DNA of 64,000 nucleotides, taken from assembly GCA_019186945.1 (NCBI GenBank), contig JABAQJ010000006.1, positions 1 through 64,000 on the forward strand, written 5' to 3'. Origin of the DNA: Gemmatimonadaceae bacterium (GTDB lineage: Bacteria; Gemmatimonadota; Gemmatimonadetes; Gemmatimonadales; Gemmatimonadaceae). Position 1 is the first letter of the stretch. Every line of letters starts with the position of its first letter. The position numbers and the translations under genes are program-made. The notes under the pieces are model-generated. The model made no database searches. It was given only the letters and a program-made list of their open reading frames with translations, and had not been told where the DNA came from. Below are positions 1 to 64,000 of the stretch, one piece after another.

Positions 1-39
1 CGCGAGGCACACGCATGCCGGCAGCGACCACCGACGCAC

Positions 40-1284
40 TCAGGTGCCCTGCTTGCCGAACGGCAGGCGCATCAACGCGACGCGACCGTTACTGATGACG
101 CCGATCACGTCCGCCAGCGAGCGGATATCCTCGAGCGGGTTGCGCTCCACCACTATCAGGTCGGCTTCGAACCCGGGTTTGATCTGCCCGACGCGATCCT
201 GCAGCCGCAACAACTCGGCGGCCGACGTGGTCGCCGTGCGAAGCGCCTCAAGAGGCGTCATGCCCAACTCGACGAACGACGCTACTTCCCCTGAGACACG
301 GGAGAGACTCTCCGGCCCGTATGGCGTGTCGCTGCCGGTGGCGATCCTGACGCCCAGCCGATGGGCCTTCCGAACCGTCTCCCCCAGACGCGGCAGCATG
401 TGCGCACCACGGGCGCGGAGAATCGGATCGTCGTAATCGCCACCAGGCTGCGTCAAGTCCACCACGGTGATATATGTGGGCACCAGCCACGTTCCGTTGG
501 CCTTCATCAGCGCGAGCGTGGAATCGGAGAGATATGTCCCATGCTCGATGCTCCGTACGCCAGCACGCACCGCGGCATAGGCCCCTTCGTCGCCGTGAGC
601 ATGCGCCATCACCGGGATGTCCTTCTTCGACGCCTCGTCGACGATCCAGCGGAGTTGCTGCTCGGTGTACGTCTGCTTGCGTGGATCCGTGTTGGGAAGT
701 CCGGCGCGCTCAGTACCGCGCGTCTTGATCGCATCGACCCCGCGCGCGATGTTGATCCTGACGACCTCGCGCAATGCAGACTCCGAGTTGACGCCCTGCG
801 CGAACGCACCAAGCCGCGGGTCCGCCAGCATGGTCTCGCCGAGTTCCGGCGACACGAACACGCCGGAGGCAAGCACGTCCGGACCGGCAACCGTGCCGCC
901 CCTGACGAGGTCACGGAGCGCGACGTCCTGGTATGTGGGAGCGCTGGCGCTCCGCACCGTCGTGACGCCGGACTCGAGGGCGCGGCGAGCGCTCGACAGC
1001 GAGGAGATGTGAACGTGCACGTCGATGAGGCCGGGAAGAACGTAACGACCAGCGACATCGATCACTTGCGCATCGGCCGGTGGCGTGAATGGTCCGGTCT
1101 GGATGTCGGCGATCTTGCCGTCGCGGACGACGATCGACGCGTCGGTCGCGAAAGCTCCGCGAGCACCATCGATCAGCCGGGCACGAACGAGCACTATCGG
1201 CCGCGACGGCGCCTGAGCGTTCGACGCATCGGCGGCCAGCAGAAGCGCGGCCGCGACAGCTAGCACGCGGGAAGTTGGAGACAT
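40..1284 (-). CDS. Secreted amidohydrolase family protein (imidazolonepropionase-like)
   Basis: A metal-dependent hydrolase of the amidohydrolase superfamily, 414 residues. It starts with a signal peptide (hydrophobic AAALLLAADA, cleavage near residue 24), so it probably acts in the periplasm. Metal-site residues are visible in order: HVH at 90-92 after PGLIDV, a candidate bridging lysine in DAIKTRG (K187), HAH at 228-230, SIEHG (H248) and the late aspartate in ATGSDTPYG. This order is typical of the imidazolonepropionase/prolidase-like branch. The substrate cannot be told from sequence. The reading frame stays open upstream to 1389, but the signal peptide fits best with the ATG at 1284. It is a single gene, divergent from the next one. 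Confidence 0.85.
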   Translation of the reverse strand: MSPTSRVLAVAAALLLAADASNAQAPSRPIVLVRARLIDGARGAFATDASIVVRDGKIADIQTGPFTPPADAQVIDVAGRYVLPGLIDVHVHISSLSSARRALESGVTTVRSASAPTYQDVALRDLVRGGTVAGPDVLASGVFVSPELGETMLADPRLGAFAQGVNSESALREVVRINIARGVDAIKTRGTERAGLPNTDPRKQTYTEQQLRWIVDEASKKDIPVMAHAHGDEGAYAAVRAGVRSIEHGTYLSDSTLALMKANGTWLVPTYITVVDLTQPGGDYDDPILRARGAHMLPRLGETVRKAHRLGVRIATGSDTPYGPESLSRVSGEVASFVELGMTPLEALRTATTSAAELLRLQDRVGQIKPGFEADLIVVERNPLEDIRSLADVIGVISNGRVALMRLPFGKQGT

Positions 1285-1531
1285 CCTGGGATTCCGGTTG
1301 GGAGTGGGGGGACGGAATGCGAGAATCCTACGAAAAATGTCCGGCGCTGCCATACCCGACGGCGAAAAGGCGCCCATCGGCCGCTGCAATGTCGCTTCGT
1401 CCGCTCGGCTGGCCTCTTAGATGGCCCACCCGATACCCTTGCGTAGTGTCGCCCACACGCCGTCAGTCGTCTGCTCTCCGGACCTGCGTTTGGCATTCAC
1501 CGTCGTCCCACTGGACTTCCAAGGCATTCCG

Positions 1532-2290
1532 ATGAACTTGGACATCATGAGCGACCAGCGACGCCGTTTCGACAACGGAGACTTCCCCTTCGAGGGGCCG
1601 ACCCCGGCTCGCGTGTGGGGCGACCAGTGGCTGCGAGTGAGCGAAAAGGTGCTCAAGGGGCTGAACCACAAGCTTACCAATCGTGTCGCCGCGCTCGAGG
1701 CCGTAGTGACGATCTTCGACCCGCGCGAAGGCCCGGACCCGGAATTGGTCGCGGCCCTTGGCACCGAAGTCAAACAGCTGCACGGACTCCTCCGGCTGTT
1801 CAGACTGATGCCCGCGGAGCCATTCGCCGAGCCGGAAGCGTGCCGATTGCAGGACGTCATGCCGAACGTCGTCCAGCTGCACTGCCACCACGCCGACCTG
1901 AAGGAGATCCCGTTCGAGCTGCAAGAGGACGAGGAGGCCCTCCCCATCCTCGTAAGGCAGTCGGCGCTCCTCCGCTGCTTGCTCGTCGTCCTGGAAGCCG
2001 CTGCCGGCAACGCCCTGCGTTCCGGGACGGGCCTTCCGATTCGTATCGCCTATGCGCAGCAGGGATCGGACGTGGTGATTCGCATTACCGGTCCGGCCGT
2101 ACCCTCCCAGTTGATCTTCTCCGGAGAGGGCAGCTTGCTCCACGCGGTCCGATCGGCGCTGGTTCATGCTCGCGGTCACGTCGAGGCACTGGCGACCCCG
2201 ATGGGCGGTTACGATTCTGTCGCGTTCGAGGTGCGCTTGCCCACACTGGCCGAAGCCCGGCGACTCGATCGCGAAGCGGCGGTCGCCTGA
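1532..2290 (+). CDS. Degenerate histidine-kinase-like protein (DHp-like, no clear ATP site)
   Basis: A soluble protein of about 252 residues. LNHKLTNRVAAL (histidine at 46) resembles the phosphoacceptor H-box and dimerisation helix of histidine kinases. A second half (LLRCLLVVLEAAAGNAL, later VVIRITG) looks like a worn HATPase_c N-box and strand, but clear G1/G2 glycine motifs are missing. It may be a phosphotransfer or scaffold protein and not an active kinase; this is inference. The start was chosen at 1532 (AAGG nine bases upstream); the frame is open from 1421 and 1547 is another option. It converges on the sigma factor gene, with 71 bases between the two stop codons. Confidence 0.55.
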   Translation: MNLDIMSDQRRRFDNGDFPFEGPTPARVWGDQWLRVSEKVLKGLNHKLTNRVAALEAVVTIFDPREGPDPELVAALGTEVKQLHGLLRLFRLMPAEPFAEPEACRLQDVMPNVVQLHCHHADLKEIPFELQEDEEALPILVRQSALLRCLLVVLEAAAGNALRSGTGLPIRIAYAQQGSDVVIRITGPAVPSQLIFSGEGSLLHAVRSALVHARGHVEALATPMGGYDSVAFEVRLPTLAEARRLDREAAVA

Positions 2291-2361
2291 GACAAGCCCG
2301 GACTCCGCCAGACGCGTCGCCCAGGAGACGTTTGCTCCCCGGGGCAATGGTCACCACCGAG

Positions 2362-3114
2362 TCAGGCCACCGCGGTCCGCAGGCTCCCGATGGCGCAGCG
2401 AAGGCGTGCAACCGCGCGCCCCCGAATCTGCGACACACGCGACTCGCTGACGCAGAGTATCTGCGCGATCTCCGATAGCTTCAGATCCTCGAAGTAGTAC
2501 AGCGACAGAACCTGACGCTCGGTCGGCGGCAGGGCGGCAATCGCCGCGTGCAACCGGGACACCTCCTGCTGCCGGGTAAGATGTTCATCGATCTCCGGCT
2601 CGATCGCTGCTTCGCGATGTTCGGCGATGGCGCGCGATCCCGCGCTCGCCTCTGGCGAGCACTCCAGCGGAACGAAACGCGCTCCATCTCCTTCCCACTG
2701 CCACCGGTGGAACGTGCCGACATCGACTCCCATGCGCTGTGCAACGGACGCCGAGTCTGGGACGCGGCCAAGCTCGTTGGTTAGCGACTCGGTCGCCGCA
2801 GTCAATTCGCGGGTACGACGCCGCACCGACCGAGGTACGTGGTCCTGGCGGCGCATCTCGTCGAGCATGGCGCCCCGGATGCGTGGCGCGGCGAACGTGC
2901 TGAATGCCAGGCCCCGCGACTCATCGAAGTTGTTGTAGGCCTCGATGAGGCCCAGCGTCCCGGCACTCACCAGTTCATCCAGCTCGAGTTCCATGGTTCG
3001 GACGCGCGAGAGCTGCCTGGCCACGTGATAGACCAATCCGAGGTGATTTCTTAGGTGGTCTTCTCGGATCGGGGTCGGTTTGGCGGGCTGCGACTGCGTC
3101 CGGGTTGTCGGCAT
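2362..3114 (-). CDS. Sigma-70 family factor, FliA/sigma-28 type
   Basis: An alternative sigma factor of 250 residues that would direct RNA polymerase to a specialised promoter set. Region 2 spans about residues 15-90, with DELVSAGTLGLIEA and FSTFAAPRIRGAMLDEMR, the latter strongly FliA/sigma-28-like. Region 3 follows (RSVRRRTREL and on), and region 4 lies near the C-terminus (LPPTERQVLSLYYFEDLKLSEIA, then the helix-turn-helix ending SRVSQIRGRA). The ATG at 3114 has a good AGGGAG ribosome site; the longer frame to 3231 has no such support. No flagellar genes occur in the window, so its regulon could be motility or something else. See the FlgM-like gene at 6054. Confidence 0.9.
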   Translation of the reverse strand: MPTTRTQSQPAKPTPIREDHLRNHLGLVYHVARQLSRVRTMELELDELVSAGTLGLIEAYNNFDESRGLAFSTFAAPRIRGAMLDEMRRQDHVPRSVRRRTRELTAATESLTNELGRVPDSASVAQRMGVDVGTFHRWQWEGDGARFVPLECSPEASAGSRAIAEHREAAIEPEIDEHLTRQQEVSRLHAAIAALPPTERQVLSLYYFEDLKLSEIAQILCVSESRVSQIRGRAVARLRCAIGSLRTAVA

Positions 3115-3611
3115 GGGACATCGCTCCCTGGGGAGACGGAGTCCTGATCCCGAGCGGATCAGGACCAGCGGTCGCCGGGGAGAAAGGCAACCGACGTTCC
3201 AGCCGGAACCATCGTGGCGACACGAATGCACGGGAGACGCGTCGGCGAGATAAGTCCTTTGTGTTCAGCGGGTTATGTTTGCGTGCACCCGAAACCGTAG
3301 CTCAGAGTGTCGATGACGCCGCTCCCTCGGGCGGGGGGTACTTTGTGCCTCGTGGCAGGAATTGCCCCTGCGAAACTGACTCGCGGCGGCCGACCGACTC
3401 TCGCGGGATCCAGTGGAAAGGGCAAGGATCGGGCGGGCGGAGGGACGCCGCTTCGCTGCGGTGCGGCGCACTGCCTCGACCTGCAGTTCGGTGATAAGCC
3501 GCCGGTAGATTCCTCGCAGTGGTGCGACCGGCAGGGCACCCGTGAGAGCTGCCGCGCACGCATTCAGGGCGCTCGAGCGCTTGATAGCCGCAACAGTCTT
3601 CCGTGGTGTCG
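3115..3611. other. Intergenic stretch between divergent sigma factor and radical SAM genes
   Basis: About 500 bases with no convincing gene on either strand; several overlapping open frames exist but none has a ribosome site or recognisable protein. It should carry the two divergent promoters, yet I see no clear -35/-10 pair. Two GATAA-containing stretches (near 3249 and 3492) recall sigma-28 -10 elements but lack a matching TAAA box. Confidence 0.4.
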
Positions 3612-4625
3612 ATGTCGCACTCCGCACCCTCTTTCAGACACCGGGCGATCATCGCCCGCCGTCGCATCCGCGAGCTCGCCATGATCGGGCGGGCGTTGCT
3701 TTCCACGTCGCACCCGGTCCTGGCGCACGTGGTCGCGACGCGTCGTTGCAACCTTGCCTGTGCCTACTGCAGCGAGTTCGACGGCACATCGCGTCCGGTC
3801 CCTCTCGATGCGATGTTCGAACGGATCGATCGATTGGGCGACCTGGGCACGGCGGTCATCACGATCAGCGGTGGCGAGCCGCTGTTGCATCCGGATCTGG
3901 ACGACATCATTCGGCGCGTCGCGGCGACAGGTGCGATTTCCGGCGTGATAACGAACGGGTATCTGCTTGGCGAGGAGCGGATCAGGCGGTTGAACGGCGC
4001 CGGCCTCGATCACCTGCAGATCTCGATCGACAACGTGTCGCCCGACGACGTCTCGAAGAAGAGTCTGAAGGTGCTCGACCGGAAGTTGCAACTGCTGGCG
4101 GACCACGCCGAGTTTCATGTCAACATCAATTCCGTCGTCGGAGGAGGCGTGCGCCACCCCGAGGACGCGCTGACGATTGGTCGCCGCGCGATCGCGCTCG
4201 GTTTCACATCGACCGTTGGCATCGTCCACGATCGGCGTGGCCAGCTCAGGCCTCTGACCGAGGAGGAGGTATCCGTCTTCGAAGCGCTCATGCGATTCGA
4301 CAAGCGGAACTATTCGCGGTTCAACCAGTTCCAGCGTAACATCGCGAGCGGACGGCCCAATGACTGGCGTTGTCGGGCGGGCGCGCGTTACCTGTACGTC
4401 TGCGAAGATGGCCTGGTGCACTATTGCTCGCAGCAACGTGGCGCCCCCGCGATTCCCTTGGCAGAGTACACACGCGCGGATCTGCGCCGTGAGTTCCTGT
4501 CGGAGAAGGCGTGCGCGCCCAACTGTACGGTGAGCTGTGTGCACCAGATCTCGTTCATAGATCATTGGCGGGCCCCGCAGCGAAAGAGCGCGCTGCGGTT
4601 GCCCGTGCTGGAGCCCGAGGTGTAG
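3612..4625 (+). CDS. Radical SAM protein with SPASM-like C-terminal cysteines
   Basis: A radical S-adenosylmethionine enzyme of about 337 residues. The 4Fe-4S motif is RRCNLACAYC (cysteines 46, 50, 53), followed by ISGGEPLLHP at about 86-95 for SAM binding and a barrel with QISIDN. The C-terminal part has further cysteines (WRC, YVCEDG, HYCS, then CAPNCTVSC) that look like a SPASM or twitch auxiliary cluster. The substrate is unknown; no peptide precursor lies next to it. The start is uncertain: GTG at 3603, ATG at 3612 and ATG at 3681 are all possible and none has a strong ribosome site. It converges on the DUF2891 gene. Confidence 0.85.
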   Translation: MSHSAPSFRHRAIIARRRIRELAMIGRALLSTSHPVLAHVVATRRCNLACAYCSEFDGTSRPVPLDAMFERIDRLGDLGTAVITISGGEPLLHPDLDDIIRRVAATGAISGVITNGYLLGEERIRRLNGAGLDHLQISIDNVSPDDVSKKSLKVLDRKLQLLADHAEFHVNINSVVGGGVRHPEDALTIGRRAIALGFTSTVGIVHDRRGQLRPLTEEEVSVFEALMRFDKRNYSRFNQFQRNIASGRPNDWRCRAGARYLYVCEDGLVHYCSQQRGAPAIPLAEYTRADLRREFLSEKACAPNCTVSCVHQISFIDHWRAPQRKSALRLPVLEPEV

Positions 4626-4643
4626 CCGCTTCGAGGTGTGGCG

Positions 4644-5834
4644 TCAGGGCGATCGCGATCCGGACTGCGTGTGGGCTGCGCTCACCATGTAGTCGACGAG
4701 ATACGTGCCGATCCAGTGTGTGCCGACGTAGTCGGCCTCGTACATGGCGGCCAAACCGCCTCGCGCCTGCAGGTTGGCGATCCGCCGATACTCGGGGATG
4801 CGTGAGTCTCCCGAGGGAAGGGCGGCGGCGATGTCCTCCAGCGACTTGGCGCGGCTGACGGCCAGACCGATCAGATGTGACTTGGCACCCAGCATGTTCG
4901 ACTTCTCGAGTTCCGCATTCAGGCCGGACATCTGCACCACTTGGGTGAGCGCTTTGAACCCGTCGCTGCGCGGCGCCGGAAGGAACGCCGTCAGCCACGT
5001 TCCAAACTCGCCATGCGGAAGCACTTGCCCCATCAGCGCCGCCTCCAGGAGGCAGGGCGAGAAGAAGTCGGATCCGGAGACCTCCACGTTCGGCGCGCAC
5101 CCGACGTCGGCGAGGAAGAACCGGCGTGCGCGCTCCACGACGGTCGCCTCGAGCGCCTTGTCGCCGGTCAGGCGCGTGTACTCGAGCAGCAGATGCAACG
5201 CAAAGGCCGTGTTGGCGTGCGTCCCGACGCGCATCGGTTCGGCGAGAGTCTGCAGATACGGGATCGTTCGCTCCAGCAGCAGCCTTGCGAGGGGCTCGAT
5301 GTTGGCGGCCCACTTCGTGGCATCGGGGTCGTCCCACGACTTCAGCTCCCCGTACAGCCGCAACAGCCAGGCGTATCCGTAGGGACGTTCGAAACTCCGG
5401 TCGCCGTCTTCGGTGAAGAACGTCAGTTCGCCCTTGAGCGACCCGGCCGAAAGGTGCTCGTTCAGCTTCTCGCGGATGAGACGTGCGACGGGAATGGTCG
5501 GATGAAGGCGGAGGATCTTCACCATTGTCCAGGTGGAGTTCACGGCCGAATGCCAATCGGAACAGCCGTAGAAGGCGCGGGCCTTGGCGAAGTCGGGTCT
5601 GATTATCGCCGTCGTTTCGTACAGGTAGCCGCGCCCTTTCGGCGGATCGTGCGGTTTGTCGATGCACGCGAGGGGCAGCGCCACCAGCCACATGGCTGTC
5701 TCACGGTCCAGCCTGAGCGGGCTGGTAGCCGTGTCGGCTGACGCGGAGGCTGCGGAAATCGGTGCCACCAGCAACCAGGCGCTTGCGACGAACCAGCGGT
5801 GCGCTCGGGCGTTTCGATGCAGAGGCTTGGGCAT
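4644..5834 (-). CDS. Secreted DUF2891 family protein
   Basis: A 396-residue protein with an N-terminal signal peptide (WFVASAWLLVAPISAASASA). The rest is rich in alpha helices with motifs of the DUF2891 family: FYGCSDWHSAVNSTWTM near the N-terminus, RPYGYAWLLRLYGEL in the middle and THWIGTYLVDYM at the end, consistent with an alpha/alpha toroid. No reaction is established for the family as far as I know. The frame is open far upstream (to 6440), but only the ATG at 5834 places the signal peptide at the N-terminus. Confidence 0.8.
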   Translation of the reverse strand: MPKPLHRNARAHRWFVASAWLLVAPISAASASADTATSPLRLDRETAMWLVALPLACIDKPHDPPKGRGYLYETTAIIRPDFAKARAFYGCSDWHSAVNSTWTMVKILRLHPTIPVARLIREKLNEHLSAGSLKGELTFFTEDGDRSFERPYGYAWLLRLYGELKSWDDPDATKWAANIEPLARLLLERTIPYLQTLAEPMRVGTHANTAFALHLLLEYTRLTGDKALEATVVERARRFFLADVGCAPNVEVSGSDFFSPCLLEAALMGQVLPHGEFGTWLTAFLPAPRSDGFKALTQVVQMSGLNAELEKSNMLGAKSHLIGLAVSRAKSLEDIAAALPSGDSRIPEYRRIANLQARGGLAAMYEADYVGTHWIGTYLVDYMVSAAHTQSGSRSP

Positions 5835-6053
5835 GGCGTGTGGTCTGGAGGGGCATTGGACGACTGGCGAACATAGTGCATCCGGTTGCCGGTGCCCACC
5901 ACAGCCAGCACTGAAAGCGGGCGATCGTTGCCGGTGGGAAGGAGCTGGACGGGCGGATTTCGGACACACGGAACACCATCGGCACTTTTTTCCCGTTAAG
6001 CGTGGGCCGGCAAGTGACGACACAGGAAAACAGACACATGCAACGGAGCACCG

Positions 6054-6335
6054 GTGAGCAATCAACACAAAGCGCTTCAGTGCCACGTCGATGTCCCCAG
6101 GCGCGACGAGTTCGCGCCGGTGATCAGTACGATTCGCCGGGGGACGCGACGCACCGGAGGCACGACGCGGGATTCCGACGCGAACAGGACCCCGACCTAC
6201 GCCGATGTTGGAAGCGAGACCATGACGCCTGATGTGATCTTGATGTATCGCGCCCGGATTGCCTCCGGGGTGTACGATGCGCCGGCGTCGATTGCAGCGG
6301 TGGCGGAGGCTCTGCGTTCCAGCGGCGATCTGTAG
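6054..6335 (+). CDS. Small FlgM-like protein (putative anti-sigma-28 factor)
   Basis: A 93-residue protein with a polar, probably disordered N-terminal half and a C-terminal region DVILMYRARIASGVYDAPAS followed by IAAVAEAL. This matches the pattern of the FlgM sigma-28-binding helices (basic residue, I, G, Y, spacer, IAxAL). FlgM family members hold FliA-type sigma factors inactive. The start is GTG at 6054 with GGAG six to seven bases upstream. It lies 2.9 kb from the FliA-type sigma gene, not in the same operon. The FlgM link rests on a short motif and is tentative; a plain hypothetical protein is the alternative. Confidence 0.5.
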   Translation: MSNQHKALQCHVDVPRRDEFAPVISTIRRGTRRTGGTTRDSDANRTPTYADVGSETMTPDVILMYRARIASGVYDAPASIAAVAEALRSSGDL

Positions 6336-6451
6336 AAACGCCAGCGACCTCTTTGGCTGGACCGTAGAACGCGGCGCGTTCCACTCTCGGGGGGCGCGCC
6401 GTTCGACTTGAAGTCCTCGCCAGCGACACGACTGCTGCATAGGTTCGTCGG

Positions 6452-7066
6452 ATGCTTCGGCAGGCAGTGACTCACCTCAAGCGATGCGATCCCGTGATGG
6501 CCGGGATCGTATCGCGCGTGGGTCCTTGCCGGTTTCGGATTCGCGCGGAGGGAACGCATTTCGCGGCGCTAACGAGTTCGATTCTGTATCAGCAAGTCTC
6601 CGGTGCGGCTGCGTCTACGATTCAGCGTCGCCTTCATGAGCTGTACGGAGGCCGTCCTCCCGAGCCGGAGGAGTTTCTGGACACGAGCGAGGAATCGCTT
6701 CGCTTGGCGGGGCTCTCTCGGCAGAAGCAGCGGTATATTCGCGATCTTGCGCGCCATGCCATCGATCTGTCGCTACCGTTCGACGAATTGCACGGGATGT
6801 CGGATGACGACGTCATCGCGGCCTTGACGCAGGTGAAAGGCATCGGGAAGTGGACGGCGCAGATGTTCCTCATGTTCCGGCTTGGTCGACTGGATGTGCT
6901 CCCGGACCTGGATCTGGGGATCCGTACAGCGGTTCAGCGCGCGTACCGCATGCGGCGTCCGCCGGATGCCAGGCGTCTCCACAAGGTTGGCGCGCGGTGG
7001 GCGCCGTATCGAACGGTAGCGAGCTGGTACCTCTGGCGTTCGTTAGGTGGTCAGGCCGCCATCTGA
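6452..7066 (+). CDS. DNA-3-methyladenine glycosylase II (AlkA-like, HhH-GPD)
   Basis: A base-excision-repair glycosylase of 204 residues that removes alkylated purines from DNA. The helix-hairpin-helix lies at about 123-145 (LTQVKGIGKWTAQMFLMFRL) and is followed by LPDLDLG, where the second aspartate (about 154) occupies the catalytic position of the family. SSILYQQVS near residue 42 is the usual AlkA-family helix. It is the size of short AlkA forms without the N-terminal Ada-like domain of E. coli AlkA. It sits 14 bases upstream of the epimerase gene, so the two are probably co-transcribed. Confidence 0.9.
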   Translation: MLRQAVTHLKRCDPVMAGIVSRVGPCRFRIRAEGTHFAALTSSILYQQVSGAAASTIQRRLHELYGGRPPEPEEFLDTSEESLRLAGLSRQKQRYIRDLARHAIDLSLPFDELHGMSDDDVIAALTQVKGIGKWTAQMFLMFRLGRLDVLPDLDLGIRTAVQRAYRMRRPPDARRLHKVGARWAPYRTVASWYLWRSLGGQAAI

Positions 7067-7080
7067 CGACCCGGAACTCC

Positions 7081-7977
7081 ATGCGAATTGCCATTGCCGG
7101 AGCGAGCGGTTTCGTGGGACGCGCGGTCGCCCGGGAGCTGCAACGCTCTGGTCACACCATCGTGCGGATTGGGCGGGCCAACGCGAAACGTCCGCCGGAC
7201 GTGGTCTGGGATCCGGCGCGGGGCGAGTTGCCTTCCGGTGGCATTGCCGAGTGCGAGGTGGTGGTGAACCTGGCGGGCGCCACGATCGCCCATCGATGGA
7301 CTTCGGGACGGAAGCGGGAGATCCTTGCCAGCCGTTTGGAATCGACCGGCTTGCTGGCGACGACCATGGCCTCGTCGCCGGTACGTCCGCGCCTTTTCGT
7401 ATCCGCGTCGGCGGTGGGCTACTACGGAGACACCGGGGACAAGCGAGTCGACGAGTACAGCCCCAAGGGCGTCGGGTTTCTTGCGGACGTGGTGGCCCAG
7501 TGGGAAGCCGCGGCGGTTCCGGCCCGCGATGCCGGGATCGCGGTGGTGCATCCGCGTCTCGGTCTCGTGATAAATGCATCCGGAGGGGCGGTCGCTCGCC
7601 TGCTGCTGCCGTTCAAGCTAGGGGCGGGCGGCAGGATCGGGACGGGACGCCAGTGGTTTTCGTGGGTCGCGCTCACGGATGCGGTGCGAGCCATCCGGTT
7701 CCTGATAGAGGGGCCGACCCTCACCGGCGCCGTGAACGTGGTGTCGCCCGCGGCCGTGCGGAACGTGGAGTTTACGGCAGCGCTGGCCCGCGTGCTCGGC
7801 CGCCCCGCTCGGGTCCACGTTCCCGAGTCGGCCGTCCGTGCCGTCTTCGGACAGATGGGCGAAGAGATGCTCCTTGCCGGTCAGCAGGCGATTCCCCGCC
7901 GTTTGACCGCGGCGGGTTTCAAGTTTGAGCTGCCGGACATCGCCGACGCGTTCCGGGTCGAGCTGGCGAACGGGTGA
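7081..7977 (+). CDS. TIGR01777 family epimerase (YfcH-like)
   Basis: An extended short-chain dehydrogenase-like protein of 298 residues. The NAD(P)-binding motif GASGFVGRAV is at residues 7-16; family signatures VNLAGATIA, VSASAVGYYGD, RLGLVI and GTGRQWFSWV follow in the expected order and distance. The family is widespread and its substrate is not firmly known. The start ATG at 7081 follows the glycosylase gene closely, and its TGA stop overlaps the GTG start of the symporter gene (GTGA at 7974-7977), which suggests translational coupling. Confidence 0.88.
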   Translation: MRIAIAGASGFVGRAVARELQRSGHTIVRIGRANAKRPPDVVWDPARGELPSGGIAECEVVVNLAGATIAHRWTSGRKREILASRLESTGLLATTMASSPVRPRLFVSASAVGYYGDTGDKRVDEYSPKGVGFLADVVAQWEAAAVPARDAGIAVVHPRLGLVINASGGAVARLLLPFKLGAGGRIGTGRQWFSWVALTDAVRAIRFLIEGPTLTGAVNVVSPAAVRNVEFTAALARVLGRPARVHVPESAVRAVFGQMGEEMLLAGQQAIPRRLTAAGFKFELPDIADAFRVELANG

Positions 7978-9248
7978 GCCTGGCCGCCCGAGTCTTCATC
8001 GCCCTCGTCCTCGGCCTCCTCGCCGGGATGCTGGTCGCTGCCTTCCCCGTTCCTGCGCTCACGCGTACGGTCGCGGTGCTCGATCCCGTCGGTACGCTGT
8101 GGGTCAATGCCATCCGCATGACTGTCGTCCCCCTGGTGGTCTCGCTCCTGATCACCGGAGTGGCGTCGTCAGCGGATGCACGAGTCGTGCGCGATGTGGG
8201 AATTCGCGCGTTCGCCGCGTTTGTCGGCTTGTTGCTGCTGGCGGCTGTCGTCGGTCTGACTCTCGTTCCGCTGCTGTTCAAATGGCTGCACGTGGACCCG
8301 GCAACCGCCGCGGCCCTTCGATCGGGAACGGTCAGTGCCGCGGACGCGGCGGCACGCGTTCAAGGATTCAGGGAATGGCTCGTCGGGATTGTCCCCGCCA
8401 ATCCCGTCAGGGCGGCCGCCGACGGAGCGATGCTCCCGCTGGTGGTCTTCGCGCTGGCGTTCGGGCTTGCCCTCATCCGGATCGCCAACGATCGGCGCGA
8501 GGTCGTGCTCTCGTTCTTCGCCGGAGTCGCGAGCGCGATGCTGGTCATCGTGCGCGCGATCATCGCACTCGCGCCGGTCGGCGTTTTCGCCCTCATGCTG
8601 CCGGTTGCCAGCCGCACCGGTACCGCGGCAGCCAGCGCCCTGGGCTACTACCTCGCGGCGATGGTCACTGCCTGCCTGAGCCTGATCGCGATACTCTACG
8701 TGATGGCACGAGCGATCGCTCGCGTGCCTGTCGCCCGTTTCGCTCGAGGAGTGTTCCCGGCGCAGGCAGTCGCGGTCAGCACGCGCTCCTCGCTTGCCTC
8801 CTTGCCGGCACTGATCGAAGGAGCCGATCAGCGGCTTGGCCTGCCGGTAGCAACAACGAGCGTCGTTCTTCCCCTGGCCGTCTCCACGTTCAAGATCGGC
8901 TCGCCGGTGGTGTGGATGGTGGCGGTTGTCTTCCTTGCCAGGTTCTACGGCGTGACGCTCGCCCCAATCGACTATCTAATGGTTTCCGCCACGGCGCTCC
9001 TCACCAGCTTCTCGGTGCCCGGCGTACCCCATGGGTGGCTGCTCGTGATCTCACCCCTGCTCGTGACGATGAACATCCCGGCCGAAGGGATCGGATTGCT
9101 GATCGCGGTCGACGCGATTCCCGACATCGTCGCCACCACACTCAACGTCACCGCCGACATGGTTGCGGTCGCGATCGTGGCCCGGACGACGACGCCGGTC
9201 GCATCGTCGCGGACTACGGGACGACCAGCGGCATTGCCCACTCCATGA
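7974..9248 (+). CDS. Dicarboxylate/amino acid:cation symporter (DAACS family)
   Basis: An inner-membrane secondary transporter of 424 residues related to GltP/DctA, which take up glutamate, aspartate or C4-dicarboxylates with protons or sodium. It has about eight hydrophobic segments and a re-entrant region with STRSSLASLPALIEGADQRL, the serine-rich loop of this family, followed by PLAVSTFKIGSPVVWM and DAIPDIVATTLNVTADMVA near the C-terminus. The GTG start at 7974 overlaps the previous stop. The 3' end overlaps the end of the convergent hydrolase gene by 35 bases. Confidence 0.9.
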   Translation: MSLAARVFIALVLGLLAGMLVAAFPVPALTRTVAVLDPVGTLWVNAIRMTVVPLVVSLLITGVASSADARVVRDVGIRAFAAFVGLLLLAAVVGLTLVPLLFKWLHVDPATAAALRSGTVSAADAAARVQGFREWLVGIVPANPVRAAADGAMLPLVVFALAFGLALIRIANDRREVVLSFFAGVASAMLVIVRAIIALAPVGVFALMLPVASRTGTAAASALGYYLAAMVTACLSLIAILYVMARAIARVPVARFARGVFPAQAVAVSTRSSLASLPALIEGADQRLGLPVATTSVVLPLAVSTFKIGSPVVWMVAVVFLARFYGVTLAPIDYLMVSATALLTSFSVPGVPHGWLLVISPLLVTMNIPAEGIGLLIAVDAIPDIVATTLNVTADMVAVAIVARTTTPVASSRTTGRPAALPTP

Positions 9249-9897
9249 GGCCGTCGGCAAGGGCATCGAACACCTGTGCCGCCGTCCGGCCCGCCGACTT
9301 GCGTACCGCGAACGAGTGATCGCCGTCGTCGACGAGAACGAGCGTCGCGCCATCGCCCAGAGACTTCACCACGCCGCGCAACAGATCCAGCGAGGCGAAC
9401 TCGTCCCGTGTACCCTGCAGGAACAGCATGGGCACACGCACACGGGCAAGATGTTCGGCGCGAGTCGTGCCGGGCTTGCCCGGCAGGTGCAACGGAAAAC
9501 CGAGAAAGACCAGGCCGCGGACATCCGGGAGCGGCGAGCGCGACTGCGCCTCGGATGTCATTCGGCCCCCAAACGACTTGCCGCCAGCGACGATCGGCAG
9601 ACCCGGAAAGCGCCTCGATGCCGCCGATACTGCGGCACGCACCGAGGCACAGGCGACGTCAGGCGAATCCACCCGATGTCTGAGCGCTTCCATGTAGGGA
9701 AACTGGTACCGCAGGGTAGCCGCACCGCGAGCCACGAGACGCGCTGCGATCGCCGACAGGAACGGATGTCGCATCCCGGCACCCGCGCCGTGCGCCAGGA
9801 CGTAAACGAATGCCGGCGAGTCGGGAGTATCCACCAGTATGGACACCCGCGACGCACCCACATCGATCTGCTCTTCGCCGGAACGGTCGTCGTCCAT
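9214..9897 (-). CDS. Alpha/beta hydrolase, KANL3/Tex30-like
   Basis: A soluble hydrolase of 227 residues. An oxyanion-type HGAGAG motif is at 36-41, the nucleophile elbow is GGKSFGGRM (serine 108), a candidate acid is in QGTRDEF near 167 and the histidine is in DDGDHSF near 198. This arrangement is typical of the Tex30/KANL3-like and dienelactone-hydrolase-related families. The substrate is unknown. The ATG at 9897 lies downstream of a perfect TATAAT on the same strand. The 3' end overlaps the symporter gene tail to tail. Confidence 0.8.
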   Translation of the reverse strand: MDDDRSGEEQIDVGASRVSILVDTPDSPAFVYVLAHGAGAGMRHPFLSAIAARLVARGAATLRYQFPYMEALRHRVDSPDVACASVRAAVSAASRRFPGLPIVAGGKSFGGRMTSEAQSRSPLPDVRGLVFLGFPLHLPGKPGTTRAEHLARVRVPMLFLQGTRDEFASLDLLRGVVKSLGDGATLVLVDDGDHSFAVRKSAGRTAAQVFDALADGLMEWAMPLVVP

Positions 9898-9938
9898 TCG
9901 TGCGGCACCCAGGTAAACGTCGTGAGCGGAGCAAGGGA

Positions 9939-9944
9939 ATTATA
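9939..9944 (-). promoter_or_regulatory. TATAAT -10 element upstream of the hydrolase gene
   Basis: On the minus strand the sequence TATAAT occurs 42 bases before the hydrolase start codon, in otherwise GC-rich DNA. No good TTGACA is seen 16-18 bases upstream, so this is a likely but incomplete sigma-70 promoter. Confidence 0.4.
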
Positions 9945-10101
9945 GCCCTCGTTGTCCGCCGCGCCGATTTGCTGACAGCCATGGCGCACGAACGTCGAGG
10001 CGCTTCCGCTGGGCGGCACGGACGGCTGCCGCACCGTGTCAGCCGAAGGATCCCTCGTTAGTTTGTTCACATCCGTGAGAGGTCCCTGTTCAGACACCGC
10101 A

Positions 10102-10590
10102 ATGCCCCGAGTCCAGTTTGCCCGGCTTCCTGACGACGCCCGTGTCTGGGTGTTCGGCGCTTCCGATCCCGTGGTGGAAGCACGCGCTCACCAGTTACTC
10201 GAGCGCGTGGATGCGTGGCTTGACGATTGGCAGGCGCATGGCGAGCCACTCACGTGCGCGCGCGACTGGCGGGACGATCGTTTCCTGGTCATCGGCGTCG
10301 ACGAACGCGCTGCCGGCGCGAGCGGGTGCTCCATCGACGCGCTCTTCCACGTGCTCCTGCAGGCGCAGTCGTCGTTAGGTGCGACGATCGTCGGTGGCGG
10401 GCGCGTGTACTACCGCGATCGCGATGGCGTCGTGCAGTGCACGTCGCGGTCGGAGTTTCCCCGCTTGCGCGCCGCAGGGGTCGTCGACGAACGGACGATC
10501 GTCTTCGACACGACGGTGACCAGGTCTGCCGACTATCGCCGTGCCTTCGAGCAACCTCTCGGCGCCTCCTGGCATCGCGATCTGGTGTGA
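10102..10590 (+). CDS. Conserved hypothetical protein, about 162 residues
   Basis: A small soluble protein without membrane segments or signal peptide. It begins MPRVQFARLPDDARVWVFGA and contains WLDDWQAHGEP and the paired acidic/arginine motif ARDWRDDRFLVIGVDE, then VYYRDRDG and SEFPRLRAAG. These features resemble a conserved family often labelled only as hypothetical (sometimes mislabelled ABC transporter ATPase, although no Walker motifs are present). I cannot assign a function. The ATG at 10102 was preferred to the longer frame from 10036. It converges on the DHDPS-like gene, leaving 108 bases between them. Confidence 0.65.
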   Translation: MPRVQFARLPDDARVWVFGASDPVVEARAHQLLERVDAWLDDWQAHGEPLTCARDWRDDRFLVIGVDERAAGASGCSIDALFHVLLQAQSSLGATIVGGGRVYYRDRDGVVQCTSRSEFPRLRAAGVVDERTIVFDTTVTRSADYRRAFEQPLGASWHRDLV

Positions 10591-10698
10591 CCAGCGGCGC
10601 GCTAACGCTTCACACGCGCATCATTGAACGTCGTCGATGGGTTCGTCGTCGGCCGACTGACCGGACTTCCAGCCGGAACCCCGCGCTCTCGCGACAGC

Positions 10699-11748
10699 CT
10701 AGTCGCGCAGCCAATCGTCACGATGCTCGGATACGAACGCGTCGTCAGTGAGGTCCGGGTACGATGCGAGAACGCGATCGATCTCCTCCGCCTGCCCGGG
10801 CGAAAGCGACTCAGACGGATCCAGGCACCAGATACCACGAAGCAGACCGTTCCGGCGCAGTATCTCGTTTATGCCAGGGATGCAGCCCCGAAAGCCGTTG
10901 GCGGCATCGAAGATCGCGGAGTTCGCGTCGGTAAGCGCGGCGCCTGACGACAGCAGATCGCCAATGTGCTCGTCCGAGCCCCGTGCCATCCGGATCCTTT
11001 CCATCAAACTCACCGCCTGACGAGTCCACACCGCCCATTGGCCGAGCAGGCCGCCGACGATGGTCCGGCGTACCGCTTGCCCGTCGTGGATGCAGCGGAA
11101 CTCCGTGAGCAGATCCGCGACTATGGAATCGTCGTTGCCCGTGTACAGCGCGACGTCGTTCCGTCCCGATGCGGCAATGGCACGCACGACCTCGATTGTC
11201 GAATAGCGGTCGAACGGGGCGATCTTCACTGCGACCAGTGACGGGAGTTCGGCGAGTTCCCGCCAGAACGCCCATCTGAGTGGGCGACCGCCGACAGCGG
11301 GCTGGAGGTAGAAGCCGAACAGCGGCAGGATGTCACCCACGTGCCGGCAGTGGGCGAGCAATTCGCGGTCGGTCCAGTCGGCGAGGCCTCCAAGCGATAG
11401 GAGGACGGCGTCGTAGCCGATGGAGGCGGCCGCGGTGGCTTCCGCCGTGGCTTGGGCTGTGTCACCGCAGGCGCCGGCTATCAGGGCGAAGCGGCGCGGA
11501 ACAGGGCTGCGAGCCAGTCGCTCATTCACCGCTGCTGCCGCGAGTTCCAGCACGGGACGAAAGAGACCCTGGGACCGGATGGCGAACTGCGTCGTGTGGA
11601 CGCCGACGGCGACCCCGCCGGCGCCCGCGTCTACGTAGTAGCGCGTCAGCGCCCGCTGGTGACGTTCGTCCAAGGTTCGCCTCTCCGTCAGCGCCAACGG
11701 ATGTGCCGGGATCACCTGCCCTGCGAGTAGGTGACGTCGCAGGCTCAA
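10699..11748 (-). CDS. Dihydrodipicolinate synthase/N-acetylneuraminate lyase family protein
   Basis: A class I aldolase-type TIM barrel of 349 residues. The Schiff-base lysine is in LVAVKIAPFD (K175), and the preceding FGFYLQP carries the tyrosine (Y147) that the family uses in catalysis. HTTQFA replaces the usual GTTGE segment, so true DapA activity is unlikely and another pyruvate-dependent or hydrolytic reaction is possible. The start is a TTG at 11748 that overlaps the TGA of the upstream epimerase gene (TTGA), so translation is probably coupled. It is the last gene of a three-gene operon. Confidence 0.75.
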   Translation of the reverse strand: MSLRRHLLAGQVIPAHPLALTERRTLDERHQRALTRYYVDAGAGGVAVGVHTTQFAIRSQGLFRPVLELAAAAVNERLARSPVPRRFALIAGACGDTAQATAEATAAASIGYDAVLLSLGGLADWTDRELLAHCRHVGDILPLFGFYLQPAVGGRPLRWAFWRELAELPSLVAVKIAPFDRYSTIEVVRAIAASGRNDVALYTGNDDSIVADLLTEFRCIHDGQAVRRTIVGGLLGQWAVWTRQAVSLMERIRMARGSDEHIGDLLSSGAALTDANSAIFDAANGFRGCIPGINEILRRNGLLRGIWCLDPSESLSPGQAEEIDRVLASYPDLTDDAFVSEHRDDWLRD

Positions 11749-12809
11749 AACCGGCCCTCGCGCTCCTCGAAATGCGTTGGTTTCCCCAGCACTGGCTTCC
11801 CGTCACTGATCCACTCGGCTACCCACGAAAGCAGCGCGTCCACGGGTACCGAGGGAGCTCCGAACAGCGATTGCGCGCGTGTCGTGTCGCTGAGGAGTGC
11901 ATCGGCCGCCTCCGTTCCGGCGAAGCGTGGCGTGCGGCCCAGCAGTCGCCCGAGTTCCAGCGCAGCTGACCGGATCGAAAGCCGTTCCGGTCCGGTGACG
12001 TTGATCACGAACGGCGGCACATCGCATCGTGGCAGGCATTGCAGTGCCTGCGCGCACGCGTCGCCCTGCCAGATCACGTTCGCATGGCCCATCGAAAGGT
12101 CGACTGGCTCTTGCCGCCAGATCCTCAGCGCCACGTCCACCAGAACGCCGTAACGCAGGTCGACCGCATAGTTCAATCTGACGATGGCCGATCTCGTGCC
12201 ATGGGTGCGTGCCGCATGCTCGAACGCGCGCTCGCGACCGACGCACGTGGCTGCATATTCGCCGACCGGAGCGACCGGATCCGTCTCCCGCGCGCCGGCA
12301 CTCGTGGCGGGCACCAGCGGATAGACGTTCCCGCTCGACAGCACGACGATCCGGGACGACCTGTACCGGTCCGCGACGGCAAAGGGAATGACCACGTTGG
12401 TCACCCAGGTTGCAGCCGGGTAGTCCCGAGTGCCGAATTTCTGGCCGGCAAGGAAAACGACGTTGGGCGCGTCAGGCAGCGCCTCCAGGACCGCGCGATC
12501 GGCAAGGTCGGCGTGCACGACCTGAACGCCCGCGTCCGAAAGCGACTTGGCCACGCCGGGATTGCCGAACCGTGAGGCGGCGATGATGCTCCGAGACCTG
12601 TTGCCGGCGTCGGCCGCATCCGCTGCGCGCCTGGCCATGCGCGCGAACGTTGTCCCCGTTTTCCCGCCTGCGCCGAGCACCAGTACGTCTCCTGGGCAGG
12701 CCCTCAGGGCGTCGACCACCGTGGCCGCAGGACGGGAGAGGTGCTCCTCCAGCTCCTCCACGGAACCTGGGGCCGCCCCCCATTTGGGCGGTGTGTCGCC
12801 GCGTATCAC
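11745..12809 (-). CDS. NAD(P)-dependent epimerase/dehydratase-like protein
   Basis: A 354-residue Rossmann-fold protein of the extended SDR type. The nucleotide-binding loop is VLVLGAGGKTGT at about 43-54; VVHADLADRA and VLSSGNVYPL follow as in sugar-nucleotide epimerases, but the catalytic YxxxK is replaced by a region around VGEYAATCVGRER, where the lysine is not obvious. N-terminal residues 1-42 precede the Rossmann core. The GTG start at 12809 overlaps the TGA of the CDGSH gene; the stop overlaps the next start. The substrate is unknown; partnership with a DHDPS-family enzyme suggests a small catabolic pathway. Confidence 0.7.
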   Translation of the reverse strand: MIRGDTPPKWGAAPGSVEELEEHLSRPAATVVDALRACPGDVLVLGAGGKTGTTFARMARRAADAADAGNRSRSIIAASRFGNPGVAKSLSDAGVQVVHADLADRAVLEALPDAPNVVFLAGQKFGTRDYPAATWVTNVVIPFAVADRYRSSRIVVLSSGNVYPLVPATSAGARETDPVAPVGEYAATCVGRERAFEHAARTHGTRSAIVRLNYAVDLRYGVLVDVALRIWRQEPVDLSMGHANVIWQGDACAQALQCLPRCDVPPFVINVTGPERLSIRSAALELGRLLGRTPRFAGTEAADALLSDTTRAQSLFGAPSVPVDALLSWVAEWISDGKPVLGKPTHFEEREGRF

Positions 12810-13120
12810 GGCAATGTCGGTTCGATCGGCGGGTCCGCCGGCGCCAGCTTCCCCGGTGCAGGTGTAACGTACGTTGCTGCTGGCGGGTCACTCGCAGGCG
12901 GTGCTGCTGGTGCGGTCAAGGTGCCGTCGAAACCGATCGTGCGGTGCGTGCCGTCGCAGAATGGCTTCCGCGACGAGTGACCGCAGCGACAGAGCGCAAC
13001 CGTTTTTCCCGGCACGGGCAGATATCGACGACCGGCAGCATCGACGATCTGAATCGATTGCGCATCCTCGGCTGCGATGGCGTACGGTCCGTTGTCCCTG
13101 ATCCTGATCGTGATCGCCAT
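12806..13120 (-). CDS. CDGSH-type iron-sulfur protein
   Basis: A 104-residue protein with the 2Fe-2S ligand set CRCGHSSRKPFCDGTH: C44, C46, C55 and H59, matching the CDGSH consensus (3Cys-1His). The residues before it form a short beta domain, and the last 45 residues are proline- and alanine-rich, unlike the compact core of the family. Such proteins carry redox-active clusters; the partner here is unknown. It is the first gene of the operon with the epimerase and the DHDPS-like enzyme. The repeat array at 13231-13399 lies directly upstream. Confidence 0.85.
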   Translation of the reverse strand: MAITIRIRDNGPYAIAAEDAQSIQIVDAAGRRYLPVPGKTVALCRCGHSSRKPFCDGTHRTIGFDGTLTAPAAPPASDPPAATYVTPAPGKLAPADPPIEPTLP

Positions 13121-13230
13121 CGGTCACCCGGTTGTGGTTTCGTCCGCAGGGCAGTCGGAATTGCGGCTCAACGCGAAGATAGTCGGGACGCCATTACGAT
13201 TCACGAATGGGCAGACCCGAATTGGGACCC

Positions 13231-13346
13231 GAATTGGGGTCAGACTCCTCTGGGACTTGGAATTGGGGTCAGACTCCTCTGGGACTTGGAATTGGGGTCA
13301 GACTCCTCTGGGACTTGGAATTGGGGTCAGACTCCTCTGGGAATTG
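13231..13346 (+). repeat. Tandem array of four 29-bp units with GGGGTCAGACTCC core
   Basis: Units start at 13231, 13260, 13289 and 13318. The first three are identical; the fourth diverges after its core. Each carries GAATTGGGGTCAGACTCC then CTCTGGGACTTG or a variant. The same core returns inverted at 13346-13358 and 13387-13399 and again at 39.0-39.5 kb. The array lies between the end of the beta-barrel gene and the CDGSH operon, in about 340 bases without a gene. It looks REP-like. Confidence 0.9.
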
Positions 13347-13358
13347 GAGTCTGACCCC
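13323..13358. repeat. Perfect inverted pair of the GGGGTCAGACTCC core (REP-like hairpin)
   Basis: The fourth direct copy (13323-13335) and an inverted copy (13346-13358) form a perfect 13-bp stem with a 10-base loop. A further inverted copy is at 13387-13399. Paired opposite-orientation palindromic units are the usual layout of REP/BIME elements. Confidence 0.8.
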
Positions 13359-13457
13359 CGGGAACCACCGGGAAATTCTGGGAATTGGAGTCTGACCCCA
13401 GGGATTCCCTGGGATCCCTGGGAAACTGACCGGTCGGGCCACCTCTCGAAGCGCCCG

Positions 13458-14081
13458 CTAGGACCGCCGTGGCCGCGCCAGTGCGTCGAAGTTGCGCATG
13501 ATTCCCATTCGCACACTCCACCGGTTCATGTCGCTGACACGGAACTCCCGTAGCTCGGCGAACAGCGCAGAACGACCGGCTTGGCCGAGCCACATCCGCC
13601 CGCCCAGGGTTCCCGTCACACCGAATCGATTGGCGTTGTAACGTCGATCGAGTGGAATCGAACGGAACGAACTCGACAGCGCGTGGATCGACAGCCCGAG
13701 CCCCGCGTAGATCGCCTGCCGGCTCGCCGGCGATCCGATGAGCGCCAACAGTGAGACCGACCCCGAAAGGTCATAGACCGGCCCGGAGAACTCCTCGTCA
13801 TCCTGGGGCACGTACTCGCGCAGCCGCCCCACGAACCACGATGCATCGCCCATCAGGCGGAGCCGCTCGCTCCACGCCCATCCAAGATCGATGGCCGCTC
13901 CAAGTTCGCCGCCCGGGACGTCGTGAACAGCCCGTCCGCCGCCCATGAAGACACTGACACCCCCGGACGCACGCAGGCCAAGCTCCGCCACGGTTTCCTG
14001 GCATGTACTCGTACGCGCCCCAACGAGGAGCGAAACGAGTACCGCGCCCAGGAGCTGGGACATACCGGGTGTGCGCGCCAT
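13458..14081 (-). CDS. Secreted beta-barrel outer membrane protein, unknown function
   Basis: A 207-residue protein with an N-terminal signal peptide (QLLGAVLVSLLVGARTSTCQ). The rest alternates hydrophobic and polar residues with glycine and aromatic girdles (GAAIDLGWAWSERLRLMGD, LGGRMWLGQAGRSALFAELR), typical of a small OmpA- or OmpW-like eight-stranded barrel. No family is recognised. ATG at 14081 or 14063 could be the start. It is transcribed away from the metalloprotease gene at 14212. Confidence 0.65.
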   Translation of the reverse strand: MARTPGMSQLLGAVLVSLLVGARTSTCQETVAELGLRASGGVSVFMGGGRAVHDVPGGELGAAIDLGWAWSERLRLMGDASWFVGRLREYVPQDDEEFSGPVYDLSGSVSLLALIGSPASRQAIYAGLGLSIHALSSSFRSIPLDRRYNANRFGVTGTLGGRMWLGQAGRSALFAELREFRVSDMNRWSVRMGIMRNFDALARPRRS

Positions 14082-14211
14082 GATCGTCTATCAATAAACG
14101 TCGCGGAACGGGCCCTTGCACCGGCCTCCCATGCCGAAGGAGTCTCGGCCCGTCTTCCGAGTCTGGCGAATTGCGTTGCGCCGATGTGATGTAGCGCGTT
14201 ATTGGAGTATC

Positions 14212-16536
14212 ATGAGTCCTATGCGCACCGGGAAACGCATGCTCGGACGACACGGCCGCCAGCGAGACCTGGCGGTTGCGTTGGCGTTGGCCGCGACGGT
14301 CGTGACACTGCTCGTACAGGCCCGGACACGTCGCGAAGAGCGCATCTCTGTCGAAGCGGCCATGGCGATGGGCTCCCGGTACGCGGACTCCCTGTCTGGC
14401 CCGGTTGCGCGCGAGAGCGTGACCGCGATTCGCACCGCGGATGCGATCGCCGCACTCTACCTCGAACGTGTGCGTCTGGGACTGGGCAGTCCGTTTCGCG
14501 TTGTCGACCAATCACAACGAGATCCCCTGCTTCCGGCTGACGCGCGAGCCCGCGTCGGGCATGCGCTGCTGGCATCGATCGCCGCCGGCAAAGTGTACGA
14601 GATCGAGCCAGCCGTTCTTGACCTGGTCGCATCGATGCCCGTGGCGAACGAACGCACCGGCGGCACCCACTTCGCGCTCATCGACTCGGTCATTCGGGCC
14701 GGCACCGACCCGCGCGTTGGTGAGCTGACGATCCGGCTTGCGTATCGGCTGGCGTTCGCGGCGGGAAACGTCTCGCGTCGCGCACCGGAGGTCGCAATTC
14801 AGGTGGCCGCACAACGCCGCGATCGCGTTCTTGCCATACATGATGCCAGAGCCCTCCTCCGAGAGGCCTTGGCGAGCGGTACCGATCCACTCGTCCTGCT
14901 CCCGGCATGGCGAAGCGAGCGGCGCTTGGGGGTCGAACGTCCGGTGCTCTTGCAGCTGACGGATCGTGAGGAAGCGGCCGCGGTTGCGGCGCTGCCCATG
15001 GTGGCGGCCCGCATTGAGGAAATCGCGCGCACCGCGGCCGATGCTCCGTTGACGTCCAACTTCGCGGACGTCATGCCGGTCACTGACGGACTTGCTCGGC
15101 GAATGGCTGGCTTGGCGGAATTGCGGGCGTCTCCGCCGCAAGCACCGGTTGCGGTCACCGTGACAGGATACGGTTCGATGCTCGAGGCATCGTCGCGTCA
15201 TCATTCGCAGCGCGAACTGCTGCGACGTTTCGTCTCGAAGTCGGTCAACGAGGAAGCGCTCGCCGCAGAGTATGCCTTGCTCGTCGCGCGTACCGGCGCG
15301 CCGACCGCGGAACTGGCGATGACAGTGCTGACGGCCGGTGTGGCGCTCCGTCCCTATGCTCAGGAACGCGCGTGGCTTCCGGGAGAGTCGGGACCGGCAG
15401 TCGCCGAACTGCAGAGCCGATACGGTCTTGCCAGCGTCGAATTCGATGAGAACGTCCCTGCTCGCTGGCGCGCGTACTATCGCCGTGCGCTCGACGATGC
15501 ACTCACGGACATGCGGCGTGTGTTCCCGTTGTTTGACGTGACGGGGCTCAAGGTTCGCTTCGGCGAGAGCCCTCTCCGCGATCGTGCGTTGGCCATGCAC
15601 GATCCGGTTTCCCGTACCGTCTACTTCCCGACGGCGAGCGGTGCCGGAGTGATGGCGCACGAGTTCGCGCACGATCTGGATTGGCAGGCCGCGCGAAGAC
15701 GTTATGGCGTCACCGTGGGTTATCGGACGGATCGCGCAATGCGCCTGACGTCCGATTGGCTGGCTGGCGCTGTGCGCAGGATGGCCAGCGCACCCCGGAG
15801 TCAGGAGGACACCGTTTCGCGAGGGGGCACGCCGGAACGTCCGACGGAGATCTTCGCGCGCAACGTCGATTGGTTCGTCAGCGCGGCGCTTGCACGGGAT
15901 GCGCGAATGAACGGGTACCTCTCCGCGGCCCAGGATCCCGTGCTGACTGGCTATGCCGCCGCGACGACGCCGGAGGTCGCGCGGGATGCCGGCGAGGCCA
16001 CGCTACGGGCGCTTGACGGTATCTCGCCGCCCAATCCCAAGCTGCGCGCCTGGTTCGACGAGCAATTCGGTGGCGGACGGCGGATGACGGTGCACGAGTC
16101 GGTCCGACGGGTGCTGGAGGCACAGCTCAATGCCAGTGAACTCCGCCGTCCGGACATGATGAGTTTCGCGGGTATCGAAGCATCGGCGCATCTGCTTCGT
16201 GCCGAGCCGGCAACGTCGTCCGCCTGGGCGTGCGTTCTCGATGGCCTGTTCGGACGAGACGACGACCGTGATGCGCTGCGTGCGGTCACGCAGTACGCGG
16301 CCGAGTCGCGGGCGCGAGGCGTGGTCCAGCGTTGGGCTGGCATCGGCGGCCGGCTGGGACTCCGGGCGCCGTGGCGGATGCGGGCGCTCGAAGGAGCGCC
16401 GTGGTCGCCAGAGACTCGTGCACAGCTCACCCGGGAGATCCGCGACGCCATCATGTGGCACGCTCTGCGGGATCCTGGAACGGGTCAGTTCCCGACCGCC
16501 GGACTAGCCACCGGGCGAGCGCGCTGCAAGCGTTAG
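14212..16536 (+). CDS. Membrane-anchored zinc metalloprotease-like protein with HEFAHDLDW motif
   Basis: A 774-residue protein with one N-terminal membrane segment (LAVALALAATVVTLLVQA). The zincin motif VMAHEFAHDLDWQ has H483, E484 and H487; a downstream PTEIFARNVDWF could supply the third ligand. HEFAHxLD followed by an xEIFA helix resembles the MtfA (M90) peptidase layout, but this protein is about three times longer and its N-terminal 470 residues are not recognised. It is therefore a putative peptidase facing the periplasm. The ATG at 14212 has GGAG at good spacing; the frame is open from 14116. It overlaps the end of the MscS gene by four bases. Confidence 0.65.
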   Translation: MSPMRTGKRMLGRHGRQRDLAVALALAATVVTLLVQARTRREERISVEAAMAMGSRYADSLSGPVARESVTAIRTADAIAALYLERVRLGLGSPFRVVDQSQRDPLLPADARARVGHALLASIAAGKVYEIEPAVLDLVASMPVANERTGGTHFALIDSVIRAGTDPRVGELTIRLAYRLAFAAGNVSRRAPEVAIQVAAQRRDRVLAIHDARALLREALASGTDPLVLLPAWRSERRLGVERPVLLQLTDREEAAAVAALPMVAARIEEIARTAADAPLTSNFADVMPVTDGLARRMAGLAELRASPPQAPVAVTVTGYGSMLEASSRHHSQRELLRRFVSKSVNEEALAAEYALLVARTGAPTAELAMTVLTAGVALRPYAQERAWLPGESGPAVAELQSRYGLASVEFDENVPARWRAYYRRALDDALTDMRRVFPLFDVTGLKVRFGESPLRDRALAMHDPVSRTVYFPTASGAGVMAHEFAHDLDWQAARRRYGVTVGYRTDRAMRLTSDWLAGAVRRMASAPRSQEDTVSRGGTPERPTEIFARNVDWFVSAALARDARMNGYLSAAQDPVLTGYAAATTPEVARDAGEATLRALDGISPPNPKLRAWFDEQFGGGRRMTVHESVRRVLEAQLNASELRRPDMMSFAGIEASAHLLRAEPATSSAWACVLDGLFGRDDDRDALRAVTQYAAESRARGVVQRWAGIGGRLGLRAPWRMRALEGAPWSPETRAQLTREIRDAIMWHALRDPGTGQFPTAGLATGRARCKR

Positions 16537-17648
16537 GCGCTGGCGCTTCGCGGCGATGGCTTCACGGTCGCTGCGCCCGGGGCACTCGCGAGCGTCGAGC
16601 TCGAGCCTGATGTGACCACGACCGTACGCGTCGGGAACGCGAACGACAAACTCTCCTGACCGAACCGACGCAAAATCCCGAGATTGACCTGCTGCTCGGC
16701 GTCCTTGTAGACGAGGTAGTCGGGCGATGTGACCCAGTAGACCGTCTCGAACTCGAGCGCTGACTCGCCAATGCGGGTGAAGTGCGAGCGATCGAAGCGG
16801 AGGTTTGGTGTTTCCGCGATGATGTTGCGGATGAGATCGGGAATCCTGGCCAGAGCATCGGGCGGCGTGTCGAAAGTGATTCCCATGGTGAAGACAACGC
16901 GCCGCTCCAGCAGACTGGTGATGTTACGGACGCGACTGCGGAGGAGGTCGGCGTTGGAGAAGATGACCAATTCTCCCGACAGGGAGCGTACACGGGTTGC
17001 CTTGAGTCCGATTCTCTCGACCGTGCCGGTGACAGCGTCCACGGCAATCGTATCGCCAACGATAAAGGGCTTGTCCACTACGATCGACAGCGCGGCGAAC
17101 AGGTCTCCCAGGATGTTCTGCACTGCGAGCGCCACGGCCACGCCCGTGATTCCCAGACCGGTGATCAGGGTCGTGACGTTGATTCCGAGATTCTGGAGCG
17201 CGACGAGGCACAGGACGAGCCAGAGCACGAACCTGGCGAGCGCGCCGAACGCGGCGATCGTAGTGGCGTTCGCGCGATCCTGACCCTGCTTTTCCGCCCA
17301 CTGACGGAGCCAGTAGGCGATCAGCCCGTTGCTCCAAACGCCGACCTGGAGCAGAAGCACGACGATCGAAAGCCATCGCACCACTTCGCGAAGGCGTTCC
17401 GACAGATCGAGGACCTGGAGTGCGGCTACCAGAGCGATGACGGCGATGAAGTACAGCCGCGTGCGGCGGAGCAGGTCTACGGCGACGTCGTCGATTTCGG
17501 TAGCCGTTCGAGCGGCGACAGCAGCGAGCCGGTTGGTGAGAAGCCGCTTACCGAGCAGAAGGATGCCACCGACGACCGCGAATACCGCTCCGGCGACAAA
17601 CCAGGTGCGTATCGCGTTCCCGAAGAAGTTCGCGTCGAGTGCGGACAC
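16533..17648 (-). CDS. Small-conductance mechanosensitive channel (MscS family)
   Basis: An inner-membrane osmotic safety channel of 371 residues. Three to four N-terminal hydrophobic segments are followed by the pore helix GLGITGVAVALAVQNILGDL at about residues 163-182 and the beta domain with VDKPFIVGDTI and GTVERIGLKATRVRS, all diagnostic of the family. The C-terminal domain covers the last 120 residues. The start is GTG at 17648, with no strong ribosome site. It is divergent from susC and tail-to-tail with the metalloprotease gene. Confidence 0.92.
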   Translation of the reverse strand: MSALDANFFGNAIRTWFVAGAVFAVVGGILLLGKRLLTNRLAAVAARTATEIDDVAVDLLRRTRLYFIAVIALVAALQVLDLSERLREVVRWLSIVVLLLQVGVWSNGLIAYWLRQWAEKQGQDRANATTIAAFGALARFVLWLVLCLVALQNLGINVTTLITGLGITGVAVALAVQNILGDLFAALSIVVDKPFIVGDTIAVDAVTGTVERIGLKATRVRSLSGELVIFSNADLLRSRVRNITSLLERRVVFTMGITFDTPPDALARIPDLIRNIIAETPNLRFDRSHFTRIGESALEFETVYWVTSPDYLVYKDAEQQVNLGILRRFGQESLSFAFPTRTVVVTSGSSSTLASAPGAATVKPSPRSASA

Positions 17649-17772
17649 GCTAGGGTTCGGTTACGGTAGCTCTGGCGGCGGAGTACATGCTGGCTATATG
17701 ACCGTAAGCGCTTCAGGATTCAAGCAGGTTTCTCCGGCCCCGAATAAAAACGCAGCTCGCGTCACTATTTTC

Positions 17773-17801
17773 TTGACAGGTTTGCCGGCCGGAGGTACCG
17801 T
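17773..17801 (+). promoter_or_regulatory. Putative sigma-70 promoter for the susCD locus
   Basis: A perfect TTGACA (17773-17778) is followed after 17 bases by TACCGT (17796-17801), which shares T1, A2 and the final T with TATAAT. The AT-rich stretch just upstream could act as an UP element. It points toward susC. Confidence 0.45.
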
Positions 17802-17874
17802 GCCCGTTCGCTGCTGGTCGGAGTTCGGGTGTTATCGCCGCGCACGCGCAGCCGGCTGTGTCGCGCGCAGTTCG

Positions 17875-17884
17875 CTGTATACAG
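17875..17884. promoter_or_regulatory. Palindrome CTGTATACAG, possible operator
   Basis: A perfect 10-bp palindrome lies in the susC leader region, about 75 bases downstream of the putative -10 and 160 bases before the start codon. It could bind a dimeric regulator, but nothing else in the sequence identifies one. Confidence 0.3.
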
Positions 17885-18041
17885 AACGGTGGACGGGAAG
17901 GCTCCCTGGGGTTCGGACCAGACAGCATCGATCGCATCGTCCTGTCTGTGAGACGGCGATGCGAACCATGCCGTTGCTGACGATTACGCACGTTCTTGGC
18001 ACTGATGCAGCTCCCCCATCTGTAACCCGTTAGGAGGCTTC

Positions 18042-21041
18042 ATGTACACGACTCGTTCACCGGGACGACACGTGCGTTTCCGTGTTCGGCCTATTCTGGC
18101 GTCCGCAGCGTTGCTCCTGTTCGGTGCGACGGCGCAGGCACAGAACGGCGTGATCGCGGGGACCGTATCCGATCTGACCGGACGCGGACTCTCTGCAGTC
18201 CGACTCCAGATCGTGGGGAGTCAGACGCTGGCGACGGGCACGGACGACCTTGGGCGGTACGTCCTTCGGGCAGTTCCAGCCGGGCCACACGTGCTGCGCG
18301 CGACGCGTCTGGGTTTCAGGCCGGAGACTCAGAACATCACGGTACGAGCGGGGGACACCACCCGCGTAAACATCACGCTCAACGAGAGCGCCGTCGAATT
18401 GTCGCAGGTCGTGGTCACCGGAACTGGCGGCGCGGTCGAGAAGCGGCAGGTGGGAGCGTCCATCGGGCAGGTTGACGCCTCGAAACTGACGGAACAGATG
18501 GCCGTTCCGGACGTGGGGCGCCTGTTGTCGTCAAAGGTTACCGGTCTGCGCGCGACGACTGTCGGTGGTGGAGTGGGCACTGGGCAGGACATCCGCATTC
18601 GTGGGACGGCTTCGCTCTCGCTGAGTCAGCGTCCCGCGGTCTACGTCGACGGTGTCCGCGTGGACTCGCGCGCCACGGAGTGGTTCACCAGCGGCGCCTG
18701 CTGCTCGTTCGGTGGCGGCGCTTCGACGGATCGTCTGGGCGACCTGAACCCGAGCGACATCGAACGAATCGAGGTACTGAAGGGCGCGGCCGCGGCGACG
18801 CTCTATGGCTCCGAAGCCACGAACGGCGTCATCCAGATCTTCACCAAGCGTGGCCGTACAGGTGACCGTCCGACGGAGTGGAACATCGGGCTTGGCACGG
18901 GCTTCCAGGAGTTGCGGCACAACCTGCAGACGAAGGAGTTCCCGCGATTTGTCGGCATTCCTGCGTTTGGCGGCGACGGCACGCGAGCGCTGGACGCGAA
19001 CGAGACGATGATCGAGAAGGGGCCGTATTATGGCATCGACGTGAGTGCCTCGGGCGGCACGGCGCGCAGCACCTACTACACATCGTCGCAGTTCAGCAAG
19101 GACGTGGGGTCGATCCAGCCGAACGATCAGGTGAAAGGATCGCTCCGGTTGAACCTGACGTTTGCACCGAGCGACAAGTGGACGATCGAAGCGCGCTCCG
19201 CCTATGTCCGCGACCGGATCAACGAGATCCAGGCCGGAAACAACTGGACCGCGCTGCTCGGCAATGCGATCAACGGCAACCCCCGCTCGGCGACGAAAAA
19301 GCGCCCCTACGGCGAAGCGTGGGTTCCCGTCGAAGACATCAAGACGATGACCACGCAGTCGGACGTCGATCGCTGGACGGGTGGCCTCACGCTCAATTAC
19401 ACGTTCCGCCCGAACCTGACGCAGCGCTTCACGGTCGGTATTGACGCCGTCAACGACCACAAGGATCGGTTCTTCCCCTATGCGGGCCAGTTCGGCCCGG
19501 CCGGCGTTACCAATGGTCAGAAGAACCTTGGCTTGCGCAACTACAAGACGTACACGATCGACTACCTCCTCCAGTACAACTTCAAGCTTCCGTTCTCGAT
19601 CGAATCGAATCTCTCTGCCGGTGGGCAAGGTTTCTGGGACATCGAAAGCTTGCTCTACGGTATCGGGAACACCTTTGCCGGTCCAGGCGTCAACTCGATC
19701 AGTTCGGCAGCCACAACGGCGTCGCGGGAAGAGTACACGAAGACGATCAACATGGGCGTGCTTGCGCAGAATCGCTTCTCGTGGAAGGACCAGGTCTTCG
19801 CGACGGTCGGTCTTCGGGTCGATGGCAACAGCGCGTTCGGAAAGAACTACGGTTACAAGCGCTATCCGAAGGTGGACCTTTCGTACGACATGATGAAAGG
19901 CGGTTACTTGCCGGGCTTCATCAGCGCCGCACGCATTCGTGCTGCGTACGGCGAGGCCGGCAAGATGCCGGGACCGTTCGACTCGTTCACGAGCTACGCG
20001 TCGACGCCGGTGTTCGCTTCCGCGATCGGTATCGTACCGCTCAATCCGGGGAACGCGGACCTGCGTCCGGAGAAGTCCGTGGAGAAGGAAGTCGGCCTGG
20101 AACTGGGCCTGTTCGACGACCGGCTGGGCATCGAGGCGTCATTCTACAACCAGAAGACGCTGGACGCGATCGTGCAGAAGCAGAACGCGCCATCGGCCGG
20201 GTTCACGCAGGCGAAGCGCGTGAACATCGGCGAAATCCAGAACCTTGGCTGGGAAGGCTCGATCAACTACCAGGTGTACGCCTCGGCCCGGATGGACTGG
20301 ACCTCCGGCCTCAAGCTGGATGGCAACGAAAACCGGATCATCGATCTTGGCGGCGTGAACCTCGGAAACAACTTCCGAATGCCGCTGATCAGGAAGGGGC
20401 AGAAGACCGTGTACTATCCGATCGGTGGCGTGTGGGATCGCAAGCCGACCGGATTCTCCGTGAAGACGACGGGGAGCGATCCGACGTTAGGCAGCTGCAC
20501 CGCGTTGACGTACGGTTGCCCGACGACGACTCGAAGCGACACCGTCGTGTACTTCGGGCCGGGCCTGCCCAAGTACAACGTGTCCTGGTCCAACCAGTTG
20601 CGGTACCGCTCGTTCACGCTTTACGGACTCGTGTCGATGGAGCGCGGCGCCTGGTTCGGAAATGGCGACCGGGCCTATCGAATTCGCCAGGGAGGATCTG
20701 ACGAATACCTATCCAGGCTGGGGCCGAACGGCGAGCGCACGTTCCGGGCTGATTCGACCGCTCAGTTCGCGAGCATACTCAACTACATCGACAAGCGCGA
20801 CAACGTCCGGCTGCGCGAGATCTCGCTGGCGTGGCAGGTGCCGGAGGGTGTCAGCAACATGTTCCGGGTTGGACGGTCGTCTGTGACGCTCTCCGGCCAG
20901 AACCTGATGTGGTGGGATGATTGCAACTGCGTGGATCCGAACATGAACTGGGCGGGCGCATCCTCGTTCTCGTTCAATAACGGCTTCCTCATGCAGCCGG
21001 CGCCAAGGGTGTTCCGGTTGCAGATCCGCACGAGATTCTAA
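18042..21041 (+). CDS. SusC/RagA family TonB-linked outer membrane transporter
   Basis: A 999-residue TonB-dependent importer that pairs with a SusD-type lipoprotein to take up oligomers across the outer membrane. It has a signal peptide (ILASAALLLFGATAQAQ), a carboxypeptidase-regulatory-like domain at about 36-115 (GTVSDLTGRGLSAVRLQIVG), a plug domain at about 130-240 with the SusC hallmarks (IRIRGTASLS, PAVYVDGVRVD, ERIEVLKGAAAATLYGSEA) and a long C-terminal barrel ending in LQIRTRF with terminal phenylalanine. The ATG at 18042 follows TAGGAGG. SusD, a cupredoxin lipoprotein and two S9 peptidases follow, so peptides are a more likely cargo than glycans. Confidence 0.95.
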   Translation: MYTTRSPGRHVRFRVRPILASAALLLFGATAQAQNGVIAGTVSDLTGRGLSAVRLQIVGSQTLATGTDDLGRYVLRAVPAGPHVLRATRLGFRPETQNITVRAGDTTRVNITLNESAVELSQVVVTGTGGAVEKRQVGASIGQVDASKLTEQMAVPDVGRLLSSKVTGLRATTVGGGVGTGQDIRIRGTASLSLSQRPAVYVDGVRVDSRATEWFTSGACCSFGGGASTDRLGDLNPSDIERIEVLKGAAAATLYGSEATNGVIQIFTKRGRTGDRPTEWNIGLGTGFQELRHNLQTKEFPRFVGIPAFGGDGTRALDANETMIEKGPYYGIDVSASGGTARSTYYTSSQFSKDVGSIQPNDQVKGSLRLNLTFAPSDKWTIEARSAYVRDRINEIQAGNNWTALLGNAINGNPRSATKKRPYGEAWVPVEDIKTMTTQSDVDRWTGGLTLNYTFRPNLTQRFTVGIDAVNDHKDRFFPYAGQFGPAGVTNGQKNLGLRNYKTYTIDYLLQYNFKLPFSIESNLSAGGQGFWDIESLLYGIGNTFAGPGVNSISSAATTASREEYTKTINMGVLAQNRFSWKDQVFATVGLRVDGNSAFGKNYGYKRYPKVDLSYDMMKGGYLPGFISAARIRAAYGEAGKMPGPFDSFTSYASTPVFASAIGIVPLNPGNADLRPEKSVEKEVGLELGLFDDRLGIEASFYNQKTLDAIVQKQNAPSAGFTQAKRVNIGEIQNLGWEGSINYQVYASARMDWTSGLKLDGNENRIIDLGGVNLGNNFRMPLIRKGQKTVYYPIGGVWDRKPTGFSVKTTGSDPTLGSCTALTYGCPTTTRSDTVVYFGPGLPKYNVSWSNQLRYRSFTLYGLVSMERGAWFGNGDRAYRIRQGGSDEYLSRLGPNGERTFRADSTAQFASILNYIDKRDNVRLREISLAWQVPEGVSNMFRVGRSSVTLSGQNLMWWDDCNCVDPNMNWAGASSFSFNNGFLMQPAPRVFRLQIRTRF

Positions 21042-21053
21042 CGGACGTGAAGC

Positions 21054-21082
21054 CCGGGACGCCGCGCCATGCGGCGTCCCGG
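21054..21082 (+). other. Strong intercistronic hairpin between susC and susD
   Basis: CCGGGACGCCGC (21054-21065) pairs perfectly with 21071-21082 around a 5-base loop: 12 GC-rich base pairs. It begins 13 bases after the susC stop and ends 38 bases before the susD start. No T-run follows, so it is more likely to protect the susC message or reduce read-through than to be a full terminator. Confidence 0.6.
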
Positions 21083-21120
21083 CGCCTAACGAACAACTTC
21101 CCACAGCGAGATCATCGATC

Positions 21121-22464
21121 ATGAGTCTTCATACATTCCGAGTGCGCGCCGGACGGATGGCGATGCACGCCACCACCGGAGCGTTGCTGTGCTCCGGCCT
21201 CGCGTGCAGTGGCATTCTCGACGTCCCGAACCCGCAGGCGTTCGGCGACGACGCGCTGAACGACCCGATCATCCTCAAGACTGTCACGGACGGTGTCGAG
21301 GGCTCCGTGCACCAGGCGTACGACGACTTCATCATCGTCGCCGAGCTGAATAGCGACGACATGGAGTCCACGTCCACCTGGATCGATTGGGAGGACGTCT
21401 CCGAGGGCCGCCTCCGGCACGACTGGCCGACCGGAGGCGCGTTCTCCGGGCCGCAGGATGCCCTGCTCAGGGCGCGTTTCGCCGCACAGAGCGCCAAAGC
21501 GAGAGTGAACAGGGTGCTCGGCGCAGGGGCTGCAACCAGCCCGCTCCTCGCTCAGGTTCTTGCCATGGACGCACTCTCCGACCTGCTGATCGGGATGGGT
21601 TGGTGTGAGGGACCGCTGGCCGTTGGTACCGCGCGCGAACCGGACACGAAGTTCTTTACCCAGGCGGCCACCAAGTTCACGACGGCCCTGACAACCGCAC
21701 AGGCGCTCACTGACGCCGCCGCCAAGTCGAAGTGGACCAACGTAGCCTACGCTGGACTTGCGCGCTCGTACCTCCTTGCCGGGGATTACGCGAAAGCAAG
21801 AGAGAACGCGCAGAAGGTCTCCGCGGGCTTCCAGTACGATGCGATATATCAGGAGCTGGCCCAAAGCACCACAGGGAACCAATTCCACCAGAACCGGAAT
21901 CGTTCTGGCGGATTGCGCCGCATGTACCACAGCCGCGTGCACGAGATCGATCCTCAGGGTACCGGCGAAGCGTATCTTCGCGACTGGTCCGATCCCACCG
22001 TGGACGACAAGCGGATGGCAGTGACGCGAAAGGCAGGCCAGCTCGGCGTCAACAACCGGTTTGCCTACTACGGCATCACCAAGTATTCAGACCGCAATGG
22101 GCCGATCAGGATTTTCTCGAAGGTAGAGGCAAATCTGATCGAAGCGGAAGCCGACATGTTGGGTGCGACACCCAATTACCAGGCCGGTGCGGACATAATC
22201 AACGCGCAGCGCGCGCGGGCTGGTGTTGGCCTGCCGCCGATCGCCACGCCCACGGATAGAGCGTCAGCCGTCACTGCCATCGCGAACGAGCGTCAGGCAG
22301 AACTCTGGGTCGAAGGTCATCGTCAACAGGACATCCTGCGCTTCAACCTCGGCGCCAGCCTTGGCCTGACCGGGCACGCCAAGAAACTGCCCCTTTCGCG
22401 AACGGAGATCCTCAACAACACGAGCATGACCGACGGCGGTGGCTCGTGTCCGGCCGTGTACTGA
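21121..22464 (+). CDS. SusD/RagB family outer membrane lipoprotein
   Basis: The surface lipoprotein partner of the SusC channel, 447 residues. A lipoprotein signal ends in SGLAC (cysteine 29). The mature part is helical with TPR-like repeats (YAGLARSYLLAGDYAKARENA), and the conserved C-terminal segment ANERQAELWVEGHRQQDILR is typical of RagB/SusD. It would bind substrate over the SusC lumen. It ends with SCPAVY. It is separated from susC by a hairpin and followed by a second, even stronger one. Confidence 0.92.
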   Translation: MSLHTFRVRAGRMAMHATTGALLCSGLACSGILDVPNPQAFGDDALNDPIILKTVTDGVEGSVHQAYDDFIIVAELNSDDMESTSTWIDWEDVSEGRLRHDWPTGGAFSGPQDALLRARFAAQSAKARVNRVLGAGAATSPLLAQVLAMDALSDLLIGMGWCEGPLAVGTAREPDTKFFTQAATKFTTALTTAQALTDAAAKSKWTNVAYAGLARSYLLAGDYAKARENAQKVSAGFQYDAIYQELAQSTTGNQFHQNRNRSGGLRRMYHSRVHEIDPQGTGEAYLRDWSDPTVDDKRMAVTRKAGQLGVNNRFAYYGITKYSDRNGPIRIFSKVEANLIEAEADMLGATPNYQAGADIINAQRARAGVGLPPIATPTDRASAVTAIANERQAELWVEGHRQQDILRFNLGASLGLTGHAKKLPLSRTEILNNTSMTDGGGSCPAVY

Positions 22465-22496
22465 TTTCGCTGGAGCAGCAAGGTTCACGTGGTATT

Positions 22497-22530
22497 GCGG
22501 GGGCGGGCCGGTTCGCCGGTTCGCCCCCGC
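22497..22530 (+). other. 15-bp hairpin with UUCG tetraloop after susD
   Basis: In RNA, GCGGGGGCGGGCCGG (22497-22511) pairs with 22516-22530 around a UUCG loop; two of the fifteen pairs are G-U. The UUCG tetraloop closed by GC-rich pairs is exceptionally stable. It starts 33 bases after the susD stop and has no following T-run, so it may be a processing or stability element or a weak terminator. Confidence 0.6.
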
Positions 22531-22561
22531 CATGCCCCACGCCGCGAAGGAATACCCATCG

Positions 22562-23287
22562 ATGTGTTGGATGTCAGCCGGTGCCAGAGCGAATGATCGG
22601 AGCGCGGTTTCGCGCCGCGATTTTCTGAATGGGTTGTCCCGGACTGCCGGCGGTTTGCTGGTGGGGAGCGCTGTGGTGGCGTGTGGCGGGGGAGGCGAGG
22701 GTGTGACGGAACCAGCGCAGCAGACCGGAGTGGCGAATGGTCTCGTGACGGATATGCAGGGCGTTCCGCAGGCGGGGTTGGGTTCCCTCATCCTGCTGTA
22801 CAACGATGGCCGACACACGGGCGATCGGGCGACACCGGACGCGAACGGTCGCTTTCGGTTCACGAACCTGTCGCGCGGAAACTACCAGATCCGGTTTCAC
22901 GCCCCGGGCAAGGCGATCGTGCCGGAACCGTTTCCGCACCCGATCCGATTTTCTATCGAGGCCGGAAGGACGACGGACGTTTCCGTACGGGTCAAACTTG
23001 GCAGCTACAACTCGAATCTGGTCGAGATCTACACTGGCGACGATTTCTATCAGCTGCAACCGGACGGACAGGAGAACGCTGAAACCGTGGTGCGGCTTGG
23101 CGATCTTGTTTGCTGGTACAACGTCGGTGTCTCGGTGCATACCGTGACCGGCGGACCGTGGGGCGATTCGGGCGACCTGCAGAAGTCGCAAGCCTACATC
23201 TGGACGGCGGATCGGGTGGGCCTGTTCGCTTTCGGCTGCAAGTATCATCAGCCGGAGCAGCGGGCGACGTTGCGCGTTACGGCCTGA
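22562..23287 (+). CDS. Tat-exported lipoprotein with carboxypeptidase-regulatory and cupredoxin-like domains
   Basis: A 241-residue protein. SRRDF (18-22) and a hydrophobic stretch ending VVAC (cysteine 41) form a combined Tat signal and lipobox. Residues about 55-145 are a carboxypeptidase-regulatory-like beta domain (DANGRFRFTNLSRGNYQIRF). Residues about 150-241 look like a cupredoxin: H193 in SVHTVTGG and C226-x-x-H229 in FGCKYH match three type-1 copper ligands, but the usual methionine is absent (QPEQR follows). Copper binding is therefore likely but not certain. ATG at 22562 has AAGGA upstream. It probably belongs to the susCD transcription unit. Confidence 0.7.
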   Translation: MCWMSAGARANDRSAVSRRDFLNGLSRTAGGLLVGSAVVACGGGGEGVTEPAQQTGVANGLVTDMQGVPQAGLGSLILLYNDGRHTGDRATPDANGRFRFTNLSRGNYQIRFHAPGKAIVPEPFPHPIRFSIEAGRTTDVSVRVKLGSYNSNLVEIYTGDDFYQLQPDGQENAETVVRLGDLVCWYNVGVSVHTVTGGPWGDSGDLQKSQAYIWTADRVGLFAFGCKYHQPEQRATLRVTA

Positions 23288-23410
23288 AGTCTGGTCGCAT
23301 CGCGCGGCAGCGCGGCCGGTGAAGGACGCGTACGTATCGGAGCGGGTGGTCGCGGGAGTCGCGGCCACGACAACATGCAATACCGTGCTTTCTCCAACTG
23401 GACAGATGCC

Positions 23411-25882
23411 ATGATCACCCTCTCGTCGGGGACAACCGTCAGGCCAATGCTGATTGCGTCGGGAATCGCGTTCGGCGTATCGGCCAGCGGCCTTGCCGCG
23501 CAGCAGGTCACGTATTCCCGTGCCGAGCAACTGTTGAACTGGAATGCCGACAGGTTGGTGTCGGGCGACCAGGTGGTGCCACGCTGGATGAAGGACGGGA
23601 ACCGCTTCTGGTATCGCAACAAGACGTCCGTAGGAGCGGAGTTCGTGCTGATCGATCCCGTGCTGAACACCCGTCGCCTGCTGTTCGACCACGCCAGGCT
23701 GGCGACGGCGATGTCGACTGCCTCGGATACCGCGTTCGACGGGAACAAGCTGCCCTTCCAGAACTTCCGGTTCGGCAAGGACGGGGACGACGAGAGCGAG
23801 ATCGAGTTTTCCGCCATCCGGAGACGCTTCCTCTGCAACATCACATCGTACCGCTGCACGGTCGGCGATACGCTGCCTAGCGAAGTACCGTTCGTGAAGT
23901 CGCCGGACAAGCGGCTGGAAGCGTTCGTCGTGAAGAACAACCTGTGGGTGCGGAACGCCGAGACGAAACGCGACAGCGTGCAGCTGACGACCGACGGCGT
24001 CGACTACTACGCCTATGGGGTGTCGATGCCGCGGCCCAGCCAGCTCCAGCGACCTGCGCCCGTTCGCCCGCAGCTGCGATGGTCGCCGGACTCGAAGAAG
24101 ATTGCCGTCTCTCGTCAGGATGAGCGCGGCGTGGAGCACATGCACTACATCTCGTACACACCGCAGCGGCCCAGGCACTACTCGCAGCCGTACGCGTTGC
24201 CGGGCGACACCGTCGTCCCAAAGCCCTCCATCCACATCATCGACGTTGCCACCAAGGCCAATGTGGTGGCGAAAGTTTCACCGAACCCCAACCAATTGTC
24301 GATCGGCGGGTCCGTGCGCGATTCGGCGTGGGCGGAGAACAGCGAGAAGCTGCACGTTTCGTTTTACACGCGCGGTTCCAAGAGTGCGTACCTTGGCGAG
24401 GTGGATGCACGTACTGGCGACTTCCGCGTGATCGCCCGCGACACGGGGAAAACGTACGTCGAGATCAGCAATCCGCAGGATCCGGGTTCGTTTTACGTAA
24501 CGAAGGACCTGAAGGACGCTTTCTGGTGGAGCGAACGGGACGGTTGGGGCCATCTGTATCGATTCGATGGCGCTGGTGCCACGGCCGTTTCCGCGACAAA
24601 CGGTGCGGGGGGAACGACCATCGCTCCGGAGCCACGAGCGCAGCTCACTAGTGGGCCCTGGCAGGTAGGCCAGATCTCCTACGTCGATGAGACCACGAGA
24701 ACCGTCTTCTTCACCGCGCGCGGACGGGAGGCGAACCGGTTCCTGTATTACGCGGCGCTGTACAAGGTCGGGTTTGACGGCAGCGGTCTGACATTGCTGA
24801 CGCCAGAGGACGCGAACCACGTCATCACGTTCAGCCCGAGCGGGAAGTTCTTCGTCGACGTGTACTCCCGGGTGGAATCGCCGCCGGTGGCCGTGTTGCG
24901 TTCGGCCGCGACCGGGGCGGTCGTCCGAAAGCTGGAGGAAGCGGATATCACGCGCCTGAAGGAGGTCGGTTGGCGACCCGGCCGGGTCTTCAGCGTCAAG
25001 GCTCGTGACGGCATCACGGATACCTATGGCGTGTTGTACCTGCCGCCTAACGTCGACACGACGAAGAAGTACCCGATCATTTCACATATCTATCCAGGCC
25101 CGCAGGTCGGGTCGGTGGGATCGTGGAGCTTCAAGGCGGGTGGCGAGCCTCAGGCGCTGGCGGAACTGGGCTTCGTGGTGATCCAGTACGATCACCTGGG
25201 GACGCCGTTGCGGTCGAAGGTCTTCCACGACAACTACTACGGCAACTTCGGAGATAACGGACTGCCGGATCACATCACCGCAATCAAGCAGCTGGCAACG
25301 CGCTACCTGTTCATCGACATCGATCGTGTGGGGATATTCGGGCACTCGGGCGGCGGCTTCGCCTCAACGGATGCGATCCTCAAGTATCCCGACTTCTTCA
25401 AGGTGGCCGTGAGCGGGGCCGGAAATCACGACAATCGCAGCTACAACATCTACTGGGCGGAGAAGTATCAGGGTCTGATGAAGCGCGACACGCTCCGTAA
25501 GACGGACAACTTCGAGACGTCGGCCAACAAGACGATGGCGAAGAACCTTCAGGGCCGTCTCCTGCTGATGCACGGCGACATGGATGACAACGTCCATCCG
25601 GCGAACACCGTTCAGGTCATCGACGAACTGATCAAGGCCAACAAGTCGTTCGATCTCGTCTGGGCGCCGAACCGGAATCATGGATTGAACGAGCCGTACT
25701 TCATTCGGCGCCGCTGGGATTACTTCGTGCAGTACCTGATGGGGGCGACGCCGCCGACCAACTATCAGATCACGCAGCCGACTCCTGAACCTGGCGGCGG
25801 CGGGTTCTTCGGTCCGGATGACGACGATGCCGACGACGTGAATGGATTCCCCTACTGGAAGCCCTTCAGGATTCCGCGGTAG
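23411..25882 (+). CDS. S9 family prolyl oligopeptidase / dipeptidyl peptidase IV-like, exported
   Basis: A periplasmic or surface serine peptidase of about 823 residues. After a signal peptide (MLIASGIAFGVSASGLAAQQ) comes an N-terminal DPP IV-type beta propeller (to about residue 550), with WWSERDGWGHLY as a family signature, then an alpha/beta hydrolase domain with GHSGGG (serine 646), aspartate in GDMDDNVHP and histidine 757 in NRNHG. It releases short peptides from the N-terminus or after proline; the exact specificity is unknown. ATG at 23411 gives a normal signal peptide; 23375 is another possible start. It is a close paralogue of the next gene. Confidence 0.9.
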   Translation: MITLSSGTTVRPMLIASGIAFGVSASGLAAQQVTYSRAEQLLNWNADRLVSGDQVVPRWMKDGNRFWYRNKTSVGAEFVLIDPVLNTRRLLFDHARLATAMSTASDTAFDGNKLPFQNFRFGKDGDDESEIEFSAIRRRFLCNITSYRCTVGDTLPSEVPFVKSPDKRLEAFVVKNNLWVRNAETKRDSVQLTTDGVDYYAYGVSMPRPSQLQRPAPVRPQLRWSPDSKKIAVSRQDERGVEHMHYISYTPQRPRHYSQPYALPGDTVVPKPSIHIIDVATKANVVAKVSPNPNQLSIGGSVRDSAWAENSEKLHVSFYTRGSKSAYLGEVDARTGDFRVIARDTGKTYVEISNPQDPGSFYVTKDLKDAFWWSERDGWGHLYRFDGAGATAVSATNGAGGTTIAPEPRAQLTSGPWQVGQISYVDETTRTVFFTARGREANRFLYYAALYKVGFDGSGLTLLTPEDANHVITFSPSGKFFVDVYSRVESPPVAVLRSAATGAVVRKLEEADITRLKEVGWRPGRVFSVKARDGITDTYGVLYLPPNVDTTKKYPIISHIYPGPQVGSVGSWSFKAGGEPQALAELGFVVIQYDHLGTPLRSKVFHDNYYGNFGDNGLPDHITAIKQLATRYLFIDIDRVGIFGHSGGGFASTDAILKYPDFFKVAVSGAGNHDNRSYNIYWAEKYQGLMKRDTLRKTDNFETSANKTMAKNLQGRLLLMHGDMDDNVHPANTVQVIDELIKANKSFDLVWAPNRNHGLNEPYFIRRRWDYFVQYLMGATPPTNYQITQPTPEPGGGGFFGPDDDDADDVNGFPYWKPFRIPR

Positions 25883-25902
25883 CGCCGCGGTCCTGAAGGA
25901 AC

Positions 25903-25932
25903 GAGCGGCTCGTCAGGTTCGACGGGCCGCTC
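25903..25932 (+). other. Hairpin between the two S9 peptidase genes
   Basis: GAGCGGC (25903-25909) pairs with GCCGCTC (25926-25932) around a 16-base loop, 20 bases after the first peptidase stop. No T-run follows; it could be a weak terminator or processing signal. Confidence 0.35.
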
Positions 25933-25987
25933 GCGCATTCGGTGCGCCAACGTCGGCGCTACCGCGGTCTACCAACGAGGTGGCAGG

Positions 25988-28366
25988 ATGAGCACTGCAG
26001 CAACGGGACGGCGACGCGGCGCAGCGATCTTCGCCGTGTATCTGACGATCGCAGGCGCGGCAGCGGAGGCGCAGGGCACGCGCACGGACTACGCTCGCGC
26101 CGAGCAGCTTCTTGGATGGAACGCCCGCGAACTGGTGCTTCACGAGGGCGTGCAGCCGCGGTGGCTGGCGGGCGAGGGCGATCGCTTCTGGTATCGCGAC
26201 CGGACATCGCGCGGCTACGAGTTCGTGATGGTAGAGTCGGCGACCGGCACGAAGCGTCCGGCATTCGACCAGGTACGATTGGCGGCATCGCTGTCGGACG
26301 TTGCCGACACGACGTACGAGCCGTGGAAACTGCCATTCCAGACATTCGTGCTCAGTGCCGACGGACGATCGGTCAGGTTCTCCACGGCACGGCAGAGGTA
26401 CTGGCAGTGCGACCTTTCGACGTACGCATGCGCTGGCCCGGACACGATTCCCGATGAGCGGCCTGGCGAAGTGAAATCGCCCGACGGACGGTGGATCGTG
26501 ACCGAACGCGACGGGAACCTGTACCTGCGAGCGTCGAGTGGCGGGCAAGAGATGCAGCTGACGACGGATGGAACGCCCGACTACGGGTACGCCCTGTCCA
26601 ATATCGGGTGCTGCCAGCAGGTGACGAATGTGCGTAACAAGACCGAACTGCGCCCCTACGTGCTGTGGTCACCGGACTCGAAGAAGTTCATCACACATAA
26701 GTGGGACCAGCGGAACGTGCGCCAAATGGCGCTGCTGGAAACCAGGAACCCGGGCCCGATCCTGTATCAGTATCGGTACGCGCTACCGGGCGACTCGGTG
26801 ATCCCCAAGTTCGATTTGCACGTATTCGACGTTGGAACCCGGCAAGGCGTTCGCATCGACGTGCCGCCGCAGGATGTCGTGAACACCTCCTGCTGCTGGC
26901 TCAGCACTGACACGGTCTGGAAGGATGTTCGCTGGGGTTCGGCGACCGGAAGCGATCAGCTGTTCTTCACCTACGGCAAGCGCGGCTTCCACGAACTCAC
27001 GCTATACGTCGCCGACGCGCGTACCGGGAGCGCACGAGCGGTGCTCAGGGAGACGGGCCCGACGTTCGTAGAGACGAACCAGAACTCCGGCGGCATCCCG
27101 AACTGGCGTCCCGTTGCCGACGGCAAGGAAGTCGTCTGGTGGTCCGAACGCGACGGCTGGGGCCACCTCTACCTGATGGACGCGCAGACCGGAGCGATCA
27201 GGAACCGCATAACGAGCGGAGACTGGATGGTGAGCGATCTCCTTTACGTCGATGAGGCGCTCCGCTACGTGTACTTTACCGGCCGGGGGAAAGAGAGCGG
27301 ACGCGATCCGTACTTCCGCTTCTTCTATCGCGCCCGGCTGGATGGTGGCGCGGTCGAGCTGCTGACGCCGGAGAACGGCGATCACAACGTGTCGATGGCG
27401 CCGAGCGGGAAGTACTTCGTTGACGTCGTGTCGCGACACGACACCATCCCGATCTCGTATCTGCGTCAGCCCACGGGCGCGATCGTCAGGGAGGTCCAGC
27501 GTGCAGATATCTCGAGACTGCTCGCAGCCGGCTACACGATGCCCGAACCGTTTACCGTGAAGGCACGCGACGGCATCACGGACCTCATGGGGCTCCTGTT
27601 CAAGCCGTCGAACTTCGACGCAGGGAAGTCCTACCCGATCATCGACTACATCTATCCCGGACCGCAAGTCGGGTCACTAGGCGGACGACAATTCACCGTC
27701 GGCTACGGCGGCAACGCCAGAGCCCTGGCAGAACTCGGTTTCTTCGTCGTCCAGGTGGACGCGATGGGAACGCCGGGCCGCTCGAAGGCGTTCCACGATG
27801 CCTACTACGGCAACATGACGGACAACGGCATTCCCGATCAGATCGCCACGATCAAGCAGCTCGCGGCACGCTATCCGCAAATCGACCTGGACCGGGTTGG
27901 AATCTTCGGGCATTCCGGAGGAGGGTTCTCGTCCACCGACGCCCTCCTGAGCTACCCGGACTTCTTCAAGGTCGCCGTTTCGTCGGCGGGGAACCATGAC
28001 AACCGCAGCTACGACTACACATGGGGCGAAAAGTATCAGGGATTGCTCAAACGGCTGAGCGATACCACGGACTCCTTCGACTCGCAGAGCAATTGGCGCA
28101 AGGCGAAGAACCTGCGCGGAAAGCTGCTGCTCGTGTACGGCACGCTGGATGACAACGTCCATCCGAATGCAACACAGCTGGTGATTGACGAGCTGATCAA
28201 GGCGAACAAGGACTTCGACATGTTCGTGATGCCAAACAGGAACCACGGATTCGCGAACGAGCCATACATGATCCGCCGCACATGGGACTACTTTGTCCGG
28301 AACCTGTTAGGCATCGAGCCGCCGGCATCCTACGAGATCAGACGGCCGGTGGGAGGACCGCAGTAG
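25988..28366 (+). CDS. Second S9 family DPP IV-like peptidase, exported
   Basis: A 792-residue paralogue of the preceding gene. A signal peptide (AAIFAVYLTIAGAAAEAQ) is followed by the same YARAEQLLGWNA start of the mature protein, the WWSERDGWGHLY propeller signature and the hydrolase domain with GHSGGG (serine 643), TLDDNVHP and histidine 753 in NRNHGF. The propeller contains cysteine-rich inserts (IGCCQQ, TSCCWL) that the first copy lacks, which suggests disulfides and divergent specificity. ATG at 25988 follows GAGGTGG. Tandem duplication next to susCD points to a peptide-use locus. Confidence 0.92.
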   Translation: MSTAATGRRRGAAIFAVYLTIAGAAAEAQGTRTDYARAEQLLGWNARELVLHEGVQPRWLAGEGDRFWYRDRTSRGYEFVMVESATGTKRPAFDQVRLAASLSDVADTTYEPWKLPFQTFVLSADGRSVRFSTARQRYWQCDLSTYACAGPDTIPDERPGEVKSPDGRWIVTERDGNLYLRASSGGQEMQLTTDGTPDYGYALSNIGCCQQVTNVRNKTELRPYVLWSPDSKKFITHKWDQRNVRQMALLETRNPGPILYQYRYALPGDSVIPKFDLHVFDVGTRQGVRIDVPPQDVVNTSCCWLSTDTVWKDVRWGSATGSDQLFFTYGKRGFHELTLYVADARTGSARAVLRETGPTFVETNQNSGGIPNWRPVADGKEVVWWSERDGWGHLYLMDAQTGAIRNRITSGDWMVSDLLYVDEALRYVYFTGRGKESGRDPYFRFFYRARLDGGAVELLTPENGDHNVSMAPSGKYFVDVVSRHDTIPISYLRQPTGAIVREVQRADISRLLAAGYTMPEPFTVKARDGITDLMGLLFKPSNFDAGKSYPIIDYIYPGPQVGSLGGRQFTVGYGGNARALAELGFFVVQVDAMGTPGRSKAFHDAYYGNMTDNGIPDQIATIKQLAARYPQIDLDRVGIFGHSGGGFSSTDALLSYPDFFKVAVSSAGNHDNRSYDYTWGEKYQGLLKRLSDTTDSFDSQSNWRKAKNLRGKLLLVYGTLDDNVHPNATQLVIDELIKANKDFDMFVMPNRNHGFANEPYMIRRTWDYFVRNLLGIEPPASYEIRRPVGGPQ

Positions 28367-28594
28367 GTCGCGCCCGTCGTCCGGGTTGCCGTCCTGGGTT
28401 CGACGACGGAGGCGGAAGGAACATGAGTCCCGAAGGATCCGTCGGAACGACAGTAGTCGCGAGCCGCTCGAGCGACAGGAGCCGATGCGTTTGCTACAGG
28501 CAGGGAACCCGATTTGCCACCCGCGGATTCTCGATGCCACACGAGCCGGCGCCGTCGCGGGCTTGATGCGACGGCCACACTATGAGGGATCCGC

Positions 28595-29548
28595 ATGATC
28601 ATTCGACGCACGCCGCCGCATCCGATTGCATCCTCCGAGATCACACCAGAATCGGTGTACCTGAACCGCCGCCAGTTCCTGGAGGAGGCTGGGTTGTTGA
28701 GCGTGGTCGCGCTGGCAATGCCGAGCGACCTCGGCCGGTCCCGTGTCGCACAGCCGCAATCGGCATATCCCACGACCATGGGGAGCGATCTGAGGTCGGA
28801 ACTCACTCCGTGGGATGACGTCACCACATACAATAACTTCTACGAGTTCGGGACCGACAAGAGCGATCCGGCGGCGAACGCAAGAACCTTCCGTCCCAGG
28901 CCATGGAGCGTTCGGGTCGAGGGGCTGGTGAAGAAACCCGCCGACTACGATCTCGAGGATTTCATCAAGCCGTACAAGCTCGAGGAGCGCATCTATCGAC
29001 ACCGCTGCGTGGAAGCATGGTCCATGGTGGTGCCATGGCTCGGTTTCCCGATGGCCGACCTGATCGCCCGCGTCGAGCCGTCACCGTCGGCGAAGTACGT
29101 CGAGTTCATCACGCTCAATGATGCGAAACGGATGCCGGGGCAGCGCATTCCGGTCCTGCAGTGGCCGTACGTGGAGGGCTTGCGGTTGGACGAAGCTCGA
29201 AACCCGCTCGCATTCTTCGCTGTTGGCGTCTACGGCAAGATGTTGCCAAACCAGAACGGGGCGCCCCTCCGCCACGTGGTGCCATGGAAGTACGGTTTCA
29301 AGGGCTGCAAGTCCATCGTGAAAATCCGGTTCACGGACAGGGAACCGCGTACCGCCTGGAATCTGGCAGCACCGGACGAATACGGCTTCTACGCCAACGT
29401 CAACCCCAACGTCGATCATCCGCGCTGGTCGCAGGCGAAGGAGCGCCGCATCGGCGAGTTCCGACGCCGAGCGACGCTCATGTTCAACGGTTACGCGGAT
29501 CAGGTGGCGTCGCTGTACTCCGGCATGGACCTGCGGAAGTCCTACTAG
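28595..29548 (+). CDS. msrP: Protein-methionine-sulfoxide reductase, catalytic molybdenum subunit MsrP
   Basis: A periplasmic molybdopterin enzyme of 317 residues that repairs oxidised methionines in envelope proteins. It has a Tat signal (NRRQFL at 24-29 plus a hydrophobic stretch), the Mo-ligand cysteine in [11 protein letters not shown] (C138) and the family segments [14 protein letters not shown] and [12 protein letters not shown]. It is directly followed, four bases on, by the haem-containing membrane subunit msrQ, as in E. coli (formerly yedYZ). GAGGGAT before the ATG at 28595 can serve as ribosome site. Confidence 0.95.
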
Positions 29549-29552
29549 TGCG

Positions 29553-30248
29553 ATGGGTTCCAACCGAGACTGGCAACGTAGCGTCGTCAGTCGACTGAAG
29601 TCGTCGCGCCAGTTGCCCCGTGTACTGTTCGTTCTGGCGCTGGCGCCGCTCATGTGGGGCGCGGGCTTGCTGGCTTCGGATCTGGTCCAGGGGACGCGCT
29701 ACCTTGGCTCCAATCCGATCAAGGAACTGGAGCACTTCACGGGGAAATGGACGCTCCGCTTCCTGATCCTGTCGCTCACGGTGACGCCGTTGATGGCGCT
29801 GACGCATCAAGGCTGGCTGATCCGCTATCGACGCACGTGGGGACTTTTCGCCTTCTTCTATGCCTGCGTGCATCTGACCATCTACTTCGTGCTCGATGTC
29901 GAGCTGAATTGGGCCGATTTCGGGGCGGATATCCTCAAGCGCAAGTACATCGCCATCGGCATGACCGCGCTGTCGCTGATGATCCCACTGGTGCTGACGT
30001 CCACCAAGGCATCGATCAGGCGGATGGGCAACATTCGCTGGACGGCGCTGCATCGCCTGGTCTTTGCCACTGTGATCCTGGCCAACATCCACTACTGGAT
30101 GTCGGTCAAGCGGGACATCAGGGAGCCGCTCCTCTTCGCACTGATCTTCGGGGTTCTGCTTGGCTACCGCTTGCGGGCGTGGTGGCGAGAGCGAGCGAAG
30201 CGGCCCGGCGCGGGGTCTGCGGCTCTGGCGAAAGCTCCGACTGCCTGA
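29553..30248 (+). CDS. msrQ: Haem-binding membrane subunit MsrQ
   Basis: A 231-residue inner-membrane protein of the ferric reductase-like family that passes electrons from the respiratory chain to MsrP. It has about six hydrophobic segments. Candidate haem histidines are in LEHFTGKW, CVHLTIY, LHRLVF and NIHYWM. The start ATG at 29553 lies just after the msrP stop, so the two are co-transcribed. The last 20 residues are basic and alanine-rich. Confidence 0.93.
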   Translation: MGSNRDWQRSVVSRLKSSRQLPRVLFVLALAPLMWGAGLLASDLVQGTRYLGSNPIKELEHFTGKWTLRFLILSLTVTPLMALTHQGWLIRYRRTWGLFAFFYACVHLTIYFVLDVELNWADFGADILKRKYIAIGMTALSLMIPLVLTSTKASIRRMGNIRWTALHRLVFATVILANIHYWMSVKRDIREPLLFALIFGVLLGYRLRAWWRERAKRPGAGSAALAKAPTA

Positions 30249-30252
30249 CGAC

Positions 30253-31428
30253 GTGTCGCCGCGCTCACCGGAGGCGTACCACGCGTTCGCGACCTCGGCT
30301 GTGGGGCTGGAGCGCTTCGTCCTCGATGAGATCCGTGCGTTGGGCATACGGCACGCGCGCGCCATCGAAGGCGGTGTCGAGTTTCGCGCCTCGCGCGAGG
30401 ATCTGTATCGCGTGAACTTGTGGTCGCGCGTCGCATCGCGAGTGCTCGTCAGGATCGCGGACATCCATGCGACGTCGTTCCCGGAGCTTGACCGCCGGCT
30501 GCAACGCGTCGACTGGCAGCGCTGGATCGCGCGCGGGCTGCCCACACGGCTCAGCGTTACGTGCCGAAAGTCGAGGTTGTACCACTCGGACGCGGTCGCG
30601 GAGCGTGTGTCGTCCGTGCTGGGCACGATTCTTGGCCTGTCGGCGGTGGCTGCGCCGGACGACGAGGGGCTGGATCCGACGCAGGTGCCGCCGCAACTCC
30701 TCGTGGTGCGCTTCTATCGCGATCGATGCACGATCAGTCTCGACAGTTCGGGTCAGTTGCTGCATCAGCGAGGATACCGGGGAGCCGCTGGCCGCGCGCC
30801 GCTTCGAGAAACGCTGGCCGCCGCAGTGCTCATGGCTCTGCCGTGGAGCGGCGACGTTCCCCTGGTCGATCCGATGTGCGGATCTGGTACTATCGCGATC
30901 GAGGCGGCCCTCATGGCACGCCGCATCGCTCCGGGTATCCAGCGAGCGTTTGCATTCGAACGCTGGCCGGATTTCGAGCGAGATCTTTGGCAGGCGGCAA
31001 GGGATGCCGCTGGCGCAAGTGCCGTCGCGCGTGATTTCGCCGTGCGGATTCTGGGCAGCGATCGGGATGCCGGCGCAGTGACGGCTGCACGCGACAACGC
31101 GAGACGCGCAGGGGTGGCGGCCGACGTCGAGTTCGAGCGGAAGACAGTCTCGGAGATCGACGTGCCAGGCCCGGCGGGGCTGGTGCTCACAAATCCGCCG
31201 TACGGCATCCGAGTCGGCGACCGTGACGACCTTCGGGATCTGTACGCAAGGTTCGGCACGGTCCTGCGAAGGCGCTTCGGCGGTTGGTCGCTGGGGGTGC
31301 TCTCCGCCGACCGAAGTCTGGAAGGACAACTCCGCATTCCGCTGAAGGAGCGGCTGGCTTTGTCGAACGGCGGGATTCGCGTGCGGCTTATGGCAGGACG
31401 CATCGAAGGGCGTCTCCGCGACTCATGA
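30253..31428 (+). CDS. THUMP-domain 23S rRNA methyltransferase, RlmL-like
   Basis: A class I SAM-dependent RNA methyltransferase of about 391 residues, equivalent to the N-terminal half of E. coli RlmL, which makes N2-methylguanine in 23S rRNA. The THUMP domain covers about 40-155 (from VNLWSRVASRVLVRI on), the SAM-binding motif is VDPMCGSGTIAIEAAL and the catalytic motif is LTNPPYGIRVGD. The second methyltransferase domain of E. coli RlmL is absent, as in many bacteria. The GTG at 30253 is the best start, four bases after msrQ; the frame also runs back into msrQ. Confidence 0.88.
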   Translation: MSPRSPEAYHAFATSAVGLERFVLDEIRALGIRHARAIEGGVEFRASREDLYRVNLWSRVASRVLVRIADIHATSFPELDRRLQRVDWQRWIARGLPTRLSVTCRKSRLYHSDAVAERVSSVLGTILGLSAVAAPDDEGLDPTQVPPQLLVVRFYRDRCTISLDSSGQLLHQRGYRGAAGRAPLRETLAAAVLMALPWSGDVPLVDPMCGSGTIAIEAALMARRIAPGIQRAFAFERWPDFERDLWQAARDAAGASAVARDFAVRILGSDRDAGAVTAARDNARRAGVAADVEFERKTVSEIDVPGPAGLVLTNPPYGIRVGDRDDLRDLYARFGTVLRRRFGGWSLGVLSADRSLEGQLRIPLKERLALSNGGIRVRLMAGRIEGRLRDS

Positions 31429-31460
31429 CCGGTGAGCGGTGAAGGGTTAGATTTGTCCCC

Positions 31461-34214
31461 ATGTCATCGCTCCCAATTACCGGCATCTACAACGACGGAT
31501 ACATCGCTGAGCTGCACGAGCGATATCGCAGCGATCCAAGCTCCGTCGAAGAGTCATGGCGGCAGTATTTCCGAATGGCGGAGCAGTTGGGCGCTCCGGC
31601 GCGGTCCGAGCTGGCGACGACGGTATCCGCCGAGCCTAGCTACCTGCGCAAGGTCGCTGGCGCCGCTGCGCTGATCGACGCGATCCGGCATTACGGCCAT
31701 CTGGCGGTTCAACTGGATCCACTGGGAACGCCGCCGCCGGGCGCGATGGAGCTGCAACCCGAGTTTCACGGCATCGTCGAGGAGGATCTTGCCCTAGTTC
31801 CGGGATACGCGCTGGGATTCGATGTCGGGACCGCGGCCGACGTCGCACAGCGACTCCGCCAGCTCTATGCGTCCACCATGGGATTCGAGTTCGAGCACCT
31901 GGAGGACGAGGCGGAGCGTGAATGGTTCCGTACGGCGATCGAGGGCGATCAGCTGCAGCGGCACCTGACGCTCGACGAGAAGAAGGCGATCCTGAGGCGA
32001 CTGACGGAGGTGGACGGTCTGGAGCGCTTCATCGGGCGCGCCTACGTGAACGTGAAGCGCTTCTCGATCGAGGGCACGGATGCGCTGGTTCCGATGCTCG
32101 ATGCTGCGATCGAGGCTTCGTCGGAGACCGGGACGCGCGAGGTAGTCATCGGGATGGCGCATCGAGGGCGTATCAACGTTCTCGCACACATCCTCGACAA
32201 GCCGTATGGCGTGATCTTCAACGAATTCGACGGGAAGCATGCGGACGCTGGCGAGTCGGAGACCGGCGATGTGAAGTATCATTTGGGCGCACGGACCGAG
32301 CGTGTGTTCCCGGATGGTCGCACGGTATCGGTCACGCTGGTACCGAACCCCAGTCACCTCGAGGTAGTCAATCCCGTGCTCGCCGGTCTTGCGCGCGCGC
32401 GCCAGACGGCGTACGCGACGCCGGAGAGCGAGCGCGACGAGGGGGCCGTTCTGCCGATAGTGGTCCATGGCGATGCCGCGTTCCCCGGCGAAGGCGTGGT
32501 CGCGGAGACGTTCAACCTGTCGAGGCTGCGCGGTTACCGCGTCGGCGGCACGCTCCACATCATCACGAACAACCAGGTTGGCTTTACCACCGATCCGATC
32601 GACGCACGATCGACCTATTACGCCAGCGACCTGGCCAAGGGATTCGAAGTACCGATCGTCCATGTGAATGCCGACGACGCCGAGGCGTACATCGCCGCCG
32701 TGAGGCTCGGGATTGCCTATCGACAGGCGTTCGGGAAAGACTTCCTGATCGACCTGGTGGGTTACCGGCGTCACGGCCACAACGAGGGCGACGAGCCAAC
32801 TTATACGCAGCCAGCGTTGTATGGTGTGGTGCGACAGCATCCCACGGCGCGTCAGGTCTGGGCTGCCCGGCTGGTCGCCGAGGGCGTTCTGACGGATGCT
32901 GACGTTGATTTGCTGGATCGCGATCTTGCGACGAAGCTGGAGGCGATACACTCAGGTCAACGACCGCACGTGGATGAGGATGCGGAGCCGGACGTGTCGC
33001 CGGCGTCGGCGCCGGTCCAGACGGCGGTTCGGGCCGAACAGTTGATCGCGTTGAACGAACGACTGTTGACGTGGCCGGAGGACTTCACTGTGCACCCGCG
33101 GCTCGTCAAGCAGCTGGAGCGTCGGCGCGAGGCGTTAGGCGAGGCGAGCGGCATCGACTGGGGCCACGCCGAGGCGCTTGCCCTGGGCACGATCCTTACC
33201 GAGGGATTAGAGGTACGGATGACGGGACAGGACGTCGAGCGAGGGACGTTTTCCCACAGGCACGCGGTGCTCAACGACGCCGAGTCGGGGGACAAGTATT
33301 GCTCTCTGCAGCATCTACCCGGGGCAGCGGCGATCGAGATCGCGAACTCGCCGCTGACGGAAATGGCGGTCCTCGGCTTCGAGTACGGGTACAGTACGGC
33401 CTCTCCCGGCACGCTCGTTATGTGGGAGGCTCAGTTCGGCGACTTCGCCAACGTGGCGCAGCCCATCTTCGACCAGTTCCTGGCGGCCGACCACGCCAAG
33501 TGGGGACAGGACTCCAGTGTCGTGCTCCTACTTCCGCATGGCTACGAAGGACAGGGACCCGAGCATTCGAGCGCCCGCCTCGAGCGTTACCTGCAGGCCT
33601 GCGCCGAAGGCAATCTCCGCGTCGCCTATCCCTCGACGCCAGCGCAGTACTTCCACATCCTCCGTCGGCAGGCGCATATGTCCGTACGCCGGCCGCTGGT
33701 ACTGATGCAGCCGAAGAGTCTGTTGCGCCTGCACCAGGCGGCATCGAAGCTGACCGACCTCACGGATGGCGCGTTTCAGCCGGTGATAGACGACCCGACG
33801 GTGGACAACCGTGCCGAGGTCACGCGGCTCGTCTTCTGCAGCGGAAAGCTTTACTACGAGCTCCAGCCGCGCGAACGGCAGCCGCACCTTGCCGTCGCCC
33901 GCGTGGAGGAGCTGTATCCGTGGCCGCACGAGCAGGTCTCACGCGTCGTCGACTCGTATCCGAACGTCGCGGAGATCGTGTGGGCGCAGGAAGAACCGAA
34001 GAACATGGGCGCGTGGAGCTATGTCGCGCCGCGTTTGCGTGCATCGGCGGGGAATGCCCTTATCATCCGGTACATCGGGCGACCGGAGCGGGCCAGTCCG
34101 GCGGAGGGGTACCTGTCGTCGCACCAGGCGGAGCAGGCGCGGATCGTCGCGGATGCCCAGGCGGCGCCCCTCGTCGCGGGGCGGAGTACGCCGGCGCGAC
34201 CCGCGCTGCGGTAG
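31461..34214 (+). CDS. sucA: 2-oxoglutarate dehydrogenase E1 component
   Basis: The thiamine diphosphate-dependent decarboxylase of the TCA-cycle 2-oxoglutarate dehydrogenase complex, 917 residues (E. coli: 933). Diagnostic segments appear in order: SVEESWRQYF near the N-terminus, GMAHRGRINVLAHI, GDVKYHLGA, NPSHLEVVNPV, GDAAFPGEGVVAET, ITNNQVGFTT and YRRHGHNEGDEP, then the transketolase-like domain (HRHAVLNDAESG) and C-terminal WAQEEPKNMGAW. sucB is not adjacent in this window. ATG at 31461 comes 32 bases after the methyltransferase gene. Confidence 0.97.
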   Translation: MSSLPITGIYNDGYIAELHERYRSDPSSVEESWRQYFRMAEQLGAPARSELATTVSAEPSYLRKVAGAAALIDAIRHYGHLAVQLDPLGTPPPGAMELQPEFHGIVEEDLALVPGYALGFDVGTAADVAQRLRQLYASTMGFEFEHLEDEAEREWFRTAIEGDQLQRHLTLDEKKAILRRLTEVDGLERFIGRAYVNVKRFSIEGTDALVPMLDAAIEASSETGTREVVIGMAHRGRINVLAHILDKPYGVIFNEFDGKHADAGESETGDVKYHLGARTERVFPDGRTVSVTLVPNPSHLEVVNPVLAGLARARQTAYATPESERDEGAVLPIVVHGDAAFPGEGVVAETFNLSRLRGYRVGGTLHIITNNQVGFTTDPIDARSTYYASDLAKGFEVPIVHVNADDAEAYIAAVRLGIAYRQAFGKDFLIDLVGYRRHGHNEGDEPTYTQPALYGVVRQHPTARQVWAARLVAEGVLTDADVDLLDRDLATKLEAIHSGQRPHVDEDAEPDVSPASAPVQTAVRAEQLIALNERLLTWPEDFTVHPRLVKQLERRREALGEASGIDWGHAEALALGTILTEGLEVRMTGQDVERGTFSHRHAVLNDAESGDKYCSLQHLPGAAAIEIANSPLTEMAVLGFEYGYSTASPGTLVMWEAQFGDFANVAQPIFDQFLAADHAKWGQDSSVVLLLPHGYEGQGPEHSSARLERYLQACAEGNLRVAYPSTPAQYFHILRRQAHMSVRRPLVLMQPKSLLRLHQAASKLTDLTDGAFQPVIDDPTVDNRAEVTRLVFCSGKLYYELQPRERQPHLAVARVEELYPWPHEQVSRVVDSYPNVAEIVWAQEEPKNMGAWSYVAPRLRASAGNALIIRYIGRPERASPAEGYLSSHQAEQARIVADAQAAPLVAGRSTPARPALR

Positions 34215-34302
34215 ATCGTCGCCAGAGGTTGTCCGTGCGTGTGGGCAGCCACGCTTGCCATCTTGACCCGCTGACGGGCACCAACATGCAGGGAGCGGGC
34301 TG

Positions 34303-36915
34303 ATGCACGTCCTTCGTACGATCGGGATCGGGTTGCTCGTCGCGTTGCACGCCGCGACGCTGGAGGGGCAGGGAAGCGGCGCCGAGACCCTCGGACCTCT
34401 GGTTCGCGGTTTGTCCGTTTCCGCCAGGGTACTGGTGATCGGTGCGCACCCGGATGACGAGGACACGCAGCTGATCGCGTGGCTGGCCAGGGGCCGAAGT
34501 GTCGAGACAGCGTACTTGTCGCTGACGCGGGGCGACGGCGGCCAGAATATCGTCGGCAACGATCTTGGAGAAGCGTTAGGCGCGATCCGGACCGAGGAGC
34601 TGTTGGCGGCCCGACGGGTGGATGGCGGTCGGCAGTATTTCACGCGGGCGTTCGACTTCGGCTTCTCGAAGAACGCCGCCGAGGCGTTCACGCAGTGGCC
34701 GCACGACTCAGTGTTGCAGGACGTCGTCACCGTCGTGCGTGCGTTTCGGCCGCACGTGATCGTGTCCGTGTTCAGCGGCACGCCACGCGATGGGCACGGC
34801 CAGCATCAGGTGGCGGGGATTCTGGCGAAGGAAGCGTACGATCTCGCAGGTGACAGTGTGCGGTTCCCCAGCGCCGTCACGGCTGGGCTCGGACCATGGT
34901 CGGTATCGAAGTTCTATCGCGGCGCGGGCTTTCGATCAGAATCCGGCACCATCAGCTTCAACGTCGGACGGTTCGATCCTGTCCTTGGCCGGTCGTACGC
35001 CGAAATCGCCGCCGATTCGCGCTCGCAGCATCGGTCGCAGGCGATGGGATCGTTGCAGCGAAAAGGCACCCGGCTCGACTACCTCGTCCGCGAGTCCATG
35101 CGGGTGCCGGCCCCGGAGGATCCCAGGGAAGAGCGCTCGATCTTCGATGGCGTGGACACGACCTGGAATCGCTTCCGTGCCCGGATCGGCCGGCCGGCCG
35201 GCCTGACCGCGCTGGATTCGCTGATCGACGCCGTCGCCGCGCTGCAGGCGGATTTCGACTTGTTCGCACCCGGGAAGTCGGTTCCCGCGTTGGCGACTGC
35301 GCTGCGACTTGCGCGTGCCGTGTGCGGTTCCCCGATACTCAGCATCGGATGTGCCATGCGCGGTCGATACGTCCGAGGCGAAATGCGAGCAGTCCAGCCG
35401 GATGTTGCGGCATCGATGGACGAGACGGAACGGCGCCTGGAAGCGGCTCTCGTGGCGGCCAGTGGCGTCGCGGTGGAAGCGACAGCGAGTCGCGAGGTCT
35501 GGGCGTTGGGTGAGCGGATTCCTGTCGCGATCACCGTGTACAACCGCGGCGTGCGCCCAATCACGCTCGATCGATGGGTGATCTGGCAGGGAATGCAGCG
35601 GAGCCTCCCGTCGGACGGACCGGCGCCGGTCGTGATTCTCCCGGACAGCGCCGCGACCAGCAATGCGGAGGTGATGCTGGAGGAGGCGACAGAGCCCTGG
35701 TGGCTCACCGCCCCGCGGCACGGGTCGATGTTCACGCCGCGCATCCTCGGCGTTGCCGAGGGCGATCGACCGTCAGCCGCAACTGCAGGCGCCATCGTCA
35801 TGGTCGAGGGAGTGCCCGTGATCGTGGAAGTCCCGGTCGTGTATCGTCGCGCCGATCCGGTACGGGGGGACGTGAGCCGGCCGATCGCGGGCGCACCGGC
35901 AGTCACGCTCACGCTCGACCGCGACGCGGGATACGCGCCGGCAGATGGCAGCATCCACCGTCCTCTCAGCGTTCGGGTGCGCTCGGCCGCGTCCGTCGAA
36001 CGCGAGGTCACCATCACCGTCGACCTCCCTGCCGGCTTGCTGGCAGACAGCGTCAGCCGGACCGTGAAGCTGCCGGCTGGCGCACAGCGCACAGTCGCGT
36101 TTGATCTGCGGGGACGGCTGCTTGCGGGTCGCCACGCGGTGCGCGTCAGCGCCACCAGTGGCGGGAAATCGTATGCCTCCGGTTACCACGCCATCGAGTA
36201 CGATTACATCGGGACGCAGCGGTTGTATCGGCCGTCCGTGCTGGAACTTGAGGCCGTAAACGTGAACGTGCCGCCGGGATTGACAGTCGCGTACATCAAC
36301 GGTGTGGGCGACAACAGCGCCGCGATGCTGGAACAACTCGGTGTCGATGTCACGATCGTGGATCCAGCCACACTTCCTAACGTCGACCTGTCCAGGTTCG
36401 GTGCAGTCGTTGTCGGGACGCGCGCATACGAAGCGAGTGACGCCCTGGTTGCGAACAACGTCCGGCTCTTGGACTACGCGCGCAATGGCGGTACGCTCGT
36501 GGTGCAGTACGGGCAGTACGAAATGCAGAACGGCAATTTGATGCCGTACCCGATTACTCTGGCACGTCCCGCCGACCGCGTGACCGTCGAGGATGCTCCC
36601 GTGACGATCGTCGATCCTTCGGCGCGAATCCTCAACGAACCGAACCGTATTGGTGGGAGCGATTTTCGGGGATGGCAGCAGGATCTCGCGCTGTATATGC
36701 CACGGACATTCGATCCGGCGTACGTCCCGTCGCTCGAGATGAACGATCCCGGCGAGGCGCCCAATCGCGGTGCACTGCTGGTTGCGCCGGTGGGGAAGGG
36801 TACCTACGTGTACACCACGCTCGCGTTTTTCCGTCAGCTGCCTAACGGCAATCCTGGAGCGGCGCGCCTGTTCGTCAATTTGATGGCGGCCAGGGCATCG
36901 CGGTCCGTGCCGTGA
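34303..36915 (+). CDS. Secreted PIG-L family deacetylase with long C-terminal region
   Basis: An 870-residue exported protein. After the signal peptide, a PIG-L/LmbE domain starts with GAHPDDEDTQ (AHPDD metal motif) and includes RTEELLAARR and DGHGQHQVAG, where the second histidine pair lies. The family removes acetyl groups from N-acetylglucosamine-type sugars. Residues about 400-640 are beta-rich immunoglobulin-like domains, and the last about 200 residues (VTIVDPATLPNVDLSRFGAVVVGTRAYE) look like a glutamine-amidotransferase-type flavodoxin-like fold. The substrate is unknown. Confidence 0.85.
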   Translation: MHVLRTIGIGLLVALHAATLEGQGSGAETLGPLVRGLSVSARVLVIGAHPDDEDTQLIAWLARGRSVETAYLSLTRGDGGQNIVGNDLGEALGAIRTEELLAARRVDGGRQYFTRAFDFGFSKNAAEAFTQWPHDSVLQDVVTVVRAFRPHVIVSVFSGTPRDGHGQHQVAGILAKEAYDLAGDSVRFPSAVTAGLGPWSVSKFYRGAGFRSESGTISFNVGRFDPVLGRSYAEIAADSRSQHRSQAMGSLQRKGTRLDYLVRESMRVPAPEDPREERSIFDGVDTTWNRFRARIGRPAGLTALDSLIDAVAALQADFDLFAPGKSVPALATALRLARAVCGSPILSIGCAMRGRYVRGEMRAVQPDVAASMDETERRLEAALVAASGVAVEATASREVWALGERIPVAITVYNRGVRPITLDRWVIWQGMQRSLPSDGPAPVVILPDSAATSNAEVMLEEATEPWWLTAPRHGSMFTPRILGVAEGDRPSAATAGAIVMVEGVPVIVEVPVVYRRADPVRGDVSRPIAGAPAVTLTLDRDAGYAPADGSIHRPLSVRVRSAASVEREVTITVDLPAGLLADSVSRTVKLPAGAQRTVAFDLRGRLLAGRHAVRVSATSGGKSYASGYHAIEYDYIGTQRLYRPSVLELEAVNVNVPPGLTVAYINGVGDNSAAMLEQLGVDVTIVDPATLPNVDLSRFGAVVVGTRAYEASDALVANNVRLLDYARNGGTLVVQYGQYEMQNGNLMPYPITLARPADRVTVEDAPVTIVDPSARILNEPNRIGGSDFRGWQQDLALYMPRTFDPAYVPSLEMNDPGEAPNRGALLVAPVGKGTYVYTTLAFFRQLPNGNPGAARLFVNLMAARASRSVP

Positions 36916-36942
36916 GGCACACATGCGAGCGGTGGTGCGGGA

Positions 36943-38235
36943 GTGTGGGTGCCTGACCGCCAGCGCCCGCGAGTGGCGATCGTTGGCGGCGGCTTCGCCG
37001 GGATCGCCGCGGCGCGGCGGCTCGAGCGGGCCAATGCCGATGTGGTCGTCATCGACAGGACCAACCACCATCTGTTTCAGCCCCTCCTGTACCAGGTAGC
37101 CACGGCAACCCTGTCGCCCAGCGACATCGCCGTACCCATCCGCTGGTTATTGCGAGGGCAGCGGAACACGCGCGTGGTGCTGGGTGCCGTCAGTTCCATC
37201 GACCGCGACCGGCGCGTGGTCCATGTGGAGGGGGCGGCGAGCGAGCCCTACGACTACCTGATCCTCACGACCGGGAGCCGGCATTCGTACTTTGGCCATG
37301 GGGACTGGGAGCCGAATGCGCCCGGTCTCAAGGATCTGGCCGACGCTCTCGACATCCGTCATCGATTTCTCTCGGCGTTCGAGCTGGCGGAGCGTTCGGA
37401 TACCGAGGAGGAGCGCGCCGCCAGGTTGACGTTTGTCGTGGTCGGCGGAGGGCCGACCGGTGTGGAACTGGCGGGCATCATGGCTACGATTGCGCGTGAG
37501 GCGCTGCGGAGCGACTTCCGGCGCATCGACACCAGGCAGACGAGAGTGATGCTGGCCGAGGCTGGTCCTCGCCTGCTTCCCGCTTTCCCGGAGGCGCTGT
37601 CAACGCGTGCTGCCAGCGATCTGATGTCGATGGGTGTTGAGGTCCGCACGGACACGCGGGTAACGCAGGTGTTGCCTGATGCGGTGTGGTTCGGCAAGGA
37701 GCGGGTGCCGACGTTCACGGTGCTCTGGGCGGCGGGCAATGAGGCGCAGCGCCTTGGCGCGGCGGTAACGGACGCGGTGGATCGCGCGGGGCGAGTGAAG
37801 GTTGAGGCGGATCTTTCCGTGCCGGACTATCCCAACGTGTTTGTCGCCGGTGATCTGGCGATAGTCAGCCGAGAGAATGGGCAGCAGGTCCCGGGAGTGG
37901 CGCCGGCGGCGATACAGATGGGCCGCTGTGCTGGCGACAACGTCCTGCGGTCGTTACGGCGTCAGCCGCGTCGTCCATTTCGTTACGTCAACAAGGGCGA
38001 ACTGGCGACCATCGGCCGGTACCGTGCCGCAGGAGTCATCGCTGGCGTCCAGGTCGCCGGCCCGTTCGCATGGTTCGTCTGGCTGTTTGTCCATATCATG
38101 TATCTGGCGGGTTTCCGCAACCGCCTGAGCGTTCTGTTTCAATGGGGCTGGTCGTATCTAACGTGGCAGCGTGGCGTGCGACTGATCGTCGATAGCGAGC
38201 GACGCGCGGCGGCGTCAAGCAAGGGCAAGGGATAA
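36943..38235 (+). CDS. NAD(P)/FAD-dependent oxidoreductase, type II NADH dehydrogenase-like
   Basis: A 430-residue flavoprotein that probably oxidises NADH and reduces quinone at the inner membrane without pumping protons. FAD binds at VAIVGGGFAGIAAARRL (residues 11-27), NADH at VVVGGGPTGVELAG, and the C-terminal FAD motif is NVFVAGDLA. A C-terminal hydrophobic amphipathic stretch (FAWFVWLFVHIMYLAGFRNR) is the membrane anchor typical of NDH-2. The start is GTG at 36943 or 36949 behind CGGGAG. It is a separate enzyme from the complex I genes, none of which occur here. Confidence 0.9.
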   Translation: MWVPDRQRPRVAIVGGGFAGIAAARRLERANADVVVIDRTNHHLFQPLLYQVATATLSPSDIAVPIRWLLRGQRNTRVVLGAVSSIDRDRRVVHVEGAASEPYDYLILTTGSRHSYFGHGDWEPNAPGLKDLADALDIRHRFLSAFELAERSDTEEERAARLTFVVVGGGPTGVELAGIMATIAREALRSDFRRIDTRQTRVMLAEAGPRLLPAFPEALSTRAASDLMSMGVEVRTDTRVTQVLPDAVWFGKERVPTFTVLWAAGNEAQRLGAAVTDAVDRAGRVKVEADLSVPDYPNVFVAGDLAIVSRENGQQVPGVAPAAIQMGRCAGDNVLRSLRRQPRRPFRYVNKGELATIGRYRAAGVIAGVQVAGPFAWFVWLFVHIMYLAGFRNRLSVLFQWGWSYLTWQRGVRLIVDSERRAAASSKGKG

Positions 38236-38244
38236 AGGAATCGA

Positions 38245-39018
38245 ATGCGATCGTGCACTGCACCAGCCGCGCTGACGCTGGCGCTTCTAATTCCAGCATT
38301 GACCTCGACCGCTGCGAGCCAGAAGATGGATTGGCCCATTCACTCCATGGAGCGGCCCAGGCCGCCCGTTGTAGCTCCCGGGGCGGGTGCGCTCCCGGTC
38401 CCGCCTCCGGCAGATGCGGTTGTGTTGCTCGACGGCAAGTCACTGAACGGATGGGAGACAGTGTCGAAGCGGCCCGCGTCGTGGATGGTGCGTCCAGGAT
38501 ACATCGAGGTTGCACCCGGTGCTGGCGACATCCAGACCGCGCGGGGTTTTGGCGATGTGCAGCTTCACGTGGAGTGGGCATCGCCGTTCCCGGTCGCCGG
38601 TGCGGAGGGGCAGGACCGGGGCAACAGCGGCGTGTACCTGATGGGTTTGTACGAGGTGCAGGTGCTCGATTCCTACCTGAACGAGACCTACGCCGACGGA
38701 CAGGCAGCGGCGATCTACGGCCAGTATCCGCCGCTGGTGGACGTGTCGCGTCCGCCTGGCGAATGGCAGAGCTACGATATCGTGTTTCGGCGTCCTCGCT
38801 TCGCGCCGTCCGGTGCGTTGTTGAAGCCGGCGACGATGACCGTCCTTCATAACGGAGTGCTGGTGCAGGATCATGTGGCGTTGACGGGGCCCACTGGGCA
38901 TCGGGAACGCCCACCGTACGTCGCGCACGGGGAGAAGCTTCCGATCCGGCTGCAGGATCACGGTCACCGCGTGCGGTACCGGAACATCTGGGTACGTGAA
39001 CTGCCGGGCACCCCGTGA
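38245..39018 (+). CDS. Secreted DUF1080 (3-keto-disaccharide hydrolase-like) protein
   Basis: A 257-residue exported protein with signal peptide (LTLALLIPALTSTAASQ). The DUF1080 beta-sandwich starts at VVLLDGKSLNGWE and continues with DVQLHVEWASP, NSGVYLMGLYEVQVLDSY and RLQDHGHRVRYRNIWVREL. This fold is concanavalin-like; some members hydrolyse 3-keto-glycosides. It starts nine bases after the NDH-2-like gene and is the last gene before the repeat island at 39.0-39.5 kb. Confidence 0.88.
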   Translation: MRSCTAPAALTLALLIPALTSTAASQKMDWPIHSMERPRPPVVAPGAGALPVPPPADAVVLLDGKSLNGWETVSKRPASWMVRPGYIEVAPGAGDIQTARGFGDVQLHVEWASPFPVAGAEGQDRGNSGVYLMGLYEVQVLDSYLNETYADGQAAAIYGQYPPLVDVSRPPGEWQSYDIVFRRPRFAPSGALLKPATMTVLHNGVLVQDHVALTGPTGHRERPPYVAHGEKLPIRLQDHGHRVRYRNIWVRELPGTP

Positions 39019-39027
39019 CGCCGAAAC

Positions 39028-39079
39028 GGGGTCAGACTCCCAAATGGGGTCAGACTCCCGCAAGGGGGAGGCAGACTCG
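39028..39079 (+). repeat. Two and a half copies of the GGGGTCAGACTCC repeat
   Basis: Perfect copies at 39028-39040 and 39046-39058 and a degenerate one at about 39064-39079 begin nine bases after the DUF1080 stop. They match the core of the array at 13.2-13.4 kb. Confidence 0.85.
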
Positions 39080-39101
39080 AATCGCGGCGGAGGACGCGAA
39101 A

Positions 39102-39140
39102 GCCGGCTCGGTTCCCGGTCGCCGGCCCCGCGTCCTCAAC
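39102..39140 (+). repeat. 39-bp inverted repeat, left copy, flanking the SusD relic
   Basis: By eye this segment matches the reverse complement of 39498-39536 at 35 of 39 positions. The left copy also folds by itself: GAGGACGCG (39090-39098) and GCCGGC (39102-39107) pair with GCCGGC (39121-39126) and CGCGTCCTC (39129-39137). The two copies enclose the SusD remnant. Confidence 0.8.
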
Positions 39141-39145
39141 GTCGA

Positions 39146-39440
39146 CTAGCGAGGGTTGGGTTTGGTAGGGTTGGGTTTGGTGTCGAATTCGAGCTGTCCA
39201 ATGTGGAAGCACTTGACGCGACGTTGCGTCTGAAATGCCAGATTGAACCGCCGCCAGTCACTGAGCGAGTGGGCTTGCAGCCAGAGCTCTGCCTGACGTT
39301 CGTAGATCAACTGTGCTCGCACGTCGTCGGTAGTAATCGGACCGCTGTACGCGGGTAATTTTGCTGCGGGCCGCACCTGATCGATCAGCGCGACGGCGGC
39401 GGCTGGGGGGTCAAGGGCGAGTTCCGCTTCTGTGTCGATC
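39146..39440 (-). pseudogene. C-terminal relic of a SusD/RagB family gene
   Basis: On the minus strand about 80-95 codons end in a TAG at 39146. The peptide LIDQVRPAAKLPAYSG, LIYERQAELWLQAHSLSDWR, then RFNLAF and CFHIGQLEFDTKPNP is the conserved C-terminus of SusD proteins. No start, signal peptide or N-terminal four fifths is present; upstream the frame runs into repeat DNA. A 15-bp tandem duplication (39152-39166 and 39167-39181) adds TKPNP to the end. It is a different subfamily from the intact SusD at 21121, so it is not a copy of the local gene. Confidence 0.75.
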
Positions 39441-39449
39441 AAGGAAATC

Positions 39450-39490
39450 GAGTCTGACCCCGCGGAATTGGCGGAATTGGGGTCAGACTC
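39450..39490. repeat. Inverted pair of GAGTCTGACCCC / GGGGTCAGACTC
   Basis: An inverted copy (39450-39461) and a direct copy (39479-39490) form a 12-bp stem with a 17-base loop made of a short GCGGAATT duplication. It lies at the broken end of the SusD relic, which suggests that the repeat marks the breakpoint. Confidence 0.8.
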
Positions 39491-39497
39491 GAAAGCG

Positions 39498-39536
39498 GCT
39501 GAGGATGCCGGGCCGGCGACCGGGAACGGAGCCGGC
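39498..39536 (-). repeat. 39-bp inverted repeat, right copy, flanking the SusD relic
   Basis: The partner of 39102-39140 in opposite orientation with four mismatches. Between here and the MFS stop at 39622 no gene is seen. Confidence 0.8.
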
Positions 39537-39621
39537 GATCGCGCCCATGGCGGCACAAATGTACACTGCGCACGCCATCGCACATCGCAACGCCGGATTC
39601 AGGGCGTCGCGGGATACACCA

Positions 39622-40989
39622 TCAGGCCATGACCGGCCGCGGCTTGGCATACCTGTCCAAGCCAAATCCAAGAAAGATCGTCACCAGCACGAAGGCAGCC
39701 GAGAAATAGAACGGCGTCGCAATACCCAACTGGTCGAAGGCCCAGCCATAGAACAGCGGAGCCGCAATTCTCGCCACGCCGCCATAGGTCTGCTGCAGGC
39801 CCATGTACAAACCGCGTTCCAGCGGCGAAATCACGCGCGAGAGAAGCGCGGTCACGCAGGGAAAGGTGAACGCCGTGCCTAACGGTATCATCGCCACGGC
39901 GAGCGCCAGAACCGGCAGCGATCCGGCCAGCGGCATCCCCAGGACGCCCGCGGCCAGCGTAACGATACCCACACGAGACAGCCGCGCCTCGCCCAGCCGG
40001 TCCACCAGCCTGCCTAACAGGAGCACCCGCGCGAAAACCGAGATCGCGCCGATATACATGAAAAAGTATCCGATGGTCTTCTCGGTCACCTGAAAGCGAG
40101 CGTTCAGGAACAATGCGAGGACGGCGGTGATGCCCTGAAACGCCCCTATAGCTATGGCGTAGATCCAGATCAAGCGCGATGACGGCTCACGGGAATGCGT
40201 GATCACCCGCCACAACGCCTCGCGAGAGGTCTTCCTGCCCTCCCGTGGCTGGCCATCGGGCACGTGGTGCGATTCCACGAGGTACTTCGACGCAAACGCG
40301 ATGTTAACGAGGCAGAGCAGCGCGGCCACGATTCCCGGAGCCGCATGTCCCATGGTTATGCGCGGACTCCCCGGAACGAGGTCGAGGTCGCCGAGCGACA
40401 CGGCGAACGATCCGAGGACGGGACCGAGGGCAACGCCGAGATTCGTCGCCGCCGAGAGCCAACCCAGTGCGCGAGCACGATCCTCAGGTGCGGTCGCATC
40501 CGCGACATACGCCTGGATCACACCGACGGTGCCTCCGCCAGCGCCCTGAACCACGCGGGACAGGAAGAGGACGATCAGCGAATTGGCGAACCCGAAGATC
40601 AGATAGGCGATGGCCGATGCGCCCAAGGCAATCAGCAGAGCCGGCCGGCGGCCGAACCGGTCGGAAAACCGACCCCACATCGGCGCGCTCAACAATTGCG
40701 CCACGGTGAACGCGGACACGATGAATCCGGAGATGAGGCCGATGCCGGCTGTCGCCCCGAACATCTTCACGCCCTCGCCACTCAGGTGTTTCACGTAAAA
40801 CGGCAGCAGGGGAATGATCATCAGCAGGCCAACCATGTCGATGAACGCAGTCGCCATCAGCACGGCAAGCCGGGCCGGGATCTTTCGCACCTCACGCACC
40901 AGTGTCCAAGTCAACGCCACACCGATCGTGCCGATCAGGAAGCGAACGATGGGCGACTCGAGCGATTGCGCGATATCGAGCTGTGGCAT
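39622..40989 (-). CDS. MFS transporter, TetA-like drug/H+ antiporter family
   Basis: A 455-residue inner-membrane transporter with about 12 hydrophobic segments and an extra N-terminal hydrophobic part. Motif A is GRFSDRFGRRPALL after the second main helix; GLISGFIVSAFTVAQLLSAP and SRVVQGAGGG match motifs of the TetA/DHA1 group. The substrate is unknown. Its ATG at 40989 lies four bases after the stop of the ABC permease gene, so it is probably the last gene of the nucleoside-importer operon, which hints at efflux or uptake of a related compound. Confidence 0.88.
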   Translation of the reverse strand: MPQLDIAQSLESPIVRFLIGTIGVALTWTLVREVRKIPARLAVLMATAFIDMVGLLMIIPLLPFYVKHLSGEGVKMFGATAGIGLISGFIVSAFTVAQLLSAPMWGRFSDRFGRRPALLIALGASAIAYLIFGFANSLIVLFLSRVVQGAGGGTVGVIQAYVADATAPEDRARALGWLSAATNLGVALGPVLGSFAVSLGDLDLVPGSPRITMGHAAPGIVAALLCLVNIAFASKYLVESHHVPDGQPREGRKTSREALWRVITHSREPSSRLIWIYAIAIGAFQGITAVLALFLNARFQVTEKTIGYFFMYIGAISVFARVLLLGRLVDRLGEARLSRVGIVTLAAGVLGMPLAGSLPVLALAVAMIPLGTAFTFPCVTALLSRVISPLERGLYMGLQQTYGGVARIAAPLFYGWAFDQLGIATPFYFSAAFVLVTIFLGFGLDRYAKPRPVMA

Positions 40990-40993
40990 GCGA

Positions 40994-41899
40994 TCAGTCG
41001 ACTTGACGCCCCAGCGCGGCGGGCGAAACTGATCGCCCCACCACGCCAGCCAGCGCGATGATCGTCAGAAGATACGGAATCATTTCCACGAACTGTGACG
41101 GTATCAGCTGCAACCCTTGCAGCTGGATCTGCAACGTTTCGGCGATGGCAAATAGCGCACAGGCAACGGCCACACGGCGTGGCTCCCAGTTGCCAAAGAT
41201 CACCGCCGCCAGAGCGATGAATCCGCGGCCGGCGGTCATGCTGTCCGTGAACTGGTGCTGCTCGAGCGCCAGGTACGACCCGCCAAGCGAGGCGAGCGCA
41301 CCGGCGCCGAGCACGGCAAGCCAACGGACGCGGCCCACATGGATCCCCACGCTCACAGCCGCGTCCGGCCGTTCGCCAACGGCCCGAACGCGAAGCCCGA
41401 ACGGTGTGCCGTTCAGGAGCCACGAAACGAACGGAAGCGACAACATGCCAAGGAGCACCAGCGGGTTCGCGAGGGACGAAAGGAGCGAGGCCCCGTCGGA
41501 TGTCCCCCCGCCAGATACCGCGGCGAACCAATCGAAGCCGGACACGCGGGGAGAGTTGGACGAGCTGTCGAACGCGAGCCGGAGAAAGAAACGTGTTGCC
41601 CCGACGGCCAGCAGGTTGGCGGCGATGCCGACGACGACCTGGTCGGCACGATAGCGAACGGTCGCAAGCGCGTGGAGCGAGGCCGCCAGCAGGCCTCCGG
41701 CAACGCCGCAGACCAGCCCTGCCCACGCCGATCCCGAGTAGTAGCTGCCTAACGTGGCAGAGAACGCCCCGGTCAGCATCCAGCCCTCGAGTGTCAGGGC
41801 GATGACGCCGGAGCGCTCACACAACACGCCACCGGCCGCCGCGAACAGGTACGGTACCGCGATGCGCAATGCCTGGACAAGGAACGCAAGGACGATCAC
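40994..41899 (-). CDS. ABC transporter permease, nucleoside/BMP type (second permease)
   Basis: A 301-residue inner-membrane permease of the branched-chain/nucleoside class. It has about nine hydrophobic segments; ALTLEGWMLTGAFSA near the start and ADQVVVGIAANLLAVG in the middle are typical for the YufQ/NupQ-type subunit. The GTG at 41899 overlaps the stop of the first permease (GTGA). The frame is open upstream to 42322, but that part is a shadow of the neighbouring permease gene. It works with the other three subunits encoded upstream. Confidence 0.88.
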   Translation of the reverse strand: MIVLAFLVQALRIAVPYLFAAAGGVLCERSGVIALTLEGWMLTGAFSATLGSYYSGSAWAGLVCGVAGGLLAASLHALATVRYRADQVVVGIAANLLAVGATRFFLRLAFDSSSNSPRVSGFDWFAAVSGGGTSDGASLLSSLANPLVLLGMLSLPFVSWLLNGTPFGLRVRAVGERPDAAVSVGIHVGRVRWLAVLGAGALASLGGSYLALEQHQFTDSMTAGRGFIALAAVIFGNWEPRRVAVACALFAIAETLQIQLQGLQLIPSQFVEMIPYLLTIIALAGVVGRSVSPAALGRQVD

Positions 41900-42948
41900 C
41901 GGTTCGCTCCATGTGCGCCACGGACGAGCCGCTGCATCTCGGGAACGGTCACCGCGACGGCGATGATGACGACCGCGGTCAGAACGTCGACCATCTGCTT
42001 GGGAACCACGGCATTCACCGCCAATCCTCCCTGCGACAACACCGCGAACAGCAGTGAGGCGAGCAGAACGCCGACGGGGTGGTTGCGGCCGACGAGGGCG
42101 ACGGCGATGCCGATGAATCCGGCCCCGGCGGCGAACCCTTCCTCGTAGTACTGCTTGTAGCCGAGGACGAAGTTGGTTCCGCCCAGGCCAGCTATCGCCC
42201 CGGCGAGCGTCATGGTCCGCAGCCAGACGCGCCCGACATGAACTCCACCCGATTCGGCGGCTGCCGGCTGCAGGCCGACGGCCCGCAGCTCGTATCCCTG
42301 CCGCGTTCGGAACAGATGCCACGCCATGAAGCCGGCGGCCGCCAGCGCCACCAGGATGGTCCAGTTGGCCGCCGATCCGTGGAATGCCGGGAACGCACCG
42401 GCGAGGCGGCCGATCGCCCCGGCGCGGATGTCCGGCGTGTGCAACTGCTCCGGCACGTGCAACCGTGTCGCAACGATCCAGTTGAGGAACGCGAGCACGA
42501 TAAAGTTCAGCATGATGGTGACGATGACTTCATGCGCGCCAAAGCGGGCCTTGAGCACGCCCGGGACAGCGCCGACGGCCGCTCCGCCAAGCGCGGCTCC
42601 CGCCAGGCACACGGGCACCGCCAACAGGGCCGGTGTGCCGACCGGCAGCAGCAACCCGACGACAGCTGCAGCGAAGCCGCCCATTGCCAGCTGACCCTCG
42701 GCGCCGATGTTGAACAGCCCCGCCCGCAGCCCCAGTGCCACCGCCATCCCGGTGCACGCCAACGTAGTCGCCTTGTAGATCACCTGCCCGATGCCGTAGG
42801 CGTTGCCGAGCGTGCCGTCGACGAGAAGACGGTAGACGGCTGCCGGCGACTGGCCGAACGTGAGAATCAGCGCGTCGCCAACGACGGCGGCGATGAGCAG
42901 CGCCAGGAGAGGCGCCAGAATGGGCGCGAGGCGCCGCAGCACGTTCAT
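41896..42948 (-). CDS. ABC transporter permease, nucleoside/BMP type (first permease)
   Basis: A 350-residue permease with about ten hydrophobic segments. GLRAGLFNIGAEGQLAMGGF and AHEVIVTIMLNFIVL are the characteristic segments of the YufP/NupP-type subunit. It forms the membrane channel with the second permease. The ATG at 42948 overlaps the stop of the ATPase gene (ATGA), and its own stop overlaps the next start, so all subunits are translationally coupled. Confidence 0.9.
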   Translation of the reverse strand: MNVLRRLAPILAPLLALLIAAVVGDALILTFGQSPAAVYRLLVDGTLGNAYGIGQVIYKATTLACTGMAVALGLRAGLFNIGAEGQLAMGGFAAAVVGLLLPVGTPALLAVPVCLAGAALGGAAVGAVPGVLKARFGAHEVIVTIMLNFIVLAFLNWIVATRLHVPEQLHTPDIRAGAIGRLAGAFPAFHGSAANWTILVALAAAGFMAWHLFRTRQGYELRAVGLQPAAAESGGVHVGRVWLRTMTLAGAIAGLGGTNFVLGYKQYYEEGFAAGAGFIGIAVALVGRNHPVGVLLASLLFAVLSQGGLAVNAVVPKQMVDVLTAVVIIAVAVTVPEMQRLVRGAHGANR

Positions 42949-44498
42949 GAGAGTTTCGCGCCCCGCTGGGCGCCGGTCATGTACGGGCCAAGTACCTCGG
43001 CGGACGCCTGCGCACGCGGCAACGTCACGACAATACGACCCTCGTACATGACGGCCACCCGATCCGCCAGCGCCAACACCTCCACCAGGTCCGCGGAGAC
43101 GAGAAGTATCGCTCGCCCTCCATCCCTCGCCGCCCGCAATCGTGCGTGTATGAACTCGATTGCTCCGACGTCCACGCCGCGGGTCGGTTGCGCGGCCAGA
43201 AGGACCGAGAAATCGCGTCCCATCTCGCGGGCGACCACGATCTTCTGTTGATTGCCGCCGGACAGGGCCCGTGCCGGAACGTCCGGGCGAGGCGGGCGGA
43301 TGTCGAACGCCTCGATCTGTCGATCGGCATTCCTGCGCACGCGATCGCGCTGCATGACGCCACGGTGGGCGAACCGGTGCTGAAGTCCGAGAATCAGATT
43401 GTCGGCAATCGAGTACTCGAGCACAAGGCCACGCCGCTGCCGGTCCTCGGGGATGTGCGAAATGCCGACGTCGGCACGCGCGCGCACGTCGAAAGCGACG
43501 ATCTCTCGTCCGTTCAGCCTGACGGAACCAGCCTCTGTGGGACGGAGTCCGGCAAGCGCCTCGATCAATTCGGTCTGGCCGTTTCCTTCGACGCCCGCGA
43601 TGCCGACGATCTCTCCTTCACGCACGACCAACGACACTCCATCGACGGCCGGTCGCTGCCGTGGCCTGGCGACGACGAGGTCGGTCACCTCCAGCGCCAC
43701 ACGGCGAGCGACATCCGGCACGGCGGCCCCGGGTGCATGGTCGCCGTGGCGAACGAGGTCGCCGGCCAGCACGACGTCGCGCCCCACCATCATCCGTGCG
43801 ATCGCCGCGGGCGTGGCATCCTGCGTCCGCAGGCACCCCACGGTCTCGCCAGCGCGCATCACGGTCACCGCATCCGAAATCTCCGCGACCTCGTCCAGCT
43901 TGTGCGTGATCACGACGACAGTGTCGCCCCGCGCCTTCAAAGTTCGCAGCACCGTCCAAAGCTCGCGCACCTCCGGTGGCGACAGCACTGCCGTCGGCTC
44001 ATCGAGGATGAGGATCCTCGCCCCGCGATAGAGAACCTTGAGGATCTCCACTCGCTGGGCTTCGCCGACGGAGAGAGCGTCCACGCGCCTGCTTGGATCC
44101 ACGCGGAGCCCGGTGCGCGCGCATAACGAGTTCACGGATTCGCTGGCGGCGGCCAGGTCCAGCCGTACGCCACGCGTCGGCTCCTGACCCAGCACCAGGT
44201 TCTCCGCCACGGTCAGCGTGGGGACGAGCATGAAGTGCTGGTGGACCATGCCGACTCCAGCCGCGATGGCGCGCCGCGTGTCCCAGCCGGTGACGTTCCT
44301 GCCATGGACACGCACCGTGCCAGCGTCCGGGACGAACAGCCCGGCGAGCACTCGCATGAGGGTCGACTTGCCGGCGCCATTCTCGCCCACGACAGCGTGT
44401 ATCTCGCCCGCGCCGACAGAGAGGTTCGCGTCGCGATTGGCCTCGACACTCCCGAACCGCTTGACGATGTGGATCGCTTCGAGCGCGGAGTCGGTCAT
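42945..44498 (-). CDS. ABC transporter ATPase, nucleoside/BMP type, two ABC domains
   Basis: A 517-residue protein with two fused ATP-binding domains, as in sugar and nucleoside importers (YufO/NupO, RbsA). The first domain has GENGAGKST at about 37-45, ILILDEPTAVLSPPE and an H-loop in VVITHKLDEV. The second has a weaker Walker A (GIAGVEGNGQTELI), an intact signature (LSGGNQQK) and LLAAQPTRGVDVG. An asymmetric second site of this kind is normal in the family. The ATG overlaps the stop of the binding-protein gene. Confidence 0.92.
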   Translation of the reverse strand: MTDSALEAIHIVKRFGSVEANRDANLSVGAGEIHAVVGENGAGKSTLMRVLAGLFVPDAGTVRVHGRNVTGWDTRRAIAAGVGMVHQHFMLVPTLTVAENLVLGQEPTRGVRLDLAAASESVNSLCARTGLRVDPSRRVDALSVGEAQRVEILKVLYRGARILILDEPTAVLSPPEVRELWTVLRTLKARGDTVVVITHKLDEVAEISDAVTVMRAGETVGCLRTQDATPAAIARMMVGRDVVLAGDLVRHGDHAPGAAVPDVARRVALEVTDLVVARPRQRPAVDGVSLVVREGEIVGIAGVEGNGQTELIEALAGLRPTEAGSVRLNGREIVAFDVRARADVGISHIPEDRQRRGLVLEYSIADNLILGLQHRFAHRGVMQRDRVRRNADRQIEAFDIRPPRPDVPARALSGGNQQKIVVAREMGRDFSVLLAAQPTRGVDVGAIEFIHARLRAARDGGRAILLVSADLVEVLALADRVAVMYEGRIVVTLPRAQASAEVLGPYMTGAQRGAKLS

Positions 44499-45532
44499 CG
44501 CGTGCTCGGCACCGTGATGCGGCCCGCGATGACGTCCTGCCGCAACGCCTCCACCCTCGCACGCACCGAATCCGGGATCAACGCCCTGTTGTGTTCGTCG
44601 TACACGTAGTCCACACCCTGCTCGGCAAGGCCCAGCTGAAAGACCCCGCCACGGAACGTACCGCCCTTCACCTGCTCGATCGTCCTGAAAACCGCCGCGT
44701 CCACGCCCTTGACCATCGACGTGAGAATGAACCCGGGCGCTTCGCCGTACTGATCGGCGTCCACGCCGATTGCGAGCTTCCCTCGACGGCGGGCGGCCTC
44801 GAACACGCCCAGACCGGTCGAACCCGATGCCTGGAAGATCACGTCCACACCGGACTGGTATTGCGACAGCGCCAGTTCCAGGCCCTTGCCGGGATTGCGG
44901 AACGCCTCCGGCGTGACACCGGCGTACTGGGCGATGACCGTGCAGTCGGCACAGACCGCGCGTACGCCTGCGCGATACCCCGCCTCGAACTTGTGAATGA
45001 GGGGGAAGTCCATGCCGCCCACGAAGCCTAACGTCTTCGATCGGCTCACGAGCGCCGCCAGGGCGCCGACGAGAAACGAGCCCTCCTCCTCGCGGAACTT
45101 GAGCGCGGCAAGGTTCGGCGGGAGAGCAAGGGGCTGCCCTTTCGAGTCCGTCGGCACGGCATAGTCGACGCCGGCGAAGCGTGTGTTCGGATACTCCCTT
45201 GCCAGCTGCGTCAGGTCGTCGCTGAAGATGAAGCCGACGCCGATCACCAGGTCCATTCCCTCGGCCGCCAACACCCGCAATCCTGCCTCGCGGTCCGATC
45301 CCTCGCCAGGTTCAACAAACCGTACGTGCGCTCCCAGTTCACGGACCGCACGCTCGGCGCCGGCGTACGCACCATCGTTGAAAGACTTGTCCCCGCGCCC
45401 GCCAAGGTCGAATACCACGCCAACGTTCACAGCGCCGCTAGTCGCGCCGACTTCCGCGCCGGCGGGCCGCACCAGCAGGAGCCCGACGTGAATCGCGAAC
45501 AGCGCCGCGGCAAGGATGATGAGCCTACGCAT
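44495..45532 (-). CDS. BMP family (nucleoside-binding) ABC substrate-binding protein
   Basis: A periplasmic binding protein of 345 residues from the basic membrane protein/Med family, which usually binds purine nucleosides. The signal peptide is LIILAAALFAIHVGLLLV. Signatures are VGVVFDLGGRGDKSFND at about 38-54, ITVIGVGFIFSD-type strand (LVIGVGFIFSDDL), KTLGFVGGMDFPLIHKFEAGY and VDVIFQASGSTGLGVFEAA. No lipobox cysteine is seen. It heads the four-gene importer operon, with MFS as a likely fifth gene. Confidence 0.92.
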   Translation of the reverse strand: MRRLIILAAALFAIHVGLLLVRPAGAEVGATSGAVNVGVVFDLGGRGDKSFNDGAYAGAERAVRELGAHVRFVEPGEGSDREAGLRVLAAEGMDLVIGVGFIFSDDLTQLAREYPNTRFAGVDYAVPTDSKGQPLALPPNLAALKFREEEGSFLVGALAALVSRSKTLGFVGGMDFPLIHKFEAGYRAGVRAVCADCTVIAQYAGVTPEAFRNPGKGLELALSQYQSGVDVIFQASGSTGLGVFEAARRRGKLAIGVDADQYGEAPGFILTSMVKGVDAAVFRTIEQVKGGTFRGGVFQLGLAEQGVDYVYDEHNRALIPDSVRARVEALRQDVIAGRITVPSTR

Positions 45533-45608
45533 GGAGCGAAAAAGGTCGTGCCACGCCAGGAACGGGGCAAGGTTGGCGGATGCGCTGGCCGCTCCGCATA
45601 ACGAGCCG

Positions 45609-46310
45609 TTACTTCCGGGTCGTGTCGACCCTTGCCGGCGGCGTCACCATGCCAGGCGGAACGATCGATTCCAGCACGCGCGCGCTGCGAATGAAGTCCA
45701 GGTCCGGGAAGTTGCGTTCCAGGTACGTGTTGCCACGTTGCATGATCTCGCGCTGGTCCGGCCCAAACCCGGCAGGCGGCCCCTCGCCATAGCCCGAATA
45801 CAACGAATCGACGACCGCCATCCCGTCCACGACTTCGCCGAAGGGCGAGAAACCCATCCCGTCGAGCTGCGAGTTGTTCACCAGGTTCACGAACAGCTGG
45901 GCCGCACGCGTGTTCGGCCCCATGGTCGCGAAGACCACCGTGCCGCGCGCGTTGCTGTGCGCCACCGAATCGTCGGCGATGTAAAGCTTGTCCCACGCGG
46001 CGTTGACGGCTGGATCCCCGTGCGCACCCCACTGCACCACGAAACCGGGCACGACACGGAAGAAGCGGTTGCCATCGTAGTAGCCGTTCTTTACCAGCTG
46101 GTAGAAGCGATCCACTCCCTTTGGAGACCAGCTTCGACGCGCCTCGACCACGAACGGCCCTCGGCTCGTCTCGAACGTAACCCGGAAGAGATCCGGCGCC
46201 CTGGCTGGAGTCGCGTCCCTGGGCGGCATCAGCCCCTTGGACGAGGAGCCGCTGTCGCACGAAATGGCGAGGAGGGACAGACAGATCGGAACGAACCGGC
46301 GAGCAAGCAT
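45609..46310 (-). CDS. Cyclophilin-type peptidyl-prolyl isomerase lipoprotein
   Basis: A 233-residue periplasmic folding catalyst. The N-terminal signal ends in LLAISC (lipobox cysteine at 18), so it should be membrane-anchored. The cyclophilin fold is seen in TSRGPFVVEARRSWSPKGVD, YDGNRFFRVVPGFVVQWGAHGD, RGTVVFATMGPNTRAAQLFVN and DGMGFSPFGEVVDGM; active-site arginine and phenylalanine lie in RFFRV and QLFVN. It follows the Ycf48-like gene by 25 bases and is probably co-transcribed with it. Confidence 0.9.
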   Translation of the reverse strand: MLARRFVPICLSLLAISCDSGSSSKGLMPPRDATPARAPDLFRVTFETSRGPFVVEARRSWSPKGVDRFYQLVKNGYYDGNRFFRVVPGFVVQWGAHGDPAVNAAWDKLYIADDSVAHSNARGTVVFATMGPNTRAAQLFVNLVNNSQLDGMGFSPFGEVVDGMAVVDSLYSGYGEGPPAGFGPDQREIMQRGNTYLERNFPDLDFIRSARVLESIVPPGMVTPPARVDTTRK

Positions 46311-46335
46311 ACGAGGTGGGTTGGTGTTCCTGCCG

Positions 46336-47373
46336 CTATCGGGCTTTCAACTGGCGAGTATCCAGGCGCGCCAGAGCACCGCGATCGCCCACGGCGAACG
46401 CCATTCCGTTAGGCGCGATACTGACCGCGTTGAACCCTTGTGGATTGAGCGACGTCCATGAGCGCCCGCCATCGAACGATACATCCGTCCCGTTGGTTCC
46501 GACTGCGAGCGCGAGACCAGCGGGAGTCACTGCCGCGCCGGAACGATAGCCGCTCACCATGCTCCTCGCCGGCGTCCAGGACACGCCGCCATCGCCAGTC
46601 ACCGCGGCTGTGGCGCGCGTGGAGTCCGGTGCACGGTAGTTCCCGCCAACCGCGATGCCCGAGCGGGCATTCTGGAACGCCAGCGAAAAGATTCCGTTGA
46701 CTCCATTCCCGCTCTGAATTGGGACATCCACGGCCGTCCAGGACTTCCCCCAATCGGTCGAGCGATGGACCCTCGCCGCGCTCGCCCCGCTACCGATCAG
46801 CGCCACACCGTCGGGCAGAAGGACGAGCGAGGTGCCGCTGGCCGCGAATGCGGCTTCACCGTCCCGCGTCGGCGGCCGGGAGGCGGCAGGCGCTTCCTGC
46901 CAGGTCGCGCCACCGTCGGAGGTCACGAGCAGAGCGAAGTGCCCGCCAATCGGATCGGCGAGCGCCATTCCGCGGCGGCTGTCCCAGAAGGCGATGGCGT
47001 CGATGAAGACCGCCGTATCCGCCGCTTGATACCTCAGCGACCACGTCTTGCCTCCGTCCGTGGTCATCCAGATGCGGCCGGCAGTGGCGCCGGCAAAGGC
47101 CACCTGTTCGCTCGAGGCGTGGAGCGAGCGGATATCGAAGCGCGCGGCGCCCGGGATCGTGCCTGTAGTCCAGGTTGCCCCGCCGTCGACCGATCGCAGG
47201 AATGTGCCTTGGGAACCGGTCGCCCAAATCACCCGGTCATTGACGACGTGCAGTCCACGAAACGAGGCCGTGGACGCGATGGGCAGTGACTGCCATGTAG
47301 TCTGCGCCGGCAACGCCGCCGAAATGAGCAGCGTCGCGACCACGGAGAGCCTGCATGTTGAGGTAGCGCGCAC
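46336..47373 (-). CDS. Ycf48/BNR-repeat-like exported protein
   Basis: A 345-residue beta-propeller protein with signal peptide (RLSVVATLLISAALPAQ). Repeats of the type SVDGGATW, TTDGGKTW, TSDGGATW, STDWGKSW, TGDGGVSW and SFDGGRSW (six blades) identify it as a sortilin/Ycf48-like fold. In phototrophs Ycf48 assists photosystem II assembly; in heterotrophs such proteins are of unknown role and often labelled oxidoreductase without evidence. The GTG at 47373 puts the signal peptide at the N-terminus; the frame is open to 47529. It is divergent from nadB. Confidence 0.8.
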   Translation of the reverse strand: MRATSTCRLSVVATLLISAALPAQTTWQSLPIASTASFRGLHVVNDRVIWATGSQGTFLRSVDGGATWTTGTIPGAARFDIRSLHASSEQVAFAGATAGRIWMTTDGGKTWSLRYQAADTAVFIDAIAFWDSRRGMALADPIGGHFALLVTSDGGATWQEAPAASRPPTRDGEAAFAASGTSLVLLPDGVALIGSGASAARVHRSTDWGKSWTAVDVPIQSGNGVNGIFSLAFQNARSGIAVGGNYRAPDSTRATAAVTGDGGVSWTPARSMVSGYRSGAAVTPAGLALAVGTNGTDVSFDGGRSWTSLNPQGFNAVSIAPNGMAFAVGDRGALARLDTRQLKAR

Positions 47374-47463
47374 GGGGCCAGGATTGGGCGTGAAGGGGAG
47401 ACGAGCGCGAAATCTGCAACGAAGCGTGGTTACTTTGACAGCGCCCCGAAGCGGAGAATCCGG

Positions 47464-48981
47464 ATGAGTGTGGCATCGCTGCTGAAGGTCCGGTATCTGG
47501 TCGTGGGGAGCGGCGTTGCCGGGCTGCACACTGCGTGGCGCGCGTGTGAAAGCGGTGACGTGACCCTCCTCACGAAACGCTCGCTGTTCGACAGCGCCAC
47601 GTCGTACGCGCAGGGCGGAATCGCTGCGGCGTTAGGTGCGGGCGATTCGCCCGAACTTCATCGCCAGGACACGCTGGCCGCCGGTGCCGCGCTGTGCGAC
47701 CGCGAGGCGGTGGAGGTCCTGGTCGAGGAAGGACCGACGAGGGTCCGCGAGTTGCAGCTCGCAGGTGCGCGGTTCGACCTCACGCCCACCGGGCGCCTGG
47801 AACTGGGTCGCGAGGCCGCGCACTCACGGCGCCGCATCGTTCATGCGCAAGGAGACCGCACGGGCGCCGAGGTCGCGCGCACGCTGGTCGCGCGCGTCCT
47901 GGAACACAAGCGCGTGAGCGTCCTGGAACACGCCCGCGCCCTCGACCTGATCGTCGAACGCGGTCGCTGCGCTGGCGTTCGGGCCAGCGTCCTCGGTCAG
48001 CCGGTCGAGATTCGTGCCGACGCCACGGTACTGGCAACCGGCGGGTGCGGACAGGTCTACCGGTACACCACGAACCCGATCGTAGCTACGGGCGATGGCT
48101 TCGCGGTGGCGCATCGTGCCGGAGTGAAGCTGGCGGACATGGAGTTCGTGCAATTCCACCCGACGGCGCTCGCCACGCCTGAGAACCCCCTGGCGTTGGT
48201 GTCGGAAGCGGTCCGCGGCGAAGGAGCAACGCTCCTCAACTCCAGGTATCGCCGCTTCATGCCAGGGAGACACAAGCTCGCGGAACTCGCCCCACGGGAC
48301 ATCGTCGCGCGCGAAATCTTTCGTGAACAGCAGGATGGCGGCCAAGTCTGGCTGGACGCACGAGTGCTCGGCGCGTCCTTCCCCGCGCGCTTTCCCGGCA
48401 TCTTCGCCCTTTGCAAGGCACGTGGGATCGACCCGCGCACGACTCTGATCCCAGTCACTCCTGCCGCCCACTACATGATGGGTGGCGTCGTGACCGATCT
48501 CGCTGGAAGGGCCAGCATGCCCGGATTGTGGGCCTGCGGCGAGGTCGCGCGCACGGGAGTGCATGGCGCGAATCGGCTGGCGTCCAACTCGCTCCTCGAA
48601 GGCCTGGTGTTCGCCGAACGGGTGGCACGGGATCTGGCGATGGCGCCGAAGGAAGCAGCGCCACGCCGGGGTGGAAGCTGGAAGGTACCGGCATTGGAAG
48701 ATCGCGGGGCCGCCCAAGTCGCAGTAGATCGCATCCGTGACGCGATGTGGCGTTACGCCGGCATCGATCGGGACGCCGATGGCCTGCGAGCATGCCTGGC
48801 CACCCTGGACGACGTCACCGATCGCCTGCCTGCCGGCGCCACCGAAGAACAGAACATGGCGGATACTGCACGTATGATCGCGCTTGCAGCCTTGGAGCGG
48901 AGAGAATCGCGAGGTGGACACCACCGCAGCGACTTTCCGAAGCTTCGTCGCGGCTGGGCAACCCGACACATCGAGTTCTGA
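47464..48981 (+). CDS. nadB: L-aspartate oxidase
   Basis: The FAD enzyme for the first step of de novo NAD synthesis, oxidising L-aspartate to iminoaspartate for NadA. It has 505 residues. FAD binding is at VVGSGVAGLHTAWRA (residues 13-27); TKRSLFDSATSYAQGGIAAAL, DMEFVQFHPTAL, HYMMGGVVTDLAGRASMPGL and GANRLASNSLLEGLVF are diagnostic for NadB against succinate dehydrogenase. ATG at 47464 follows CGGAGAAT. nadA begins at the right end of the window, 15 kb away, so the pair is not in one operon. Confidence 0.95.
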   Translation: MSVASLLKVRYLVVGSGVAGLHTAWRACESGDVTLLTKRSLFDSATSYAQGGIAAALGAGDSPELHRQDTLAAGAALCDREAVEVLVEEGPTRVRELQLAGARFDLTPTGRLELGREAAHSRRRIVHAQGDRTGAEVARTLVARVLEHKRVSVLEHARALDLIVERGRCAGVRASVLGQPVEIRADATVLATGGCGQVYRYTTNPIVATGDGFAVAHRAGVKLADMEFVQFHPTALATPENPLALVSEAVRGEGATLLNSRYRRFMPGRHKLAELAPRDIVAREIFREQQDGGQVWLDARVLGASFPARFPGIFALCKARGIDPRTTLIPVTPAAHYMMGGVVTDLAGRASMPGLWACGEVARTGVHGANRLASNSLLEGLVFAERVARDLAMAPKEAAPRRGGSWKVPALEDRGAAQVAVDRIRDAMWRYAGIDRDADGLRACLATLDDVTDRLPAGATEEQNMADTARMIALAALERRESRGGHHRSDFPKLRRGWATRHIEF

Positions 48982-49054
48982 CGCGGGCGGCGCCTGAACC
49001 CCCAGCCTGCGGGAGACCAACTCCTGTTACCCGATCCCCCTGCGCCCAGCCGGC

Positions 49055-49939
49055 CTACCCTCTCCCGATTTTCCCTCGGGCGAATGGCCGGGTGAACGCC
49101 GCCGGCGGATTGTGCCCTCCCGCCAGTTCGTACGCTCTCCGGTACAGCGCCTGTGCGTTTTCCATCTGCCCCATCTGCTCGTAAGTCATCGCTAGCAGGC
49201 AATGGAAAAACGGATCGTTTCGGTTCCCATCCAGTTCCAGCGCCTTGCGCAGGTCCGCTTCCGCCTTCACCAAATCCCCGGTATACAGCGCGACGTAAGC
49301 CGTCAGGTACGGGAAGAATCGCTCCTGCTGCTCCGCCATCTTCGGATCCGAATCCAGGGCTGCCCTTGCTGCGGCGACGTGCTGTTCGGCCGCCGCCTTG
49401 TCTCCACGGCGTGCCGCGATGCGTGCCAAGGCATGGGCAAGGCGGAAGTCCCACAAACTCTTGGGGTGCGTCCTGGGTTCTGGCTCCTTCAATCCCAGTT
49501 CGCTTCCGCGACGGTAGTACCGCTCGGCGGTATCCAGGTCGCCTGCGTCGATGCATACCCGCGCCGCCTCATTCGCCATCTCCCCTTGCTGATAAAACGC
49601 ATTCTGGGGTTCGGCGCGCTCACGCGTTACCCAGTAGGAGATCACTTGCTCCTCCAGTCGCACGGTGTTGGCGCAGTCGCCATCGAACGCGTATGACATG
49701 GCCATTGCCCGCTGAGCCTGCGCTTTCGCGGCCGGGTCCGGGGCATTGTCGATCAGCGCCTGGAAGATCTCTCGCGCCCTGGAGGTCTCGCCCTGCGAAT
49801 CGCGCCTCGATGCCTCCCGGAGGCTGTCGGCGCGTGGAGTGCGCGCACCACCCCCCTGCGCGTACACGGGGGCGGCGATGAGCACCATGACCAGGACGAG
49901 GACATGGGCGACTCGATTGCGGGGTCGTTCGTATCGCAT
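49055..49939 (-). CDS. Exported tetratricopeptide-repeat protein
   Basis: A 294-residue periplasmic protein with signal peptide (VLVLVMVLIAAPVYAQ). Several helical repeats of TPR type follow, for example AREIFQALIDNAPDPAAKAQ, CIDAGDLDTAERYYRRGSEL, VALYTGDLVKAEADLRKALEL and CLLAMTYEQMGQMENAQALYRR. Such domains mediate protein contacts. No enzyme domain is visible. The ATG at 49939 places it divergent from the cyclase-encapsulin operon, sharing its upstream region. Confidence 0.75.
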   Translation of the reverse strand: MRYERPRNRVAHVLVLVMVLIAAPVYAQGGGARTPRADSLREASRRDSQGETSRAREIFQALIDNAPDPAAKAQAQRAMAMSYAFDGDCANTVRLEEQVISYWVTRERAEPQNAFYQQGEMANEAARVCIDAGDLDTAERYYRRGSELGLKEPEPRTHPKSLWDFRLAHALARIAARRGDKAAAEQHVAAARAALDSDPKMAEQQERFFPYLTAYVALYTGDLVKAEADLRKALELDGNRNDPFFHCLLAMTYEQMGQMENAQALYRRAYELAGGHNPPAAFTRPFARGKIGRG

Positions 49940-50345
49940 ATCGGGCTCCGGGGGATCTGATGCAGTGGCGTCGGTGGATGCCCACGGGTTGCATCTGCCG
50001 TCGCGCCGATGATCGAGGCACCGCCGAGCGGATGGACAGAAGTCTGACGCGCGGCCCTCCTAGCGATCATCCGCGGTGTGCCGTAAAGTGTTTGACTTGA
50101 AAACCACATTTCCAAATGTCGAGTCGCGCTGCGGCTAAAAACACGCCGATCTCGCGTCCGCTACCGAAACTCGTTCCTCGTGGCACTACGCGGAGCCGGG
50201 ACGTGCTGCTGTCGCACACTGGTCGCGGTTCTGAAGAAGCGGCAGAGGCCGATCCCGCGCAATTGGTCGTCCGAGCGCTTGCAATCCTCGACGATGAGAT
50301 CGCGAGTTGGTGCGAGCGTCGGGAGATAGCTGCCAGGACATCACC
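49940..50345. other. Divergent leader region upstream of the cyclase-encapsulin operon
   Basis: About 400 bases between the TPR gene and the cyclase gene. It holds an AT-rich block at 50085-50120 with a TTGACT box (50092-50097) and an inverted repeat at 50106-50119, and a possible small gene at 50116-50349. The rest shows no recognisable feature. Confidence 0.45.
50106..50119. promoter_or_regulatory. AT-rich inverted repeat ACATTT-CC-AAATGT, possible operator
   Basis: Two perfect 6-bp arms with a 2-bp centre lie in AT-rich DNA that contrasts with its surroundings. A TTGACT box lies nine bases upstream, so a dimeric regulator bound here could cover a promoter for the operon that follows. The ATG of the small open frame at 50116 lies inside it. 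Confidence 0.4.
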
Positions 50346-50349
50346 GTGA
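50116..50349 (+). CDS. Possible small protein preceding the cyclase gene
   Basis: A 77-residue frame, basic at the N-terminus and with a C-terminal helix (LVVRALAILDDEIASWCERR). Its TGA overlaps the likely GTG start of the cyclase gene (GTGA at 50346-50349), the layout of coupled genes. Against it: no ribosome site, an ATG inside a palindrome and no recognisable family. It may be a leader peptide or chance. Confidence 0.3.
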   Translation: MSSRAAAKNTPISRPLPKLVPRGTTRSRDVLLSHTGRGSEEAAEADPAQLVVRALAILDDEIASWCERREIAARTSP

Positions 50350-53300
50350 TCTGCGTTGCCTGCGGGTTCTCGAACGGTCCCACGGCTCGCTTCTGTTCCG
50401 GCTGCGGACGACCGATCGAAGTGGCGATTTCGGCGACCCCGACCGGCGAGCGGCGGCAGTTGACGGTGCTCATGTGCGACGTCGTCGGGTCTACCGCGCT
50501 GTCCCAGTCGCTCGATCCGGAAGATCTGCGCGATCTTCTCGAAGACTACCAGCGGGTCTGCGCGGAGGCGGTCAGGCGGCACGACGGGCACATTGCGCAG
50601 TACCTGGGCGATGGAGTCCTCATCTACTTCGGCTATCCCCTGGCGCATGAGGACGACGCGCGCCGCGCGGTCCGCTGCGGGTTGGACATCCTGGGTGCGA
50701 TGGCCGGGCTGACCAGCGCTGCGGTCAAGCGAACGGGGGCGAAGCTGGCGATCAGGACCGGGATCCATACCGGCCGTGTCGTCGTGGGTGCGGTAGGGAC
50801 GGGTGCGCGCATGCAAAGTCTTGCACAGGGAGAAACGCCGAACATCGCGGCGCGCGTCCAGGCCTCGGCGGATCCCGGAACGCTCGTGGTGAGCGATGCG
50901 ACCTGGCGAATCGTCAAGGGGTACTTTCGCGGCGAGCCACACGACGGGCGCGAGCTGAAAGGCGTCGCCCGGCCGACGAGGCTGTGGCGCGTGATCGGAA
51001 CGACGGGCGCCGAGTCACGTCTGGAGAGTGCGATCGAGCTGACGGGATATGTCGGACGCGATCTGGAGCGTCGTGCACTCGGCGAGGCGTGGAATGCAGT
51101 GAAATCGGGATCGTCGCGCTTCGTGACCTTGCGCGGTGAAGCCGGTATCGGCAAGTCGCGACTGGTGCAGGAGTTCACGCGGGGAATTGCGAGCGCGGAC
51201 GTGGATATCCTGACGATGCGCTGCACGCCGTACTCGCAGAACAGCGCCTTCCTGCCGATCACCGAACTGATCGAGCGAAGACTGAGGCTGGATCGCTCGC
51301 TGGACGTCCAGGAGCGGCTCGAACGGCTCGACGCTCGCCTCGTCGAGCTGGGGATAACCGCACCGGATGCGGCGCCACTGCTGGCGGCGCTGCTGTCCCT
51401 GCCGGCGGACGAGCGTTACCCGCCCTTCGTGATCTCGCCGATCCGTCGTCGCTCTCGCACGCTCGACGTTCTCGTCGCGGCACTGCAGGCGCTGGCGTCG
51501 AGCCGGCCGACGATTCTCGTGGCCGAGGATCTGCACTGGTCGGACCCGTCGACGCTGGAATTGTTGCAGCTGATGGTGAACTCGGCGCCGACCTTGCCGC
51601 TCCTCGGGTTGTTTACCGGGCGTCCCGAGTTCCAGCCGTCATGGAGTGCTGCCACTGCCGCGGTGTCGATCGATCTGTCGCGCCTCGACGACTCGGAGGT
51701 GGAGGCGGTGGTGCGAGGCGTCGCGCACGGGAAACCGCTCCCCGGTGAGGTCATGCGGGAGATTGCGCTGCGGTGCGACGGCGTGCCGCTTTTCGCGGAA
51801 GAGGTCGCACACGCGGTGCTCGAAAGCGGCGTCCTCGAGGAGCGCGACGATGCCTGGGAACTGACAGGCCCGCTCCCAACCGGTCTGGTCCCCGCCAGCG
51901 TCGATGCCTCGCTGATGGCGCGCATCGACAGACTCGGGGACGCGCGCGCCACCGCGCAGCTCGCGGCGACCATCGGTCGCGAATTCTCCTACGCGTTGCT
52001 CCGCGCAGTCAGCGACCGCGACGAAGTCGCGCTGGGCGACGACCTGCAACGGATCGTGGGCGCCGGGCTCGCCTGGCAGACGTCGACGGGGGATGACGAG
52101 ACGTTCGTCTTTAAGCATGTGCTCGTGCAGGTAGCGGCATACGAATCGCTTCTGCGTTCGAAGCGTCAGCGCTACCACGACCGAATCGCGCGCGTCCTTC
52201 AGGAGCAGTTTCCGCAGCTCGCAACGGAGCAACCGGAACTGATCGCACAGCACCTGACTGGCGCCGGCCAGTTCGAGCAGGCTATCGGTTTCTGGGAAGC
52301 CGCGGGCCATCGCGCCATCGCGCGGACGGCGATGCACGAAGCGGCGGCGCATCTGCGCCACGCCATCGACGCTGTCGCCAGACTCCCGGAAGATCCGCGA
52401 TGGCTCGAACGGGAGCTGGATCTGCAGAACGATATCGCGCCGGTCCTGATGACCGTGCATGGATGGGGAGCGACTCACGTCCGCCAGGCCTGCGAACGGG
52501 CCCGCGACCTCGCCATCAGGCTCGGACGCTACGACAAGATCTATCCCGCCGCATGGGGGCTGTGGACCTACTACTTCCTTCGCGGCGAAATGGCGGAAGC
52601 CGCCGTGACGGCGAGATCGGCGCACGAAATGGCGGAAGCCTCCGGCATCCCGATGATCCAGGTGACGGGACGGCATGCCACGGCCTACACGCATCTCTAT
52701 CGTGGCGAATTCGAGGAGGCGCTACGCGAGGCGGACGCCGGCCTTGCGCTGTTCGATCTGGAGCAGGAGCGGACGCTGGCTGCAACATTCCAGCTCTCCT
52801 CGTCGGTTGCGCTGCGTACGGCGCGCGCGACAGCGCTCTGGATGCTTGGACGACTGGATGAAGCCGGACGCGAGCGCCAACGCATGGTGAGGCTTGCCCG
52901 CGAGCTGGATCACGTTCCCAGTCTCGCTGCCGGGCTCGCATTCCAGTTGCACTGTACTCTATGCGCCGGGTGGCACGAACGCGACGTCGACGAACTCATC
53001 GCCGTCGCCGACGAGTTGCGCACGTTATGCAGGGACGAAGGTTTCTTCCTCTGGTACGCGGTCGCTGTCACGTACAGAGGCGCCGCAGCAGCGATCACGG
53101 GCGACACCGCCTTGGCCTGTACGCTGATGCGCGACGGTCTCGCCGAGTTCGTCCAGACAGGCGCACGCCTGACGCTGGTGCCGATGAACATGATGTGCGC
53201 GGAAGCGCGCATGCTGCTCGGCGAGGACGTGGAGCCGTCGCGGCTGCTCGACGATGCCCAAGCCGAGGCGGACGCACGGGACGAGCGGATGTGGGAGCCG

Positions 53301-53567
53301 GAAATCGATCGCGTGCGCGGCGCCTTGCTGCTTAAACGCGGCGACCGTGTCGCTGCCGAGTACTCCGTCCGGCAAGCGCTCGCCAAGGCCAGGGGGCAGA
53401 ATGCGGCATCGTTGGAGCTGCGCGCCGCTCTCGACCTGCATGCCTTGCTGGATGGTACCGGCCGCGTGGCCGAGGCCCAGGCTGCCGTGGCCGCCGCGGT
53501 CCATCGATTCGAGCCCGACACGCATCACCCAGAGGTCGCGCGGGCGCGCGCCCTCGTCTCGGCATAG
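50346..53567 (+). CDS. Zinc-ribbon, class III nucleotide cyclase, AAA ATPase and TPR regulator
   Basis: A multidomain signalling protein of 1073 residues. Order: zinc ribbon (CVACGFSNGPTARFCSGCG), class III adenylate/guanylate cyclase domain at about 38-205 (metal aspartates in LTVLMCDVVGST and YLGDGVLIYFGYP; GETPNIAARVQ near its end), a P-loop ATPase (RGEAGIGKSRLVQEF; Walker B TILVAEDLHWSD) and about 400 C-terminal residues of TPR-like helices. Such proteins couple cyclic-nucleotide synthesis to ATPase and protein binding. The GTG at 50346 is preferred (AGGA upstream); a TTG at 50307 is possible. The encapsulin-like gene starts 33 bases after its stop. Confidence 0.88.
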   Translation: MICVACGFSNGPTARFCSGCGRPIEVAISATPTGERRQLTVLMCDVVGSTALSQSLDPEDLRDLLEDYQRVCAEAVRRHDGHIAQYLGDGVLIYFGYPLAHEDDARRAVRCGLDILGAMAGLTSAAVKRTGAKLAIRTGIHTGRVVVGAVGTGARMQSLAQGETPNIAARVQASADPGTLVVSDATWRIVKGYFRGEPHDGRELKGVARPTRLWRVIGTTGAESRLESAIELTGYVGRDLERRALGEAWNAVKSGSSRFVTLRGEAGIGKSRLVQEFTRGIASADVDILTMRCTPYSQNSAFLPITELIERRLRLDRSLDVQERLERLDARLVELGITAPDAAPLLAALLSLPADERYPPFVISPIRRRSRTLDVLVAALQALASSRPTILVAEDLHWSDPSTLELLQLMVNSAPTLPLLGLFTGRPEFQPSWSAATAAVSIDLSRLDDSEVEAVVRGVAHGKPLPGEVMREIALRCDGVPLFAEEVAHAVLESGVLEERDDAWELTGPLPTGLVPASVDASLMARIDRLGDARATAQLAATIGREFSYALLRAVSDRDEVALGDDLQRIVGAGLAWQTSTGDDETFVFKHVLVQVAAYESLLRSKRQRYHDRIARVLQEQFPQLATEQPELIAQHLTGAGQFEQAIGFWEAAGHRAIARTAMHEAAAHLRHAIDAVARLPEDPRWLERELDLQNDIAPVLMTVHGWGATHVRQACERARDLAIRLGRYDKIYPAAWGLWTYYFLRGEMAEAAVTARSAHEMAEASGIPMIQVTGRHATAYTHLYRGEFEEALREADAGLALFDLEQERTLAATFQLSSSVALRTARATALWMLGRLDEAGRERQRMVRLARELDHVPSLAAGLAFQLHCTLCAGWHERDVDELIAVADELRTLCRDEGFFLWYAVAVTYRGAAAAITGDTALACTLMRDGLAEFVQTGARLTLVPMNMMCAEARMLLGEDVEPSRLLDDAQAEADARDERMWEPEIDRVRGALLLKRGDRVAAEYSVRQALAKARGQNAASLELRAALDLHALLDGTGRVAEAQAAVAAAVHRFEPDTHHPEVARARALVSA

Positions 53568-53600
53568 CAGTTGGAAGGCACCTTCACCCAGGAGATCGAG

Positions 53601-54524
53601 ATGTCCGGCAACGACGCACAGGTCCCGTGGACCGACGATCAATGGAATACCGTCAATCGGGCGGTGCAGGACACGGCTCGCAAAGCGCGTGTGGCCAGCT
53701 CGTTCCTGCCACTGGTGGGACCGCTGCCATCCTCGGTCACGACCGTGCCTGCGCAGCGCATGTCGAACGCCGATCTCGGCGACGCACAGCGTGGTGAAGC
53801 GCGTGCCCGGCTGGTCATCGAGGAGGCGGACGTGCTCGGGCTGACGACGATCAGCTCGGAAGTGTACCTGAAGAACTCCGAGGCCACGGATCCCGACCTT
53901 TCGTCGGCGATTGCCATGCTGTGTCGAGCCGCCGACGTCATCGCGCGGGTGGAAGACGCCGTCGTCTTCAACGGTCTGCCGAGCGCCGATTCCGATAGCT
54001 ATCCCGGTGCGGGTCGGGTGCCGGCGCATAACGGGACGCCGATCGTCACCCCAATGATCTATCGGGTCAAGGGTGGTACGCCGAACGGTGGGCTCCTCGA
54101 TGCGGAGCTCAAGGCCACGGTGCCCAAGGAAGGAGAACCTGGAGACGGCATCGTGCGTGCCGTCGTCGACGCCATACAGCAACTGGAAGGGCAGGGGCAT
54201 TACGGACCATTCGCCTGTGTGCTCGGGAACGCGCTCTTCCTCGATGCCAACACGCCGAGTCGTGGTTCGTTGGTGCTGCCGAGCGACCGGATCACGCCAT
54301 TTCTTAACGGACCTCTCCTGAGATCGAGCACCGTTCCGGCAAGTGCGGGAGTGGTCGTGGCGTTGGCTGGCGATCCGATCGATCTGGTCGTGGCAACGGA
54401 CATCACCGCGAAGTTCCTGCAGTTGAGCGTGGAGCCCAGATACGTGTTCCGCGTCTACGAGCGAATCGCGCTCAGGATCAAGCAGCCAGCGGCCGCGTGC
54501 CGGCTGACGTCTGCCCGGAAGTAG
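53601..54524 (+). CDS. Encapsulin-like nanocompartment shell protein (HK97 fold, family 1-like)
   Basis: A 307-residue protein that I align by eye with classical encapsulins such as that of Thermotoga maritima: PWTDDQWNTVNRAV matches the N-terminal PLTEKQW helix; LSSAIAMLCRAADVIARVED with VVFNG matches the backbone helix ending in EDEVIFRG; HYGPFACVLGNALF matches the GPYTLVIN strand; and DLVVATDITAKFLQL then YVFRVYERIALRIKQPAA match GQDLSIGY and the F/TFQVVNPEA end. Encapsulins self-assemble into icosahedral protein shells around cargo enzymes. A longer segment at about 125-160 (GAGRVPAHNGTPI) is an insertion relative to T. maritima. ATG at 53601 follows AGGAG. A phage-type coat protein is unlikely because no phage gene is near. 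Confidence 0.75.
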   Translation: MSGNDAQVPWTDDQWNTVNRAVQDTARKARVASSFLPLVGPLPSSVTTVPAQRMSNADLGDAQRGEARARLVIEEADVLGLTTISSEVYLKNSEATDPDLSSAIAMLCRAADVIARVEDAVVFNGLPSADSDSYPGAGRVPAHNGTPIVTPMIYRVKGGTPNGGLLDAELKATVPKEGEPGDGIVRAVVDAIQQLEGQGHYGPFACVLGNALFLDANTPSRGSLVLPSDRITPFLNGPLLRSSTVPASAGVVVALAGDPIDLVVATDITAKFLQLSVEPRYVFRVYERIALRIKQPAAACRLTSARK

Positions 54525-54528
54525 CGCG

Positions 54529-55422
54529 GTGTCGTTGTCGCCGCCATCGCTGGCCATCGGCCAGCCGTCGCCGTCGCCGCGGCCCGGTGCCGTAGCTGCC
54601 GGTCAGCCGGCGACGATCGGCGTGACCGTCGTTCCCGGTCACCCGAGCAACGTCGTAGATCTCTCGTATCGCGTCGATGGCGGTCCGGTGCGAGTTGCCC
54701 ATGCGCGTCCCGCGGGCATCGTGTCGTTGCTGGAGACCCAGTCGTTCGTGGCGCAGCTGCCGGCGCTCGCGGACGGCCAGCGTCTCGATTTTCGGGCAGA
54801 GCTTCGCCGAGCGGGACGACTGGCTGCATCGGCGCCAGCGGACGGTTCGTGGCAAACGGTCACAGCGGCACCGGAGCAGGTCGTTCGGTCCGGACCGCTA
54901 TCGTCGGCCCGGTTTCCTGCGTGGGACCTGTCGGGGGTGCCGCGCTTCGGGTACGGCCTCGAGTTCCTCGGTGCGCTGACGGTGCAGCTGCGCGCGGAAG
55001 TGATGGGGCACACACCGCAGGGCTATCGCATAAACTTCTTCGTGGTGCATGGAGAAGCGCACGGGCCCCGACTCCACGGGAAAGTCCGTCCGGAAGGCGG
55101 CGACTGGATGAACATCCGGGAGGACGGCGTCGGCGAGGTCGACATCAAGATTACCTACGAGACGCCGGATGGTGCGCTCATCCTCGAGCAGTCGGGCGGC
55201 GTTTTCGACATCGGCCCGGACGGGTACCGGAACGTCATCCGCGGGATCTACCGAGGTGCGCCACCGTTCTTCGCTACGCCTACCTACATCACCGCCGATT
55301 CGCGCTGGAAGTGGATCAACTCGCTCCAGTGTTTCGGATTCGGCCGTGTGGTGATGCCGCATCTGCGCGTGGAGTGCGACATCTACGCGCCCCACCTCCA
55401 GACTGAGCCGCACATTGCCTAG
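54529..55422 (+). CDS. DUF3237 domain protein with extra N-terminal beta domain
   Basis: A 297-residue protein. Residues about 1-20 are low-complexity (SLSPPSLAIGQPSPSPRPG). Residues about 25-115 form an immunoglobulin- or CBM-like beta domain (TIGVTVVPGHPSNVVDLSYR). Residues about 135-292 are a DUF3237 barrel: YGLEFLGALTVQL, GEAHGPRLHGKVRPEGGDWM, REDGVGEVDIKITYETPDG and KWINSLQCFGFGRV. DUF3237 has no settled reaction; the fold is a lipocalin-like barrel that could hold a hydrophobic ligand. GTG at 54529 is four bases after the encapsulin stop and the 3' end overlaps the next gene by eight bases. Confidence 0.75.
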   Translation: MSLSPPSLAIGQPSPSPRPGAVAAGQPATIGVTVVPGHPSNVVDLSYRVDGGPVRVAHARPAGIVSLLETQSFVAQLPALADGQRLDFRAELRRAGRLAASAPADGSWQTVTAAPEQVVRSGPLSSARFPAWDLSGVPRFGYGLEFLGALTVQLRAEVMGHTPQGYRINFFVVHGEAHGPRLHGKVRPEGGDWMNIREDGVGEVDIKITYETPDGALILEQSGGVFDIGPDGYRNVIRGIYRGAPPFFATPTYITADSRWKWINSLQCFGFGRVVMPHLRVECDIYAPHLQTEPHIA

Positions 55423-58372
55423 GGTCATCGTGTTAGGCGGCGGCGTCGCAGGCATGAGCGCCGCTCAGGAACTGATCGAGCGTGGGTTCGAGGTCGTGGT
55501 TCTCGAACGACGTGACATCGCCGGCGGCAAGGCGCGCAGCGTTCCCGTCGTGGATGACGGCCGGGGAACGAGCGGGCACCAGGTCGTGGACACCGGCATC
55601 GATTCGATCGCCCACCATCTCCCTGGAGAGCACGGTTTCCGCTTCTTCCCCGGCTTCTATAAGCATGTCATCGACACGATGCGCCGTATCCCGTCGTTCG
55701 ATGGCCGAAAGGTCGCCGACCATCTCGTGCCGACGACGCGCGTAGGCATCACGCAGTACGGCAAGCCCACGTTTCTCATCCCGGCGACGTTCCCGGTAAC
55801 ACCGGGGGATGCCGGCACGGTGCTCCGCGATATCCTGCTGGCGTTCGGCCCCGTGACGGACCTTACTCCGGACGATCTCGCCTTCTTCGGCGCGCGTGTG
55901 TGGCAGATCATGACGTCGTGTGCGGAGCGACGGTTGGCCGAGTACGAGAAGGTCAACTGGTGGGAGTTCGTTGGCGCCGAACAGCGGTCGGTGTCGTATC
56001 AGAAGTTCCTGGCAGCCGGCATCACGCGTTCGCTCGTCGCCGCGAAAGCGCACAAGGCCAGCACGCGCACGATTGGCGACGTCTTCGTCCAGTTGATGCT
56101 GACGATCGTCAATCCCACGGCTGGGTCGACTGACCGCGTGTTCGACGGGCCCACGAACCTCGTCTGGATCGACCCGTGGCTCTCGTGGCTCGAATCGTGT
56201 GGCGTCGTCTACCGGCGTAACGCGGAGGTGGAAGAGATCCTCTGCGATGGCTTGCGGGTCACCGGTGTTGCCGTGCGGGAGAACGGCGTACGATCGATCG
56301 TGGAGGGCGATCACTACGTTGCCGCGATGCCGCTCGAGCGCATCGCCCCGCTCGTGAACGACGGCCTGCTCAGGGCAGATCCGAAGCTCGCCAACCTGAA
56401 GGCGCTGGCGCCGAACGTAGAATGGATGAACGGCGTGCAATACTACCTCAGGCGCGACGTCCCGACGGCGCATGGGCACGTCATCCACATCGACAGCGAG
56501 TGGGCGCTGACCAGCGTTTCGCAGCTGCAGTTCTGGCGCAGCATAGCGCCCGAGCAGTTTGGCGCGAGCGGCGTGCGCGGCGTGCTCTCGGTGGACGTCT
56601 CGGACTGGACATTTCCCGGAGCCAACGGTCGGCCCGCGATGGCCTGCTCTCGCGATGAGGCGGTACGGGAAGTCTGGCGTCAGCTCAAACGATCGATCAA
56701 CGTCGACGGGGAGCTCCTGTGCGACGACGATCTGCATTCGTGGTTTCTCGATCCGGACATCGCCGACGACCCGCTCCGCCGAGGCTACCTCCGTAACTCG
56801 GAACCGCTGCTGGTGAACCTGATCGGCACCTGGTCGCTGCGTCCCGACGCGGTTACGGCCGTCCCGAACCTGTTCCTCGCATCGGATTACGTACGCACGT
56901 GCACGGACCTCGCCACGATGGAGGGAGCGAACGAGGCGGCACGCCGCGCCGTCAACGGTCTGCTCGATGCCGCCGGCTACAACGGATCCCGCTGCGACGT
57001 GTGGCCCCTTCACGAATTCGAGGTGCTGGCGCCGTGGCGAGCCTACGACGCACAGCGCTTCAAGGCGGGACTTCCGTGGGACGGGACGCTGACCGCCATT
57101 GCCGCCCACGCCGTGCGTGGCGCGTCCCCACTGCTGGACGAAGTACGTCCGCTGCTCGAGGCGGTCTCCCCATTCGTGTCGCCGATTGCCGATGCGCTAG
57201 ACCTGTCGGATGGCATCGCCGAGGATGCGGCTGAGGTTCGGAGCATCGATCCCACAGTGAAAATCGGCTCGGCGTACGTGGCGACGCCGCAGTACCCGCT
57301 GTTCGATCTCGCCAACCAGGTTCCCGGGTCCGGTGACCTGGTCGGCCCAGCGGGCTTCATCGAACGACTGGGATGGTATCGCGACCAGCTTGCGGACACG
57401 CTCGCGTCAGGCATCCCCACGGGGGAGCCACAGAAGCACCTCTACGGACTCGTGAAGGACTTCGTCGGTCGGTCGGGAAAGGGACTCCGCCCCGCATTCT
57501 GCCTCGCCACGGCTCGTGCCTTGGGTGGAAATGCCGAGGACGCGTACCCGGCCGCAGCAGGTATCGAAATGCTCCACAACGCATTTCTGGTGCACGACGA
57601 CATCGAGGATGGCAGCGATTCGCGCCGCGGTGTCGCAACGCTCCATCGCCGCGCGGGCGTCCCGATCGCCGTGAACACCGGAGATGCAATGAACGCCCTG
57701 GCCATGCGGCTCTTCCGCCGGAGCGGAGAGCGGCTGGGACCGGACGTGGCGCTCCGCATACTGGATGAAGTCGATCACATGCTCGTCGAGAGCCTCGAAG
57801 GGCAGGCCACCGAGCTGGGATGGGTGCGCGACAACGACCTCGATGTCGGGGCTGACGACTACCTGCGAATGGTGCTGAAGAAGACGGCGTGGTACAGCTT
57901 CATCCATCCCCTGAGGATCGGGGCGCTGGTGGCGAACGGCAGGGATACGAACCTCGATCGCTTCAACCGCTTCGGCTACCTGCTCGGCCTGGCATTCCAG
58001 GTGACCGACGATGTGTTGAACTTGACGGGGAGCCACGAACGGTACGGCAAGGAGATTGACGGCGACCTGTGGGAGGGAAAGCGGACGCTGGTGCTGTCCC
58101 ATGCTCTCCGTCACGCTAATGGCGCTGATCGCCACTGGATCGGGAATTTCCTGTCACGATCGCGCGAGCGTCGGCTGCCGAGAGAGGTGTTGCGGCTGCA
58201 CGATATCCTGGACGCTGGCGGCAGCATCGCCTGGGCGCGAGACGCGGCCACCGCGTTCGCGGCCGCCGCGGTCAGCGAGTTCGAGTTGTCGGCATTCGCC
58301 GGCGCGCCGGCAAGCGCTGACCTTGACTGGCTCCGCTCCTGCGTGGACTACCTGGTGCGGCGCGAGACGTGA
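55415..58372 (+). CDS. FAD-dependent desaturase/amine-oxidase-type enzyme fused to polyprenyl diphosphate synthase
   Basis: A 985-residue fusion. Residues about 1-540 are a flavoprotein: FAD site VIVLGGGVAGMSAAQEL at 4-20, ERRDIAGGKARS and C-terminal NLFLASDYVRTCTDLATMEGA, as in phytoene desaturase and hydroxysqualene dehydroxylase relatives. A linker of about 100 residues follows, with TVKIGSAYV at 614-622. Residues about 660-985 are a trans-isoprenyl diphosphate synthase: GKGLRPAF, the first aspartate-rich motif LVHDDIEDGSDSRRG and the second FQVTDDVLNL, both intact. It may make a prenyl diphosphate and oxidise a prenyl product. The TTG at 55415 is needed to include the whole FAD motif. It ends the encapsulin operon. 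Confidence 0.85.
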   Translation: MPRVIVLGGGVAGMSAAQELIERGFEVVVLERRDIAGGKARSVPVVDDGRGTSGHQVVDTGIDSIAHHLPGEHGFRFFPGFYKHVIDTMRRIPSFDGRKVADHLVPTTRVGITQYGKPTFLIPATFPVTPGDAGTVLRDILLAFGPVTDLTPDDLAFFGARVWQIMTSCAERRLAEYEKVNWWEFVGAEQRSVSYQKFLAAGITRSLVAAKAHKASTRTIGDVFVQLMLTIVNPTAGSTDRVFDGPTNLVWIDPWLSWLESCGVVYRRNAEVEEILCDGLRVTGVAVRENGVRSIVEGDHYVAAMPLERIAPLVNDGLLRADPKLANLKALAPNVEWMNGVQYYLRRDVPTAHGHVIHIDSEWALTSVSQLQFWRSIAPEQFGASGVRGVLSVDVSDWTFPGANGRPAMACSRDEAVREVWRQLKRSINVDGELLCDDDLHSWFLDPDIADDPLRRGYLRNSEPLLVNLIGTWSLRPDAVTAVPNLFLASDYVRTCTDLATMEGANEAARRAVNGLLDAAGYNGSRCDVWPLHEFEVLAPWRAYDAQRFKAGLPWDGTLTAIAAHAVRGASPLLDEVRPLLEAVSPFVSPIADALDLSDGIAEDAAEVRSIDPTVKIGSAYVATPQYPLFDLANQVPGSGDLVGPAGFIERLGWYRDQLADTLASGIPTGEPQKHLYGLVKDFVGRSGKGLRPAFCLATARALGGNAEDAYPAAAGIEMLHNAFLVHDDIEDGSDSRRGVATLHRRAGVPIAVNTGDAMNALAMRLFRRSGERLGPDVALRILDEVDHMLVESLEGQATELGWVRDNDLDVGADDYLRMVLKKTAWYSFIHPLRIGALVANGRDTNLDRFNRFGYLLGLAFQVTDDVLNLTGSHERYGKEIDGDLWEGKRTLVLSHALRHANGADRHWIGNFLSRSRERRLPREVLRLHDILDAGGSIAWARDAATAFAAAAVSEFELSAFAGAPASADLDWLRSCVDYLVRRET

Positions 58373-58477
58373 CATCGGCTTGGCCAGGTAGCGCTGCAGA
58401 ACCGCTGACGGCCGTCGAACGGACGATGCACCGGTCGCACTCCGGCTCCAGCTCGATCCGAATACCTTGCGACAAGC

Positions 58478-58502
58478 GAACGCAACCCCGGGAGCTGCGT
58501 TC
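58478..58502. other. Hairpin between convergent genes
   Basis: GAACGCA (58478-58484) pairs with TGCGTTC (58496-58502) around 11 bases, between the ends of the fusion gene and the small repeat protein. It may act as a weak bidirectional terminator; there is no T-run. Confidence 0.3.
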
Positions 58503-58511
58503 ACTCGACAG

Positions 58512-59027
58512 CTACCGTACCGCTTCCCTTCGCATCGGCTGAACTTCGAACGGTTCTGTCGGCTGCACCTTGAACCGGTCGCCAGCAGAGTGAAAGTGCA
58601 AACGCACGCCATCGCGCAGCTGGTCGAGCGCTGACCCGGCCGCCGACGCATCGCCCGAACGAATCGCCTGCACCAGCGTGAGGAAGTCCTTCCCGGCCTG
58701 GCGCACCACGCCTGGCACCTGTCCCGGTGCATACCCAATGCCCTCGCGCTCGGCGTCCAGCGACTCGAGCGCTTTCTGAGCATCGGTCACATTGCCTGCG
58801 TCGACCGCGATCACCAGGCGCTTGAGGTTGGCGGCGACCCCATCGTGAACGGCAGCGGTCGGCGCCTTCTTCACGTTCCTGTAAACTTTCGCGAACGCCT
58901 CCTTGGCTGCGTCCACGTCCCCGGCCTGCAACGCCGCTCTCAGAGCCTTCACGTTCGGACGACGCGGTCCCTGTCCCGAGGCCGGTTCAGTCAGCTTGTT
59001 GGCACCATTCACTCCGGATACGCTCAT
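58512..59027 (-). CDS. Small cytoplasmic helical-repeat protein, unknown
   Basis: A 171-residue protein without signal peptide. Three helical repeats share a pattern of hydrophobic helix, GD or GN turn and alanine-rich helix: LRAALQAGDVDAAKEAFAKV, VIAVDAGNVTDAQKALESL and VQAIRSGDASAAGSALDQL. I do not recognise the family. The ATG at 59027 has a near-perfect AAGGAGGT ribosome site, so it may be well expressed; an in-frame ATG at 59042 lies before that site and is less likely. It converges on the encapsulin operon and lies 179 bases after tolC. Confidence 0.7.
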   Translation of the reverse strand: MSVSGVNGANKLTEPASGQGPRRPNVKALRAALQAGDVDAAKEAFAKVYRNVKKAPTAAVHDGVAANLKRLVIAVDAGNVTDAQKALESLDAEREGIGYAPGQVPGVVRQAGKDFLTLVQAIRSGDASAAGSALDQLRDGVRLHFHSAGDRFKVQPTEPFEVQPMRREAVR

Positions 59028-59206
59028 CGAGACCTCCTTCATCGGTCAACCTCTGCGCTCGGCTATTCCACCGGCGACACACGATACCTGTAGTGTCGGC
59101 AGGCGGTTGTCCGGCTGAAGGGGGATGTGGGCAGGAATCGGCGCTTGGCTATCCAGCTCGTCCGGCGCGTGTCCTGGGTCACCGGCTCTGGGCGTCTGGC
59201 GCGACG

Positions 59207-60673
59207 TCAGCGGATCTCAGCGCCAGTCACGAAATCGAACAGCGTCACCCGGCGCAGTCGGTAGAACGCCGTCCAGAAACCGCGTAACGCCTGGACATAC
59301 GACAGCAACGCCTGGTCCTTCTCGTTCTGGGCGATATAAAGGTTGTCGATGCCGATCCGCCCGATAACATAGCGGTTCTTGGCAACCTCGAACCGCTTGC
59401 TGGCGACGGTGTCTGCCTTGGCGCTGATCGTCAGCTGGTCGCGCGACTGCTGCAGCTGCAACGCGGCAAAATGCGCTTCCTGGATCAGCTGTTCCCTCGC
59501 GAACCTCCGGTTGTGCTCGACGCGATCCATGTCGGCTCGGGCGGCGTCGATCTGCGCGCTCCGATTGCCCCATTGGATCAGCGGCATCTGAACCGAGAGC
59601 TGCACGCGCTGCGCGTTCAGGAGGTCGCGGTACACCATGTCTACGTCGGAACCCTGCTGGTTGAAGCCGACACTCGCCTGCAGCGTTGCCCCGATGCCGT
59701 TGTTGAGCCGGGCCACTGCCACCTGACGGCGCGCTTGCATGCTCTGCAGTTCCATGTCCTTCATTTGCGCCCGGTTCTTCAGCGCCTGGGCGACAGCGAT
59801 CGCGGTGTCCGCCTCGATCTCGGGCACGACGTCCGTGATCGCGATCGACAGCGGTTCGGTGGCTGGCATGTTCAGCTGCAGCCGCAGTGCCGCCAGCGTC
59901 CGGTCGAAGTCGAGCCTGGCCGAGGCGAGCGAGTTCCGCGACCGAAGCAGGGCGAGCTCGCTCTGCAACAGGTCGTTCTCCCCGATCTTACCGACTTCCA
60001 GCCGCCCCTTGTTGAGCGTGTACAGGGTGTCGTTGACGGCGGCGTTGTTCGTCGCGTTCGTCAGCGCCGTCTGTGCGGCGAAGAAATCGAAAAACGCCGT
60101 CGCGACCTGCAGGGCGACATCCTCTCGCGCTTCCAGGTACTGTCGTTCGGCGGCGTCGATCCGGACGTCCTGCTCGCGGCTATCCCAGAGCTGTGTGCGC
60201 GGCCGCAAGAGATCCTGCCTGATACCGATCTTGAATGGCGTCGACGACCAGGTACGCGAGGCGAGCTGCCCACTCCGTTGCAGCCGCGACAGGGACGACT
60301 GTACGAAAACGCTGGCGCCGAGTAACGGTACCTGCTGGTTCAGGTTCAGATTCAGCGACGATTGATTGAGCTGTTGTGGGCGGAAAAGCGTGGTACCGTC
60401 AGGCTGGATGACGGAGATGATCGATCGGTCGTACATCGGGACGTCGCCGGAGAGCGTGAGCTGCGGAAGGAGCCGTGCGGTGAACGCCCGGTCGCGCTGT
60501 CGCGCCGCCTCGCGCGTCTCCCTGGCCGCCAGAGCGCCGAAGGACTGGCGCTGCGCAAGGTCGATGGCCTGCTGCAGAGTCACGGGCTGCTGCGCGCCGG
60601 CAGCCGGAGCGATAGCGAACAGCAGGGCGCGGCCGAGCGCGCGGCGCAAACGGATGGCGAAACGGCTCATCAT
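59207..60673 (-). CDS. TolC family outer membrane efflux protein
   Basis: A 488-residue outer-membrane channel. After the signal peptide (LGRALLFAIAPAAGAQQ) come two repeats of the long-helix and strand unit typical of TolC: VTLQQAIDLAQRQSFGALAA, FGAL- and GxxxLNLN-type strands (SLNLNLNQQVPLLGA), then NKGRLEVGKIGENDLLQSEL and NRYVIGRIGIDNLYIAQNEK. It would complete a tripartite exporter with the adaptor and permease encoded upstream. Two consecutive ATG codons (60673, 60670) overlap the permease stop (ATGA). Confidence 0.9.
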   Translation of the reverse strand: MMSRFAIRLRRALGRALLFAIAPAAGAQQPVTLQQAIDLAQRQSFGALAARETREAARQRDRAFTARLLPQLTLSGDVPMYDRSIISVIQPDGTTLFRPQQLNQSSLNLNLNQQVPLLGASVFVQSSLSRLQRSGQLASRTWSSTPFKIGIRQDLLRPRTQLWDSREQDVRIDAAERQYLEAREDVALQVATAFFDFFAAQTALTNATNNAAVNDTLYTLNKGRLEVGKIGENDLLQSELALLRSRNSLASARLDFDRTLAALRLQLNMPATEPLSIAITDVVPEIEADTAIAVAQALKNRAQMKDMELQSMQARRQVAVARLNNGIGATLQASVGFNQQGSDVDMVYRDLLNAQRVQLSVQMPLIQWGNRSAQIDAARADMDRVEHNRRFAREQLIQEAHFAALQLQQSRDQLTISAKADTVASKRFEVAKNRYVIGRIGIDNLYIAQNEKDQALLSYVQALRGFWTAFYRLRRVTLFDFVTGAEIR

Positions 60674-62073
60674 TCGTATCTCAGACAGACCACGGGATCC
60701 TGCCGCGCGGCGCGGTAGGCAGGCACGATGCCGAACAGGAGTCCTACCGAAAACGATACGCCAAACGCGACGAAGACAGAGATCGCCGAGACGAGCGTGC
60801 GGATCCCGGCGATCCGCTCGATGCCGAAGCTCAGTCCGCCGCCTAACAGAATGCCCGCCACCCCGCCGGCTACACTGATCAGTACCGCCTCGCTCAGGAA
60901 TTGGGCAAGGATGTCCTTGCGTGTCGCTCCCATCGCGCGCCGGACGCCGATTTCCTTGATTCGCTCCAGGACGGACGCAAGCATGATGTTCATGATGCCG
61001 ATCCCGCCGACGATGAGCGAGATCGAGGCGATTGCCCCGAGTACGATGTTGAAGATCGTCTTGGTGCGCTGCTCCTGTTTCAGCAGCAACTCCGGCACGG
61101 TGATCTCGAAGTCGATCACGTTGTTGTGTCGCCGGGCGAGCATCCGCTGCATGATCTCGGCGACCGGAGGAACGGCGGCGGCATCCTTCACGCGCACGAC
61201 TATCCGGTCCAGTTGGTGGTAGTTGGTGCGCTCGGCGCGTGTTTCCTCGTCCGTCGCCGCGCTCGCGTCGTTGTTGTTGCTGTTCTGCGCCCGAGCTGCC
61301 TGCTCGATGTCGCGCGTCGTCAGTTGCGCACGATTGCGAAAGCGCCCCAGCATCGTGTGCAGCGGCACGAACACGTCCATGTTCGGATCGCGCACGCCAA
61401 GGCGCTCGGATGTCTCCTTGCTGACCGTGCGGTCGTCGAGTACACCGACCACGGTGAGCCAGGTGTCTCCCGCCTTGATGGGTTTCCCGATCGGATCTTC
61501 GGTGGTGAAGAAGCGGGTGCGGACGCCATGGCCGACGATCGCCACGGGTCGTCCGTATTCGACCTGGGTTGCGTTGAACCAGTCACCGCTGGCGAGCGTC
61601 AGATTCAGGAGCCGGAAGTACGTCGTGTCCACGCCTACGACCTTTCCCGTCCGCCGCCGGCCCTCCCGCGTGACCGACGTCTGCAGCACCACCTCCGAAC
61701 TTGTCGTTTCGACCTCGGAGATCACGCTCCGGATCGCATCGGCGTCGTAGAAGGTGAGTCCCGGAGAGTACTTCTTCGGCTCCTTCATGCCCGTCTCGTC
61801 CTTCGCCTGCTCTTCCTTCTGCTCGACGAGCGGCGTGACGATCACGTTGTTCGATCCCAGCAGGCGCATCTGCTCCAGGATCTCCTGCTCGGCGCCCTTG
61901 CCGATCGCCAGCATGGCGATCACGGATGCAACACCGAACAGGATGCCGAGCGAGGTAAGGGACGCCCGCAGCTTGTTGTGGCCGACGGCGACTAGCGCAA
62001 TCCGCATGCTGAAGGCGACGTGCGCGATAAACTGCCCGCGCAGGTACGCGAGCCGCTCCCGTACTGAGGACAT
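60670..62073 (-). CDS. MacB-like ABC transporter permease (FtsX domain), without ATPase domain
   Basis: A 467-residue inner-membrane permease. It has an N-terminal transmembrane helix (LGILFGVASVIAMLAIG), a large periplasmic domain of MacB_PCD type (about 60-320) and three C-terminal helices forming the FtsX core: IVLGAIASISLIVGGIGIMN, RMGATRKDILAQFL-type coupling helix (RRAMGATRKDIL) and the final VGLLFGIVPAYRAARQDP. E. coli MacB has an N-terminal ATPase; here it is missing and no separate ATPase gene lies in the operon. ATG at 62073 is three bases after the adaptor stop. Confidence 0.9.
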   Translation of the reverse strand: MSSVRERLAYLRGQFIAHVAFSMRIALVAVGHNKLRASLTSLGILFGVASVIAMLAIGKGAEQEILEQMRLLGSNNVIVTPLVEQKEEQAKDETGMKEPKKYSPGLTFYDADAIRSVISEVETTSSEVVLQTSVTREGRRRTGKVVGVDTTYFRLLNLTLASGDWFNATQVEYGRPVAIVGHGVRTRFFTTEDPIGKPIKAGDTWLTVVGVLDDRTVSKETSERLGVRDPNMDVFVPLHTMLGRFRNRAQLTTRDIEQAARAQNSNNNDASAATDEETRAERTNYHQLDRIVVRVKDAAAVPPVAEIMQRMLARRHNNVIDFEITVPELLLKQEQRTKTIFNIVLGAIASISLIVGGIGIMNIMLASVLERIKEIGVRRAMGATRKDILAQFLSEAVLISVAGGVAGILLGGGLSFGIERIAGIRTLVSAISVFVAFGVSFSVGLLFGIVPAYRAARQDPVVCLRYE

Positions 62074-62076
62074 GGC

Positions 62077-63483
62077 CTAACGGCGGATGGCCGCGCCCGC
62101 GCGACCATCCGCCGCGGCAGGCGACGCCGGCAGGTCTCGCCCGTCGCCCTTGCCGTCGGTCGGCTTCACCGGCACCGATCTCGATCTGGTGGTATCGCCG
62201 GGTCCGGGCTCGGGCTTCCCGCCCGATCCGGGGAGGCGCACGGTCGCGATGCCCTGCTTGTCCGATGGAGACGATAGCAGCACTTCGGCGTTCTCCTCCA
62301 ACCCTCGCACGATCACGACCTCGTTGTCGTTCATCGCACCGGTTTCGACTTCCTGCCTGACGATCCGCGATCCGTTCTTCCTGAACACGAACGGCGTGTC
62401 GCCTTCCGACATTACCGCCTCCAGGGGAATCGAAAGCGCGTTCGGGATCGCATAGGTCTCGATCGCAGAAGACGTCGTCATGCCGGGACGCAACGTGGTG
62501 TCTGGCTGATCGACCAGGATCTTCACCTCGAATACCTTGGCGTCCGCATTCGGCCGCTGCTCTCCCACGTTCGCCACCGAGGTCACCTTCCCGGTCAGCC
62601 GCTTCGTGGGGTCAGAGTCGAGCGTGAGGGAGACGGGATTGCCAACACCCACCTTGCGTACGTCGATCTCATTGATGTACGTGATCGATTCCATCTGTGT
62701 CAGGTCGGGGAGCGTTGCAACGGTCGGATCCCATGGGCTGACCTGCGAACCTGTAGTCTTCTTCCGTCCGTTCCATTCCTTGACATATATGACCATCCCA
62801 CCCGCCGGGGCATGGATGGTGAAACCCTTCATGACGGTCTCGACGATCGAAAGCTTGTTGCGCGAACGGGTGACATCCGCCCCGACTTCGCGCATCTTCG
62901 CCTGGGCCTGCTCCGTCTTCGTCTTGTAGTCCGTCTTGGCTTGCGCCAGCGCACGCTGCGCCTTCTCGTAGTCTATCTCGGCCTGCCGACGCACCGATGG
63001 AGCCTCGTAGATCGCCTGTTCCTTCGCGATCCGTTTCTCCTCCAGCGACAACTCCATCGTCTTCATGTCCTCGCGCGCCTTCGACAGGTTCAACGCCGAG
63101 TCCAGCATTGCCTGTTCGAGTTGCGCTTCGGCTTTCGTGAGCGCCAGCTGAACCTCCGCCAGTTTGGCCGCAATCGTCGAGCGGTCGAGCTCGGCCACCA
63201 CGTCTCCTTCCTTCACGATCGTCCCCTCCGGAACGATCGACGAGATCTTCATCTGGAATGCATCTGCCTGCTGAGCGTTGGGTGGCCCCTGGATCTGGAC
63301 GAACTTCTTCGCCCGAAGCTCACCCGCCGTGGTGACGAGCACCCTGAACTGGCCCTTCCTTGCACGCGTCGTGATCGACGTGCCCTTCTCGTTGCGATCT
63401 CGCGCGAGGAGCCAGGATGCAGGGATGACGACCAATGCGCCTGCGGCGACAATAATCGCCAGTCGCGACCGCGGGAGCGGCAT
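62077..63483 (-). CDS. MacA/HlyD-type periplasmic adaptor protein
   Basis: A 468-residue membrane-fusion protein that bridges permease and TolC. An N-terminal anchor (LAIIVAAGALVVIPASWLLA) is followed by a lipoyl half (KISSIVPEGTIVKEGDVVAELD), a long coiled-coil hairpin at about 105-215 (LAEVQLALTKAEAQLEQAML and on), the second lipoyl half (FTIHAPAGGMVIYV), a beta-barrel domain and a proline- and glycine-rich C-terminal tail (GSGGKPEPGPGDTT). It is the first gene of the exporter operon. The ATG at 63483 is divergent from nadA with about 275 bases between them. Confidence 0.92.
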   Translation of the reverse strand: MPLPRSRLAIIVAAGALVVIPASWLLARDRNEKGTSITTRARKGQFRVLVTTAGELRAKKFVQIQGPPNAQQADAFQMKISSIVPEGTIVKEGDVVAELDRSTIAAKLAEVQLALTKAEAQLEQAMLDSALNLSKAREDMKTMELSLEEKRIAKEQAIYEAPSVRRQAEIDYEKAQRALAQAKTDYKTKTEQAQAKMREVGADVTRSRNKLSIVETVMKGFTIHAPAGGMVIYVKEWNGRKKTTGSQVSPWDPTVATLPDLTQMESITYINEIDVRKVGVGNPVSLTLDSDPTKRLTGKVTSVANVGEQRPNADAKVFEVKILVDQPDTTLRPGMTTSSAIETYAIPNALSIPLEAVMSEGDTPFVFRKNGSRIVRQEVETGAMNDNEVVIVRGLEENAEVLLSSPSDKQGIATVRLPGSGGKPEPGPGDTTRSRSVPVKPTDGKGDGRDLPASPAAADGRAGAAIRR

Positions 63484-63758
63484 GATGTGCGCCTCGGACT
63501 AGGGGGAACGTATTCCAGGAGGCGGAACGCATCGCCGACGCCCACCGAGGCGCCCGACAATGCTGCCGTCCTGACTGGACTCTGACACTTCAACGCACAG
63601 AACGGTTGGCCCCGCCCATTTCTCCGTCAAGGGTTCCTTGCCGGAAGCTGTAGCGGATCGCACTACGCCACTCGCCCGTCACACACGATAGCCGCTCCGT
63701 CGCTCGCGCGCCGCCGACGAGATTAGCGTGAGACCGCGCCCGAACTACATTTCTTAGC

Positions 63759-64000
63759 ATGTCTCACGATGCCCCGGGGACGCCGGAACTCCAGCAGAAG
63801 ATCAAGGATCTCGCCCGCGAGCGAAACGCGGTTATCCTTGCGCACAACTATCAGCGGCCGGAAGTGCAGGAGGTAGCCGATTTCGTCGGTGACTCGCTCG
63901 GCTTGTCTCGCGAAGCGGCGCGTACCGACGCGGACGTGATCGTCTTCTGCGGCGTTCACTTCATGGCTGAGACGGCAAAGATCCTCTCTCCGCAGAAGAC
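63759..64000 (+). CDS. nadA: Quinolinate synthase, 5' part (cut by window end)
   Basis: The first 80 codons of the iron-sulfur enzyme that condenses iminoaspartate with dihydroxyacetone phosphate to quinolinate in NAD synthesis. The peptide begins [20 protein letters not shown] and shows [40 protein letters not shown] and [12 protein letters not shown], all hallmark NadA segments including the first cluster cysteine. The gene runs off the right edge without a frameshift. Its partner nadB is at 47464. ATG at 63759 was chosen because it is the first start in this conserved frame; no strong ribosome site is seen. Confidence 0.93.

Follow-up and report, generated by a model that had tools for sequence, protein, structure and literature searches.

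A gene cluster found in distantly related bacteria pairs a family 1-type encapsulin shell protein, of the virus-derived HK97 lineage, with enzymes that appear to build and oxidise isoprenoids, which suggests an undescribed type of bacterial nanocompartment, although packaging of the enzymes has not been shown. The cluster was examined in the window, a 64,000-nucleotide stretch of a Gemmatimonadaceae bacterium (contig JABAQJ010000006.1, positions 1 to 64,000). A first-pass annotation of this DNA had described four head-to-tail plus-strand genes and proposed that a family 1-like shell may package a prenyl synthase/oxidase pair, a combination not known to it as described. In this paper we confirm that the four genes are present and arranged as that annotation reported. 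Its interpretation is supported in part, since the sequence homologies and the conservation of the operon bear it out but neither assembly of the shell nor enclosure of the enzymes was shown.

Gene content and distribution of the operon

The four genes lie on the plus strand, with gaps of 33 and 4 bases and then an 8-base overlap, and the features are as follows.

50346-53567, plus strand (GTG start, 1073 aa): zinc-ribbon / class III nucleotide cyclase / AAA ATPase / TPR-like regulatory protein
53601-54524, plus strand (ATG start, 307 aa): family 1-type encapsulin shell protein (Linocin_M18, HK97 lineage)
54529-55422, plus strand (GTG start, 297 aa): protein with a C-terminal DUF3237 domain and an unassigned N-terminal part, function unknown
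55415-58372, plus strand (TTG start, 985 aa): FAD enzyme-prenyl synthase fusion, made up of the next three features
55415-57094, plus strand: N-terminal half of the fusion, an FAD enzyme of the amine oxidase / phytoene desaturase / HpnE superfamily
57095-57328, plus strand: linker between the FAD and prenyl synthase parts, with no targeting peptide recognised
57329-58369, plus strand: C-terminal half of the fusion, a trans-polyprenyl diphosphate synthase domain, GGPP-synthase-like

Pfam searches assigned Guanylate_cyc (3e-18) and AAA_16 (6e-22) to the first protein, Linocin_M18 (3.9e-25) to the second, DUF3237 (2e-20, residues 144-286) to the third, and Amino_oxidase (8e-20) and polyprenyl_synt (6e-61) to the fourth. 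The GTG start at 50346 agrees with the starts of the two Pseudonocardiaceae homologues. Just downstream of the operon, on the minus strand (58512-59042), lies a 176-aa gene without a family above cut-off, which was not seen in the other loci of the operon.

Conservation of the neighbours in related genomes had been named in advance as a condition that the proposal must satisfy. Within the phylum it could not be applied, because among 395 sampled genomes only the window's own has this shell, but the neighbours are conserved in every distant genome found to have it. These comprise nine further loci: two Ruegeria plasmids, four further Ruegeria, a Rhodobacteraceae MAG, a Pseudonocardiaceae MAG and a second genome of the Pseudonocardiaceae family. 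In all ten loci the order is cyclase, shell, DUF3237, FAD enzyme, prenyl synthase, on the same strand, and this recurrence is more than chance. Shell identity to the window is 59% in Pseudonocardiaceae and 43-47% in Rhodobacterales. The cyclase-ATPase is 51-52% identical in Pseudonocardiaceae and 32-34% in Rhodobacterales, and the FAD enzyme 64% and 52-53%, respectively. The overlap of the DUF3237 and FAD genes is 8 bases in nine loci and 4 in the tenth. The FAD enzyme and prenyl synthase form one protein in the window and in Pseudonocardiaceae but are separate genes in Rhodobacterales. Neither the conservation of the set across distant groups nor this split had been seen in the first-pass annotation.

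Sampling of the families of a Ruegeria and a Pseudonocardiaceae member gave full-length matches in 2 of 346 and 2 of 249 genomes, and sampling of the phylum of the latter gave 1 of 351, itself one of those already known. A set that is rare and scattered yet constant in content is best explained, by inference, by horizontal movement of a functional unit. The G+C of the operon (0.65-0.67) does not differ from its surroundings, so the transfer, if any, is not recent by that measure. Single-sequence scans of the genome contig and viral contig collections and an alignment scan of the viral contigs found no relative, and phage records gave no match. A weak family hit in one sampled genome is, by its neighbours, a prophage-like capsid gene.

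The shell protein

The absence of any HK97-type hit for the 53601 gene, which had been specified beforehand as grounds for rejecting the proposal, was not what we observed. The protein passes the Linocin_M18 cut-off (89 against 24 bits) and matches EncA of Myxococcus best among solved family 1 shells (1.3e-21). It scores 99.7 bits against NF041155, NCBI's family 1 shell model, and so misses the cut-off of 100 by 0.3 bit, but all ten members of the clade match this model at E 0.001 or better, and NCBI already names the two Ruegeria plasmid members as family 1 shells. As a profile of ten relatives it matches twenty-one PDB sequences, nearly all named as encapsulin shells or by their synonyms, and in hhalign it aligns with a profile of ordinary shells over 249 columns (97.4%, E 1.4e-11). 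The PHROG library gave only a negligible match to a phage head protein (E 0.21). The protein has no cNMP insertion domain and has a short N-terminal segment in place of a long N-arm: there is no cNMP_binding hit, and residues 6-125 align with EncA 8-132. An AlphaFold2 model of the shell from a shallow alignment of seven sequences reached a pLDDT of only 35, and that of the fusion protein, also from seven sequences, 42; neither is usable and no fold search was run, so that the prediction leaves the HK97 fold undecided and the fold rests on sequence homology, which implies it. By sequence, then, the protein belongs to the Linocin_M18 / family 1 family.

In a tree the ten new shells fall on one side of a branch with support 88/94, apart from eight shells with DyP or ferritin-like partners and from a long-branched Nitrosospira shell. 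On a plasmid of Nitrosospira sp. NRS527 a divergent encapsulin-like gene (7995-8918, 27% identical to the window shell) lies between genes annotated as SpvB/TcaC-domain and neuraminidase-like proteins, that is, in a Tc-like locus, which is odd for an encapsulin. Four EncA-like shells from Actinomycetota, the phylum of the Pseudonocardiaceae MAG, score only 54-61 bits; the three whose shell gene was called are 26% identical to the window's and have a short gene (123-157 aa, ferritin-like by eye, not tested) immediately upstream, and the fourth has that gene too. So the relatives appear to keep the iron-type partner, and the new clade does not.

It is possible that the HK97-type protein no longer forms a cargo-loaded compartment and acts instead as a scaffold, a lattice or an empty shell, in an isoprenoid pathway with a co-opted capsid protein. 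The divergence of the clade from ordinary shells, with an insertion near residues 126-163, the absence of a canonical targeting peptide and the unexplained loading of the fused enzyme are in favour of this reading. We consider it unlikely, because the alignment to ordinary shells runs over nearly the whole length, including the N-terminal segment, and the clade is conserved as an intact gene in ten loci.

Cargo signals and enzymes

All eight control operons carry the canonical targeting peptide (GSLxIGSLK type) at the end of the cargo gene, whereas none of the proteins of the ten new operons does, and no DyP, ferritin-like, hemerythrin or other listed cargo is present in the ten operons. A DNA pattern for the peptide, which finds seven of the eight controls, has a single match in the window's genome, inside a restriction-modification gene and not at a C-terminus, so packaging would need another signal. 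Cargo can be encoded outside the operon, as proposed for BfrB of M. tuberculosis (PMC8346489), but that the shell encloses an unlinked ferritin-like protein or peroxidase, with the isoprenoid genes as neighbours for another reason, appears very improbable given this result and the presence of the isoprenoid genes beside the shell in all ten loci.

The Rhodobacterales FAD enzymes have about 150 residues beyond the FAD domain (707-718 aa in total) that are lacking in the five homologues read from outside shell operons, in haloarchaea and Streptomyces (548-565 aa). After a fast-changing linker they end in RVIITQKG (RLRVTQIG in the Rhodobacteraceae MAG), a candidate new targeting peptide. Among six Ruegeria the last eight codons show 29 synonymous and no amino-acid-changing pair differences, against 44 and 171 in the preceding 18 codons, which is the build of a targeting peptide behind a flexible linker. 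The last three residues are encoded by CAGAAGGG, which can also serve as the ribosome-binding site of the prenyl synthase gene that follows, but RVIIT alone still shows 18 synonymous and no changing differences. A tail conserved within one genus is not proof of targeting, and in the three fused proteins, whose linkers are poorly conserved, no such peptide was found. GPAGF/GPTGF in the linker of two of the fused proteins recalls the family 2 terpene cyclase motif GPTGLGT, but the third has GPMGF and the stretch aligns with the ordinary N-terminus of the separate prenyl synthases, so this similarity was dismissed.

The prenyl synthase domain is full length and keeps both aspartate-rich motifs (DDIED and DDVLN in the window, the aspartates invariant across the alignment), and its profile matches GGPP synthases best (1wmw 4e-75, 1wy0 1e-60), although chain length is not settled. 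For the FAD enzyme, HpnE (hydroxysqualene dehydroxylase) is the best NCBIfam model and is matched by all ten members, but the scores fall far below the curated cut-offs (76 bits against 283 for HpnE, 45 against 622 for zeta-carotene desaturase), so that it is placed in the superfamily only and its reaction is not assigned. On two Streptomyces plasmids without a shell, a 43% identical FAD enzyme also lies next to a prenyl synthase, which ties it to prenyl metabolism. The DUF3237 protein is conserved in all ten loci, and the solved relatives of its domain (4pux, 3c5o, 3g7g) are annotated only as uncharacterised or UPF0311 proteins. The cyclase keeps the metal aspartates and the N-x3-R motif, but the usual base-specifying lysine is replaced by glutamine in the window, so its product is uncertain. 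In the Pseudonocardiaceae MAG a Crp-type regulator with a cNMP-binding domain (4e-27; 4560-5258 of that locus, minus strand) lies about 1.4 kb upstream of the cyclase gene and is a possible reader of the cyclase's product; it was not noticed in the other loci.

We propose, with a probability of roughly 0.6, that the operon encodes a family 1-type encapsulin nanocompartment devoted to isoprenoid chemistry. In this view the prenyl synthase would make a linear prenyl diphosphate (C20 or longer) and the FAD enzyme would oxidise or desaturate it or a product derived from it, the two being kept together by fusion in the window and in Pseudonocardiaceae and probably by packaging of separate proteins in Ruegeria and its kin, where the FAD enzyme would be loaded by RVIITQKG. 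The DUF3237 protein may act on, or bind, the product, and the cyclase-ATPase upstream probably regulates the operon or the pathway. The sequences themselves demonstrate the homologies, the gene order, the conservation across distant groups, the absence of the canonical targeting peptide and purifying selection on the new C-terminal peptide, whereas packaging, substrate, product, the roles of the DUF3237 protein and the cyclase, and assembly into icosahedral shells with cargo inside, which was not examined here, are our inferences and no experiment bears on them. Related prenyl synthases also occur in clusters without a shell, so the chemistry does not need one.

An alternative, which we regard as less likely, is that the shell packages only one component, for example the FAD enzyme, while the prenyl synthase, DUF3237 protein and cyclase work outside; the compartment would then contain a redox enzyme, as in peroxidase encapsulins, and isoprenoid synthesis itself would not be compartmentalised. 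Only the FAD enzyme of Rhodobacterales has a targeting-like tail and the separate prenyl synthase there has none, but in the window and in the two Pseudonocardiaceae genomes the two enzymes are one polypeptide, so that packaging one packages the other there. A bolder reading, held only tentatively, is that of a previously undescribed class of nanocompartment in which a family 1-type shell took on isoprenoid chemistry independently of family 2B, with a new targeting peptide or loading through a fused enzyme, possibly under control of the co-encoded nucleotide cyclase, and which moves as a unit between distantly related bacteria.

Comparison with known systems

Family 1 encapsulins are known for iron storage and peroxidase cargo, and isoprenoid cargo for family 2B. 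A 2021 survey lists DyP, ferritin-like, hemerythrin, bacterioferritin and cytochrome-fusion family 1 systems (PMC8346489), and its main text contains no combination like the present one. Literature searches for encapsulins with DUF3237, adenylate cyclase, Ruegeria, prenyltransferase or isoprenoids found no description, so that the operon type, which is well supported as a new one with a family 1-type shell, appears to be undescribed, with the reservation that searchable papers only were covered and that the survey's 90 unassigned family 1 systems, shown only in supplementary Fig. S1, were not examined. The shell is not unknown, since NCBI labels the Ruegeria members as family 1. A family 1-type shell with isoprenoid enzymes would mean that prenyl chemistry was enclosed in capsid-derived shells at least twice, which bears on the open question of why cells enclose it. 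The culturable Ruegeria strains make this directly testable, the split and fused versions give a natural comparison of how the enzymes are loaded, and a targeting peptide unlike the known ones would also be useful for engineering.

The cyclase-AAA-TPR part of the first protein aligns with TOMM kinase/cyclase fusion proteins (TIGR03903) over profile positions 281-1266, but the kinase part is missing, the score of 571 bits is below the cut-off of 706, and there are no TOMM genes among the operon genes.

The closest relatives of the prenyl synthase domain (44-50% identical) are found in clusters that have neither a shell nor DUF3237, and whose FAD enzymes are of other families. One, on contig 10 of the window's own genome (locus L030), has a prenyl synthase (8114-9199) 49% identical to the window's domain, a geranylgeranyl-reductase-like FAD enzyme and a protein of about 1200 aa with PKD domains, and recurs in other genomes of the family (loci L031 and L032; the domains were tested in L031). 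Three others (L033, L034 and L036), isoprenoid-like clusters, combine an amine-oxidase-like FAD protein, a prenyl synthase and a protein of about 1150 aa with a weak acetoacetate decarboxylase hit (tested in L036), and in L034 and L036 a cyclase-ATPase 41% identical to the window's lies beside them.

In EncA-type family 1 encapsulins (Myxococcus xanthus EncA, with ferritin-like or DyP peroxidase cargo) the shell protein is homologous over nearly its whole length, likewise lacks a cNMP insertion domain and is encoded by a single gene next to putative cargo genes. The present operon differs in its separate shell clade, in having no DyP, ferritin-like or hemerythrin gene and no canonical targeting peptide, and in carrying the cyclase, DUF3237, FAD enzyme and prenyl synthase instead.

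Family 2B encapsulins with polyprenyl transferase (PT) or terpene cyclase cargo share with it an encapsulin operon with a trans-prenyl diphosphate synthase, and NF041169 is the best curated model for this domain, though far below its cut-off (196 against 450 bits). The kinship with family 2 cargo PTs that this match suggested was rejected by a tree in which the domain groups with relatives from shell-less clusters of the window's family, a group split 100/100 from the family 2 cargo PTs, a point that the first-pass annotation had not seen. The shell is family 1-type without a cNMP domain, the separate prenyl synthases have no long disordered N-terminus, and no family 2B shell was found in the window's genome. 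In family 2B shells the cNMP-like domain does not bind cyclic nucleotides (PMC12407261), so the presence of a cyclase here should not be read as a link between the two families. This is not a family 2 cargo that changed shells, and the association of an encapsulin with isoprenoid enzymes in this operon looks independent of that in family 2B.
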